DNA of 43,175 bases, taken from the IMG/VR virus record IMGVR_UViG_3300025899_000001, positions 1-43,175 of that record; one strand, 5' to 3'. Each line of letters opens with the position of its first letter. The first letter of the stretch is position 1. Below the pieces are notes generated by a model. It did no database searches, was not told where the DNA came from, and saw nothing but the letters and a program-made list of their open reading frames with translations. The position numbers and the translations under genes are program-made. Of the stretch, positions 1 to 43,175 are shown in pieces. Source of the DNA: a virus.

Positions 1-127
1 AGCGTCCCCGGGACGGTGAGAGCGCGACTGGCCGGTTGCTGAAGTGACTGGCAGTGACCCCCACGATCACCGCGCACCGTCCCTCGGGGACATAGCAGAA
101 AGGAACCAGTCATGGACGGATTCACGC
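1..127. repeat. Terminal direct repeat, left copy (circular contig closure)
   Basis: These 127 bases recur exactly at 43049-43175, so the contig ends overlap and the molecule is circular, with about 43,048 unique bases. The repeat contains the leader of the first gene and its first 16 coding bases. A repeat of exactly 127 bases equals a common largest k-mer of short-read assemblers, so it is more likely an assembly overlap than a physical terminal repeat of the virion DNA. Confidence 0.93.
4..91 (+). promoter_or_regulatory. Structured 5' leader of the first rightward gene
   Basis: Bases 4-18 pair with 75-83 and 86-91: a 9-bp stem, a two-base bulge (84-85), then a 6-bp stem, enclosing 56 bases. 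Inside the loop, GACTGG occurs at 26-31 and 46-51. Both are complementary to CCAGTC at 106-111, which directly precedes the ATG at 112. The leader lies between the promoter-like element at 43025-43040 and the gene at 112, so it would be transcribed as the 5' end of the mRNA. A role in translational control is inferred. Confidence 0.55.
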
Positions 128-396
128 TCTACGCGAAGGTCGAGGCAGCGGATCTGATTCTCGCCCTCGATGAACTCGCCAAGATCCACAAGGCCAACTG
201 CAAAAACTCCTTAGAGCGCCACGAGGCGACGGCGTACGTGATCTACCGGGGACTGCAAGCGATCCGTGAGGAGTACGCCCTCGCCATCGCCGACGCGAAG
301 CTGCACCCCCGCGAGCCCGACACGGGACGGTACGAGGGAGGCTATCGGACGTTCGCCAGCGGGACGATGCGTGAGGACTTCGGGAGCGATCGGTGA
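112..396 (+). CDS. Hypothetical protein, 94 aa, first gene after the leader
   Basis: The family is not recognised. The 94-residue product is mostly helical, with hydrophobic heptad-like spacing through residues 1-60 and a polar C-terminus; no signal peptide or membrane segment is seen. The start is supported by AGAAAGGAA about 8 bases upstream and by the shared ACCAGTC-ATG leader. Its stop overlaps the GTG start of the next gene by 4 bases, so the two are probably translationally coupled. Its place downstream of a promoter-like element and a long structured leader suggests a regulated early gene next to the integration module. The gene is cut by the linearisation point, and its first 16 bases reappear at 43160-43175. 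Confidence 0.75.
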   Translation: MDGFTLYAKVEAADLILALDELAKIHKANCKNSLERHEATAYVIYRGLQAIREEYALAIADAKLHPREPDTGRYEGGYRTFASGTMREDFGSDR

Positions 397-923
397 CCAC
401 GCCCGCCCCGGTCCCCCTCGCGCCGAGTCGCAGTGTTCCAGGCCCGAGTGAACGACCAGCGCGAACGACCGGGGCGATGGTCCCCTGTAGTTTCCGAGTC
501 CCAACCGTGATGAAAGCCGCTGCCTTGGATCTGTGCGATCGGATGCCGCATCGGTTCCAGTGCCCCAACGATGTGTACGTCGCGGCGTTGCGAGACTTCC
601 TCGATACGGCGGCGACACTCGCCGGGGACGATCAGCTACTCGCCGCGCTCGCCCCGTGTCGGCTCGTCGGGGATTTCGAGCGGATGCAACAGACCGTCCT
701 GGAAGGCGTCCAGCGCACCCTGGAGGTCGTCGGGGCGGCCGTCGCCCGAGGGATGACAGAACGCGCCCACGAGGTCTACGGGGCTCAGGCGGAGCACTTC
801 CGGACGTGTGGTGACCCCGAGTGGGCCAAGGAAGGCGTGCGGCTCCTGGAGGCCCAGGTCCGGCCGATCCTCCCGAAGCGATCCGCCCTCAAGTTACTAG
901 TACTCCCGAAACCCGAGGCATAA
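393..923 (+). CDS. Hypothetical protein, 176 aa
   Basis: This product has no recognised family. It begins with GTG overlapping the previous stop (GTGA). The first 30 or so residues are rich in Pro, Ala, Ser and Arg and look disordered. Residues 35-160 are Ala/Leu/Glu-rich and predicted helical, with motifs such as RDFLDTAATLAGDD and VRLLEAQVRPIL. No membrane or metal-binding motif is visible. It ends 5 bases before the excisionase-like gene, so it sits in one transcript with the integration genes. A part in control of integration would only be a guess from position. Confidence 0.7.
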   Translation: MTTPAPVPLAPSRSVPGPSERPARTTGAMVPCSFRVPTVMKAAALDLCDRMPHRFQCPNDVYVAALRDFLDTAATLAGDDQLLAALAPCRLVGDFERMQQTVLEGVQRTLEVVGAAVARGMTERAHEVYGAQAEHFRTCGDPEWAKEGVRLLEAQVRPILPKRSALKLLVLPKPEA

Positions 924-928
924 CGGCC

Positions 929-1237
929 ATGCACCCCAGCGGGCAGACTGTCGCAGAATATTTTGATATAGTAGAGGTTGGCGTCTACCTGGGCATCATC
1001 AAGCCGGTGCCGGAAGGCGTCTCGGGCGAGCGAGCCCTGCGGAATCAACTGGCGCGAGTCTACCGGCTCGTCGCCACCGGCCGCATCCCGGTCATCCGCA
1101 TGGGGTCTCGACTCTACTTCGACAAGTCCGCAGTGGATGCGGCGTTGCGTTCAGGAGCGCACCAGTCATGTCACCAGTCACCAATCCCGTCGCACGTACT
1201 CCGATCGTTGAGTCCACCCCCGACACCGGACGAGTAA
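929..1237 (+). CDS. Excisionase-like winged-helix DNA-binding protein (HTH_17/AlpA type)
   Basis: The 102-residue product contains an excisionase/MerR-like core at about residues 42-72. A recognition helix (RVYRLVATGRIPVIRMG) is followed by the typical wing and helix (SRLYFDKSAVDAAL). Small proteins of this kind beside tyrosine recombinases act as recombination directionality factors: they bend att DNA and favour excision. The ATG at 929 was chosen because it follows the upstream stop by 5 bases and leaves the full domain. The last 70 bases overlap the integrase start at 1168, which indicates tight coupling. A purely transcriptional regulator is the alternative. Confidence 0.72.
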   Translation: MHPSGQTVAEYFDIVEVGVYLGIIKPVPEGVSGERALRNQLARVYRLVATGRIPVIRMGSRLYFDKSAVDAALRSGAHQSCHQSPIPSHVLRSLSPPPTPDE

Positions 1238-2292
1238 TCACCCTCGTTCCGAAACCCAAGAAGGCCAAGGCGCAAAAGATCCCGACCGGCTACTACAGGC
1301 GGAAGGGCGGCGACGTGTGGTACTACCGCCGCAAGATCGATGGCGTCCAGATCAACGAGTCCACCGGCTTCACCGACCTGGAGAAGGCGCGGCGGCGCGG
1401 CGCAGAGTTGGAGGCCGCGCAACGCGAGGGGGATCTCGGGTGGACGACGCAAAAGATGCCGACGCTGCGGCAGTACTTCGCCGAGACGCCCGAGGTCAAT
1501 CTGCGCGTGAAGGATTTCGTGGACGCGATCGATCCGCACGGCAAGGTCCGCCTCAATCACGTCACCAAGGATCTGTGCCGCAAGTGGATGATCGAGCGGC
1601 TCAAGGCGCACACCAAGTACGACCGGCCGTTCACCCCGGGCACGGTGCGCGTCGAGTGCGCGATCATCAAGGCGTGGTTGCAGCATGTCGTGGGGCACAA
1701 GCAGTTGCTCCGCGAGAACCCGTGGAAGGGGATCAAGCTGCCCAAGAAGTCGGTCAAGAAGCGGTACCTGCGATCGGGCGACGAGGAAACGCGGCTGTTC
1801 GATGTCCTCAACACGTTCGACGCCGAGATCGTCCGAGCGGTACGCATCCTGATCGGCAGCGGACTTCGGATCTCGGAGTTCCTGGGGACGCGTCCCCGTG
1901 ACGTCCAGCACGCGACGATCGGCGTGCGGGGCGAGGTCGCCAAAGGGGGCTACTCCCGCAACGTCCCGATCCACGCCACCGTGGTCGAGCACGTCGAGGC
2001 GCAACGCGAGGCGCGGGGCCTGGAACCCTTCTCGACCGACCCGCTGTTCACCATGACGGCTTCCAGTCTGGCGAAGCGGCTCAAGCGGGCCTGCGTCCTG
2101 GCGGGCATCGAGCAACTCACCCCGCACGATCTCCGGCGCACCTACGGCACGCGCATGGCGTTTAAGGTACCGGCGAAGGTGCTCCAACTCCTGATGGGCC
2201 ACAAGCAGATCAGCACCACGTTTGAGCACTACAACGTGGCGGAGGAATGCACGCTGGGAGCCCTGGTGGAAGCGGCCGGACAGATCGTCTAG
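1168..2292 (+). CDS. int: Tyrosine-type site-specific recombinase (phage integrase)
   Basis: The 374-residue product has the complete tyrosine recombinase catalytic set: R234 (IGSGLRISE), K259, H320 and R323 (HDLRR), H345 (MGHKQ) and nucleophile Y355 (FEHYN). Residues 40-90 form an arm-binding-like basic domain (GYYRRKGGDVWYYRRKIDG), and 100-190 a core-binding SAM-like domain. It catalyses attP x attB integration through a 3'-phosphotyrosine intermediate. The ATG at 1168 has AGGAG upstream and the shared ACCAGTC leader, and lies inside the end of the excisionase-like gene. The downstream region 2293-2574 carries direct repeats suited to arm sites, so attP is probably there. No key residue is missing, so it should be active. 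Confidence 0.97.
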   Translation: MSPVTNPVARTPIVESTPDTGRVITLVPKPKKAKAQKIPTGYYRRKGGDVWYYRRKIDGVQINESTGFTDLEKARRRGAELEAAQREGDLGWTTQKMPTLRQYFAETPEVNLRVKDFVDAIDPHGKVRLNHVTKDLCRKWMIERLKAHTKYDRPFTPGTVRVECAIIKAWLQHVVGHKQLLRENPWKGIKLPKKSVKKRYLRSGDEETRLFDVLNTFDAEIVRAVRILIGSGLRISEFLGTRPRDVQHATIGVRGEVAKGGYSRNVPIHATVVEHVEAQREARGLEPFSTDPLFTMTASSLAKRLKRACVLAGIEQLTPHDLRRTYGTRMAFKVPAKVLQLLMGHKQISTTFEHYNVAEECTLGALVEAAGQIV

Positions 2293-2298
2293 GGGAGG

Positions 2299-2317
2299 TG
2301 TCGCAAAAGGTGTCGCA
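2299..2317 (+). repeat. Copy 1 of the 19-bp double TGTCGCA repeat
   Basis: Two TGTCGCA heptamers separated by AAAGG begin 7 bases after the integrase stop codon. The identical 19-mer returns at 2523-2541. Tandem spacing of about one helical turn would place both heptamers on the same DNA face, as expected for integrase arm sites or excisionase binding. Confidence 0.7.
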
Positions 2318-2522
2318 GGGGGGAGGCGAATCGTCAAAAACGGCCGGTTTTATTGGGATTTTTCGATGTGCTCTGGGAATTCTGGGTAGTTTTCAGGATA
2401 CATGGAAACTCCGTAGAAAATCGGCCCGTTAGTGGTTGAGTTTCAACAAGTTAGCTCGGCTTTGCGTGTCTGTTCGTGAAACCTCGTGAAGCCGAATAAC
2501 TAGGCAAAACAGGGTGGGGGGT

Positions 2523-2541
2523 TGTCGCAAAAGGTGTCGCA
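2523..2541 (+). repeat. Copy 2 of the 19-bp double TGTCGCA repeat
   Basis: This is identical to 2299-2317 and in the same orientation, 224 bases further on. It is framed by GGTGGGGGG (2513-2521) and CCCCCCACC (2543-2551), which can pair and present the repeat in a loop. Confidence 0.7.
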
Positions 2542-2574
2542 TCCCCCCACCTCTCTCACGCGTCCGCTTGCCGC

Positions 2575-2973
2575 ATGAAAGGTGATCCTCATGCTACACC
2601 GCGCCGACCTCGCAAGGGGCTGTTAGACGTGCCGCTCCCCGCCCGCCCCTTGTCCTCCAGTCTCCCGGCTCCGGCCTCGCCTGAGCCCGCCAGGACGCTC
2701 CACCGGGGCCTCTCGCTCCGCCCTCGGGATGCCGTCGATCCGTACGCCCTCAAACGCTTCGCACCGGACACCGTGGGGATCTCTCAGGTCTCGGTCTGGT
2801 GTCCGCATTGCAACGGCTCGTTACTCGTGGTCGAGATGCACATGACCGAGCAGGGCTTGTACATCGAGGCCGTCTGCTACTCGTGCAGCAACCCGCACCG
2901 GGACCGGCCGGGGATCTACAAGCGACTGCGGATCCCGCTGGCCTGGGGGAAGCTCCCCGACATCGAGGAATGA
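2575..2973 (+). CDS. Small zinc-ribbon protein, 132 aa
   Basis: The N-terminal half (residues 1-60) is Pro/Arg/Ser-rich and probably disordered. The C-terminal half has a zinc-ribbon pattern: WCPHC near residue 75 and CYSCS near residue 102, two CxxC knuckles about 25 residues apart. Such ribbons bind nucleic acid or act as protein adaptors; no specific function can be given. It is the first gene after the putative attP region and precedes a structured intergenic RNA. The ATG at 2575 was kept because the ATG at 2590 is in another frame and soon stops. Confidence 0.65.
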   Translation: MKGDPHATPRRPRKGLLDVPLPARPLSSSLPAPASPEPARTLHRGLSLRPRDAVDPYALKRFAPDTVGISQVSVWCPHCNGSLLVVEMHMTEQGLYIEAVCYSCSNPHRDRPGIYKRLRIPLAWGKLPDIEE

Positions 2974-3022
2974 AGCTCCAGCCTCGCCAGGGGTTTGCGT
3001 GTTCCTCCCTGGTGAGGTGTTC

Positions 3023-3060
3023 ACCCGCGTGGTCCCGAGCGGGGGAGATTCGGGGCGTTG
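3023..3060 (+). ncRNA. Repeated intergenic element, predicted H-type pseudoknot, copy A
   Basis: This 38-base sequence lies between two same-strand genes and matches 30779-30816 (minus strand) at 35 of 38 positions. Stem 1 is CCCGC (3024-3028) with GCGGG (3039-3043). Stem 2 is CCCGA (3034-3038) with TCGGG (3050-3054). The arms interleave as in an H-type pseudoknot, with loops of 5, 0 and 6 bases. In the other copy the closing pair of stem 1 changes from C-G to T-A on both sides, so pairing is kept. It could act in mRNA stability, as a terminator-like block or as a protein-binding site. A short overlapping reading frame is the alternative explanation. Confidence 0.55.
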
Positions 3061-3087
3061 CCACAACCGTGAGGAGGAGACACCGAC

Positions 3088-3279
3088 ATGACCATCCTCG
3101 GCCTACTCGTCGCGTTGATTCTGATCTGTCTGGTGATTTGGGCCGCGAAGGCGATCTTGACGGCCTTCGGGATCGGCGAGCCACTCCATACCGTGATTTG
3201 GGTAGTGGTGGTGATCCTGGCGGTACTGATCGTGCTCGGGTACGTCGGAGCCCCCTTGCCTCACATTCCGATGCGGTGA
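3088..3279 (+). CDS. Small two-helix membrane protein, 63 aa (Thivi_2564-like or holin-like)
   Basis: Two hydrophobic segments fill most of the 63 residues: about 3-25 (ILGLLVALILICLVIWAAK) and 38-55 (HTVIWVVVVILAVLIVLG), separated by a short polar turn. The layout matches the small phage/bacterial Thivi_2564-type membrane proteins and also class II holins. An excellent GAGGAGG Shine-Dalgarno precedes the ATG. It sits in the early nucleic-acid module, far from the M15 peptidase at 13457. That makes a membrane-associated accessory role at least as likely as lysis. Confidence 0.7.
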   Translation: MTILGLLVALILICLVIWAAKAILTAFGIGEPLHTVIWVVVVILAVLIVLGYVGAPLPHIPMR

Positions 3280-3283
3280 TTCG

Positions 3284-4867
3284 ATGCTGCCACCTCCTGT
3301 GGCTTGCGGGGCCCCGCCTACCTTTGAGCAGTGGCGGGCGGGGCAACCGGAAGCGATCACGTTCATTGTCGATAGCCCGCATCGGTTCAACGGGCTCGTC
3401 CTCCCCACTGGGGCCGGGAAGAGCCTTATCGCCGCCACCCTCGCCACGCTCACCGGCTGGCGTACGGCGATCCTCACGAGCACTAAGGGCCTCCAGGATC
3501 AAATCGGCTCCGCGTTCCAGACGATTGGCCTCACCGATCTGCGGGGCCAGGGGGCGTACCGCTGCCGTGCGCTCGACCTGGGTGGGTTGTACGCCGAGTA
3601 CCGAAGCGAGGGGAACCAGTGCGACGTCGGGCCCTGTAAAGCGGGACTCCCGTGCGCGTGGCGAGATGGCGGGTGCGGGTACTTCGACGCCATCAGCCAC
3701 GCCAAGCGCACCAAGATCCTCGTCACGAATTATCAGGCGTGGATGCACCAGGGCGCGGTGGGCGACGGGCTCGGGGAGTTCGATTGCCTGATCCTCGATG
3801 AGGCCCATGCCGCGCCGGAGGAAGTCGCCGGGTACCTGACGAGCACGATCACCCTGCGGCAACTCGCCGAAGTGGGCATGACGGCTCCGGGGAGTACCGA
3901 GGCGATCGTCTGGACGGCCTGGGCGAACGACCACCGGAAGGATCTCACCCGGAAGATCGACGCGCTCACCAAGACCGCGAAGGAGCGGCGACTCTCCCCT
4001 GTCGAGATGCGCGAGGTGCGCTCGCAGAAACAGACGCTTCGGGTCATCGAGCGGCTGGCGGATGCGAAGCCCGATGAGTGGCTCGTGATCGAGAGCGAGA
4101 AGGGGTACAGCTTTCACCCGCTGGAGATCGGGGCGCACGTCGAAGGCGCACTCCTGAAAGGGATCCCGCGCATCGTGTTCACCAGTGCCACGCTCGCGCC
4201 GAAAACGATCGACAGCCTCGGGATCAACGCGTCCTCGATGGGGTGGTACTACCAGCCCTCCACGTTCCCCGTGGAACGTCGGCCCGTGATCCATGTGGCG
4301 ACGGTCAGGATCGATCACCGGCTCGACGCGGCCGGGGCGAAGTTGTGGTTGATGCGGCTCGATCAGATCCTCGGAGCCCGGGGCGATCGCAAGGGCATCA
4401 TCCACACGGGCAGTTACGAGCGGGCTAAGCTCATCTATAACCACTCGGAACACCACGCCCGGATGATCTTCCACGAGCGAGCGACCACCCGCGAGATGGT
4501 CGCGAAGTTTCGAGCAGCGGGGCCCGGGGCCGTGATGGTGAGCCCGAGCCTGACGACGGGGTTTGATTTTGCGGGCGAGGCGTGTGAGTACCAGGTCGTA
4601 CTCAAGGTACCGTGGCCGGACTCGCGTGAGCCGGTGATCGCGGCGAGGACCGTGAAGGACAAGGACTATCCGGCGTACCTCGCGATGCAGGATCTGGTGC
4701 AAGCAGTCGGGCGCGGGATGCGGAGCGAGGACGATCGCTGCGAGACCCTGGTGCTCGATGATCACGTCCGCTGGTTTGTCGGAAAGTACCGACGCTTTGC
4801 CCCGCAGTGGTTCCTCGATGCGTTCCGATCGGTGCTCACGATCCCCGCACCTCCACCGAAGCTATAA
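3284..4867 (+). CDS. XPD/DinG-family superfamily 2 DNA helicase with Fe-S-type cysteines
   Basis: The 527-residue product has Walker A PTGAGKS at 41-47 and a DEAH box at 172-175 (LILDEAHA). A cysteine cluster lies between them (C94, C113, C118, C124, C131), where XPD, Rad3 and DinG helicases carry a 4Fe-4S cluster. Motif VI is near residue 480 (QAVGRGMRSEDD). Family members unwind DNA 5' to 3' using ATP. With no polymerase or primase in the genome, it probably remodels forks or recombination intermediates for host-driven replication. It starts 4 bases after the small membrane gene. The stop codon lies inside a perfect TATAAT (4863-4868). Confidence 0.93.
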   Translation: MLPPPVACGAPPTFEQWRAGQPEAITFIVDSPHRFNGLVLPTGAGKSLIAATLATLTGWRTAILTSTKGLQDQIGSAFQTIGLTDLRGQGAYRCRALDLGGLYAEYRSEGNQCDVGPCKAGLPCAWRDGGCGYFDAISHAKRTKILVTNYQAWMHQGAVGDGLGEFDCLILDEAHAAPEEVAGYLTSTITLRQLAEVGMTAPGSTEAIVWTAWANDHRKDLTRKIDALTKTAKERRLSPVEMREVRSQKQTLRVIERLADAKPDEWLVIESEKGYSFHPLEIGAHVEGALLKGIPRIVFTSATLAPKTIDSLGINASSMGWYYQPSTFPVERRPVIHVATVRIDHRLDAAGAKLWLMRLDQILGARGDRKGIIHTGSYERAKLIYNHSEHHARMIFHERATTREMVAKFRAAGPGAVMVSPSLTTGFDFAGEACEYQVVLKVPWPDSREPVIAARTVKDKDYPAYLAMQDLVQAVGRGMRSEDDRCETLVLDDHVRWFVGKYRRFAPQWFLDAFRSVLTIPAPPPKL

Positions 4868-4876
4868 TCCGCGCCG

Positions 4877-5119
4877 ATGCCCCTTCCATTCATCGTCGCC
4901 GAGGTCTCGAAAAATTGGCTGGACGGTCACGAGGTCACGCCAGGAAGCGGGCTTCTCGCCGAGCAATTCGAGCGAGTGCTCATCACGAACCACGCTCGCG
5001 GGTACCGCTTGTACCGCTTCCAACTACACCGCATGATGACTCGCCCTGACGAGATGAACGAAACGATCATCGCGGTCTTTGAGTACGTCGGCGACGGAGA
5101 GGAACCCCATGGAGGTTGA
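4877..5119 (+). CDS. Hypothetical protein, 80 aa
   Basis: The family is not recognised. It is a compact alpha/beta-looking protein with a hydrophobic N-terminal strand (PLPFIVAEV) and a C-terminal strand (ETIIAVFEYV). No strong Shine-Dalgarno precedes the ATG. A TATAAT at 4863-4868 lies just upstream but lacks a good -35 box. The last 11 bases overlap the next gene. It lies between the helicase and the putative ssDNA-binding gene, so a minor nucleic-acid role is possible but unproven. Confidence 0.6.
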   Translation: MPLPFIVAEVSKNWLDGHEVTPGSGLLAEQFERVLITNHARGYRLYRFQLHRMMTRPDEMNETIIAVFEYVGDGEEPHGG

Positions 5120-5291
5120 GCGCAACACGCCTCGATCGAATCTGCTCGCCGCGATCAAGTCCCTTTCGGCTCGTGCCGAGCACGATAAGCGATACGGCCC
5201 CGCCGACTGTCGCCGCGATCAACTGGAAGCGATCTCGATCTTTGAGCGCGAGGCCGAAGCCCGAGGCCGAGAGCAGGCATCTCGTCTGTAA
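5109..5291 (+). CDS. Small helical hypothetical protein, 60 aa
   Basis: This is a charged, Glu/Arg/Ala-rich 60-residue protein with a likely long helix over residues 10-55 and a single Cys. The ATG at 5109 is preceded by GGAGAGGAA and overlaps the previous gene by 11 bases, so coupling is likely. An in-frame upstream ATG at 5079 would lie deep in the previous gene and lacks a ribosome site. The family is unknown. Confidence 0.55.
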   Translation: MEVERNTPRSNLLAAIKSLSARAEHDKRYGPADCRRDQLEAISIFEREAEARGREQASRL

Positions 5292-5299
5292 ACCCCAAA

Positions 5300-5315
5300 C
5301 GGTACGCAACCTGCT
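5300..5315 (+). promoter_or_regulatory. Sigma-54-like promoter element, CGGTACGCAACCTGCT
   Basis: This is one of three identical 16-mers in the genome. GG and GC are 10 bases apart, as in -24/-12 (sigma-54) promoters, whose consensus is TGGCACG-N4-TTGCW. It lies in the 73-bp gap before the gene at 5365, about 50 bases from its start codon. It would drive the recombination genes 5365-7186. An operator for a phage regulator is the alternative. Confidence 0.6.
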
Positions 5316-5364
5316 GTCCCTCTTCCCGCTGCGCGATCGTAACCGCGCACTGGAGGTGACGAGT

Positions 5365-6183
5365 ATGGACGGTGCGCTCAGTCTCAGACCATCAGACGCG
5401 CAAGCGGGCGCGTTTCTCGATGACGTAGACGTGACCCTCAAGGAATGCCGCTTCGTGGTGTGGGACTACATGGGCAAGGCGAGCAAGCCCTCGACGGCCC
5501 TCAAGATCACCATGGAAGATCCCGACAGCATCACGCACGAGCAGTACTACTCGGCCGGGGATCCCGACAAGGTACTCCCGAGCCCTGACGGCAAGACGCT
5601 GATCCCCCAGGCCGGGGCGACGGGCCTCAACAACAACACCAATGCCCTCGCGTTCATCTCCTCGATCATCAACGCGGGATTCCCCGAGGACAAACTCGGG
5701 AGCGATGCGAGCGTGTTCGACGGCCTGGGCGCACACGTCAATCAGGTCGCGCAACCCAAGCGGCAGGGCCTGAAGGATCAGAAAGAAGGCAAGACGTACC
5801 TGCTGGTCACCAAGATCACCCGACTGCCGTGGGAAGCCGCGCCTGTGAAGCCTGCGAAGGGGGCTCCTGTGGCGAAGGCGAGCCCTGCAACTACGGCGGG
5901 CCCGCGTCCGGTCCAGCCTCCGATGAGTCAGGCAGGACAGCCCGGGGGCGGCAACGGCGACGGAGTACTGACCGAGAAGGCTCGCGCCACGGTGATCTCG
6001 ATCCTCACCGAGAAGGGTGGGACCGTGCCGCGATCGAAGCTCTCCCAGGAAGCGTTCCGACTCCTGGCCTCAGACCCCGACCGCAACGCCATCGTCAAGC
6101 TCGTGTATGACGATGCGTTTCTCCAGCAGTCCGTGGCCGAGGGCGTGTTTGCGTTCGACGGGACGACGGTGAGCCTCGGGTGA
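5365..6183 (+). CDS. Putative ssDNA-binding/recombination accessory protein, 272 aa
   Basis: Residues 10-160 form an SSB-like beta-rich domain with motifs such as DVTLKECRFVVWDY and DVSVFDGLG-type sequence (SVFDGLGAHVN). A Pro/Ala/Gly-rich linker follows (about 165-205), then a C-terminal winged-helix-like domain (about 208-272: LTEKARATVISILTEKGG and KLVYDDAFLQQSVAEG). Proteins of this layout occur in phage recombination modules beside nucleases and Sak4-type ATPases. The ssDNA-binding role is inferred from that context and the domain plan. The ATG at 5365 was chosen because GGAGGTGA precedes it and the coding signal begins there. The downstream nuclease overlaps by 4 bases. Confidence 0.6.
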   Translation: MDGALSLRPSDAQAGAFLDDVDVTLKECRFVVWDYMGKASKPSTALKITMEDPDSITHEQYYSAGDPDKVLPSPDGKTLIPQAGATGLNNNTNALAFISSIINAGFPEDKLGSDASVFDGLGAHVNQVAQPKRQGLKDQKEGKTYLLVTKITRLPWEAAPVKPAKGAPVAKASPATTAGPRPVQPPMSQAGQPGGGNGDGVLTEKARATVISILTEKGGTVPRSKLSQEAFRLLASDPDRNAIVKLVYDDAFLQQSVAEGVFAFDGTTVSLG

Positions 6184-6749
6184 TCGTCACCCTGCGTCCG
6201 GTGACTGTGGCGGATCTCGCCGTCGAGCCCCATCCGTCACGGTCCACCGGACTCCACGTCTCCACGATCATCAAAGCGATCTGCAAAGGGCTGGAGCCGG
6301 AACGCTTCGGCGGCGAGATCACCAACTGGACGCCCATCGAGATGGGGTTCACAGTAGAACGAGCGATCGAATCCGCCTGGGCCAGCCGACGCATCGACGT
6401 GTGGCGTCCTGGCGAGATGGAGAAGGACGGCATCGTCGGCAGTCCCGATGGGGTGACGTTCGACAGCGACGGCGCGATCGTGGACGAGATCAAATGTACG
6501 TGGATGAGCAGCAAGGGCTGTCCCGAGGACAAAAAGTTTTGGCACTGGCTCGTCCAGATCAAAGCCTACTGCCACTTGCTCGACACCATCCGCGCCCGCC
6601 TTCATGTCGTGTTCGTGAATGGCAACTATTCGGATCACCGCGAGCCGCAGTATTGCAGTTGGGATCTGCGGTTCCACGGCGGCGAGATCGATGAGAACTG
6701 GATGATGCTCGTGAACCAAGCGGCGGTACTGAGGAGAGAACAGACATGA
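6180..6749 (+). CDS. PD-(D/E)XK nuclease, Cas4/RecB-like, 189 aa
   Basis: The catalytic core is visible: an acidic helix residue near E54-E60, D90 in GSPDG, and E103-x-K105 in VDEIK. A QxxxY motif follows (Q126, Y130), typical of RecB/Cas4-type exonucleases. No four-Cys Fe-S cluster is evident, so it is closer to a plain PD-(D/E)XK exonuclease. It probably resects DNA ends to make ssDNA for recombination with the ATPase at 7234. It starts with GTG overlapping the previous stop (GTGA) and ends overlapping the next gene by 4 bases. Confidence 0.82.
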   Translation: MIVTLRPVTVADLAVEPHPSRSTGLHVSTIIKAICKGLEPERFGGEITNWTPIEMGFTVERAIESAWASRRIDVWRPGEMEKDGIVGSPDGVTFDSDGAIVDEIKCTWMSSKGCPEDKKFWHWLVQIKAYCHLLDTIRARLHVVFVNGNYSDHREPQYCSWDLRFHGGEIDENWMMLVNQAAVLRREQT

Positions 6750-7186
6750 ACAGCAAGCTGGTACTACTCACGTTTCTTGAGGACGGCATCCCGGGCCTGA
6801 CGCCGGGGTACCCGCTGCCGACGCCCCCGGTGGACCCGGGCTTCGGGCAGGGTCGGCCTCCGGTCGATCCCGGGTACGGTCGGCCGAGTGGAGGCCGTCC
6901 CGATCAGGGGCTCCCAGGGTACGGCCGTCCCGACCAGGGACTCCCTGGCTTCAGCGGCCATCCTGACAACGCCCTGCCGGGGGGTGGGTACCCGAGTGGA
7001 CAGCCGGTCCCGCTGCCGCCCGTGACCCCCGACAACACGCTGCCGCCGCACTCGCCGACCCCGACCATCTCACTGCCCGTGGTGCTGACCACGCCGATCG
7101 ATCCCGATCGGTACTTTGAGATGAAGTACTCCGCCGCGTACGGCTGGGTGCTCGTGCCCGTCGAGGACGACGCCGAGCCGAAGTAG
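6746..7186 (+). CDS. Proline/glycine-rich repeat protein, 146 aa
   Basis: Residues 15-85 are an imperfect repeat of Pro, Gly, Arg and Asp: units such as GRPDQGLPGYG and GRPDQGLPGFS occur in tandem. A Pro/Thr-rich stretch follows, then a short ordered tail (about 120-146: YFEMKYSAAYGWVLVPVEDD). No signal peptide is seen. The function is unknown; such repeats act as flexible linkers or scaffolds. It lies between the nuclease and the Sak4-like ATPase and overlaps the nuclease by 4 bases. A ribosome site (GAGGAGAGAA) supports the ATG. Confidence 0.68.
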   Translation: MNSKLVLLTFLEDGIPGLTPGYPLPTPPVDPGFGQGRPPVDPGYGRPSGGRPDQGLPGYGRPDQGLPGFSGHPDNALPGGGYPSGQPVPLPPVTPDNTLPPHSPTPTISLPVVLTTPIDPDRYFEMKYSAAYGWVLVPVEDDAEPK

Positions 7187-7205
7187 CTCACTCGATCGCG
7201 GGAGT

Positions 7206-7221
7206 CGGTACGCAACCTGCT
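7206..7221 (+). promoter_or_regulatory. Sigma-54-like promoter element, CGGTACGCAACCTGCT
   Basis: This is an exact copy of the element at 5300-5315 and 43025-43040. It lies in the 47-bp gap before the ATPase gene at 7234. With the -12 base at the C of GC, transcription would begin about 2 bases before the ATG. The mRNA would then be nearly leaderless, which is an argument for also considering an operator role. Confidence 0.55.
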
Positions 7222-7233
7222 ATCAGCACGGAC

Positions 7234-7965
7234 ATGCCGACTCCCGTGCCCTTCCTGCCTGGATTCACCCGCGCCAACTCCACCGTCAAGCGACGACTCA
7301 TCCTCTCGATCGAAGCGTTAGAGGGCGCAGGGAAAACCCGCTTCACCCTCACGGCCCCGGGCCCGATCGCGTTCATCAATTTTGACTACGGCCTGGAGGG
7401 AGTGATCGAACCCTTCCAGTCGGTGAAGCCGATCTACATCGCGACGGTGAAGCTCAATTTCAACGGGACCAGGGAGCGCATCATCGCCGCCGCCGAGGAG
7501 GAACTCGCCAAGGTCGAGAAGAACTATCAGACCGCGTTGACCCAGGCCCGCACGATCGTGATCGACACGGGCAGTGAGTTGTGGGAGTTGCTCCGGCTCG
7601 CGGCGTTTGGCAAGTTGGAGAAGGTCATGCCGCACCAGTACGCCGAGGTCAACCAGACCATGACGCGACTGATCAAGTTGGCGTACGACAGCGAGGCCAA
7701 CCTGCTGTTGACGCATCGACTGAAAGCGGAGTGGATCAACGACAAGCGCACGGGGGCGTACGAGTTCTCGGGCATGAAGGACATCCCGTTTCTGGTGCAA
7801 GCGCACGCGAGGATGTGGACGGACGGAGAGGGGTACCACCTCAAGGTCGGCAAGTGTCGGCAGAATGCGAGCGTCGTCGGGTTGGAACTGGTGAACGAGA
7901 TGATCACGTTCCCGACGCTGGCGCAGTTCGTGTTTCCCGACAGCGAGCCCAAGGATTGGGAGTGA
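7234..7965 (+). CDS. Sak4-like RecA-fold ATPase (ssDNA annealing/recombination)
   Basis: The 243-residue product has Walker A (LEGAGKT, residues 29-35) and Walker B (TIVIDTGSE) near residue 109. Phage single-domain RecA-like proteins of this kind (Sak4, AAA_24) bind ssDNA and promote strand annealing, usually with an SSB partner and an exonuclease. Here both candidates lie directly upstream (5365, 6180). The start follows a sigma-54-like element by 12 bases without a clear ribosome site. It overlaps the next gene by 4 bases. It could also serve as an origin-melting or ssDNA-handling factor in host-dependent replication. Confidence 0.82.
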   Translation: MPTPVPFLPGFTRANSTVKRRLILSIEALEGAGKTRFTLTAPGPIAFINFDYGLEGVIEPFQSVKPIYIATVKLNFNGTRERIIAAAEEELAKVEKNYQTALTQARTIVIDTGSELWELLRLAAFGKLEKVMPHQYAEVNQTMTRLIKLAYDSEANLLLTHRLKAEWINDKRTGAYEFSGMKDIPFLVQAHARMWTDGEGYHLKVGKCRQNASVVGLELVNEMITFPTLAQFVFPDSEPKDWE

Positions 7966-8339
7966 GGCCCATCGACCCTCCCGAGTGGCCGAGCCTGATC
8001 GACCATCCCGAGTGGCCGCTCCTGCGCCCCGCCGTGTCTGTCGCGAGCACCGGGGATAAGTGGAAGCGACTGGAAGTCAAACGCCCCGACGACATGGGGC
8101 TGCTGCACACGTTCCTCACGCTGATCACACCCTGCGTAGCATGTGGGGACTTCCACTGTCCGGTGCGCCCGCGACACGCGCCCACTAACCTTGGCGATCT
8201 TCGGGAGCATCCGGTCGGCGGGTTGTTCCTCGCGAGTTGCTGTCAGTTACCACGCTGCACGAGAACTAAGCTCGCCCGAAACGAGAAGCGGCTAATCCGC
8301 ACGGCGGTTGAGGCGTGGATCGAGTGGGGTTGCACCTGA
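7962..8339 (+). CDS. Cys/His-rich hypothetical protein, 125 aa
   Basis: The GTG start overlaps the ATPase stop (GTGA). Residues 1-25 carry a repeated WP motif (PPEWPSL, HPEWPLL). Residues 55-75 contain CVACGDFHC, and residues 92-98 CC and C in SCCQLPRC, which together could bind one zinc ion. A basic helical C-terminus follows. No family was recognised. It is translationally linked to both the ATPase and the ERCC4 nuclease, so a role as a DNA-binding accessory factor is plausible. Confidence 0.6.
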   Translation: MRPIDPPEWPSLIDHPEWPLLRPAVSVASTGDKWKRLEVKRPDDMGLLHTFLTLITPCVACGDFHCPVRPRHAPTNLGDLREHPVGGLFLASCCQLPRCTRTKLARNEKRLIRTAVEAWIEWGCT

Positions 8340-9070
8340 TGATTCTGCTCGACCGACGCATCGGAAGCTCGGACCTGTTTGGCCCGCTCCGCACGTTTGG
8401 TCTGCCGGTGGAGTTGACCACCCTGGACTCGGCCGACGTGGCGTGGCTCGGGCGTGGCCCTGGCGAAGTCCCCGTCCCTATCGGCGTCGAGATCAAACGC
8501 ATCGGGGATCTGCTCCAGTCGATCACGAGCGGACGCCTGAGCGGGCATCAACTGCCTAAGCTCGTCCATGAGTATCAACACACATGGCTCCTCATCGAGG
8601 GGCGGTACAGGTCCGGTGACGAGGGCATCCTCGAAACGCAACAGGGGCGCGTGTGGGCGCCGCACTCGCAAGGCCGGAGACCGTGGACGTACCGTGAGGT
8701 CGAAGCGTTCTTGACCACACTGGAGGTGCGAGCCGGGGTCCACGTACGGAGAGCCTGGGATCGATCCGAGACCGCCGCACTCGTCGCGATGTTGTACCAG
8801 TGGTGGACCGCGAAGGGGTACGACGAGCACCGAGCGCATGTGGCGTTGCACTCGCCGATGCTCGACGCGGGGTTGCTCTACAAGCCGAGCCTCGCCAGGA
8901 GAGTCGCCGCAGAACTCCCCGGCATTGGCATCGGGAAGTCGGGTGCCGTCGCCGATCACTTCAAGACGGTGCGGGCCCTGGTCGAGGCGAGCGAAGAGGA
9001 GTGGATGCAGATCGACGGCATCGGGAAAACGCTGGCGAAAAAGATCACCGAGGCATTGGGGGAACGATGA
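8339..9070 (+). CDS. ERCC4-type (XPF/Mus81-like) structure-specific nuclease with HhH motifs
   Basis: The ERCC4 core is clear: GVEIKR (E51, K53) in the place of the classic ERK motif, then DLLQSITSGRLSGHQL and the following strand TWLLIEG. The C-terminus has two helix-hairpin-helix motifs, ELPGIGIGKS near residue 190 and QIDGIGKTLAKKI near residue 228. Enzymes of this group cut branched DNA such as flaps, forks and recombination junctions. The ATG at 8339 overlaps the previous stop by one base (TGATG); a GTG at 8315 would add 8 residues. It completes a recombination set with the nuclease, ATPase and helicase. Confidence 0.88.
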   Translation: MILLDRRIGSSDLFGPLRTFGLPVELTTLDSADVAWLGRGPGEVPVPIGVEIKRIGDLLQSITSGRLSGHQLPKLVHEYQHTWLLIEGRYRSGDEGILETQQGRVWAPHSQGRRPWTYREVEAFLTTLEVRAGVHVRRAWDRSETAALVAMLYQWWTAKGYDEHRAHVALHSPMLDAGLLYKPSLARRVAAELPGIGIGKSGAVADHFKTVRALVEASEEEWMQIDGIGKTLAKKITEALGER

Positions 9071-9153
9071 CGACGACGGGGCTCACCATGCTGCTGATCC
9101 TCCTGGGCATTGTCGCACTCGTATGGGCCGCGCACGAGCCGTCTCGGAAATAG
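9067..9153 (+). CDS. Single-pass membrane micro-protein, 28 aa
   Basis: A 28-residue frame overlaps the nuclease stop (ATGA) and encodes one hydrophobic helix, LTMLLILLGIVALVWAA, with a short charged tail. The overlap and clean transmembrane segment support a real gene. It may be a membrane anchor or lysis accessory; no family is recognised. Confidence 0.5.
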   Translation: MTTTGLTMLLILLGIVALVWAAHEPSRK

Positions 9154-9159
9154 GCCGAT

Positions 9160-9188
9160 TTGACAATCATATGATTCTATGATACTCT
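9160..9188 (+). promoter_or_regulatory. Sigma-70-type promoter with an internal 10-bp palindrome
   Basis: TTGACA (9160-9165) is followed by a 17-base spacer and TACTCT (9183-9188). The spacer contains the perfect palindrome ATCATATGAT (9166-9175), with another ATGAT half-site at 9178-9182. This is an unusually AT-rich patch in a GC-rich genome. A repressor bound there would block polymerase. It would drive the small-gene run starting at 9211. Confidence 0.6.
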
Positions 9189-9210
9189 TATATCTGGAGT
9201 GACGAATCGT

Positions 9211-9417
9211 ATGAGACAGCGAGGCTTGATCAAGACGGAGTATCGAGAGACGAGTGGGTACTGGATCGAACTCATCGACGGATGGGAGAACGGGCTCGAC
9301 CCTGGCACACACGGGATCGTTGAGGACACCAAAGGCGAGGCGTACCGGACATTGAAGTACGCACGGCCCTGCGACTGCGCGGACTGCAAGGCGCGGCTGG
9401 AAGCGAGGGGACAGTAA
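9211..9417 (+). CDS. Small Cys-motif protein, 68 aa
   Basis: The 68-residue product has a basic N-terminus and a compact Cys cluster near the C-terminus, CDCADC. The ATG at 9211 is preferred because CTGGAG lies at ribosome-site distance; a GTG at 9199 would directly abut that site. It follows the sigma-70-type promoter at 9160. The TAATG junction with the next gene suggests coupling. The function is unknown. Confidence 0.65.
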   Translation: MRQRGLIKTEYRETSGYWIELIDGWENGLDPGTHGIVEDTKGEAYRTLKYARPCDCADCKARLEARGQ

Positions 9418-9638
9418 TGGCTGCGGGGATTCTCCAGAAGCCAGGGACTAAACTCGGCGCGTGTAAGACCAAGTGTAAGCATAAGGACTGCGCGAGCCTC
9501 AGAGAGATCGAGGCTAGCCCGTGCGGGATCTGCGACGAGGCGATCGGGTGCCTCCGCAGGTACTACAGTCGCGAGTCGGGTGGGTACGTCCACGCGGATT
9601 GCTTTGAGGACTTCATCGAGCAGCACGGCCATGAGTAA
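9417..9638 (+). CDS. Small zinc-finger-like protein, 73 aa
   Basis: The 73-residue product has eight cysteines: CKTKCKHKDC near residues 16-25, CGICDEAIGC near 36-45, and HADC near 58. The spacing fits two zinc-binding knuckles. Its start overlaps the previous stop by one base and its end overlaps the next gene by 8 bases. It probably contacts nucleic acid or protein, but no family was recognised. Confidence 0.65.
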   Translation: MAAGILQKPGTKLGACKTKCKHKDCASLREIEASPCGICDEAIGCLRRYYSRESGGYVHADCFEDFIEQHGHE

Positions 9639-9945
9639 ACGCGGCTACTCTCGCGCCTTCACCCCGCGCTCGGAGACCTACGGCCGGTACCTCCTCGACA
9701 AGGTACCGGCGACACTCTGGTCCGACGTGCGGGCCAAGTGCAAACGTGAAGGGATCTCGGTGCGCGGGCTGATCCTCTCGCTCCTTAAGGCGTGGCTCGA
9801 CGGTCCTGCCCCGGAGGCGCGAAAGGTACCGAAGCAGTTCACGATGATGGGCCTCAATAAATGCAACGCAGAAAAGGCGTGGCTCGACGGCTTCGACGCT
9901 GCTACGACGCTGGCTCAAGGTGGGGGTAACGCACCCTCCGACTAG
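9631..9945 (+). CDS. Small ribbon-helix-helix-like DNA-binding protein, 104 aa
   Basis: Residues 17-55 resemble a ribbon-helix-helix fold: a strand (RYLLDKVPATLWSDV), a helix (WSDVRAKCKREG) and a second helix (SVRGLILSLLKAWLDG). Such proteins bind operators as dimers. The ATG at 9631 overlaps the previous gene by 8 bases. It is one of two ribbon-helix-helix candidates in the genome (the other is at 40548), so it might regulate the palindrome in the promoter at 9160. Confidence 0.55.
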   Translation: MSKRGYSRAFTPRSETYGRYLLDKVPATLWSDVRAKCKREGISVRGLILSLLKAWLDGPAPEARKVPKQFTMMGLNKCNAEKAWLDGFDAATTLAQGGGNAPSD

Positions 9946-9946
9946 T

Positions 9947-9962
9947 TGGTACACAACCTGCC
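9947..9962 (+). promoter_or_regulatory. Sigma-54-like promoter element, TGGTACACAACCTGCC
   Basis: This variant of the 16-bp element differs at three positions and keeps GG-N10-GC. It begins 2 bases after the upstream stop codon and ends 15 bases before the ATG at 9978. It would drive genes 9978-11842. The predicted transcription start would leave only about 5 leader bases. Confidence 0.5.
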
Positions 9963-9977
9963 TCTCACCCTGGCCGT

Positions 9978-10451
9978 ATGGCTCATGTCCAGGGTGAGGG
10001 ATCGCCCTCAGCGTCCGTCGCGTTCCTGAGCGACATCCCGCCCGACATCCTCACCGCCGCGCTCGCGATCCGTTTCGATCGTAGTGACCTGTTCTGCTCG
10101 CACCTCACCAGCGGCGACGACTGGGAGGAAGTCGAGATGGAACTCAACCTGATCGATCCGTTCACGATCGTCACGGTTGGTGAGACGGCGATGCGACTCG
10201 TGCTGGGCGATCGGGCACTCACCGAGATCCACGGTGAGCCGCTCCGGGTCGGGGACTTCATCGTCATCCCGATTCACGCGCCGAGCCCGCCGCCCTGGCA
10301 CATCCGGTTCGCGTGCGATCTCCAGACGCTGCACGGGTACCTCTACCCGAAGCCGGACCCAGTACTAGTACCTGTCGCCCCTCCAGTGAAGTTGAAGCCG
10401 CGCAAGCCCAGGCCACAAGCTCGTCTGTGGCAGGACGGAGACCTCCCGTGA
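9978..10451 (+). CDS. Uracil-DNA-glycosylase-superfamily-like protein, 157 aa
   Basis: The central part resembles the second half of family 4/5 uracil-DNA glycosylases. VTVGETAMRLVLG matches the conserved VTLGxxAxxALLG strand-helix. VGDFIVIPIHAPSPP sits where the family has a VxPTxHPSxx loop, with A in place of P after H. The N-terminal GxxPG active-site motif and the Fe-S cysteines are not seen, so it may be shortened, inactive or repurposed, for example as a UDG-fold DNA binder. The C-terminus is Pro/Lys-rich. No ribosome site is evident. It overlaps the next gene by 4 bases. Confidence 0.5.
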   Translation: MAHVQGEGSPSASVAFLSDIPPDILTAALAIRFDRSDLFCSHLTSGDDWEEVEMELNLIDPFTIVTVGETAMRLVLGDRALTEIHGEPLRVGDFIVIPIHAPSPPPWHIRFACDLQTLHGYLYPKPDPVLVPVAPPVKLKPRKPRPQARLWQDGDLP

Positions 10452-10789
10452 CGCCCAAGATCGAACAGACCCTGAGCACCATCGTCGGGCTCGCCGAGAA
10501 CCTCCGGCCCAAGGTCGAGGAACGGCAAGCCCTCATCGCGACTCGCGATCTGCTCCTCACGGAGATCGCCACCCTGAGCGACGAGATTGCCTCCACGCTG
10601 GCGATCGCCGACACCAAGACGCTGAGGGTCGGGCCGTACAACCTGACGCTCCAGGAGAACCCTGGGCGGTTGACGCTCGACAAGCACCGGCTCGTGGAGT
10701 TAGGGGTGTCGCCCGAGACGATTCAGGCGGCGACGGTCAGAGGAACTCCGAGCGTGGCCTTGCACGTTCGGGTAGCGGCGGAGGAGTAG
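10448..10789 (+). CDS. Coiled-coil hypothetical protein, 113 aa
   Basis: The GTG start overlaps the previous stop. Residues 1-55 form a likely long helix or coiled coil (Leu/Ala/Glu heptads, as in DLLLTEIATLSDEIAST). Residues 58-113 form a small beta-rich domain (TLRVGPYNLTLQENPGR and VALHVRVAAEE). The family is unknown. Its last codons carry GGAGGAG, which serves as the ribosome site of the following gene. Confidence 0.62.
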   Translation: MTPKIEQTLSTIVGLAENLRPKVEERQALIATRDLLLTEIATLSDEIASTLAIADTKTLRVGPYNLTLQENPGRLTLDKHRLVELGVSPETIQAATVRGTPSVALHVRVAAEE

Positions 10790-10996
10790 GTGTGGGGGAT
10801 CAACTGGCTGTTCCGCGTCTGGTGCCTCGCGAGGAAGCATCCGCTGGTGCTGGAGCACCGCGAGAAGGACTGCGCCTCGTGGGTGTGCCTTCACTGCGGC
10901 GTGGTGCGCGGGGTCACTACCTTCGATCGCCCCCGGCCCAAGGTCCGGTACCCGAGCCCGTCCTCGTCGGACCCGCGCCCCCACCCCCTGACGTAG
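10790..10996 (+). CDS. Small zinc-ribbon-like protein, 68 aa
   Basis: The 68-residue product starts with GTG immediately after the previous stop, with GGAGGAG as ribosome site. It contains C28 and CLHC (residues 33-36) in a short ribbon-like segment, then a Pro/Ser/Arg-rich tail. Only half of a typical four-Cys site is present, so it may pair with a partner. No family is recognised. Confidence 0.5.
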   Translation: MWGINWLFRVWCLARKHPLVLEHREKDCASWVCLHCGVVRGVTTFDRPRPKVRYPSPSSSDPRPHPLT

Positions 10997-10998
10997 CG

Positions 10999-11256
10999 GT
11001 GCCGCCGTGTCGGGAGATCCGGCTGCTCTGCTGCGAAGGGAGTTGCTCGCCCGGGTTGCAGGTGTTCGGAGCCGAAGCGATCAAGCTCGCCCAGGTCGGG
11101 TACTCACGCACAAGTACGAGAGAAGCGGAGAGCGCGGTACTCCGGCACACCCCACACTACTTCGTGCGGGTGAGTAGTCTCGCACACACCTGCTTCCACA
11201 CCTGGGCGTGTGCGGTCTGCGGACACGAGCGGATCTACGGCGCGGAGGAAGCATGA
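10999..11256 (+). CDS. Cys/His-rich small protein, 85 aa
   Basis: The GTG at 10999, two bases after the previous stop, gives 85 residues. Cysteines lie near the N-terminus (CREIRLLCCEGSC), and a C-terminal knuckle reads CFHTWACAVCGHE. A GTG at 10792 in the same frame would overlap the preceding gene completely, so it was not used. The product probably binds zinc. It overlaps the next gene by 4 bases. Confidence 0.52.
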   Translation: MPPCREIRLLCCEGSCSPGLQVFGAEAIKLAQVGYSRTSTREAESAVLRHTPHYFVRVSSLAHTCFHTWACAVCGHERIYGAEEA

Positions 11257-11435
11257 CGGATGCTCAAGCGATTAAGCATCTCCAGCGACGGATCACCGCG
11301 CTAGAGAGAACCCTCGCCACGTTCATCGCGTGGACCGGCAGTGCCGCCAATCATCCGTTGTCGCTCCGAGAGACCAAGCAACTGCTCGACATGATCGGCG
11401 GCGAGGTCGAGCCCGCCGAGAAGGTGATCTCATGA
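11253..11435 (+). CDS. Small helical hypothetical protein, 60 aa
   Basis: The 60-residue product is helical and charged. Residues 5-25 could form a short coiled coil (IKHLQRRITALERTLATF). The ATG at 11253 overlaps the previous stop (ATGA), and GGAGGAAG precedes it. It overlaps the DUF4406-like gene by 4 bases. The function is unknown. Confidence 0.62.
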   Translation: MTDAQAIKHLQRRITALERTLATFIAWTGSAANHPLSLRETKQLLDMIGGEVEPAEKVIS

Positions 11436-11842
11436 TCGTCGTCTACACGGCCGGACCTTACCGGGCGAGCAATGCCTGGGCGATCGAACAGCACATCCGT
11501 GCCGCAGAATTGGCGAGCCTGAAAATCTGGACGCTCGGGGCCGTGCCCATTTGCCCACACACGATGACCCGCCACTTTCAGAATGCCCTCCCCGATGCGA
11601 CGTGGCTCGCGGGGGATCTGGAGTTGGTGAAGCGATGCGATGCGGTGCTGATGCTCGACGGGTGGGAACAGTCGCAGGGGGCGAAGGCCGAGAAGGCGTA
11701 CGCCGACGCGAAAGACATCCCGGTGTTTGAGTCGATGGAACTACTGGCGACGTGGTTGCTGTGGCGGAAGAGCAAGCCAAAGGGAGGGCCCCTGCGAGAA
11801 CAGTGGCCGCTCCCCCTGGTCGGGAATGCGCTGAAGGTCTAG
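11432..11842 (+). CDS. DUF4406 / nucleoside 2-deoxyribosyltransferase-like protein, 136 aa
   Basis: The Rossmann-like pattern is clear: VYTAGPYR at residues 4-11, then RCDAVLMLDGWEQSQGAKAE near residue 70, where DUF4406 and nucleoside deoxyribosyltransferase-like proteins have the CDAvlmLpgWexSxGAxxE signature. A following KDIPVF strand fits. Family members may act on nucleotides, but no substrate is proven. It is the last gene of the rightward arm. Its stop shares the sequence CTAG with the stop of the convergent gene at 11839. Confidence 0.78.
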   Translation: MIVVYTAGPYRASNAWAIEQHIRAAELASLKIWTLGAVPICPHTMTRHFQNALPDATWLAGDLELVKRCDAVLMLDGWEQSQGAKAEKAYADAKDIPVFESMELLATWLLWRKSKPKGGPLREQWPLPLVGNALKV

Positions 11843-12210
11843 ACCGTCGCCTCCCGTGCGGCCGCGTTGTTGGCCTTCCGAGATGCCGCCGACTTCCGCT
11901 GCGCGGCCCGGGTGACGCGCAACATCATCGCCCGCTTTTCCTTCCACAGCTTTTTCATCCGCAGTCCCTGCGCCTTCCGAAACTTCGCCGAGCGAATGTG
12001 GTTGGACTTCTTCGGCGCGTGTCCGTTGCCATTGCCGTTGCCGTTCGCCGCGTGTTGGGCAAACGCTTGCTCCACCACTGAGAGCCGATGATCGTGAACC
12101 TTCTTGGCGATGTCGGGCTCGCCCGTGACGACCGCAATGAGATCCTGAAACTTGCGAGCCATGTCGAGGTGATGGTCTCGCTTCTTGATCAACGTGTCGA
12201 GTAATCGCAT
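11839..12210 (-). CDS. Basic hypothetical protein, 123 aa, last gene of the leftward arm
   Basis: The N-terminal half is helical (RLLDTLIKKRDHHLDMARKF). A Gly-Asn linker (ANGNGNGNGHA) follows near residue 58, then a strongly basic C-terminal half rich in Lys, Arg and Ala (KAQGLRMKKLWKEKRAMM). The basic tail suggests nucleic-acid binding. Its leader has AGGAGACCAGTC directly before the ATG, the same start motif as several early genes. The family is unknown. Confidence 0.62.
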   Translation of the reverse strand: MRLLDTLIKKRDHHLDMARKFQDLIAVVTGEPDIAKKVHDHRLSVVEQAFAQHAANGNGNGNGHAPKKSNHIRSAKFRKAQGLRMKKLWKEKRAMMLRVTRAAQRKSAASRKANNAAAREATV

Positions 12211-12224
12211 GACTGGTCTCCTGA

Positions 12225-12689
12225 TTAGTGAGTGACGGACGCTCGCTCAGACTCTTTCACTTGCCGCGTCGAGCGGAGGCGTCTCCGTTTCCGTTCGCTC
12301 TCCATCGTCCGCGCCTTAGCTTGCTGTTCGCGATGCTTCAAGGTGTCGAACGTGCGGATCGCTTCATCCTTCCCGCGCACGTACCACTTATCGACATCGA
12401 GGCCGATCGCCTGGAAGCAAGCGAGCGCCACGTACAACGTCGTCACCCCGACGCCTTCCAACCCCGCGAGGATGTACGGCGAGGTCTGTCGATAGAGGTC
12501 TTTGGTGTTCTTGACTTTCAGATCGTGCGCGATCTTGGAGAGGATGCGGCACGCCCGAGGTTGAATCACGCCGAGGGTTGCGACTTCCTGGTAGCTCCAG
12601 CGATCGGATCCGATCACTAAGAGGGGGAAGGCTTTCGCGTCGGTGAACCGCGAATAGAAATGGGAACCGACGTAGCGGGCAAATTCCAT
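12225..12689 (-). CDS. Helix-hairpin-helix-like DNA-binding protein, 154 aa
   Basis: The middle of the protein (residues 70-105) reads like a helix-hairpin-helix (SPYILAGLEGVGVTTLYVAL). The C-terminus (115-154) is highly basic (MESERKRRRLRSTRQVK). Residues 25-60 are helical (SYQEVATLGVIQPRACRIL). The start at 12689 was chosen for GAAAGGG plus the CCAGTC leader; the longer frame from 12767 has neither. It lies after the methyltransferase and before the convergent end, so it may be a late DNA-binding or regulatory protein. Confidence 0.58.
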   Translation of the reverse strand: MEFARYVGSHFYSRFTDAKAFPLLVIGSDRWSYQEVATLGVIQPRACRILSKIAHDLKVKNTKDLYRQTSPYILAGLEGVGVTTLYVALACFQAIGLDVDKWYVRGKDEAIRTFDTLKHREQQAKARTMESERKRRRLRSTRQVKESERASVTH

Positions 12690-12823
12690 AGTGACTGGAC
12701 CCTTTCGGAGCCGGGGACGCTCCTGAATATCCCCGAAGGCCAACGGGAGCCGTAGCCTTGATAACAAATCCCATTAAGAAAGGCCAGCCAAAAGCGGCCG
12801 ACCCTGGGGAAGTAGTGCAAAAG

Positions 12824-12840
12824 AGGGTACTAGGTACCCT
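12824..12840. promoter_or_regulatory. Inverted repeat AGGGTAC-TAG-GTACCCT
   Basis: A perfect 7-bp inverted repeat with a 3-base spacer directly abuts the methyltransferase stop codon, 135 bases upstream of the gene at 12689. Its spacing fits a dimeric repressor site. It could also block read-through, although no T run follows. Confidence 0.4.
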
Positions 12841-13460
12841 TAGCCCGTCTGATAGTCGCTCTTGGGCCGGTACCCAAAGGCCGAGATACCAAACGGCGGG
12901 GTGAGGATGCGCCAATCCTTGACCCAAATCAGCCACTCGGTCGTACTCGCATCGGTCCTGCCGTTCCCCGTGTAGCTCCACCGTTCCAAAACAATCCGCT
13001 GATCGTGGGGGTGATCCTTCAGCCAGGGCCCCCGGGTTTTGGTCGGCTCGACAAAGCTCAGGCGCGAGAGGAACGCCACCCCCACCGTCGCCGTCGCGAG
13101 CGCGAGTTGGAGGATCGGGAAGGCATCTTGAAACGGCGGGTTGGTCACGATCCAATCGGGGCGTCCCGCTTTGTCGATCCACTCCCGCCACGTCGCAGGG
13201 TTGGTCGCGTCCCCGACGAGCATCGGATCTTTCGACGGGTCGATGTCCATCGTCACGAACGACAGATCGGGTTTGCGATCGAGGAGGCGCGACAGGAGCG
13301 AGCCATCTCCCGCGCACGGTTCCCACAACGCCCCGGCGATCGCGGGCACGTGATCGATCAGGGCATCGACTTGCCACGGCGGGGTGTCGTACGCATCGAA
13401 GCGACGACGGGTGCTGGGCTTCAGCGTGAGCGGCGAGACAGGCAATGGAGGTGTACTCAT
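12840..13460 (-). CDS. SAM-dependent DNA methyltransferase, adenine-type NPPF
   Basis: The 206-residue product has motif I (EPCAGDGS, residues 47-54), a following acidic residue region (MDIDP near 71) and catalytic motif IV NPPF (107-110), the signature of N6-adenine and N4-cytosine amino-methyltransferases. No separate target-recognition domain is evident, so it is short. It may protect phage DNA from restriction or mark it. The genome is very rich in GATC, so adenine methylation of that site is an attractive but unproven idea. The ATG at 13460 overlaps the peptidase stop (ATGA), so the two are coupled. Confidence 0.82.
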   Translation of the reverse strand: MSTPPLPVSPLTLKPSTRRRFDAYDTPPWQVDALIDHVPAIAGALWEPCAGDGSLLSRLLDRKPDLSFVTMDIDPSKDPMLVGDATNPATWREWIDKAGRPDWIVTNPPFQDAFPILQLALATATVGVAFLSRLSFVEPTKTRGPWLKDHPHDQRIVLERWSYTGNGRTDASTTEWLIWVKDWRILTPPFGISAFGYRPKSDYQTG

Positions 13461-13831
13461 CGGAGTGAGAACCGAGACACATGCGTGGGAACGGTCGGCG
13501 CGTGGAACGTGACCCCGCGTCGGAGTTGGAGGTGATAGTGCTCGTTGGGTCGGCCCGGGTGCTCGTGACTCCCGTGGAACTCGGGCCCGAGCCGCGTCAG
13601 GAGGTCCGCGAGGAACTGGTGCTGGTCCCGGGCCGTGATGAGGTCGCGACACCGGAAGTCGATCGCTTCCCCTCGGGCGTGGCCGGAGTACACCGCGTGC
13701 GCCCCGTCTGTCGAGGAGAGCACGATGACCGTGTAGTCGTGGTACCGGGCGTACTCCTCGACCGTGGCGAGCAGGTGTAAGAGAGCGGGAGTGATGATGC
13801 CGAAGTGGCAACTAGCGCGGGCAAGCAGCAT
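13457..13831 (-). CDS. M15-family DD-peptidase-like protein, probable endolysin, 124 aa
   Basis: Zinc-peptidase motifs of family M15 / hedgehog-type DD-peptidases are present: SGHARGEAIDFR (H51, D58) and EHYHLQ (E97, H98, H100). Phage members cleave peptide cross-links of peptidoglycan during lysis. The protein is only the catalytic domain, with no cell-wall-binding part and no signal peptide, so it would need a holin for export. The ATG at 13831 abuts a GGTACGCAGCCTG sequence that resembles the promoter-like element. It lies late in the leftward arm, after the internal virion proteins. Confidence 0.82.
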   Translation of the reverse strand: MLLARASCHFGIITPALLHLLATVEEYARYHDYTVIVLSSTDGAHAVYSGHARGEAIDFRCRDLITARDQHQFLADLLTRLGPEFHGSHEHPGRPNEHYHLQLRRGVTFHAPTVPTHVSRFSLR

Positions 13832-13846
13832 ACAGGCTGCGTACCA
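13831..13846 (-). promoter_or_regulatory. Degenerate copy of the GGTACGCA element
   Basis: Read leftward this is TGGTACGCAGCCTGTA, matching the repeated element except that the GC at -12 is GT. It touches the ATG of the peptidase gene, so a promoter at this exact place would start inside the gene. It may be a decayed copy or an operator half-site. Confidence 0.3.
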
Positions 13847-13881
13847 GCGGGCCGTGCCGAGTAAGTGGTACTCGAGCGGAT

Positions 13882-13897
13882 GAGGTGTCTACACCTC
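13882..13897. promoter_or_regulatory. Short hairpin between virion and lysis genes
   Basis: GAGGTGT and ACACCTC form a perfect inverted repeat around two bases, 11 bases past the stop of the gene at 13908. No T run follows, so it is not a classic terminator. It may be an operator or an mRNA-processing hairpin. A similar CACCTC/GAGGTG hairpin lies at 36826-36841. Confidence 0.35.
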
Positions 13898-13907
13898 GAC
13901 TGTAGGT

Positions 13908-15548
13908 CTAGGGCTGGCCGTCCTGCTGGGACTGATCCTCCGCGAGACTCTGGCGCAACGCTTCGACCATGGCGCGGTAGACGTTCGCTTGAGCGACAGG
14001 GTGCTTGCCGAGCCGGTCGAGCGTGATGGCTCCATGCGACAACGCGTACGGCGACGTCGCGCCTTTGACCAGCGCCCCCGTCCCCGCGAGCGCGAGGGCC
14101 GTCATCGGGTTCCCCGTCGCCAGCGCCAGCGCAGGGCCCGCCGCCACGCCTCCCGTGATCAGCGCCCCTCGCAAGCCCCCGCTCCGCTCGCGAGCACTGG
14201 CGATACCCTGCTCGACACCCATCGCTCGTTGCGCCTCGGCGTTTTTCTCCTTGAGCCCACCGACGCGATCCTCTAGCGCCACCTTCCACTGGTGCCCGAG
14301 ACTCTTGGTCGCCTCGGCCCCGACGCTATCGATCTCGTTTCCGGCTTCCTGCGATCGAAACAGCTTGTCCGACAGGCTCTGCATCTCCCGCTTGATGCCC
14401 TGGCCTTCCATGAGTCCCGCCTTGCGGAACAGTTCCGGCGCGGCGGCTTCCACCACGGGAGCGACGGGCTCAGGTCCGGAGATCATCCGCTGCGGGACCA
14501 ACGATGCCTGAGGGCCCAACTCCAACCCTGTGCGAACCTCGTGACTCGTCGGACCAAAGATGCTGGCGGGGACTAAGCGCGACTGCGCGGGTCCGAGTTG
14601 CGCTTGCTGTTCTGCGAGGGCGACGTTGCCCGGAGTCAGCGGACGGGGCTCGACGGGAGGCGACGGGGTGCGCGGCGGCGGATTCCGAAACTCGTGCTCG
14701 AAATCCTGTCGGCGTTTCGCGAGCGTCTCCCGCCCCCCGGGCAATCCTCCCTTGGCCTGGTTCTCGGCCATGGGCCCGACTTCCTTGATCATCGGATCCC
14801 ACACGTCAGTCATCGGATCGATCAGGCGGGCCCCGGCATCCTCGGCCGCTTGAATCATCGCGTTTGCTTCGGTCCCCCGGGCGGCGGCGGTCTCTGCTGC
14901 CCGCGCCTGTCCGAGTTTCGAGATCGGCACACGAGCCGCGAGCGCATCCTCCGCCATCGTCGGAAACTCGCGCTGCGCCCGAGGCGAGGGCTTGAGGGCG
15001 TACTTGTAGAGCGCCGGAGCGACGGCCCGTTGGAGTCCCGCGACTCCTTGCCCAAAGACTTCATTCAGTCCCTGGATGCCGCCCTCGGTCACCACGTCTG
15101 CTGCCCGCTCGGACATCGGACGCGGCCCTTCCTTCCCACGCTTACTCTGGATCCACTGCCGGAGTCCCTCCCCTGCGGATCCCGCCGCTGTTGCCCCGCC
15201 GATCGCTCCGAAGGGTCCACCCACGGCGAAACCCGCTGCCCCGCCCGCCATGCCCGCTGCCGCAGGAATCGCATGGACCGCCGAGTCCATCGTTAATGGC
15301 GTCGGCTGGAAGTCACGCTGCATCTGCTCTAACGCACGTTGCCGATCCGACGAGGGGGCCTCGTACTGCTTCGGGTCGGGAGGCTTCTCGGGGCCCAGCG
15401 ACGGCAAGGTGCCATGCGCCCGATCGAACAGATCGCGGTACCGGGCATCCGCCGACCCCACGATTGTCTCGATCTCTAGGTCGCTGAGATCCTTAAACTT
15501 GGGATTCTTTTCCCGCAACGCTTGCGCGATGTCCGCAGGGGTCGGCAT
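13908..15548 (-). CDS. Putative internal virion / ejection protein, 546 aa
   Basis: The N-terminus (residues 1-45) has a helical segment (ADIAQALREKNPKFKDLSD). Residues 90-125 are strongly Gly/Ala-rich and hydrophobic (AAAGMAGGAAGFAVGG), and a second Gly/Ala hydrophobic stretch lies near 455-495 (GGVAAGPALALATG). A Pro-rich linker lies near 290-310. Large Ala-rich proteins with membrane-active segments, next to other such proteins and after the tail genes, are typical ejection proteins of short-tailed phages. No lytic enzyme motif was found. The identity is inferred from composition and position. Confidence 0.6.
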   Translation of the reverse strand: MPTPADIAQALREKNPKFKDLSDLEIETIVGSADARYRDLFDRAHGTLPSLGPEKPPDPKQYEAPSSDRQRALEQMQRDFQPTPLTMDSAVHAIPAAAGMAGGAAGFAVGGPFGAIGGATAAGSAGEGLRQWIQSKRGKEGPRPMSERAADVVTEGGIQGLNEVFGQGVAGLQRAVAPALYKYALKPSPRAQREFPTMAEDALAARVPISKLGQARAAETAAARGTEANAMIQAAEDAGARLIDPMTDVWDPMIKEVGPMAENQAKGGLPGGRETLAKRRQDFEHEFRNPPPRTPSPPVEPRPLTPGNVALAEQQAQLGPAQSRLVPASIFGPTSHEVRTGLELGPQASLVPQRMISGPEPVAPVVEAAAPELFRKAGLMEGQGIKREMQSLSDKLFRSQEAGNEIDSVGAEATKSLGHQWKVALEDRVGGLKEKNAEAQRAMGVEQGIASARERSGGLRGALITGGVAAGPALALATGNPMTALALAGTGALVKGATSPYALSHGAITLDRLGKHPVAQANVYRAMVEALRQSLAEDQSQQDGQP

Positions 15549-15554
15549 GATCGA

Positions 15555-16760
15555 TTACTTTCGTGGCGCGAACTGATCAAGAACACCACCGAATGGATCC
15601 GGCACTCCGGCTCCTGGAGTCGCGCCGATCTCGGGCGCACGCGGTTGCCGATTCAGCGGACCAAACGGACCCTCCTGCGCCTTCTGCAACACGCCAAGCT
15701 CGATGTTCTTGACGGCTTCCACCATCTCCCTCGTGATCTTCCCCGGCGTGTAGCTGTTGGCGACAAACGAGTTGAGGATCTGTTTTTCTCCGCTCGTCAA
15801 GGCCGCGCCGTACCGCTGATGGCCGATGAACGATCGCACGTCATCAACAGCCGCTTGCATCTCGATCATCCCTGGGGGAGCCGACACCAAGCCGCTCCGC
15901 GCCAGCATCCCGCGCACTCCTGGCACGATCCCTAGACCCTGCCAGTTGTGTTTCTCGCCCACCGCTTGCAGCGTATCGAGCGAGTTGATGAATGCGGTCG
16001 TCGGCGCTGCGGCCTTCGCGGCATCTCGCGCCAGAGGTCCGATCAATCCCGGCGCAGACCCTGCGGGCATGTCAGGAAACTTCACGGTCCCCGTGCGAGC
16101 ATCCACGAGCACCACGCCGGTAGGCGAGGCCGTCGAGGGCAGTGCGTTGTAGTACGCCGGAGGCTGTTTGTTCTGCCCCATGGCGGCGATCGCCAGTCGG
16201 AGACTCGCCATATCCTTCGCCGCCCCTTTCCGCTCCTCAGCGGCGGCAGCATCTTTCTGTTGGGTGTACGTCGGCCCCTTGCTGTAGATCATTCCGGGCG
16301 CACTCGACGGATCGACCGGAGCCGCGCCCCCAATGTGCTCGACCATCCCGTGCGCCTGCGGGAGCGTGGCCTTCGGCGTGTAGAGCGCATCGAGCCCGAC
16401 CGACGCGGCATCGGCTCGATCCCCCTCTGAGCCGAGCGAGTCAGGCGGCAACGTCTCCAGACGCGTCTTGATGATCGCGGCCTGCCGATCTTTCGCGGCC
16501 TGATCCGCCGCGTCTTTCCGATCGCGCTGTGCCTGATCCCGATCCTCGTCCTGGATCTTGCGCTGCCGCTCTAGACCCTGGAACGTCATCTGACGGTACG
16601 CCTCGTTGTCACGCTGCGCGGCTTCCTGGAGCGCGAGTTGCCGCTGCCGATCCTTCTCGGCTTGCGCGATCAACTCGTCCTTTTTCCGCAGGGCAATGAT
16701 CTCGTTGAGCGTGTCGAACCCGCCCTGGATCCCGAATGCGCCTTGGAGTCCGAGTCCCAT
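15555..16760 (-). CDS. Putative internal virion protein with long coiled coil, 401 aa
   Basis: Residues 20-110 form an uninterrupted charged helix or coiled coil rich in Glu, Gln, Lys and Arg (EKDRQRQLALQEAAQRDNEA). A mixed C-terminal domain follows, with regions such as AAVDDVRSFIGHQRYGAALT near 310-335. It sits between the 546- and 274-residue proteins with gaps of only 3-6 bases. The layout suggests a component of the ejectosome or a short tape-measure-like role. Confidence 0.55.
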   Translation of the reverse strand: MGLGLQGAFGIQGGFDTLNEIIALRKKDELIAQAEKDRQRQLALQEAAQRDNEAYRQMTFQGLERQRKIQDEDRDQAQRDRKDAADQAAKDRQAAIIKTRLETLPPDSLGSEGDRADAASVGLDALYTPKATLPQAHGMVEHIGGAAPVDPSSAPGMIYSKGPTYTQQKDAAAAEERKGAAKDMASLRLAIAAMGQNKQPPAYYNALPSTASPTGVVLVDARTGTVKFPDMPAGSAPGLIGPLARDAAKAAAPTTAFINSLDTLQAVGEKHNWQGLGIVPGVRGMLARSGLVSAPPGMIEMQAAVDDVRSFIGHQRYGAALTSGEKQILNSFVANSYTPGKITREMVEAVKNIELGVLQKAQEGPFGPLNRQPRAPEIGATPGAGVPDPFGGVLDQFAPRK

Positions 16761-16763
16761 GAT

Positions 16764-17588
16764 CTAATCCGTGTACGGCACGTCCGGTTGTCCCCGCCGC
16801 GCATCCTGCATTTGCTTGATCCGCATCAACTGCTCAATCTGCGACATCCCCCGATCCTGCCCGACCAGGAGGCCCCGCCCGTCCGGGGTCGCCACGGTGT
16901 CGAATCGCTGGGTTGCCGGAATCTCCTGCGGGTTGGTGCGAGCGTTCGCCGCCTCCTGCTCCGCTTGCGCCTTCCGTCGAGCGTCTTGGGCTTCGCCGAG
17001 CCCCTTCGCGCCGAGTCCGATCGCGCCCGCTGTTTCGAGGAATGTATCGAGCTTACCCGACTGCGGCAGCGGCGTCGGTTGGGGCGCATTCCCCCCGAGC
17101 CCGCCCACGTCGGGGAGCCCCGGAATGTCGCTGCCGCTCATCTGTGCCGCCAACGCTTGCTGCGCGAGGTTGCGTCCCGCCTCTCGGGTCGCGGGCCCAA
17201 ACGCGGCCGGAGTCAACCCGCCGTTGAATTGGATCTTCGGGATGTAATCCGGGAGCCCCGACACCGTGACCGGCTGCACGTTCGCCATCAGGTCGCCCTC
17301 GCGGACCTGCTTGGCGCGTGTCTCGGCATTGGTCAGCGTGCGATCGGCGCGGTCCTTGGTCGCATCCTCCAGCAGCTTCGCCCTGGCCTCGCGGGCATTC
17401 TGCTCGGCGATGTACGAGAGGAGGGCATTGCGATCTTGTGCTTGGTTAGCGGTCCCTTCCGTGGCACGGCCCTGGGCGCGATTCGCGGCGATGGACCCGA
17501 GCACCTCGCCGCCGACTTTGATGTAGTCGCCGTACCCGCCACCCTTGCTGCTCCCGAAAATATTGCCGAGCGTGCTGAGGAACCCCAT
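16764..17588 (-). CDS. Putative internal virion protein, 274 aa
   Basis: The N-terminus is Gly-rich with a short amphipathic stretch (GFLSTLGNIFGSSKGGG), common in small ejection proteins such as T7 gp14-like ones. Residues 35-95 are Ala/Arg/Glu-rich and helical (NAREARAKLLEDATKDRAD). The centre is Pro/Gly-rich, and the C-terminus is charged. There are no enzymatic motifs. The small intergenic gaps show one operon with both neighbours. Confidence 0.55.
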   Translation of the reverse strand: MGFLSTLGNIFGSSKGGGYGDYIKVGGEVLGSIAANRAQGRATEGTANQAQDRNALLSYIAEQNAREARAKLLEDATKDRADRTLTNAETRAKQVREGDLMANVQPVTVSGLPDYIPKIQFNGGLTPAAFGPATREAGRNLAQQALAAQMSGSDIPGLPDVGGLGGNAPQPTPLPQSGKLDTFLETAGAIGLGAKGLGEAQDARRKAQAEQEAANARTNPQEIPATQRFDTVATPDGRGLLVGQDRGMSQIEQLMRIKQMQDARRGQPDVPYTD

Positions 17589-17591
17589 CGC

Positions 17592-18383
17592 CTAACCCCC
17601 CGCCGCCTTGTTGTTCTGATTCGCCTGGAACGTCCCGACGTTGTACCCCAACTGGTTGTTCGCCTGACGATCGTTGAGGAGCGTTTGCAGGAGCCCGAGG
17701 CTCAACTGGCCCGAGCCGAGTTGCGCTCGCAGGTTGAGATCGCCCAGGCCGAGCGACGACTGCACGCCTTGCGCGGAGGCCGAGTTGATCAGGTCGCCGC
17801 CGATCCCAAGAGAACTCAGGAGCGTGGCGAGCCGTTGCTGCTTGGCTTGCGAGAGCAGGTTCGCATTGAACTGCCCGATCGACTCGCCCTGTTGCTGCTG
17901 GAGCGCCCCGAGCGTGGTGCCGTACGCGCCCGTGTGGAGCGCCCCGCTGGCGAACCCTTGCTCGGCAGCGGTGCGTTGCTGCTCGCCCAACGATCGTGTC
18001 TGTGCGTCCTGATACGCCCGAGCCTGGGGCGCGAGATCCGGATCGGACAGCTTCACGTCGTTGGGGTTGGTGTTCATCACCCCAAGGAGCGCATCGCGAA
18101 ACGAGCCCTGGATCGTGCTGCCACCCTGGCCCGGTTGTGTGACCGTCTGCGAGGCGAGCGGCGAGCCGATGTTGTACGAACTCATCGACGTGTTGACGCC
18201 ACTGCCCGAGCCCCCGGGCGCAGGAATCGGCGCGGCCCCTGGCGTGGTGGTCAGCGCAGACGGCCCGCCAGCCGCAGTCGTCCCTCCGGGCTGCGCGAGC
18301 GGGTGATTTTTCGGTACCCACTGGCCTCCCGGTAGTTGCGTGCCGCCGCCTTGTGCGGCAAACGGATCAGCAGTCGTCGCCAT
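17592..18383 (-). CDS. Putative virion protein, Gln/Gly/Ser-rich, 263 aa
   Basis: This product is rich in Gly, Gln, Ser and Asn with few charges. Residues 1-80 look disordered (PGGSGSGVNTSMSSYN). Residues 120-250 carry Leu/Gln-rich helices (TTLGALQQQQGESIGQF). The ATG at 18383 overlaps the upstream stop (TGATG); a GTG one codon earlier is possible. The composition matches small internal virion or tail-tip proteins of short-tailed phages. No family was recognised. Confidence 0.52.
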   Translation of the reverse strand: MATTADPFAAQGGGTQLPGGQWVPKNHPLAQPGGTTAAGGPSALTTTPGAAPIPAPGGSGSGVNTSMSSYNIGSPLASQTVTQPGQGGSTIQGSFRDALLGVMNTNPNDVKLSDPDLAPQARAYQDAQTRSLGEQQRTAAEQGFASGALHTGAYGTTLGALQQQQGESIGQFNANLLSQAKQQRLATLLSSLGIGGDLINSASAQGVQSSLGLGDLNLRAQLGSGQLSLGLLQTLLNDRQANNQLGYNVGTFQANQNNKAAGG

Positions 18384-19645
18384 CACACCCTCAACTTATT
18401 CAGGACCGCATCGCGTGCCGAGATGACGCCACCCTTGCCCTTGACGCCCCCGAGCCCACCGAGCCGCTCGATGATCTTCGCGATCGTGCTGGAGTCGGCC
18501 GCGTTGCCGCCGATGTTGTACCCCGCTGCGAGATTCGCGGCACTGTCGCCGCCGCCGTCACCCGCGCCACTTTTCGGAATCGGGTTCCCGTTGGCATCCG
18601 TCTCCGCGCCCCACCAGAATCCGCCCCCGGCCTTGACGACATCGATCTCCCCGACGCCGGGGATCTTGATCGTGTCCTCGCCGGTCTGTGTCGCGCCCGG
18701 GTACGCCTTGATGATCTCGGGCATCGCTTGCTTGAGACCCTCAGTCGTCTGCGGGTACTGCGACATGATCCGGCCGACCGCGTACTTCGGCGACTGGTGC
18801 GCGGTGTTCGCCCACTTCGCCTGATCCCATCCGGGAGGAGCCTGGGGCGAACCGGCGACGGCGTACCCAGGCTTCGCGAAGCCGTTCGTGTCGATCTCGG
18901 CGGGGAGCGTGATCCCTCCAGCGGCAGGAGTCGCGGCGGCATCAGTGGTACCCGTCGCCGCTGCCGTGTTGGTCGCTGGAGCGTTCATCGTGCTCGTGCC
19001 CGCAGGACCGCCCGCAGGATTCGGATCGACCGCACCGCGCCCGTCCGTGAACGGATTGCCCATTTGATCGCGAGGCACGTCAGCCGTTGTCGCGGCGTTG
19101 ACGATCGCCCCACCGACCGCAGGAGCCACGCCCGCCGCGAGTGTCCCGCCTGAGACGCCCGCGATGGTCGCCGCCGTCGCCACGTCATCGAACTTGTCCC
19201 ATCCGGGCTTCTTCATCAACCCGCCGTTGGCGTTGTAGACGTAGCCCTGCGGGGGAGGCCCGAGTTGGTCACTCCAGAAACTGCCGCCCGGGGTGTTGTC
19301 CAGATAGTCACGGTTCCCGAGCTTGTCGTAATCGATCTTCGGATCGGGGGCTCCGTACACGGGTTGCGTGCTGCCCCAATTCGCAGGGTCGGCTGACGGG
19401 ACGACACCGTTGACGGCCTTGTTTGATCCGGGCGACGAGAACGATCCTGTCGTGTTCACCACGGGGGCCGGAGCCGTACTCGGGACCGCACCCGCAGGAG
19501 GCGCTGGAGTCGTCGCCGGAGTCGCCCCTCCGAGATTGAAGTCGGTCTTTGCGCCGTTCGGCCCGAGCGCCCGGAGCATCGCGTCCCGTTTGCGCGTCTC
19601 TTCCGACTGCGATCCTTGGCCTTGGCCGTAGTAGTCGTACGCCAT
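18383..19645 (-). CDS. Putative virion protein, Ala/Gly/Thr/Pro-rich, 420 aa
   Basis: The N-terminus is low-complexity (Tyr/Gly/Gln, then Ala/Pro/Thr repeats to about residue 70). Residues 150-190 hold a hydrophobic Gly/Ala/Val segment (ATIAGVSGGTLAAGVAPAVG) that could insert into membrane. Residues 265-350 look folded (YAVGRIMSQYPQTTEGLKQ, KIPGVGEIDVVKAGGG). The C-terminus is Gly-rich, then helical. It lies between fibre and internal-protein genes, so it is probably an ejection or tail-associated protein. Confidence 0.52.
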   Translation of the reverse strand: MAYDYYGQGQGSQSEETRKRDAMLRALGPNGAKTDFNLGGATPATTPAPPAGAVPSTAPAPVVNTTGSFSSPGSNKAVNGVVPSADPANWGSTQPVYGAPDPKIDYDKLGNRDYLDNTPGGSFWSDQLGPPPQGYVYNANGGLMKKPGWDKFDDVATAATIAGVSGGTLAAGVAPAVGGAIVNAATTADVPRDQMGNPFTDGRGAVDPNPAGGPAGTSTMNAPATNTAAATGTTDAAATPAAGGITLPAEIDTNGFAKPGYAVAGSPQAPPGWDQAKWANTAHQSPKYAVGRIMSQYPQTTEGLKQAMPEIIKAYPGATQTGEDTIKIPGVGEIDVVKAGGGFWWGAETDANGNPIPKSGAGDGGGDSAANLAAGYNIGGNAADSSTIAKIIERLGGLGGVKGKGGVISARDAVLNKLRV

Positions 19646-19693
19646 GTGTCTAGGTTCCTACCATGGAGAGCGCACGCGATTACAAGGGAGTCC

Positions 19694-20749
19694 TCACACC
19701 TGACAGACCGCCATACCCTGCAACGCCATCGTCTGGAGCGTGTGGTTGCCGCCCGCAAACGGCTGGAAGCCCATCTTGGAACTGCCGACCAGGAAATACG
19801 CGAGCGCGGCCTGCGCCGTCGTCCCGGCGATCCGCGCATTGGAGGGTGAACTGATCGTCGGGTTGAACGGCAGGGAGATGTACAGATCCGACGAGGCCGT
19901 CCCGCCGACCACGCCCGTGATGTTGAAGAACACAAAGGCCGTGCGCCCGATCAGCATGTAGGCCAGCGTCGTGACCCCGCCCGCCGTCACCGTCCACGTC
20001 ATCGATCCCGATCCCGTGAACAACCCCGCTGAGTACGGGATGGTGATCCACTCGCCCATCGGGGTCGTGCGGTTGCGTTCGATGATCGATCCGGCGAGCG
20101 TCATCGATCCGGCGTTATCGATCAGGAGTACCCGTGAGTGGGCTCGCGGGTTCGCCGTGGCCGGTGCCGTGAAGAACGCGAGGTTGCCGTATTGGGTGTT
20201 CTGCTGCAAGTAGGAGGACATCGCCGTGATGTCGTCCGCATTGACGTTGACGCCATCGTACGACGCATTCGCCAGCCACCCGCCCGCTTGGGGAATCGTC
20301 GTGGTCCCGAGACGGTAGTTGATCGGGGCCGCTGGATCGCTGACGGACACCACGGGACGTGTGGCGCGAACGGCCAACCCGCTCGCACTCAGCACACCCG
20401 CCGTCTCTAGTACGGCGGAATCACGGAGCAGCTTGCCGGTCGCGCTGGCGTACGTCGCCAACGCATTCGCCGTTGCCGACGCAGGGCCGACCACATGCGT
20501 CGGATTGTCGGTCCCTGCGGGGCCGGTCGCGCCGGTCGGGCCTTGCGCTCCTGTCGCCCCAGTCGGTCCAGCCGGTCCTTGCGGGCCAGGAACCGTACTC
20601 GCGGGGCCCGTGGGTCCAGTCGGCCCTGTGGGACCAGTCGGCCCTGTCGCGCCAGGATTCCCCTGCGGACCCTGTGGCCCTGCGGGTCCACTCGACATCG
20701 GGTTCCAGACCGGAACCCATTCGGTCGTGGCGGGGTTAGGACCGGCCAT
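19694..20749 (-). CDS. Collagen-like tail fibre protein, 351 aa
   Basis: Residues 20-85 are collagen-type Gly-X-Y triplets ([20 protein letters not shown]). They are followed by a short coiled-coil-like Ala/Thr segment and a beta-rich C-terminal domain (about 150-351) with a strand-rich tip ([19 protein letters not shown]). Collagen-like triple helices form the shafts of phage fibres, and the C-terminal domain would trimerise or bind the receptor. The start overlaps the small upstream gene by 14 bases. It could instead be a decoration or side fibre. Confidence 0.72.
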
Positions 20750-21095
20750 GACCGCTCAACCAGTCGAGGGTCTCAAGCGCATGGCGTCCCGGCGATCCCG
20801 ATTGCCACGGCACGGCGGCGATGTAGTTGTAGAGCATGTCGAACTCCGCGCTATCGATCTCCAATTGCCGCTCGCCGTCCGCGAGGAGTTGGCGATCCGC
20901 TTCGCCATTGACCAGCTTCTTGCCGCACGGCTTGGGTTCGCTGATCGCTTCCAACTTCTCAAACAGGTGCATCTCGCGACGGAGAATCGTCAGCCCCTTC
21001 TTATCGACCAAGCTGCCCCCGAGCACAAAGCCGACAAAACAAAACTCGAAATGGCGTTTGCCCTGGTCGTCGGTGAAGGTGAGCGTCGTGGTCAC
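20736..21095 (-). CDS. Hypothetical protein between fibre genes, 119 aa
   Basis: The GTG start at 21095 is 2 bases after the His-rich fibre stop and gives a compact 119-residue alpha/beta protein. It begins with strands ([20 protein letters not shown]) and continues with charged helices. It may be a fibre chaperone or a small structural adaptor; no family is recognised. The frame extends far upstream without a coding signal, so the short start was chosen. Confidence 0.6.
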
Positions 21096-21097
21096 GG

Positions 21098-22327
21098 CTA
21101 GTCTTTCTGACAGGCGAAGAAGTCCACGTAGAGCGGCAGGTTCGACTGCGCGTCCGACGCCCCCGTGACGCCGAGGGCCCCTGATGCCGCCGTCGCTCCG
21201 GTGATCGTGGCGGCGACTCCCTGGGTCGCGCCTCCCGTGATGCCGGGGTTGGCGTTCCCGGTGTTCCCCATCGTGTGAAAGTGATCGCCGGTCGTGTTCG
21301 TGTTGCCGCTCACCCCGTGGGTATGGGGCGCACGGGTGCAGTTCTGGTTGCCGCCCGCATCCATGATCCCCGAGCCGTTCGACTCCACGTCGGTCTGCGC
21401 GGTAAACGAGTGCGCGTGGTTCCCTGCCGTGTCCGTGTTCGGCACACTGTGCGAGTGCGCGGCGACAGAGAGCGTGCCGCCCCCGTGACTGTGCGATGGA
21501 CTCGCAAGGGTGCCGACGCCATGCGTGTGCGTCGGCGCGGCGTACGTCCCCGGCCCATGCGAGTGCGAGGCCGCGCCCCCCGAGCCGTACGCGCCATTCA
21601 TCCGCACGTAGCGTCCGTCCCATCCGGCGATCCGGGTGTAGCCCGGGGGACACGGGGTCACAAAAAAGACGATCGCCCCTGACGGGACGCCCGCGCTTTG
21701 CGGCGGGGTTGTCCACGCGCCGGTCCCGTCCAGGTACTGCGCGGCATTGCCATTCAGATTGAGGGTGCCGACGTTCCCGACGCCGAGGTTAGTTCTCGCC
21801 GCTGCCGGGGTGCCCGCGCCCGTACCGCCATCGGTGATCGGGATCTGCGCGACGGTGGACGGTTCTCCGAGCGTAGCCTTGACGTAGCCATTCGCCAGCG
21901 AACTCATCACCCGTTCATTGGTCAACGCGCCGTGCGGCGAGACCACCCAGTAGGTCGCATCGACCGTCGCGTTGACGGCCACGCCACCCCCGGGCCAGGG
22001 CTCAGGCGGCGTGGTCGTCCCGTCCACCACGCACACGTACGCAATCCCATCGGCGGCGACGACGATGTCGCCGTCATGGTAGGCAGGGCCCGCTCGGTAA
22101 TCCCCGAGGTACTCCATCCCCCCGGAGCCACTGCCGCCCGTCCCGCCTCCAGCGGCGGGGATGATCGGAATCCCGCCGACCGTGATCGAATCGACGTGGA
22201 TGTCGCCGTGGCTCCCGTTCGCCTTGTGCTCGACATCCCAAAACCCGGAGATGGTCGCGACGAGGCCGTCGAGTTCCTCACGGACCACCGTGGGGAGCAT
22301 GTTGCGAAACTTGAGCGCGAGTTGCAC
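21098..22327 (-). CDS. Tail fibre / receptor-binding protein with periodic HxH metal motifs, 409 aa
   Basis: Residues 160-200 show a common fibre repeat (ITDGGTGAGTPAAARTNLG). Residues 225-245 resemble a tail-collar segment (CPPGYTRIAGWDGRYVRMNG). HxH pairs then recur at 255, 267, 279, 291, 304, 335 and 349, four of them exactly 12 residues apart. In the T4 gp37 tip, similar HxH series hold iron ions along a trimeric needle. The protein therefore probably ends in a metal-bound needle and a small receptor-binding head. It starts with GTG, 3 bases after the nozzle gene. Confidence 0.78.
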   Translation of the reverse strand: MQLALKFRNMLPTVVREELDGLVATISGFWDVEHKANGSHGDIHVDSITVGGIPIIPAAGGGTGGSGSGGMEYLGDYRAGPAYHDGDIVVAADGIAYVCVVDGTTTPPEPWPGGGVAVNATVDATYWVVSPHGALTNERVMSSLANGYVKATLGEPSTVAQIPITDGGTGAGTPAAARTNLGVGNVGTLNLNGNAAQYLDGTGAWTTPPQSAGVPSGAIVFFVTPCPPGYTRIAGWDGRYVRMNGAYGSGGAASHSHGPGTYAAPTHTHGVGTLASPSHSHGGGTLSVAAHSHSVPNTDTAGNHAHSFTAQTDVESNGSGIMDAGGNQNCTRAPHTHGVSGNTNTTGDHFHTMGNTGNANPGITGGATQGVAATITGATAASGALGVTGASDAQSNLPLYVDFFACQKD

Positions 22328-22330
22328 GGA

Positions 22331-24355
22331 CTAGCGATCCTCTTCGCGTCGGACCCGCAAGATGAGTTGATCGAGGGCGTACTGCCCGTCGATGATCCCC
22401 GGATTGGAAATCTCGACCTGGAGGGCCGCGCAACTGGCCGCGCCGAGATCGCGCAAGGGGACAATGACCCGCGTGGTCACTGGCGTCGTAGGTCCAATCG
22501 CGGCGACGGCCGTGCGGACCTCCAATCCGAAGTCGCGGATCGTGGTCACCGAGATCGGCAACGTCGCGGGGGTGGGCGCAGGGTATGGGAGGGACCAGCC
22601 CACGAGATGCCCTTCGATGACGCCGCCGTGGAGCGCCACCGATCCGCCCGGGAGCACTACCCCTGTGCGAATGAGTGTCGGCACAAACGATCCGAGATCG
22701 CGCACCCCCACATCGCAAACCCAAAAGCGAGTCGCGGTGGACGGATTCAGTTCCTCGGCACTCCCGATGTAGGGCTTCAGCTTGAGCGAGTTTTGCACCG
22801 GGGTCGCATCGACCTGGAACTTCTCCGAATACATCGTGGAGCACCACGCATAGGAGGACCGGCCCTGGTGTTGACACCAGCCCCGACGCACCCCGCCGAC
22901 CTCGGTAAAGCGGCCCTGCTTCACATCGAACACGAGCTTGAGATCGGGACTGCCCGACGCCGACACGCCCGTGTTGACCCACCACCAGACCTGATGCAGA
23001 TCCGCGTGGTAGATCCCGTGCGCCCCCTTCGCGACATCCGACGCCTTAGTGAGATCAACCGTCGCCCACAGATCCTCGATGTCGCGTCCGCAGTACTGCA
23101 ACCCGTTCTGGCCGAGCCGATACGGCCCACGCTTGCTGAGGAAGTACAAACACTCGTGCCCCGACTCGTCCTCCGCGAGCACGATCGTCTGATGGCGAAT
23201 CGTGCCGCACCGCTTCGTGACGGTCACAGGGCGATAGGGGGCCCCTGCAACTCCCGTGCGGACCATCTTGTAGATGCGGTCGTACTTGAACACATGGATC
23301 GCGTCGAACAGCGGGCCCCCGACGCCGCGAATCTCGCCACCCTCGCCCGGGTCGAAGTCGATGAACGGGATGTTGCTGGTCGTCCAGTCAAAGCGTTCAT
23401 CGTTGCCGACCCCCGACGCATCGTTGAGGATGGGCGTCCACCAGACCCGCGAGGCTTGCTGGCTGGAGATCGTCGGCAGGAGGTTCCAGCGGCCCGCACT
23501 GATCAGCCGCGCCTCGTCCACGATCAGATACCGCGCATCGGGCGGCAGGGTGTAGCTGCCGATGAGCGGCCACAGTTCCAGGGTGCCGGGGAAACTCGCG
23601 GGCGGCAGGATGTCGGTGTAGCTCGTGGTCCCGATCGGGATCGTGGCGATGCGGTAGTACGGCCCCGGGTCATTACTGGCGGTCCCCGTCACTGCCGAGC
23701 CGTACAGTTCCCAGTGCGTCTCGCCTTCGTTCAGGAGCGCCCCGCGTGTGATCACCCACCCGCCGTTATTGGCGATCGTGAGGGACTTCACGGGGGACAG
23801 TTCCGACCGGCGCACGGTGACGCCTGAGTCCTGGCGCGTGTAGTCGATGCGATACCCGCGATAGGCCGAGATGCCCGTCCCGGCCGCTGCCGTCACCGAC
23901 GCCGCAATCGGGGCTGCACTGAGCCCCACGGCGCGGATCACCGTGCCGTCCCACACATGCAAGCGAGCGTCGGTGTTGGGGTACGCGAGAAACAGCTTGC
24001 CGTTGAATGACACGCCGACCACCACGATCGGGTCGGTCGCGGACGGGTTCATCAGCGACAGGCTGCTCCACGCGCCCGCGAGCAACCGACGCACCGCGCC
24101 GGTCCCGTCGAAGCCCCACAACTCGTTGTCGCGTTCCTCGGCGACGACGTGCCGGAGGATCGACAGGATGACGTTACTCGGGGCGGGCCCCCACAACGCG
24201 GTCGCCCCGGTGCGTTTCCGCCCCATGAGCCCGACAAACCAATCGACGTTGATCGCTTCCGCGCATTGGTCGGCCTCAAGCTGCAACGGCGAGTCCACTC
24301 CGTTGCGGCCACCCCGCAGATCCGTGATGGTCAGCAGATCGGTGCGCGAGGCCAC
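22331..24355 (-). CDS. Tail nozzle / tail tubular protein B-like, 674 aa
   Basis: This long beta-rich protein has propeller-like repeats: segments such as ELWGFDGTGAVRRLLAG, KLFLAYPNTDARLHVWDG and FDAIHVFKYDRIYKMVRTG have the alternating strand and turn pattern of phage nozzle proteins (T7 gp12/P22 gp10 class). Its length and its position between the adaptor gene and the fibres fit. It would form the distal tail tube to which fibres attach. The start is GTG. The assignment rests on fold-like pattern and order, not on a diagnostic motif. Confidence 0.65.
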   Translation of the reverse strand: MASRTDLLTITDLRGGRNGVDSPLQLEADQCAEAINVDWFVGLMGRKRTGATALWGPAPSNVILSILRHVVAEERDNELWGFDGTGAVRRLLAGAWSSLSLMNPSATDPIVVVGVSFNGKLFLAYPNTDARLHVWDGTVIRAVGLSAAPIAASVTAAAGTGISAYRGYRIDYTRQDSGVTVRRSELSPVKSLTIANNGGWVITRGALLNEGETHWELYGSAVTGTASNDPGPYYRIATIPIGTTSYTDILPPASFPGTLELWPLIGSYTLPPDARYLIVDEARLISAGRWNLLPTISSQQASRVWWTPILNDASGVGNDERFDWTTSNIPFIDFDPGEGGEIRGVGGPLFDAIHVFKYDRIYKMVRTGVAGAPYRPVTVTKRCGTIRHQTIVLAEDESGHECLYFLSKRGPYRLGQNGLQYCGRDIEDLWATVDLTKASDVAKGAHGIYHADLHQVWWWVNTGVSASGSPDLKLVFDVKQGRFTEVGGVRRGWCQHQGRSSYAWCSTMYSEKFQVDATPVQNSLKLKPYIGSAEELNPSTATRFWVCDVGVRDLGSFVPTLIRTGVVLPGGSVALHGGVIEGHLVGWSLPYPAPTPATLPISVTTIRDFGLEVRTAVAAIGPTTPVTTRVIVPLRDLGAASCAALQVEISNPGIIDGQYALDQLILRVRREEDR

Positions 24356-24358
24356 GGG

Positions 24359-25354
24359 TTAGCTCCCGGCCGGGAACATCGGCCCGAGACGCGACGGGCT
24401 GGGGGCGACAGGGATCGCATGGGCGCGGTAGGCATCGTGGTTGTCTACCCAGGCTCGCAGTTCCCGGGTCCGCGCATCGACCAGGGTGCGCGTCGTCAAC
24501 CAACGGTCGTCGCTCTTGAACTCGTACTCGTCCATGCGAGCGAGGAGCGCAATGATGTCGTGGAAGTCGATGGGGAGCATCGGCTCATCGAGCGGGTCGA
24601 TCAGCGGGAGGATCTCGCGCTCGTAGTCCACCCAGTAGGTGAGCGTGTCGGAAGGGACCGGATAGAACCCGATGCGGTAGTAGCGAGCGGTGGTCTGGTT
24701 CCGGCTGATCTGGCTCACGAGATTGCCGCCCGTGTCCGCATCAAAGAGCGCGACGGAGCCGGTCAACGCGGCACTGCTCGTGAACTCGATAATGTCGGTC
24801 GGGGTGAACCCAGCCGGGAGCGCCACCGGATTGCGGACCAGCGGGTCTGGTGTGCTCAGGGTAGGGGTTAGCGTAAAGATTTGTCCTGGGGTGCCCAGGT
24901 AGTCGCCGACGAGCACCAGCGTAAACGTTGCGGTTCCAGGCGGCACAAGCGTGGCGGCGATCCACAACGCGGGCGCGACAGGAAAGATGAGCCGAGTCGC
25001 CACAGGCGAGAACCCCAGCGGGATCCACGTCTCGGGCGTCCCCGTCACGTCCTGTGGATTCGCGTTGTGCTCACGGACCCACTCCATCGAATTGGTCCCG
25101 AGCAGAAACCCGTTGGCCTGATCCATCACCCGCGTGATCCGAGCGCACCCGTAGGGCAACCCGTAGCTCGGGCGATTCGGGACCGTCACCAGCGTGGTCG
25201 TCGCCATCCGCAAGGACCGCATCCGATCGGTCGCGAGCAGTTGCCGATGCCGCTGATTGATGAACCCGTCGATCCGGTTTTTCACGGAGGCCGGAGGCGT
25301 ATCGGCGTAATCGAACCGCCGATAGACATCCAATTCAATTTCGTTGAGCGTCAT
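24359..25354 (-). CDS. Head-tail adaptor / tail tubular protein A-like, 331 aa
   Basis: The N-terminus (TLNEIELDVYRRFDYADTPP, then VKNRIDGFINQRHRQLLA) is a helical bundle of the type found in gp4/gp11-like adaptors that dock under the portal. The middle is beta-rich with an insertion (about 130-200). A C-terminal helix (DIIALLARMDEYEFKSDDRW) resembles the docking helix of tail adaptors. It overlaps the metallopeptidase gene by 4 bases and directly precedes the nozzle-like gene, the expected order in short-tailed phages. Confidence 0.65.
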   Translation of the reverse strand: MTLNEIELDVYRRFDYADTPPASVKNRIDGFINQRHRQLLATDRMRSLRMATTTLVTVPNRPSYGLPYGCARITRVMDQANGFLLGTNSMEWVREHNANPQDVTGTPETWIPLGFSPVATRLIFPVAPALWIAATLVPPGTATFTLVLVGDYLGTPGQIFTLTPTLSTPDPLVRNPVALPAGFTPTDIIEFTSSAALTGSVALFDADTGGNLVSQISRNQTTARYYRIGFYPVPSDTLTYWVDYEREILPLIDPLDEPMLPIDFHDIIALLARMDEYEFKSDDRWLTTRTLVDARTRELRAWVDNHDAYRAHAIPVAPSPSRLGPMFPAGS

Positions 25355-25956
25355 GGTGTCGATCGCTTTCGCGATTTCCCTTCCGCCTCACGGAGGTAGC
25401 GATACTTCTCGGCGAGCCCGCCCGCCGCCATCGCACTCTCTTCATCCTTGCCCGACGCGTGCGAAAACTCGTGAATCAACGTATCGAGCACGCCCGTCGA
25501 GTTGGGATCGCGAATATCGGAGGACGGTCCCCACGGTTTCACCGAGATGTCGCCGTGGGCGTACGCGCCTTCCAGTCCTTGTGGGCCCAGCCAATCCGGG
25601 CTGAGGCCCATGTCGGTCAGGGCCTTGATCCCGCTATACCCTGGCCCCTGCGTCACCCGATGCACGCCCGCTTTGATACGTGGATCGAGATTCGCCAGTG
25701 TCGTCGCCATCCGCGCAAACTCGGGACTCCCGGCGATCACGGGATCCGGCTGAAACATCGCGGGCGACGGCGGCGGATCAGGTGTGTCCGCAAAGAGCCC
25801 CTGATGCCCAGGGGGACGGTCCTTCGCAAACACCTCACGCACGTCGTTGAGGAGACGGGGATCCTTGGCGAGGTCGGGATCCTCCGTCTCGTTGTTGAGC
25901 ACCCGCAACATGGCCCGATACCGTAGCTCCTTCGGATCGGGAGGGGGCTTGGGCAT
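25351..25956 (-). CDS. Virion-module metallopeptidase-like protein (HEFSH zincin), 201 aa
   Basis: LIHEFSHASGKDEE contains the zincin motif HExxH (H162, E163, H166), with acidic residues at 172-173 that could be the third ligand. The N-terminal 90 residues are charged or Pro-rich and probably disordered. The protein sits among head and tail genes. It may be a structural protein with a peptidase domain, a maturation protease or a cell-wall-acting enzyme carried in the tail. A non-catalytic fold is possible, since only one motif is seen. Confidence 0.6.
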   Translation of the reverse strand: MPKPPPDPKELRYRAMLRVLNNETEDPDLAKDPRLLNDVREVFAKDRPPGHQGLFADTPDPPPSPAMFQPDPVIAGSPEFARMATTLANLDPRIKAGVHRVTQGPGYSGIKALTDMGLSPDWLGPQGLEGAYAHGDISVKPWGPSSDIRDPNSTGVLDTLIHEFSHASGKDEESAMAAGGLAEKYRYLREAEGKSRKRSTP

Positions 25957-25969
25957 CGACTACCACGCC

Positions 25970-26371
25970 TTACGTGAGCGTGAAGTTGACCGCTGGCGTC
26001 GAGACTTGCTCGTCTACGCTGATCACCACCACGGCGTACGCGGCAGCGACGAGGCCGACCGGATCGAGATCCACCTTCAACTGCGTCGGGCTGATGTAGG
26101 TGACCTTCTTGATACGGGGGTGGTCCTCGATGCCCGCGAAGGAAACGTGCGAGCCGTTGGTGAACAGCGTCCCTGTCAGCGTGAGCGTCACCGGGACTGC
26201 CGCCGCCGCCACCATCGTGTTGGGCGCAATCGAGGCGAGGGTCGGCACAGGGCGCGTCACCGGATCGGTGTACGCCGCCACGCCGGACTGTGGATAGGGC
26301 GACGTGAGCGCGGGGTACCCAATCGGTGAACCCGCCGCCGCCGCACGAGGATCCCAGGTATCGAGGGCCAT
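25970..26371 (-). CDS. IPT/TIG Ig-like structural protein, 133 aa
   Basis: Residues 40-133 form an IPT/TIG-type Ig-like beta-sandwich: PTLASIAPNTM, VTLTLTGTLFTNGSHVSFAG, then THISP-type turn (ISPTQLKVDLD) and a final strand (PAVNFTLT). Such domains occur on phage head or tail proteins and help surface binding or capsid decoration. It is the partner of the related protein at 26386. A strong AGGAGA ribosome site supports the start. Confidence 0.68.
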   Translation of the reverse strand: MALDTWDPRAAAAGSPIGYPALTSPYPQSGVAAYTDPVTRPVPTLASIAPNTMVAAAAVPVTLTLTGTLFTNGSHVSFAGIEDHPRIKKVTYISPTQLKVDLDPVGLVAAAYAVVVISVDEQVSTPAVNFTLT

Positions 26372-26385
26372 GATCGTCTCCTGTT

Positions 26386-26868
26386 CTAGCGATGACGTGA
26401 TCGGCTGGCCGTGCCAGCAACGGGATCGAGGAAGGTAAACGTCTGCGCGTTACTGAGTACCCCCGCCCCGCTGCGGACCTGTACGTCCACCGCGACGGGG
26501 GCTGCCCATACGGCCATGTTGACGCCGGTTTGCACTTCGGTGTCGGACACCACAGTCGTCGGCTCATCGAAGCCGTTGAACACGATCACCGACTCCTCAT
26601 CGAACCCCGTGCCCAGGACCGAGATCGTGAAGTCGGGATCCCCCAACGTCGCCGAGTTGGGCACGAGGGAGTCCACGGTCGGCGGCGGGGCTTCCTCGCC
26701 CGGGGGTGTGTAGATCGGGTTCTCTTCCGGGTACGGCTTACTGGGATCGGGCCGCGCAATCGGGACGCTCGGATCCACCACGCTTCGGGGATCGGACGCC
26801 TCGTAGACGGTCGGCCCCTCGGGAGTGGCAGTGTGCGTCCGACGCTTGGGCTGTCGTCTGATGGTCAC
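26386..26868 (-). CDS. IPT/TIG Ig-like structural protein, 160 aa
   Basis: A disordered, Pro-rich N-terminus (1-62) is followed by an IPT/TIG domain: PTVDSLVPNSATLGDPDFTI, GTGFDEESVIVFNGFDEPT and a closing strand SNAQTFTFL. It begins with GTG after GGAGAGG. Two neighbouring Ig-like genes suggest duplicated head-decoration or tail-surface proteins. The basic N-terminal tail could anchor it to the capsid. Confidence 0.66.
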   Translation of the reverse strand: MTIRRQPKRRTHTATPEGPTVYEASDPRSVVDPSVPIARPDPSKPYPEENPIYTPPGEEAPPPTVDSLVPNSATLGDPDFTISVLGTGFDEESVIVFNGFDEPTTVVSDTEVQTGVNMAVWAAPVAVDVQVRSGAGVLSNAQTFTFLDPVAGTASRSRHR

Positions 26869-26877
26869 GAACCTCTC

Positions 26878-27435
26878 CTACACGCTCGCGGTGAGCTTGC
26901 GGACTTCCTGTTGATCCACTACCTCGCGCAACATCGTCGCGAAGGAGGGGAAGTTTTGTTTCTGATCGTCGTCGGCGCAGGGGAACGCAATCGTGAGCCG
27001 CTCGACGGTCTTGCCATCGACGCGCATCCGGGGGATCACATGGAACGGGATGACGAGCCCATCGGCTTTCGTGATCTCGTAGCTCCCCGGTTCCAGCTTG
27101 TTCAGCAGTTCGATCTCCTGCCGCATGAGCGTCTGGCGTTCCAGCGGGTAGGGCCCGAGGAACATATCGCACACGAGTTGCGGACGCGGGTGATCGCGCT
27201 CGCCCCGAGGGTTGTAGACCGAGAAGTCGGGATGCGTGTCGTTCTCGGGACGCAGTTGCTTCCGCATCGCGAGCGCATGAATCTCGGCTTCCGCCTGGAC
27301 CCGATCGGTCTGCCCGCCCCGGATCGCTTCGACCAGCCGATCGAATTGATCGCCCGTGAACGCGACGTTCGTGCTGCGAGCCGGGGGCTCGGGTTGGTCG
27401 TTCCCCTCGGGATCAAACGGCACATCGACAGACAT
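26878..27435 (-). CDS. Hypothetical head-region protein, 185 aa
   Basis: The N-terminus is acidic/Pro-rich. Residues 28-60 are helical (DQFDRLVEAIRGGQTDRVQA). The core contains QLVCDMFLGPYPLERQTLMR and VIPFHVIPRMRVDGKTVERL. The layout matches unnamed proteins often found just downstream of phage capsid genes, but no function is known. GGAGGAG precedes the ATG. It may be a minor capsid or head-completion protein. Confidence 0.6.
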   Translation of the reverse strand: MSVDVPFDPEGNDQPEPPARSTNVAFTGDQFDRLVEAIRGGQTDRVQAEAEIHALAMRKQLRPENDTHPDFSVYNPRGERDHPRPQLVCDMFLGPYPLERQTLMRQEIELLNKLEPGSYEITKADGLVIPFHVIPRMRVDGKTVERLTIAFPCADDDQKQNFPSFATMLREVVDQQEVRKLTASV

Positions 27436-27447
27436 CAGGACTCCTCC

Positions 27448-27741
27448 TCAGAACGCCCCGACGCCCCACAGGCGCGAGACAAACACGCGGAAATCTTTCG
27501 GCGCGGCAAGGGCCGCATCCCCGATCCAGATCGTGCCCAGTTCCATCAGATCGGCAAACGCGGTCTTGAGGTCCGCGACTTCCGCGTCGGTGTAGCCTAG
27601 GGCGATGAGATCCGCATTGGGGGTTGCCGCGAGGAACTGCTGGAGCGTCAGCACGTCGCCGAAGCTGCGCTGAAACTGCCGCGCAATGTCTCCGGCGCGG
27701 ATATCGATCTCGTCTTTCGTGATCGCGAGCCCGACACTCAT
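27448..27741 (-). CDS. Hypothetical small head-region protein, 97 aa
   Basis: The 97-residue product is helical, with an N-terminal amphipathic part (EIDIRAGDIARQFQRSFGDV) and an Ala/Leu-rich core with DAEVADLKTAFADLMELG. It resembles small head proteins that follow the capsid gene, but no family was recognised. Its start overlaps the stop of the 39-residue gene upstream (TGATG), so the two are coupled. Confidence 0.6.
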   Translation of the reverse strand: MSVGLAITKDEIDIRAGDIARQFQRSFGDVLTLQQFLAATPNADLIALGYTDAEVADLKTAFADLMELGTIWIGDAALAAPKDFRVFVSRLWGVGAF

Positions 27742-27860
27742 CAGGTCTCCTTCACCAGCGGCAGCGGCTTCGCCTTCGTGATCTTCCCCGGCTTGCGGGT
27801 CTGCTCGATCGGTTTACCGTTGAGCACGTCGAGCATCGCTTGATACTTCGTAGTTGCCAT
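27741..27860 (-). CDS. Micro-protein of 39 aa after the capsid gene
   Basis: This short frame begins at ATG 27860 (MATTKYQAMLDVLNGKPIEQ) and ends in a basic, Pro-containing tail (KITKAKPLPLVKET). The TGATG junction with the next gene is strong evidence that it is translated. It lies between the capsid terminator and the 97-residue gene. The function is unknown. It may be a small head-binding peptide. Confidence 0.6.
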   Translation of the reverse strand: MATTKYQAMLDVLNGKPIEQTRKPGKITKAKPLPLVKET

Positions 27861-27873
27861 GACGTGCCTCACG

Positions 27874-27897
27874 AAAAACCCTGACGGGAGCTAGGGT
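27874..27897 (-). terminator. Intrinsic terminator after the major capsid gene
   Basis: Read leftward, ACCCT and AGGGT form a 5-bp stem around a 10-base loop, followed directly by TTTT. Outer CTCAC/GTGAG can extend the pairing. It lies 30 bases past the capsid stop, where many phages limit read-through after the most expressed gene. Confidence 0.65.
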
Positions 27898-27927
27898 GAG
27901 CAACCCGCCCCCGCCAGGGATCGCCTT

Positions 27928-28905
27928 TTAGTTGATCGCGGTGATCACGCCCAGGCGACGAGGGTTGTTGGAGTAGAGGTTGCAGATCGTCATCACCTTA
28001 AAGATGTCGGCGGTCTGGTTCGCAGGATCGACGCTCGGGAAGCCCTTCATCCAGTAGCCGGACTGGTAGGCGAGCTTCAGGTTGGTGGTCTGGAGCATGT
28101 AGAGGGCCCCCGCCGTACACGCCACGTCGTACGAGATCGGGATGTCCTTGAACATCAGGGCATCCGACTGGAAGCCCGTGAGCCCCTTGTCGCCCTTCGA
28201 TTCCCGGTTGTACCGCTCGTTCTTGGTGAGGAGCGACTCAAAGCCCTCAAACACCGCCATGTCGGTCACGGCGAAGCCGGGGTGCGCTCCGGTGACGCCG
28301 TTGCTGCACAGGTTGTACATGTGCCGCATCGCCGCCTGGAGGTTGTCGAACGCGGTCGTGGTCTTGGTCCCGACGCTCTGCTGGTTGCGCCAGAACGAGA
28401 AGGCCGACCGGCTGATCCCGCCGACCGTGCCGGTCGCCGGAGTGGACGACACGAGGTACCCGAGCCCGCCCATCACCTTGCCGCCCGTGCCGGTACCGTC
28501 GCCAAACATGTCCGTGTTGAGGACACGCTTGAACGTGTTGCGGAGGTTTTCGAGTTTCGCGGCCAGCAGATCGAACTTGCGGCCCGAGCCCTGGTTCTTG
28601 GCGCGTTCCAGTTCCGACATGACCACCGTGCCCGCGTACTCCTTCCAGCCGAAGGAGAACTCATCGAACACATCCACGCGGGTCGTGTCGAGCAGATCGA
28701 GATCGGTGTACGCCTTGACGGTCGTGTTGACGGCGTACTCGATCGAGCCGTTGATGGAGCGCCCGCCATCGATCGACTTGAACCCGCCGCCCTCCTGCAT
28801 CCGGTTCAGGAGCCAGTAGTCGTTGTGGATGTTGTCCTCGGGCTTGGTCCCGACGACGTTCTCCCACGCTTGCGCGATTGTCTGTCCTACGTTGGGATCG
28901 GCCAT
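27928..28905 (-). CDS. Major capsid protein (HK97-like fold expected), 325 aa
   Basis: The size, the position after a scaffold gene, and motifs such as IAQAWENVVGTKPEDNIHN, YAGTVVMSELERAKNQGSGR and LKLAYQSGYWMKGFP match major capsid proteins of short-tailed phages (AKO59007-like). Residues 100-140 contain a long helix (KFDLLAAKLENLRNTFKRVL) typical of the spine helix. It is followed by an intrinsic terminator and preceded by the scaffold at 28933. There is no protease cleavage region of HK97 type; the scaffold is separate. Confidence 0.85.
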   Translation of the reverse strand: MADPNVGQTIAQAWENVVGTKPEDNIHNDYWLLNRMQEGGGFKSIDGGRSINGSIEYAVNTTVKAYTDLDLLDTTRVDVFDEFSFGWKEYAGTVVMSELERAKNQGSGRKFDLLAAKLENLRNTFKRVLNTDMFGDGTGTGGKVMGGLGYLVSSTPATGTVGGISRSAFSFWRNQQSVGTKTTTAFDNLQAAMRHMYNLCSNGVTGAHPGFAVTDMAVFEGFESLLTKNERYNRESKGDKGLTGFQSDALMFKDIPISYDVACTAGALYMLQTTNLKLAYQSGYWMKGFPSVDPANQTADIFKVMTICNLYSNNPRRLGVITAIN

Positions 28906-28932
28906 GGTGAATCCTCCCGGCTCGCGGACCCG

Positions 28933-29988
28933 TTACCGTCGTCCGACCGCATCAGCGGCCTTGAGGGCTTCCTCAAACGACTTCGGGCGCGAGGCCACGG
29001 CGACGGCCCCGGTCGAGGGGTTCCGTGCGGACGCGGCAGCTTTCTGGTTAAGGGAGGACAGCAGTTCGCTTTTCGCATTCGATGAGAGGGACGGCAACAC
29101 CTTGGTCGCGAGCACCTTGATGTACGCATCGCGGATCGCTTGCCCGACGAGGTGATCGGGCATCGGCGGCATCATGCGAAAGACCTTTTCGATCTCCGCT
29201 TTCTGCTCCGTGAAGTACGGCAACTGCGTCATCTCGCGAAGGGTCGAGGACGCAAACTCATTCGCGGCTTGGGTCGCCGCGATGATCGTGTCGCGCTCCT
29301 GGCGGGACTGCATGTCCTGCTGGAGGGGCTGCAACTCTTGCCGGACCTGGGTGAGCAATTGATTGCTCAACCAGCGATCGCGCTCGGCCAGCTTTTGCGC
29401 GGAGTACCAGGAGTAGCCGTCCACCACGATGTCGGGCTGGGGTTCCTGGGCTTGTGCGGGCTGGGCGTGGCCGTTGCCGCCATTCGGCTTACTCGCCAGG
29501 AGTTTGGCGACATGGGACCGAAGGACGGGGGCGTACTCCGGGCTCCCGGTCAGATCATCGAGTGCCCCGAGGACAAACGAGACCGGATCTTGAGCCCACT
29601 GCCGTGCGAGGTTCGTGATCGCCTGAAAGTGCTCAGGGCCGACCGACAGGGCCCAGCCGTACTGCTGCTGGACGGCCTGTTGCGCCTCGTCACGGGCGCG
29701 GGTGCGGGTGTTTTCGAGGATCGCCTTGTGGCGGTCCACGGGGATAGGCCCATTGGCCGGATCCCACTCGTCTGGCGTCGTCGGTTGCGGAACAGCACTG
29801 CCGTCACCTGGAGCCGGTTGTGTCGCCACCGTCGCGGGCGCACCAGGGTTAGGAACGGACGTGGAAGCGGGGGACGGGTCCGCTGTCGCTGAGGAAGGCA
29901 CAGACGGCGCGGCAGAGTCAGTACTCCCCGTTCCGGCTGCGGCCCCTTCCAAAGCCTGCCCGAAAGTCGGGCGGGTGTCGTCTGGCAT
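28933..29988 (-). CDS. Putative capsid scaffolding protein, 351 aa
   Basis: The N-terminal 90 residues are low-complexity Ala/Pro/Ser/Thr. Residues 85-200 are helical with Gln/Ala-rich coiled coil (ARDEAQQAVQQQYGWAL), and 200-320 carry long charged helices (LTQVRQELQPLQQDMQSRQE). The C-terminus is Lys/Ala-rich (SFEEALKAADAVG), as scaffolds use to bind the capsid floor. It lies immediately before the capsid gene. No protease motif is present. Confidence 0.75.
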   Translation of the reverse strand: MPDDTRPTFGQALEGAAAGTGSTDSAAPSVPSSATADPSPASTSVPNPGAPATVATQPAPGDGSAVPQPTTPDEWDPANGPIPVDRHKAILENTRTRARDEAQQAVQQQYGWALSVGPEHFQAITNLARQWAQDPVSFVLGALDDLTGSPEYAPVLRSHVAKLLASKPNGGNGHAQPAQAQEPQPDIVVDGYSWYSAQKLAERDRWLSNQLLTQVRQELQPLQQDMQSRQERDTIIAATQAANEFASSTLREMTQLPYFTEQKAEIEKVFRMMPPMPDHLVGQAIRDAYIKVLATKVLPSLSSNAKSELLSSLNQKAAASARNPSTGAVAVASRPKSFEEALKAADAVGRR

Positions 29989-30048
29989 GGTCGAGACGAT
30001 GCTGATGTGTAGAGAGGTCCGTCAAGGGACTCCTCAACGACAGCGGAT

Positions 30049-30267
30049 CTACAACAGATTCTTGTAGCGCCTCGTCATGCAGCCGCACTCAACGACAAGC
30101 TCGGGATCGGTCTCGTTGTTCGCCGCACGGACGCCATCGGGGATCCCCCGGGCGTGGCAGCGGAGGCAGTAGAGGGACAGACCTAGGCGACGGAGGACGG
30201 GCTCGATCGCCATCAGGAGTTGGATCTCCTTCCGGGTCATCTCCATCCGCTCGATCTCAGTCGGCAT
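30049..30267 (-). CDS. Small zinc-ribbon protein, 72 aa
   Basis: The 72-residue product has a helical N-terminus (TRKEIQLLMAIEPVLRRLG) and two cysteine pairs, CLRC (residues 34-37) and CGC near residue 62, that fit a zinc ribbon. The ATG at 30267 overlaps the previous gene by 11 bases. Small ribbons next to scaffold genes are common, but their role is unknown. Confidence 0.58.
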   Translation of the reverse strand: MPTEIERMEMTRKEIQLLMAIEPVLRRLGLSLYCLRCHARGIPDGVRAANNETDPELVVECGCMTRRYKNLL

Positions 30268-30670
30268 GAGGCTCCCCATCTGGCGGTACCTTGAATCCGT
30301 CGAGCCGCTCGGTGATCGACATCTCCAGGCTGTCGAGTTCGGCGTCGGGATCCGGGGGCAGCGTCTTGGCCGCACGGCTCACGAGTTCGATCGCGTTCCT
30401 GAGCGACTCAGGACTGATCGTGTCCCAGTTCGACGTGAGCCTCGATCCGTCCCGATGACGCACTGCATCGACCAGCCCGCGCTCTTTCATGATCCGCTGG
30501 CGTTCGGTCTCGGAGTACACGCGCACCGGCTCGGGCCCGAGGTTTTCAATCAACTGCCCACCGGGGATCGAGTCGGAGATCACGGTGACGCGTCCAGGCC
30601 CGTGCGGGCAAAACGGCCAGTCGCCCACTTCCAACAGCAACCCACAGCAGTCGCAGACCGTCAGTCGCAT
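30257..30670 (-). CDS. FmdB-like zinc-ribbon protein, 137 aa
   Basis: The N-terminus reads VCDCCGLLLEVGDWPFCPHG, a CxxC...CPH ribbon like FmdB/regulatory zinc-ribbon proteins found in phage head modules. The remainder is charged and helical (VYSETERQRIMKERGLVDAV). The ATG at 30670 was chosen over a GTG at 30679. It overlaps the 72-residue ribbon gene by 11 bases. The two ribbons may act together in head assembly or late regulation. Confidence 0.6.
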   Translation of the reverse strand: MRLTVCDCCGLLLEVGDWPFCPHGPGRVTVISDSIPGGQLIENLGPEPVRVYSETERQRIMKERGLVDAVRHRDGSRLTSNWDTISPESLRNAIELVSRAAKTLPPDPDAELDSLEMSITERLDGFKVPPDGEPHAD

Positions 30671-30778
30671 CAGGTACACTCGATCGAAGAGGAGGGTCCG
30701 TCAGCCGCTTACGTCACCGGGGCAGCGACGTTTCCCAACAGCAGTCACGGGCCCGCCCTCACTTGCCCCCCGATAACT

Positions 30779-30816
30779 CAACGCCCCGAATCTCCCCCGT
30801 TCGGGACCAGACGGGT
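30779..30816 (-). ncRNA. Repeated intergenic element, predicted H-type pseudoknot, copy B
   Basis: This is the second copy of the element at 3023-3060, again in the sense strand and between genes (50 bases past the stop at 30867). Stem 1 is CCCGT (30815-30811) with ACGGG (30800-30796). Stem 2 is CCCGA (30805-30801) with TCGGG (30789-30785). Only three bases differ from copy A, and two of them exchange one base pair for another in stem 1. The surrounding 190 bases (30671-30866) hold no other feature that could be recognised. Confidence 0.55.
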
Positions 30817-30866
30817 TTCCACGAATCCCAGCCGGGAGCCACCCTTCTGCGATTCGATGGGAGCCG

Positions 30867-31376
30867 TCAGAACCGCACGCGCACGGTCACTTGTCGGCCA
30901 TCCGCGTTGACGGCCACACGTTCCCCGCCGTAGATCATCAACCCGACGCCGACGCCGACTGTGGCGACTCCAGCGGCGAGCAAATTGTGCGACACCTGAC
31001 ACGGCGCAATCGCCAGCCGCGTGAGGATCGGATCGGTGCCGCACGGAGCCGTGGGATAGCCGACGATCGCCGATTCCTGCGCCCACGTCATCGAGCCAAT
31101 CGCAAACGCGGCCCCGGCCCCGACCAACGCGGCTCCGGTCCAGAACAGCGGCTTGGAGCGCATCTCGTAGTGGATCACCGGCACGATCACAGGCGGCGTA
31201 CACGGCGCGGGCGCAGGAGCCGCAAAAGGACACGGCGGCAGGGGCCCGTCGCACGGCACCATCTGCGTACAGGTGCGCTCGTGCAGGTACGTCGGGGTCA
31301 CCACTTGCTCGGGGACCGATTGCGCCAGCACGGGGACTGCGAGACTCCAGAGGGCGAGTACGAGAAGGCTACGCAT
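30867..31376 (-). CDS. Secreted/membrane protein with signal peptide, 169 aa
   Basis: A signal peptide is evident (residues 1-19: LLVLALWSLAVPVLAQS, cleavage after AQ). A Cys/Pro-rich loop follows (CTQMVPCDGPLPPCPF), then two hydrophobic segments near 77-98 (FWTGAALVGAGAAFAIGSM) and 130-150 (LLAAGVATVGVGVGLMIYGG). It would reach the periplasm or envelope. Beside a lipoprotein gene, it could be part of a superinfection-exclusion or lysis pair. Its place inside the head operon is unusual. Confidence 0.68.
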   Translation of the reverse strand: MRSLLVLALWSLAVPVLAQSVPEQVVTPTYLHERTCTQMVPCDGPLPPCPFAAPAPAPCTPPVIVPVIHYEMRSKPLFWTGAALVGAGAAFAIGSMTWAQESAIVGYPTAPCGTDPILTRLAIAPCQVSHNLLAAGVATVGVGVGLMIYGGERVAVNADGRQVTVRVRF

Positions 31377-31385
31377 ACGGGCTCC

Positions 31386-31796
31386 CTACGGGGTGAGATC
31401 GACCGTGCCGCTGGCGTCGGCCACATTGGTCGATCCGAGAAAGTTGTTGCTCGCCTCGCGAAAGAGTTGGCCGTCCACGAAAATCTGCGCGGTGATGGTC
31501 CCGCTGAAGGACGACTGCGCCTTCAGGAACACAAACAGCGTGGTGTGCGTGGTGCGGAAGGACGAGACCCACGGGACGCTCGTTTCCGTCATCGTGGTGC
31601 CGTCCTGCGCCGAGCCGTACGTGATGTCGGCCAGCGGGACGGTCCCGAGCACCCGGAACTCGATCGTGTGCGTGACCGGAACCGGCGTCGGCGCGGGCGT
31701 GTCGCTGGTGTCCTGGGGGACGACGTAGTTTTTGGTACACGCGGCCGTCAGGACGAGGGCCGCGAGCCCGAGCCATCGAAGTGGAGGGATCAGCAT
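31386..31796 (-). CDS. Phage-encoded lipoprotein, MmpS-like beta-sandwich, 136 aa
   Basis: A lipobox (LVLTAAC, Cys20) follows a hydrophobic signal segment, so the mature protein would be lipid-anchored. After a Pro/Thr linker, residues 42-120 read as a beta-sandwich with HTIEFRVLGTVPLADITYG, SVPWVSSF and GTITAQIFVDGQLFREASNN. This is close in pattern to the MmpS-type domain of bacterial lipoproteins. It may coat the infected cell and block further phage adsorption. It lies 30 bases downstream of the portal gene. Confidence 0.62.
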   Translation of the reverse strand: MLIPPLRWLGLAALVLTAACTKNYVVPQDTSDTPAPTPVPVTHTIEFRVLGTVPLADITYGSAQDGTTMTETSVPWVSSFRTTHTTLFVFLKAQSSFSGTITAQIFVDGQLFREASNNFLGSTNVADASGTVDLTP

Positions 31797-31826
31797 GGTC
31801 AGGCCCCTAGCAGCTTGTGTACCGTG

Positions 31827-34040
31827 TCACGCGTTCGGATCGGCGGCGAACGGACTTCCACCCCCAGGCAACTGCCCTGAGCGATCGGCCGCGTGCTTGG
31901 AGATGGGCTCGGTCTGTTCCGCCGCGCCTGGGTGCTCGGTGTCGCCCGGGCGTACCGAGTCTTTTGGCGGAGTGATGTCGTCAGGGAGCGATCCCATCGC
32001 TGTCGCTCGCCCCGCGAGGAGTACGGCGTTTTGCATCGTCTCCTGGCTGATCTGGTACCCCGACTGCTGGAGGATCTCGACGGCGAACGGGAATTGCGGA
32101 AGCCGAGGATCGAGATCCTGCGCCTGGATGCGGACCTGGACGTTGGGCTTGGGCGGGCCCTGCGGCGGCGGAGGCGCGACGAGCTTGTCGGGGTTGTAGC
32201 CCCACTTGGTCGCCAGCCGTCGAGCGAGTTCCATGCGGTTGATAAAGGGATCCCGAGCGGTGAGGTTGTAGAACGCGAGATCCTGTTGCCGGTCCTGCGC
32301 GGCATCGACGTGGACTTGGGAATCGGGGCGGATGGTGTACGCGAACCGGCCCGCGATCGTTTCCTTGTTCCACGAGACCCACAGTTTCGTGCCGTCGTCG
32401 CCCAGGATGTGCGTGGTCTGCTGGCGATCCGAGAAGCGTTGGATCAGGGCATCGAGCTTGCGAACCCCCGCGACGAAAAACTCGACCACCTTGGCCTGTT
32501 CCCCCGCGAGGCGCGTATCGACGGAGGACTGCATCGTCGCCACTTCGGTCGCGGTCCGCCGGGACTGATTCTGTGCGCCGGACTGATTGGGCCCCAGCGC
32601 GAGGGTGCGATCGATGTCGCGCTCGATGATCTCCTGGCCCGCGTAGGTCTCCTGGGAGAGGTTCGGTTTATTCCCCTGGAGCACCGGAGGCCGAGCGGCA
32701 TCGAGTCGCCCGCCCTCGACGGGGATCATCGGGCCGTACTTGCCGTTGGTGATCCGCTCGATCTTCTCGGGCGGGAGGATGTCCTCATCGTAGAAGGTGT
32801 ACGGGATCGAGGCGTCTCGCGACTTCAGCACCTGCCCTCGGTACTGATTGAGTTCGTCGGTGAGCGGGCGCGTCATCGCCGAGTCGGACGGGACGTGGTT
32901 GTCGTCCGGCACGTCGCGAAGCATGAGGACGTGGACGGGGTACCCCGGCATCGAGTCGCCCGTCAGACGCCCCTCCCGATCGAGGGACTGGTACGGGCAG
33001 TAGCGGTGCCGGACCTCGGCGTCGAGCCCCTGGAGAAACACGCACTCAACGACTCGCTTTGGGTGAAACGCGGTCGGGTTGAGCGTGGGCTCGTAGTAGT
33101 ACATCTGGATCCCCGAGACAAAGGGATCGTAGGTCTGCCCTGCGCCGACACCCCCGACTGTGTTGCGCTCGTCGCGCCGGATCGGGTTCGGGTCGTCCTT
33201 GGTCGCGCCTTTGTAATCGACCGGGATGCCCTCGCCGTACTCGCGACGAGCGGCCGAGAGCGGGATCTTGAACTTCACCGCGATCCACGGGGCTTTGTCG
33301 AAATCGGTCGATCGGAAGTCAGCCGGGATCATCAGCGACTTGGGCGACAGGCGGGACCAGAAGTACTCCTCGTACACCGGCACTTTCACGGTGATCGGAG
33401 CGCCCGTCATCGGGTCCGGCGTCTGCACGTCCTTGGTGTACGCGGTGTACCCGAGGTGCGTGACGCCCCAGCCAGCCGGGACGAGCACGTCGAGGATCGC
33501 CGCCTGGATGGTGCGTTTCGCGTTCACCCCGTCTGGCGAGAGCAGTTGATTGAGCACGGTCTGGTGCAGCGAGATCGCCGCCGAGAGTCGTTGCTCCTGG
33601 GTTGCGCCAGTCGGCAGCGGAACCGAGGACAAGACGAGATCCGAGAGTGGCTCGGTCGGGGTGAGTTGCACCTGCGCGGTGTCAAACCAGAGTTGCGCCT
33701 TTTTCTGCTCGGCCTGACGGAAATCGACGTTGGTGTTGACTTCGTAATCCTCGCGGTCTTTCGCGAGCGTCTCAGGCGGGGGCGCGTAGGCGTCGAGGTT
33801 CTTTTTCCACAACGGCGCGTACCGATCCGTCTCCTGATCGGACGCGGTGAACCAGGACTTGATCGCCCCGCGCTGATCCTCGGTGAGAGGCGGCAGGGTG
33901 AGCGATTCGGGATCGGGCGCTGGAGCGGCGACGGGCCCTGCGCCTCCCATAGGTGGAAGCGCAGGAACACCCATGGCAGACGGTTCCGTCGCCGCCCCAC
34001 CTGGAGGCGGCATCGGCGGTGCGAGCGTCGGTGGGTACAT
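31827..34040 (-). CDS. Portal protein, 737 aa
   Basis: Length (737) and position between the large terminase and the head genes match P22-type portals. The N-terminal 60 residues are Pro/Ala-rich. The core includes DREDYEVNTNVDFRQAEQKK (clip-stem region), WGVTHLGYTAYTKDVQ, and a long helical C-terminal half with ERDIDRTLALGPNQSGAQNQ and RRTATEVATMQSSVDTRLAG, typical of portal wing and stem helices. The portal forms the dodecameric vertex through which DNA is packaged. Its ATG overlaps the terminase stop (TGATG). Confidence 0.88.
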   Translation of the reverse strand: MYPPTLAPPMPPPGGAATEPSAMGVPALPPMGGAGPVAAPAPDPESLTLPPLTEDQRGAIKSWFTASDQETDRYAPLWKKNLDAYAPPPETLAKDREDYEVNTNVDFRQAEQKKAQLWFDTAQVQLTPTEPLSDLVLSSVPLPTGATQEQRLSAAISLHQTVLNQLLSPDGVNAKRTIQAAILDVLVPAGWGVTHLGYTAYTKDVQTPDPMTGAPITVKVPVYEEYFWSRLSPKSLMIPADFRSTDFDKAPWIAVKFKIPLSAARREYGEGIPVDYKGATKDDPNPIRRDERNTVGGVGAGQTYDPFVSGIQMYYYEPTLNPTAFHPKRVVECVFLQGLDAEVRHRYCPYQSLDREGRLTGDSMPGYPVHVLMLRDVPDDNHVPSDSAMTRPLTDELNQYRGQVLKSRDASIPYTFYDEDILPPEKIERITNGKYGPMIPVEGGRLDAARPPVLQGNKPNLSQETYAGQEIIERDIDRTLALGPNQSGAQNQSRRTATEVATMQSSVDTRLAGEQAKVVEFFVAGVRKLDALIQRFSDRQQTTHILGDDGTKLWVSWNKETIAGRFAYTIRPDSQVHVDAAQDRQQDLAFYNLTARDPFINRMELARRLATKWGYNPDKLVAPPPPQGPPKPNVQVRIQAQDLDPRLPQFPFAVEILQQSGYQISQETMQNAVLLAGRATAMGSLPDDITPPKDSVRPGDTEHPGAAEQTEPISKHAADRSGQLPGGGSPFAADPNA

Positions 34041-35671
34041 CAGCGTTTCGCCGGACTTCGCCGCCAGTACCGCGAGCCGGGATGGCGATCGCCTTTGGTG
34101 CGAAGGTAGCCGATGGTGTCGGGGGCGAAGGTTGATTGCAAGGGAGTCCTCGCCGGAGTCGGCCGACTCATCACGCCATAGCGCAAGGCGTCAGCCGCGT
34201 GATCGTCGCCCTCGGTGTTCACGTCCTCGGGGTCTTTCGCGTCACTGATGAGGCCAGGAAGGGTGCGCCGGAGGTACCGACAGGACGGGTCGATCGTCAG
34301 CCAGGGCCGACCGTCAGGGGCTTTCGAGAACCAGTGTCGAAGCCGTTGCCACCCGAGATTGCGAGCGTTGTCTCCCGGCTGGCAGGGGACGTGCGCTCGG
34401 GCAAAGGTCTCGGCGACGGATTCCCCGACGTGCCCCGTTTTCGAGAAGGTCGAGGGGTCCATCGTGGTGTAGATCGCTTTCCAGCCGTGATCTTTGGTCT
34501 CGCGATCGACGTGTTCGGCGACATCCGCCGCGAGGGTCTGTTGAAAGCGGTACTCGTGCGCGACGTGGACGTGGCCGTCAGGGAGAATCGCGAGCCAGAG
34601 ACAGCACCCGGGCGCGTTGTACCCCCAATCGAGGGCTCTCAGGATGCGCGTATCGCGAGGGATGTCGATCCGCTCGATGTGGCCTCCGTTTGACACGTCG
34701 CGATCGGAGAACTCCGGGAAAAACTGCCCCGTGATCGCGGACCAGTCCCCGTTGAGGAGTTGATCGCGGCGTTGGGGCGGGAGCGGCCCGAGTCGTTTTT
34801 CGTAGGTCCGAAAGGTGCCATCGGGATCCATCAGGTACGGGTTGTCGTACAGCCGCGCCGGGATGTAGATGAAATCGTCGGGGTCGTAAAAGGGATCATC
34901 GTCCCGCGAGATCGTTTTCGTGATCCAGCGATCAACGACGTACAGCGTGTGTGCCCCGCCCGGGTTGGAGGTACAGCGGACGAGTGCCGTGACTCCCTCC
35001 TTAGAGCTACGCGCACGAGACATGATCTCGTTGGCCTGGGACTGCTCCAGGGTCGCGAGTTCGTCAATATCGATGCAGTCATATTCGATCGAGAGGAAGC
35101 GGAGTTCGTCACCCGGGTGTTGGCAGTGCCCGCCTCGGATCAGGGAACCGTTGGGAAAGCGGATCTCGTTTTCGACCACGCGCCCGCCAAACGGGGTGAC
35201 TTCGGTGCGGGCGAGATCGAGGTGGTGCTCGAAAAGCTCAGTGGCGAGTCGCCGCATGAGGAGCACGCGGTACCCGGGCAGCGTGAGGCAGCGTTTGTAC
35301 GCATCCCAGCGTAGACCCGTCGATTTCGAGCCTCCAGCGGCCCCGCCCCACAGGACGTTCGGGGTCGTCGCGTTGTGGAGGAGCACCTGTTTGGGGGTGG
35401 GCAGGTACAACCACCGCGTCGGCCCATCGGTGACCTTCCCGCGCTTATCGACGGCGGGGATCCCGACGCCGTACGTCTCCCGATCGCGGCGGTACTGCGC
35501 GATCTGTGCCGGGGTCCAGTGCGAGAGCGTGAGCCAGTGCGTCCAGTGCGCCCACGTCCAGCGCGAAACGTGCGGCCACGCCTGGGTACCATCAAGCGGG
35601 GGGAAGTACGTGACGCCAGGAACGAGATCCCCAGCGGAGACGGCAGCTTTGAGCGGCGAAGAGGAACGCAT
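34040..35671 (-). CDS. terL: Terminase large subunit, 543 aa
   Basis: The ATPase has Walker A GGAAGGSKS (residues 109-117) and Walker B CIDIDELATLEQ near 200. The C-terminal RNase H-like nuclease shows ALDWGYNAPG and later DDHAADALRYG, each carrying acidic metal ligands. TerL drives DNA packaging and cuts concatemers. The ATG at 35671 has GGAGGGGAG upstream. The first 80 residues are Trp/His-rich (WTWAHWTHWLTLSHWT), an unusual N-terminal extension. It overlaps the portal gene by one base. Confidence 0.96.
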   Translation of the reverse strand: MRSSSPLKAAVSAGDLVPGVTYFPPLDGTQAWPHVSRWTWAHWTHWLTLSHWTPAQIAQYRRDRETYGVGIPAVDKRGKVTDGPTRWLYLPTPKQVLLHNATTPNVLWGGAAGGSKSTGLRWDAYKRCLTLPGYRVLLMRRLATELFEHHLDLARTEVTPFGGRVVENEIRFPNGSLIRGGHCQHPGDELRFLSIEYDCIDIDELATLEQSQANEIMSRARSSKEGVTALVRCTSNPGGAHTLYVVDRWITKTISRDDDPFYDPDDFIYIPARLYDNPYLMDPDGTFRTYEKRLGPLPPQRRDQLLNGDWSAITGQFFPEFSDRDVSNGGHIERIDIPRDTRILRALDWGYNAPGCCLWLAILPDGHVHVAHEYRFQQTLAADVAEHVDRETKDHGWKAIYTTMDPSTFSKTGHVGESVAETFARAHVPCQPGDNARNLGWQRLRHWFSKAPDGRPWLTIDPSCRYLRRTLPGLISDAKDPEDVNTEGDDHAADALRYGVMSRPTPARTPLQSTFAPDTIGYLRTKGDRHPGSRYWRRSPAKR

Positions 35672-35698
35672 CGGCGCTCCCCTCCGCAGGATGTGTAC

Positions 35699-35971
35699 CT
35701 AGTTCGGGATGACGTTGGCCTCGCCCTGGATCGACTGGAGTTGCTCGACCGAGTTCCAGCACCCCGCCGCGTACAAGATCACCATCGAGACTTCCTCGTC
35801 GCTGTTGACGCGGGTGATCATCAGGGACTGGTGCTCATCGATCGAGCACATGGCGTTGTGGAAGGTACGCGGGGTACCGTCTCCGAGGACGACGACAAGG
35901 GTGGAGCCGGGAAAGCGATCGATGCGGCGGATCTTCGGTTCAGATTGCTTTCGGGGTTTCGCTGATGGCAT
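35699..35971 (-). CDS. Small hypothetical protein before terL, 90 aa
   Basis: A basic N-terminus (PSAKPRKQSEPKIRRIDRF) precedes a compact beta-rich domain (STLVVVLGDGTPRTFHNAM) and a C-terminal helix. GAGGAGATCACC supports the ATG at 35971. The family is unknown. It sits between the palindrome at 36034-36071 and the terminase, so it could be a packaging accessory or regulator. Confidence 0.62.
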   Translation of the reverse strand: MPSAKPRKQSEPKIRRIDRFPGSTLVVVLGDGTPRTFHNAMCSIDEHQSLMITRVNSDEEVSMVILYAAGCWNSVEQLQSIQGEANVIPN

Positions 35972-36032
35972 GGTGATCTCCTCGGGGCGCGGGTGTTTCT
36001 TACCCTTTCCTCGCTCGCGCCTCGGGAGACAA

Positions 36033-36072
36033 GGCACGGTGCGTACCAGTGATTGCCGGTACGCACCGTGCG
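36033..36072. promoter_or_regulatory. 14-bp perfect palindrome with two back-to-back GGTACGCA elements
   Basis: GCACGGTGCGTACC (36034-36047) and its exact complement (36058-36071) flank 10 bases. Each arm contains GGTACGCACCGTGC, a relative of the element CGGTACGCAACCTGCT, pointing away from the other. It lies in the gap between the genes at 36081 and 35971. It could be a bidirectional promoter, a dimer operator or a transcribed hairpin. No T run follows, so it is not an intrinsic terminator. Confidence 0.6.
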
Positions 36073-36080
36073 CTCGGGGC

Positions 36081-36335
36081 TTACTCCTCGTCCTCCCTGG
36101 ATCGGCCGATCAGCGGCTCCTCATCCACGAACGTCACCTTGCCCCACGTCCCGGGCGCGTAGATTTCCGAGATGCGCCCTCGGTAGAAGAGCATCAACGC
36201 CGCGCCGGGGGTGACCGTGAACGAGGTGATCACCAGCGGCTCGGTGTGCCACGCACTCGGGATGTCGGCTTGGTCGGCAGGACGGCAGAGGAGGAGGATG
36301 TTCTTGGCGGTGGCGGGTGGTTTTTTTGGGCTCAC
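36081..36335 (-). CDS. Small hypothetical protein, 84 aa
   Basis: The GTG start at 36335 has a perfect AAGGAGG ribosome site. Residues 1-12 are Lys/Pro-rich. The rest is a compact beta-rich domain (NILLLCRPADQADIPSAW, ALMLFYRGRISEIYAP) ending in an acidic tail. No family is recognised. It is the first gene after the long noncoding stretch beside the small terminase and probably depends on the promoter at 36427-36455. Confidence 0.62.
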   Translation of the reverse strand: MSPKKPPATAKNILLLCRPADQADIPSAWHTEPLVITSFTVTPGAALMLFYRGRISEIYAPGTWGKVTFVDEEPLIGRSREDEE

Positions 36336-36901
36336 GAGAGACCTCCTTGGTCGGGTCCGCCCGTGTGCAGGGTGAGTGCCAGTTGGCATGGCGGTACTAC
36401 ATGCTTCTTGTATCAACTAGTGCCTAAATGTACGTACCTTTATTAGGTATAGCAAACCATGGTCGAGCCGTATACGTTTTCGCGTGTACGACGGTGTTTG
36501 TGAGGGTGCGCCGGTACTAGTAAGAATTAGTAGTAAGGCGGATCGTCGTTTTCTCGCATTTTTCCGTATGCACCTCAGCCATACGGAATCCTTTCTGAAA
36601 ATTGATCGCCCTTTGGAGTCCCAGGCATTTTGTGGGGTGAGTACTTTGTCGCCGCCAGGAGCCTGGGGGGAGGGTGCCCCGGCTCGGCGAGGCGAAGCTC
36701 AAATGTCGGTTCGCTCGCCCTTGGGCGACTCGACGCGGGCGCGGGCTCGGCTGGCGCGGGCTCGCAGTACTCGGGATACTTTGTAGTATTCCCCTAACCT
36801 ATTGTAAACACTACACTTGCGAGCACACCTCAAGCGAGGTGCGACACCTATTGCACGCGTGCAGGTGTGCGATCGACGTGTGCGATCGGCGATCGGGCGA
36901 G
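36336..36901. other. 566-bp noncoding, AT-richer region beside the small terminase (candidate pac/cos or control region)
   Basis: No convincing gene is present. Features seen: a sigma-70-type promoter (36427-36455, minus); an inverted repeat TTCCGTATG/CATACGGAA (36562-36570, 36580-36588); a near-palindrome GGGATACT/AGTATTCCC (36773-36794); a hairpin CACCTC-AAGC-GAGGTG (36826-36841); and the 12-bp palindrome TGCACGCGTGCA (36852-36863) inside CACCT/AGGTG. A 21-codon frame on the minus strand (36517-36582) has a good GAAAGGA site but cannot be confirmed. Packaging sites usually lie at or near terS, which makes this the best place for one. Confidence 0.5.
36427..36455 (-). promoter_or_regulatory. 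Sigma-70-type promoter for the terminase-portal genes
   Basis: Leftward, TTGCTA (36455-36450), a 17-base spacer and TACATT (36432-36427) give 4 of 6 matches in each box, in an AT-rich patch. The predicted start is about 85 bases before the gene at 36335. It may add a second, unregulated input to the late arm. Confidence 0.4.
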
Positions 36902-37450
36902 TTATTCCCCGCGATCGGGCTCATTTCCGGCCGGAGCGGGCTCGGGCTCGGCGAGGTTTACGGGCTCGGCGAGGTTCTCGCCGTCGATCGCACGTTCGGC
37001 CGTACGTGGTACCTCGCCGACGAGCACGGTACTTCCGGGCATTCCGGGCAGGGGAGAGTTAATGATCACGACGGCTGGACCATTGCCACGGGACGTATCC
37101 GGGAGAGGTTCAATGGAGCCCGCATGGAGCAACCAATCGCGTGCGGGCCGATGGTCACCTTTCGTACCGGCGATCTTGCTCGCACGGATCCAATCCTTCA
37201 GGACAGGTGCAGCGTATGCGGCCATAAGATCGGCCGCGTTTTTCCCCGCTGCGATTACTGCTAACCTCGCCGTTTCAATGTTGACTCCGCAGTACTCCGC
37301 CAGTTTGCCGTGACTCCAATCAGGATGTAGGCGATGCGTTTCGAGTAAGTAGTAACGATCGGCCAAAGTTAGACGTTTCCCCGGACCACGGCGAGCCCGA
37401 GCCCGTACTACCTCGGGTTTGGTACGCTTCGGGTGTCGGTTTTCCGACAT
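36902..37450 (-). CDS. Putative terminase small subunit, 182 aa
   Basis: An N-terminal basic stretch (residues 1-25) is followed by a helix-turn-helix (WSHGKLAEYCGVNIETARLA, about 45-65). A helical oligomerisation region then reads AADLMAAYAAPVLKDWIRAS and KGDHRPARDWLLHAGSIEPL. The last pattern, a GDHRxARxxLLxxGxIxP segment, is common in phage small terminases. These proteins bind pac/cos DNA and recruit TerL. A C-terminal Glu/Pro repeat follows. It is the first gene of the leftward arm and follows the best sigma-54-like element by about 100 bases. Confidence 0.68.
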   Translation of the reverse strand: MSENRHPKRTKPEVVRARARRGPGKRLTLADRYYLLETHRLHPDWSHGKLAEYCGVNIETARLAVIAAGKNAADLMAAYAAPVLKDWIRASKIAGTKGDHRPARDWLLHAGSIEPLPDTSRGNGPAVVIINSPLPGMPGSTVLVGEVPRTAERAIDGENLAEPVNLAEPEPAPAGNEPDRGE

Positions 37451-37550
37451 GGCAAGATCCTCCCCGATTACAGTGATATTTCTGTCTATTTCCTACAATT
37501 CCTGTTACTCTAGACGTTCGGCCAATACCGGCCGATCGTCCGGAGGTTCT

Positions 37551-37566
37551 AGCAGGTGCCGTACCA
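37551..37566 (-). promoter_or_regulatory. Sigma-54-like promoter of the late arm, TGGTACGGCACCTGCT
   Basis: This is the closest match in the genome to the sigma-54 form TGGCACG-N4-TTGCW, with correct GG-N10-GC spacing. It points leftward to the small terminase gene, with about 90 leader bases. It overlaps the GTG start codon of the divergent gene at 37556, so activity of one arm could affect the other. Confidence 0.6.
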
Positions 37567-39253
37567 CGTCCACAGTAGAGAATCGGAGCCCGACACCGGG
37601 CGAGAGTACGCGACGGCGAGCGAGGCAGGACAGAGTAAGCAACCCGGGGAAATTGTCACCTTCCGGGCGAGTACGGGCGAGATCGCTGCATGGCGCAACC
37701 GAGAATATTGCCGGGTACACAATGGCGAGTACGTGGCACCTCCCTTCCTGCACGGGTTGCTGACCGATCTGTTCCCCGATCATTACCTGCACCTCTCACT
37801 GACGAGCCCGGGGAAACTCGCCTACACAAAGTCAGTACAGCACGGCATTGAAGATCGCCAGACGATCGTGCGGCCGGGGAAGTACTTACAGGAGTACTAC
37901 CCGAACCTCTCGCCCGAACGCATCGCACAGTACGCCGGAATGGTATCGGCTGAATCAAGCACGCTAGCGATCGCCCGTACGCCAGACGAGATCGAACGCG
38001 TGTACACGGCGAGTCACGGATCCTGCATGTATATCGGCAAGTCACACCTCCGGAACCTCCCCGAGCAACCCGTACGGGCGTACGGCAATAGCGATCTCGC
38101 CGTGGCGTACACGGGCCCGATCGCCGACTGTACGTCGCGGTGTGTCATTTGGCCGAATGAACTTATCTACAATCGGGTGTACGGGCACACCTCATTGTTA
38201 GAAGCATTGCTCAAGACACACGGGTACAAGCGAGGATCGATCGAAGGTGCACGGATCCGGGCGATCGCACACGGCGACGGATGGATCGTGCCGTACATCG
38301 ACGGGGTAAACGGGGGAAACCTCGACGGCGAGAATGACGAATGGATCACGCTAGCGAGCGGCGGATCGATCGACGTACAGAATACCTCCGGCGTGGCAGT
38401 AGACACCGAACGCGATCGATCGACGTGTGATCACTGTGGCGATCCGTGCGATGCAGACGAGTCACTTTGTCAGTACTGCCAAGAGAACACGTTTACGTGC
38501 GAAGGTTGCGACAATCGATTTCCGGACGATCAGTACAATTCGGCAAACGATTCCGGGTACTGCGATCGATGCTATCAAGACAATTTCTCGCACTGCTACC
38601 ACTGTAACGAGACGGTAGATAACGATAACGTGACAAGCGTAAACGATCGAGACTACTGCGAAGGTTGCTACGGCGATCTGTTTACGGGTTGCGACAAATG
38701 CGGGGAATCGGTCCCGTGTGATGACGTGCGATCGTCTGACGTGTCTAGTGAGACGTACTGTACCGAATGCTGGGGAGATCACGATCGTACGTGTGCGATG
38801 CTGGATTGCGAGACGGAATGGAATGAACTAAACGCGTTCGGGTACGCTGAGCGGAATGCCCGGAAGCAATCGAAAACGGACGATCTTTGTGCGACGTGTG
38901 CGGAGAGGTTCTGTCACACGTGCGAAGAAACTCACGATCCGGATTCCTGCCCAGTAATCGCCGAAGCGGAATCAGACGGTTTCGGCGTGGCGTGCTACGA
39001 TCCTACGGGTACGCCGTGGCAGTACGGGTTGCCTCTCGGGGAGTTACTCCCCGTGGCATCGCAGACGAGCCCGAGCCCGAGCCCGGATCCGAGCCCGAGC
39101 CCGGAGTACGTGCCGAACTACCGATCGGCGTGGTACGGTGGCATCTCTGACCGTTTCGCGTACCAATCGCCGTTGCGGATCCTGTTTTCCGACTATCCCG
39201 GAGCCTATACGATTTTGGATACCAACTTGCCTCCGATCATGGATATGGAATAA
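37556..39253 (+). CDS. Large Cys-rich zinc-ribbon-array protein of unknown function, 565 aa
   Basis: No known function is recognised. Residues 30-275 form a folded domain with motifs such as ERIAQYAGMVSAESSTLAIA, SHGSCMYIG and DLAVAYTGPIADCTSRCVIW. Residues 290-465 carry ten CxxC knuckles (291, 305, 315, 336, 347, 368, 379, 402, 445, 453), an array like LIM or RING-type zinc ribbons. A Ser/Pro repeat (SPSPSPDPSPSP) near 505-517 links to a short tail. The GTG start has CGGAGG upstream and overlaps the divergent promoter-like element. Codon use is less GC-rich than its neighbours. It probably binds nucleic acid or host proteins early in infection. Confidence 0.82.
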   Translation: MPYHVHSRESEPDTGREYATASEAGQSKQPGEIVTFRASTGEIAAWRNREYCRVHNGEYVAPPFLHGLLTDLFPDHYLHLSLTSPGKLAYTKSVQHGIEDRQTIVRPGKYLQEYYPNLSPERIAQYAGMVSAESSTLAIARTPDEIERVYTASHGSCMYIGKSHLRNLPEQPVRAYGNSDLAVAYTGPIADCTSRCVIWPNELIYNRVYGHTSLLEALLKTHGYKRGSIEGARIRAIAHGDGWIVPYIDGVNGGNLDGENDEWITLASGGSIDVQNTSGVAVDTERDRSTCDHCGDPCDADESLCQYCQENTFTCEGCDNRFPDDQYNSANDSGYCDRCYQDNFSHCYHCNETVDNDNVTSVNDRDYCEGCYGDLFTGCDKCGESVPCDDVRSSDVSSETYCTECWGDHDRTCAMLDCETEWNELNAFGYAERNARKQSKTDDLCATCAERFCHTCEETHDPDSCPVIAEAESDGFGVACYDPTGTPWQYGLPLGELLPVASQTSPSPSPDPSPSPEYVPNYRSAWYGGISDRFAYQSPLRILFSDYPGAYTILDTNLPPIMDME

Positions 39254-39544
39254 GGCAACCCGAACGCTAGCGATCGCCGTAGGCGAGACGCGTACCCTGC
39301 CCGGGTACCTGTCTCGCCTATCGGCATGTACGGCCGTACCTCTCGCCCGTCTCGCCCGTCTCGCCCGTCTCGCCGTACCTCTCGCACACCTCGCCGGATA
39401 GGCTCGCCGTCTCATCTCGCCGGAGGTGTGCTCAGAACCTCCCCGGGCACCTCCCCGGGCTCGTCTCGTCCCGTCTCGCCGTTTCCCCTGCTAGGCTCGC
39501 CGTCGATCGTGTGCGAGCCCGTCTCGCCGATTGGAGTACTCCCC
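39254..39544 (+). repeat. Low-complexity gap of CTCGCC/GTCTCGCC repeats
   Basis: No gene was recognised in these 291 bases. The hexamer CTCGCC, often within GTCTCGCC, occurs many times. A tandem run of 9-base units (GTCTCGCCC) lies at about 39340-39375, with scattered copies to 39590. It could bind a protein, fold into RNA structure, or be a repeat expansion. It separates the Cys-rich gene from the peptidase gene. Confidence 0.6.
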
Positions 39545-40531
39545 GTGATCACGGATCGATCGTCTCGTCTCGCCCGTCTCGTCCTGCTACACACGTACGC
39601 TCGCCCGATGGCATCCCCGTCTGAGCGGAAGTTCATCGATCGCTTCATTCGGCCCACGGGCGCAAAACCCGATCGCCACGGAAACTGGATCGCGACGATC
39701 GGCGCGAAGCCTCGGGTCTTGTGGAGTTGCCACACCGATACCGTCCATCGCCGATCGGGACGGCAACACGTTCTCGTACGCGACGATCGGTGGCTCCACC
39801 TTCCGGCCGGGAGTCGGTCAAATTGTCTCGGGGCCGACGATACCGCTGGGATTTTCATTCTCCTGGAGATGATGCAGCGAGGGATCGAAGGACGGTACGT
39901 CTTTCACTACGGCGAGGAACGCGGCGCGATCGGGAGTTCCGCCCTGGTCGAGGAGTACCCCGAGTGGTTGCCCGAGATCGATCTGGCGATCGCCCTGGAT
40001 CGCCGGGGGACCACGGACGTGATCACGCATCAAGGCGGACGTACGGCATCCGACGCGTTCGCCCTGGAGTTGGCTACGACGATCGGCATGGGGTACGAAC
40101 CCAGCGATCGCGGGATCTTCACCGACACCGAACGGTACGCGGGCGTGGTGCCCGAGTGTACCAACCTCTCAGTAGGGTACGAACACGCCCACTCGCCCGA
40201 CGAGATCCTCGACGCGGACCACGTATTCGCCCTGAGCGATCGGTTGTGCGAGGTCGGATCCCTGATCGCGACGATCGGCGCAACCCGCGATCCGCTCGCA
40301 CCGGACCATGACGAGTTCTCGTGGCTCGATCGGTACGAGGACTTCCCCAGCGATGCCGTCCGCGACGATCAGCGGAGCCCCTACCTGGATGCCGACTTCG
40401 ATGCGGTGACCCAGTACGACCAGCGCAATCTGTGGGACCAGGAGCCCGCCCGAGACCGCGAGGATCGACTCCAGCGCGAGCTTGAGGCGTGGTTTCGTGA
40501 CATCGCGGCCAGATCACGTTATAGTAAGTAA
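39545..40531 (+). CDS. M20/M28/M42-like zinc aminopeptidase homologue, 328 aa
   Basis: Metallo-exopeptidase residues are in order: H63 and D65 (SCHTDTVH), D98 (CLGADDTAG), E124-E125 (HYGEERGAIG), D152 (LAIALDRRG) and H214/H216 (GYEHAHSPDEI). This is the two-zinc site of the M20/M28/M42 clan. Substrates may be peptides or amino-acyl conjugates, but none can be assigned. The GTG at 39545 was chosen because conserved sequence begins just after it and GGAG precedes it; an ATG at 39609 is the alternative. It follows the Cys-rich gene and may share its transcript. A peptidase in the early arm of a phage is unusual. Confidence 0.8.
   Translation: MITDRSSRLARLVLLHTYARPMASPSERKFIDRFIRPTGAKPDRHGNWIATIGAKPRVLWSCHTDTVHRRSGRQHVLVRDDRWLHLPAGSRSNCLGADDTAGIFILLEMMQRGIEGRYVFHYGEERGAIGSSALVEEYPEWLPEIDLAIALDRRGTTDVITHQGGRTASDAFALELATTIGMGYEPSDRGIFTDTERYAGVVPECTNLSVGYEHAHSPDEILDADHVFALSDRLCEVGSLIATIGATRDPLAPDHDEFSWLDRYEDFPSDAVRDDQRSPYLDADFDAVTQYDQRNLWDQEPARDREDRLQRELEAWFRDIAARSRYSK
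40497..40525 (+). promoter_or_regulatory. Strong sigma-70-type promoter of the ribbon-helix-helix gene
   Basis: GTGACA (5 of 6) and TATAGT (5 of 6) are separated by exactly 17 bases, inside the end of the peptidase gene. The predicted start is about 16 bases before the ATG at 40548. A separate promoter for a small DNA-binding protein is typical of a phage repressor. Confidence 0.65.
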
Positions 40532-40547
40532 CAGAAAGGGACCACAA

Positions 40548-40769
40548 ATGGCGAGACCGCTACGCTTCAAGAACGGGGTGGTGCAATTCATGGTGCGCCT
40601 CCCCACGGAAGTCCGCGACGAATTGCAGGCGATTAGTGCCCGGGATGGGATCCCCGTGGCCGAACAGATTCGGCGGGCCGTGTCGGTGTGGGTGCAGGAA
40701 CACCCGAAGCCCCGCGTGCGAAAACGGCCGGGGGTGTCGCTACATCCGGCCGACGCCACCGACGAGTAA
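40548..40769 (+). CDS. Ribbon-helix-helix (CopG/Arc-type) regulator, 73 aa
   Basis: Residues 11-48 fit the fold: a strand (VVQFMVRLPTEVRDEL), helix 1 (EVRDELQAISARDG) and helix 2 (VAEQIRRAVSVWVQEH). A basic, Pro-rich tail follows. Proteins of this type bind operators as dimers and repress transcription. A good sigma-70 promoter and AAAGGGA ribosome site serve it alone. With no CI-like repressor found, it is the best candidate for the lysogeny regulator. A partition or plasmid-type antitoxin role is possible, but no toxin is adjacent. Confidence 0.72.
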   Translation: MARPLRFKNGVVQFMVRLPTEVRDELQAISARDGIPVAEQIRRAVSVWVQEHPKPRVRKRPGVSLHPADATDE

Positions 40770-40816
40770 GTGTCAGGCGAGCGAGCCCCGAGCGTCTATC
40801 AGGAGGAACCAGTCAC

Positions 40817-41077
40817 ATGCCGCAGTACTACAGCGACCCGAGCCGAGAAGCCGACCCCCACGCCTTGCCCGACCTGGAGGTGTTCGCTATCACGGATGCC
40901 GATCGAGTGAGTGATCTCACGGGCCCGACCGACGAAAACGAGACCGAGTACGCCCCAGGGTGGTACTACTGGTACGCGATGCCAGGGTGTTTGCCAGACA
41001 GCGATCCGATCGGGCCGTTTCCGAGCGAAGCCGACGCCTTGATCGCGGCACGCGCCGACGCAGGGGACCAGTCATGA
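40817..41077 (+). CDS. Hypothetical protein, 86 aa
   Basis: This is a small acidic protein with an aromatic core (APGWYYWYAMPGCLPDSD) and a C-terminal helix (SEADALIAARADAG). AGGAGGAACCAGTCAC precedes the ATG, combining a strong ribosome site with the shared ACCAGTC leader. The family is unknown. It overlaps the next gene by 4 bases and may act with it. Confidence 0.65.
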   Translation: MPQYYSDPSREADPHALPDLEVFAITDADRVSDLTGPTDENETEYAPGWYYWYAMPGCLPDSDPIGPFPSEADALIAARADAGDQS

Positions 41078-41280
41078 TCATTTGTTTGCAGTGCGCGATG
41101 GAAGCGATGGTGCGCGACGATCGGCGCTACCAGGGCGAGCCCGACGCGACGATCGAGGGCCACATGCAGCGAGTACATCCGGACCTCGCCGTGACCCGCG
41201 CTCGACGGTTGGAGTTGGAAGCGATCTTGACGGCGCGGCTCGCCTCCGGGCACGCGTTGATGGATCCCGAGAATTCGTAG
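41074..41280 (+). CDS. Small C2H2-like zinc-finger protein, 68 aa
   Basis: CLQC (residues 4-7) and a later H-x4-H (HMQRVH, near 30-35) form a C2H2-type arrangement. A charged helix follows (ARRLELEAILTARLASG). The GGGGACCAGTC leader directly precedes the ATG, which overlaps the previous stop (ATGA). It may be a DNA-binding regulator; no family is recognised. Confidence 0.6.
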   Translation: MIICLQCAMEAMVRDDRRYQGEPDATIEGHMQRVHPDLAVTRARRLELEAILTARLASGHALMDPENS

Positions 41281-41311
41281 ATCGATTCGCCCGTTCAGGA
41301 GCGGGCATCCC

Positions 41312-41662
41312 ATGACCAGTCACACGAAACGCTACAGTCTCCTCTCCGCGAAGTTTCCCACGGGCAACATGAACGGCTGGCAGGAGCGCCACACGCTCGC
41401 GGTACGAGCCCCTGCGGGCCCGGAGGGGCCGATCGTCGGGCTCCTCGACGCGTGGTGTCAGTACGCCAATCACCACGCGACCCGGTACGACGCGGGCATC
41501 GGCGCGGATTACGTCCTGGGGCCCGGATGGGTCCAGATCGGGCTCGGCATTCGGACGTTGCTCAATGGCGAGAGTGGACGCCTCGACTGCGGGATCCTCG
41601 ACGGGTTCATCCTCGACACGTTGAAGGCGGAGGGGTACGACGAGAACGGAGATCGACTGTGA
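41312..41662 (+). CDS. Hypothetical protein, 116 aa
   Basis: This alpha/beta protein of 116 residues has Trp- and Gly-rich segments (GPGWVQIGLGIRTLLNG) and a C-terminal helix (CGILDGFILDTLKAEGYD). CAGGAGCGG precedes the ATG. The family and function are unknown. It overlaps the next gene by 4 bases, so it is part of the small early operon. Confidence 0.65.
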   Translation: MTSHTKRYSLLSAKFPTGNMNGWQERHTLAVRAPAGPEGPIVGLLDAWCQYANHHATRYDAGIGADYVLGPGWVQIGLGIRTLLNGESGRLDCGILDGFILDTLKAEGYDENGDRL

Positions 41663-41922
41663 AGCCGGGGCCCCTCTCACGGCAAGCGAAGTTAGGGTAC
41701 GTGCGCGATCTCGATCGACTCCGCGAGTTCGTACACGAGTACCCGATGCTCGTCACATTCGATTTTGAGAAGCGACAATTCTGCGTCAGTGATGTCGGCG
41801 AACCCGAGCATGTGATCGCTCGTGGACGATTCCAAGTGGTGTCTGCGTGGTTGAGCGGCTACAAGCTCGGATACGCGCACGGACGCCGACACGGGACTCG
41901 TCCCGAGTGGAGTAAGCCATGA
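41659..41922 (+). CDS. Hypothetical protein, 87 aa
   Basis: The GTG start overlaps the previous stop (GTGA). The protein has a basic N-terminus, a central strand-rich part (MLVTFDFEKRQFCVSDVG) and a basic C-terminus (YAHGRRHGTRPEWSKP). No family is recognised. It overlaps the next gene by 4 bases. Confidence 0.6.
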   Translation: MKPGPLSRQAKLGYVRDLDRLREFVHEYPMLVTFDFEKRQFCVSDVGEPEHVIARGRFQVVSAWLSGYKLGYAHGRRHGTRPEWSKP

Positions 41923-42146
41923 GCGATCCACACACGATCCACGCGACCGACTTCACGATCGCGAATCACGGGACGCTGCTGATCCTGACCCCGTGTACTG
42001 AGCCCGCGCACGCATGGGTAGCGGCACACCTCCCGCACGATCGTCTGACCTGGGGACGGTACGGCGTCGTGATCGAGCCCCGGTACGTGTGGCAGATTGT
42101 CGAGGGGTTCCGCGAGGCAGGACTGACGGTGGCGATGAGTACCTGA
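41919..42146 (+). CDS. Hypothetical protein, 75 aa
   Basis: A small compact protein with alternating strands and helices (FTIANHGTLLILTPCTEPA, YGVVIEPRYVWQIVEGFREA). Its length and pattern suggest a one-domain alpha/beta fold. The family is unknown. It ends 21 bases before the DnaA-box-like sites. Confidence 0.62.
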   Translation: MSDPHTIHATDFTIANHGTLLILTPCTEPAHAWVAAHLPHDRLTWGRYGVVIEPRYVWQIVEGFREAGLTVAMST

Positions 42147-42341
42147 TCGCGACGATCGGCAAAGCAGTTTTCCACAGTTGATCCACAGATCGAGGCGGGT
42201 TGCCCTCCAGGTGCCCGCCTCGATGCACGTACGGGCAGTACTCACTTTCTATTAGATCGGAACCCCGTACGGGCCAACCCCTAAAAAAGTGAAACCTCAA
42301 CCAGAGTTTGTTCTTGAATCAGACAGCGGGCGGGATCTACA
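42147..42341. other. Candidate replication origin with two DnaA-box-like sites and hairpins
   Basis: TTTTCCACA (42168-42176) and TGATCCACA (42179-42187) each match the DnaA box TTATCCACA at 8 of 9 bases, in the same orientation, 2 bases apart. An 11-bp perfect stem (42189-42199 with 42214-42224) follows, then the palindrome CCCGTACGGG (42264-42273), then TCACTTT (42242-42248) and its complement AAAGTGA (42286-42292). No gene is here. A region with host initiator sites is expected because the phage has no polymerase or primase of its own. Its function is untested. Confidence 0.5.
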
Positions 42342-42686
42342 GTGCGGGACTTCATCGGGATCGTCGGCACGCGATACACACGCGACGATCGACAAAAAAA
42401 CGGGGCGCGGGAGACTCAGGAGAATCCTCCGCACCCCTGGCCCGCTCGCCTCGGTGGTAGCCGGGGATCAAGCGGGTTCTCGTCGGCGTCGTCGCTCGTC
42501 GCTCGTCGCCAGTCACATCGGCACGTCGCGTCGTCGCTTCACGTTCGTCGGGAACCCGCCCCCTCGCTCTACCTTCCGAAGGCCAGTCCACGCGATCACG
42601 CAAGCGAGGCAGCGATGCCAGTCGTCCCGGCCCTATCTTGTACACACGGCACGCGAGGGAGTCAACGGGGAAGGTTTCCCGGATGA
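42342..42686 (+). CDS. Low-confidence coding frame, 114 aa
   Basis: This frame begins with GTG and ends overlapping the next ATG by 4 bases (ATGA), which is the main point in its favour. The first 30 residues look protein-like (RDFIGIVGTRYTRDDRQKNG). The rest is Arg/Ser/His-rich, as in chance frames. There is no clear ribosome site. It may be only the leader of the next gene. Confidence 0.28.
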   Translation: MRDFIGIVGTRYTRDDRQKNGARETQENPPHPWPARLGGSRGSSGFSSASSLVARRQSHRHVASSLHVRREPAPSLYLPKASPRDHASEAAMPVVPALSCTHGTRGSQRGRFPG

Positions 42687-43018
42687 ACCCTCGCGACGAT
42701 CGGCCTCGCGTACTAATCCGCGTGATCATCTCCCCACACGCGCAACGCGGCGAACGGCTCGCGGTGTACGTCGATGCTCGGACAGTCGGCAATCCGAGTG
42801 TCCTGGTGTACTCGCTGACCCACGATCACTGGCGCGTCGAGCCCCATCGGCAGTTGATGTGGCGATCGCGGCGCGGCACACCGACCGAGCGAGCGGAGGC
42901 GCACGAGACGCTCGTGCAGATCGGCGAGCACGTCCGGATCTTGCAGAGTGCGCCTCGGGCGATCGACGCGACGATCGACGGAGCAGACGAGTCGCCTGCT
43001 GACGACTCGGACGACTAG
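42683..43018 (+). CDS. Hypothetical protein, 111 aa
   Basis: A basic N-terminus and strand-rich core (RVLIRVIISPHAQRGERLAV, SVLVYSLTHDHWRVEP) are followed by a helical part (ERAEAHETLVQIGEHVRILQ) and an acidic tail (DGADESPADDSDD). The acidic tail resembles those of ssDNA-binding or mimic proteins, but no family was recognised. GGGGAAGG lies upstream of the ATG. It is the last gene before the promoter-like element at 43025. Confidence 0.55.
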   Translation: MNPRDDRPRVLIRVIISPHAQRGERLAVYVDARTVGNPSVLVYSLTHDHWRVEPHRQLMWRSRRGTPTERAEAHETLVQIGEHVRILQSAPRAIDATIDGADESPADDSDD

Positions 43019-43024
43019 CAAACA

Positions 43025-43040
43025 CGGTACGCAACCTGCT
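43025..43040 (+). promoter_or_regulatory. Sigma-54-like promoter element, CGGTACGCAACCTGCT
   Basis: This exact copy of the element lies 6 bases after a stop codon and about 120 bases before the gene at 112 (across the circular junction). It would produce a long structured leader and drive the integration genes and those beyond. Confidence 0.6.
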
Positions 43041-43048
43041 CGTGGGGA

Positions 43049-43175
43049 AGCGTCCCCGGGACGGTGAGAGCGCGACTGGCCGGTTGCTGAAGTGACTGGC
43101 AGTGACCCCCACGATCACCGCGCACCGTCCCTCGGGGACATAGCAGAAAGGAACCAGTCATGGACGGATTCACGC
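43049..43175. repeat. Terminal direct repeat, right copy
   Basis: This is identical to bases 1-127. Bases 43160-43175 are the beginning of the same gene that is complete at 112-396, so no additional gene is counted here. Confidence 0.93.

Follow-up and report, generated by a model that had tools for sequence, protein, structure and literature searches.

The DNA analysed here (IMGVR_UViG_3300025899_000001; 43,175 nucleotides, referred to throughout as the window) represents a circular phage genome: its first 127 bases recur as bases 43049–43175, and the circle measures 43,048 bp. The GC content is 64%, and noncoding DNA makes up 9.9% of the genome, the small share that had been assumed at the outset. 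We call the phage temperate because it carries a tyrosine integrase gene (1168–2292, plus strand). The window also encodes a helicase and a recombination block, and its late arm, which runs leftward, contains the genes for the terminase large subunit (34040–35671, minus strand; phrog_979, 9e-32) and the portal protein (31827–34040, minus strand; phrog_156). An HTH protein is encoded at 929–1237, and a 111-aa protein of unassigned function and without known domain at 42683–43018 (plus strand). Searches of the window for tRNAs and Rfam families gave no match. Directly after the integrase gene, TGTCGCAAAAGGTGTCGCA repeats extend over 2299–2545; these are probably integrase arm-type sites flanking attP.

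Shortly upstream of gene starts, and on their sense strand, lies a 14-bp element with the family consensus GGYACRCANSSTGC, of which the window contains ten gene-directed copies: at 43025, 5300, 7206 and 9947 on the plus strand and at 37551, 36366, 36033, 35685, 31809 and 13831 on the minus strand. The original prediction described five of these, namely three of CGGTACGCAACCTGCT at 43025, 5300 and 7206, all of which are exact, with TGGTACACAACCTGCC at 9947 (plus strand) and TGGTACGGCACCTGCT at 37551–37566 (minus strand), both of which are present; its list was, however, short of five gene-directed copies and of an inverted copy at 36057. Site A (43025–43040) stands at the head of the early operon beginning at ATG 112, since the record is circular and this ATG, which has a Shine-Dalgarno sequence, lies 120 nt away across the joint. 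Site B (5300–5315) is followed after 50 nt by ATG 5365, with Shine-Dalgarno GGAGG, the first gene of the recombination/replication block. At site C (7206–7221) the ATG of a Sak4-like AAA_24 protein (7234) lies 13 nt downstream, and at site D (9947–9962) ATG 9978 lies 16 nt downstream, both without a Shine-Dalgarno sequence. On the minus strand, site G (37551–37566) heads the leftward late arm, 101 nt from ATG 37450 of a terminase small-subunit-like gene, and overlaps GTG 37556, which is doubtful as the true start of the divergent open reading frame. Site H (36366–36381; TGGCACTCACCCTGCA) is followed after 31 nt by GTG 36335, and site I (36033–36048; TGGTACGCACCGTGCC) after 62 nt by a first ATG with a Shine-Dalgarno sequence. 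Site J (35685–35700; AGGTACACATCCTGCG) lies inside a 27-nt gap, 14 nt from ATG 35671 of the terminase large subunit, and site K (31809–31824; CGGTACACAAGCTGCT) inside a 30-nt gap, 13 nt from ATG 31796, which is without a Shine-Dalgarno sequence. Site L (13831–13846; TGGTACGCAGCCTGTA) extends onto the ATG at 13831, where a 124-aa lysis gene, possibly peptidase-like, begins. Every element is oriented toward the next gene, as had been claimed for the initial five, except the plus-strand copy at 36057–36072 (CGGTACGCACCGTGCG), which has no gene in its direction. Of those five, four are intergenic as claimed and 37551 only partly so, given the doubtful GTG. One further match to the phage weight matrix described below, at 1838, falls inside the integrase gene. 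Site I and the 36057 copy face each other at 36034–36071, forming a perfect inverted repeat of 14 nt around a 10-nt loop; this pair also occurs in two relatives (L007 and L008), and its second arm is degenerate in a third (L009).

These copies are far in excess of what base composition would produce. With up to three mismatches to the 16-mer, eight matches are found in the window against 0.39 expected and at most two in shuffles. The original prediction proposed a weight-matrix scan with shuffled controls, and a matrix trained on 22 distinct sites from other phage contigs only recovered the sites far above the shuffles: 12 window sites reached 15 bits or more, up to 24 bits, against a mean best score of 12.6 in 60 dinucleotide shuffles, and scores above 12 bits occurred 15 times in the window against an average of 0.9 per shuffle. 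Eleven of the 12 best sites are intergenic (37551, with its doubtful GTG 37556, only partly), compared with a noncoding share of 9.9%. When over-represented gapped words upstream of genes were sought separately in the window and in a 42.6-kb relative (G001), GGTACGCA came first in both. An exact 16-mer scan of the collection returned 36 contigs, most of them with one copy, as expected by chance.

Relatives were gathered from IMG/VR by terminase and helicase searches, as contigs 75–100% identical to the window proteins. At least a dozen of these relatives have the element in orthologous positions, and the sites fall into 12 families (A–L), which lie upstream of the first early operon, an ssb-like gene, the Sak4-like gene, genes 9978 and 10448, a DNA methyltransferase-like gene (in L087), the terS-like gene, two small late genes, the terminase gene, gene 31796 and the lysis-like gene. 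Site A is conserved in L084, L086 and L081, where it follows a homologue of gene 42683–43018; site B in L086, L087, L035, L036, L082 and L127; site C in six relatives, 12–16 nt from the start; site D in L082, L087, L124 and L125, 13 nt from the start; and site K in seven relatives. Site L is kept in L082 although its upstream flank is not conserved. For the nine families measured, pairwise identity is 85% within the 14 bp, as against 34% in the 20 bp upstream and 39% in the 12 bp downstream. Across 40 distinct sites, conforming to the consensus GGYACRCANSSTGC, the bases G, G, A, C, T and G are invariant, and conservation extends to C7, A8 and C10 of the spacer. In phages whose terminase is 40–47% identical the element is absent. 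That the copies are mere chance repeats has next to no probability left: it is contradicted by the shuffles and by the de novo word enrichment in two genomes, and orthologous conservation already refutes it.

The distance from the last C of the element to the start codon is either 12–16 nt or some 18–122 nt, the longer distances usually being accompanied by a Shine-Dalgarno sequence. The distribution has a minimum of 12–13 nt and a pile-up at 13 nt, and below 12 nt lie only site L (0 nt, and lacking the C) and two automatic start choices, a GTG at 4 nt (L082) and an ATG at 6 nt (L086), which we rejected as contradicted by conserved N-termini or synteny. Short-distance starts without a Shine-Dalgarno sequence are those at C (7207), D (9948) and K (31810) and at the L087 and L082 sites. 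Upstream of the Sak4-like gene the element ends 12–16 nt before an ATG that lacks a Shine-Dalgarno sequence, and this ATG is real because several relatives share the N-terminus MPTPP-FLPGFTR. As 16 of 44 starts have no Shine-Dalgarno sequence, so that the feature is not unique to genes with the motif, we use it only jointly with the distance floor. A transcription start 11–13 nt downstream of the GC would impose a floor of 12–13 nt. Two observations sit outside this pattern: site L breaks the spacing rule, ending on the ATG without its C, and at the terminase sites a Shine-Dalgarno sequence lies between motif and ATG, which a start 12 nt downstream would leave untranscribed. By eye, no -10 hexamer was seen between element and ATG in the sequences inspected. 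Sigma-70-like sites number one in 30–43 kb (2.4 expected) and none in 0–14.5 kb (2.2 expected), if anything fewer than shuffled sequence gives. From the repetition, position, orientation, conservation and minimum start distance of the motif, all of which are observed directly, we infer that the element is likely to be a promoter, with start sites set at a short distance downstream.

The contacts essential to sigma-54 are the GG, the A-T pair that follows it at -23, and the TGC (PMC3844500), and the transcription start lies 19 bp away from the middle of the 17-mer, which puts it roughly 12 nt past the C (PMC4591121). The GG and TG of the phage element are kept in all 40 distinct sites and the C in 38, which gives the GG-N10-GC arrangement of -24/-12 spacing, and an A stands two bases after the GG (-23 in the numbering of PMC3844500) in 40 of 40. 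The columns that match sigma-54 contacts are in fact those that are invariant or nearly so in the phage. A matrix was built, ignoring the spacer, from the sites, 135 in all, that ChIP-seq identified in E. coli (PMC4591121). With this matrix the ten sites rank 2, 4, 5, 8, 10, 12, 14, 15, 16 and 39 of 86,144 positions, with a mean of 10.3 bits in register against -7.1 in the next best register. Their scores span 7.0–14.1 bits, compared with 6.5–19.2 for the bound E. coli sites (5th percentile 10.2, which five of the ten reach). With a stricter matrix from 27 Salmonella promoters the ranks are 1, 2, 4, 12, 22, 39–41, 45 and 147, and the ten sites score below the Salmonella promoters themselves. 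It had been supposed that the best match heads the late arm; the best motif site is instead 36366 (CTGGCACTCACCCTGCA), with the late-arm site 37551 second. At least 6 of 20 sigma-54 matches in the window and at least 5 of 11 in G001 are directed at gene starts, as against 0–2 among 10–28 in a control of six related phages without the motif. The original prediction of -24/-12 promoters on both arms is supported by conservation, orientation, minimum start distance and this independent sigma-54 matrix.

The likeness has limits. Sigma-54 promoters usually have C after the GG and T as the first base of TTGC, although these are tendencies and not invariant. The phage sites do not follow this usual consensus: T follows the GG in 37 of 40 sites, compared with C in 27 of 27 Salmonella promoters (PMC3844500) and T in 26 of 135 E. 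coli sites. The -12 element, for its part, opens with C or G at every one of the 40 sites, never with T; in E. coli it opens with C or G at 17 of 135 sites. The conserved C7, A8 and C10 of the spacer go beyond what sigma-54 requires. By our estimate a random motif would match sigma-54 this well with a probability of the order of 0.5–1%, offsets and strands being allowed for and other consensus sequences uncounted. Given a chance fit of this size, sequence likeness alone is insufficient, and the case adds the distance floor and a comparison of late promoters. Among known promoters, E. coli norV (CTGGCACGCAATCTGCA) is identical to the window consensus at 12 of 14 positions, and the element has in common with norV and astC (CTGGCACGAACCCTGCA) the GG-N10-GC spacing, the invariant A two bases after the GG, and the TGC. 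As in E. coli sigma-54 promoters, it lies in sense orientation upstream of operons with a predicted start about 12 nt downstream. Unlike them, it has T for C after the GG, CC or CG in place of a T-rich stretch before the TGC, a conserved spacer, many nearly leaderless genes and many copies in one phage, and comes without a recognisable enhancer or activator. The K. pneumoniae nifH promoter (CTGGTATG...CCCTGCA) shares both sequence departures, T after the GG and a C-rich stretch before the TGC; it differs in needing NifA and an upstream enhancer, and it is not a phage element.

The late promoter was compared across divergent relatives as the best sigma-54 match upstream of the terS-like ATG. 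In the window this is TGGTACGGCACCTGCT, with its C at -101; in the 300 nt upstream of terS in L009 it is TGGCATCGATGCTGCT at -85, in L008 CGGTACTCACCTTGAA at -84, and in both L081 and L012 TGGTCTGTGTCCTGCT at -101. The position of site G is thus kept in these four relatives despite a changed sequence. The L009 and L081 sites have lost three or four of the bases fixed in the phage consensus and keep the GG, the TGC and the flanking T, a pattern that recognition by sigma-54 would predict and recognition of the entire 14-mer by a phage protein would not. Upstream of terS, L084 has no such sigma-54-type site and L016 only a weak one (GGTAC...TGC at -77). We consider this comparison the most telling indication for sigma-54.

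A phage sigma-like or RNA polymerase-binding protein could instead redirect host RNA polymerase to GGYACRCANSSTGC, the resemblance to sigma-54 then being convergent or fortuitous. The motif is indeed narrower than sigma-54 demands, with its CA.C spacer, its T after the GG and the absence of T at the opening of the -12 element, and a hint of lineage-specific recognition comes from L127, where both sites carry GTGTGC. Candidates for such a factor would be the HTH protein (929–1237) or the 111-aa protein (42683–43018); the latter is the sole well conserved gene, in three divergent relatives, of the motif-free rightward operon at 37.6–43.0 kb, and directly precedes site A in the window, L081, L084 and L086, although its structure model is poor (pLDDT 48) and uninformative. 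However, the scanned open reading frames contain no single-subunit RNA polymerase or known sigma domain (PF00940 was not matched in the window or relatives, and the control search likewise gave no match), and the late promoters of L009, L008 and L081 are off the phage motif yet have sigma-54 elements. The promoters of T7-type single-subunit polymerases are alike in placing one highly conserved short element per module, but no unassigned open reading frame in the window is big enough to encode such a polymerase. On balance we regard a phage-encoded reader as unlikely, if still the leading alternative.

The other serious rival is a phage repressor that binds the asymmetric 14-mers and silences the lytic genes of the prophage, as in cluster A mycobacteriophages. 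The stoperators of that cluster lie between the genes of a temperate phage as numerous short sites that are asymmetric and follow the direction of transcription (PMC9283540, PMC6550527), and monomeric repressors reading an asymmetric site are known (PMC9283540). The element here resembles them, as an oriented, intergenic, multi-copy sequence of 13–14 bp in an integrase-bearing phage, and a site that ends on an ATG, as at 13831, would suit an operator. Operators would be expected to have no fixed distance to the start, whereas we find a sharp 12–13 nt minimum with a peak at 13 nt and Shine-Dalgarno-free starts, a floor that this reading leaves unexplained and that favours a promoter. Few separate sigma-70-like promoters lie near the sites, the match to sigma-54 is in register, the sequence differs from that of the cluster A sites, and the scanned open reading frames contain no cI-like, stoperator-type or other known-family repressor, although small uncharacterised proteins remain. 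This makes a stoperator system less probable again than a phage-specific promoter. An element acting in the mRNA at translation starts would account for the many copies 12–16 nt upstream of an ATG. Start-associated sequences of this kind in cluster K mycobacteriophages include the ribosome-binding region. They are similarly short elements repeated near start codons (PMC3203893), but the 14-mer has no Shine-Dalgarno character and copies of the same sequence lie 31–122 nt from starts that have their own, separate Shine-Dalgarno sequence, and a role in translation is therefore very improbable.

Weighing these readings, host sigma-54 is the best-supported single reader, with the element as a core promoter at most module heads (probability about 0.58). 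Host RNA polymerase carrying sigma-54 would contact GG-Y-A-C at about -25 to -21 and TGC at about -14 to -12, at promoters heading most modules, namely the recombination/replication, packaging, structural and lysis genes. Transcription would start 11–13 nt downstream of the element, and with such a start several mRNAs would be leaderless or nearly so and others would have a leader with a Shine-Dalgarno sequence. Closed complexes of sigma-54 require an AAA+ enhancer-binding protein and do not open without an ATP-driven activator. No Sigma54_activat (PF00158) domain was found in nine phage records, a control being positive in 14 of 14 genomes, and no enhancer-like word was shared among the 250 nt upstream of the sites, although enhancers may be single or distant. 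Since sigma-54 needs an activator and none was found in the phage, a host activator would time the lytic modules. The proposal that sigma-54 drives both arms is supported as to promoter geometry, with host sigma-54 and an enhancer-binding protein as the putative drivers.

The identity of the host was approached through prophages and relatives. The terminase, alone and as a 15-member alignment, found no relative in 84,980 genomes, and phages and plasmids searched with the integrase, helicase, terminase and capsid yielded remote relatives only. The only cultured relatives of the capsid protein (27928–28905) are 27–31% identical and include phages of Bradyrhizobium, Stenotrophomonas and Myxococcus (Mx8, Mx9), which suggests a Gram-negative host. 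With 0, 0 and 1 matches, these three phages show no family of motif copies before genes. In the open-access literature searched we found no description of a phage run through sigma-54 promoters in such a manner. At a little under even odds, we tentatively propose that in this temperate soil phage lineage host sigma-54 promoters, many of them leaderless, control nearly all lytic modules, early and late. Neither productive infection nor prophage induction would then proceed unless a host enhancer-binding protein were active, which would tie both to a particular physiological state of the host. If so, the timing of lysis and lysogeny would be handed to a host stress or nutrient regulator, and rpoN and activator mutants would offer a simple handle on how soil viruses read host physiology. 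Even with a phage protein as reader, this would be an undescribed, highly conserved promoter-like element, with about 40 distinct sites as a clean test set.

Some local features of the window and its relatives were observed alongside. In L127, the gene-start sites at 3907–3920 and 5356–5369 are both GGTACGCAGTGTGC, a lineage-specific change in the -12 half. A three-gene block at 9160–9945 has no homologues in any relative checked, has its own sigma-70-like promoter (TTGACA-N17-TACTCT, 9160–9188) and looks like a recently acquired moron; its last gene (9631–9945) is ribbon-helix-helix-like, and was dropped as a candidate regulator of the element because it is missing from all relatives checked. 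A more distant relative of 43,722 bp (G014; L139–L141) has the palindrome TGTAATCNATTACA in about 17 upstream regions, which is a different genome-wide regulatory element within the same phage group.
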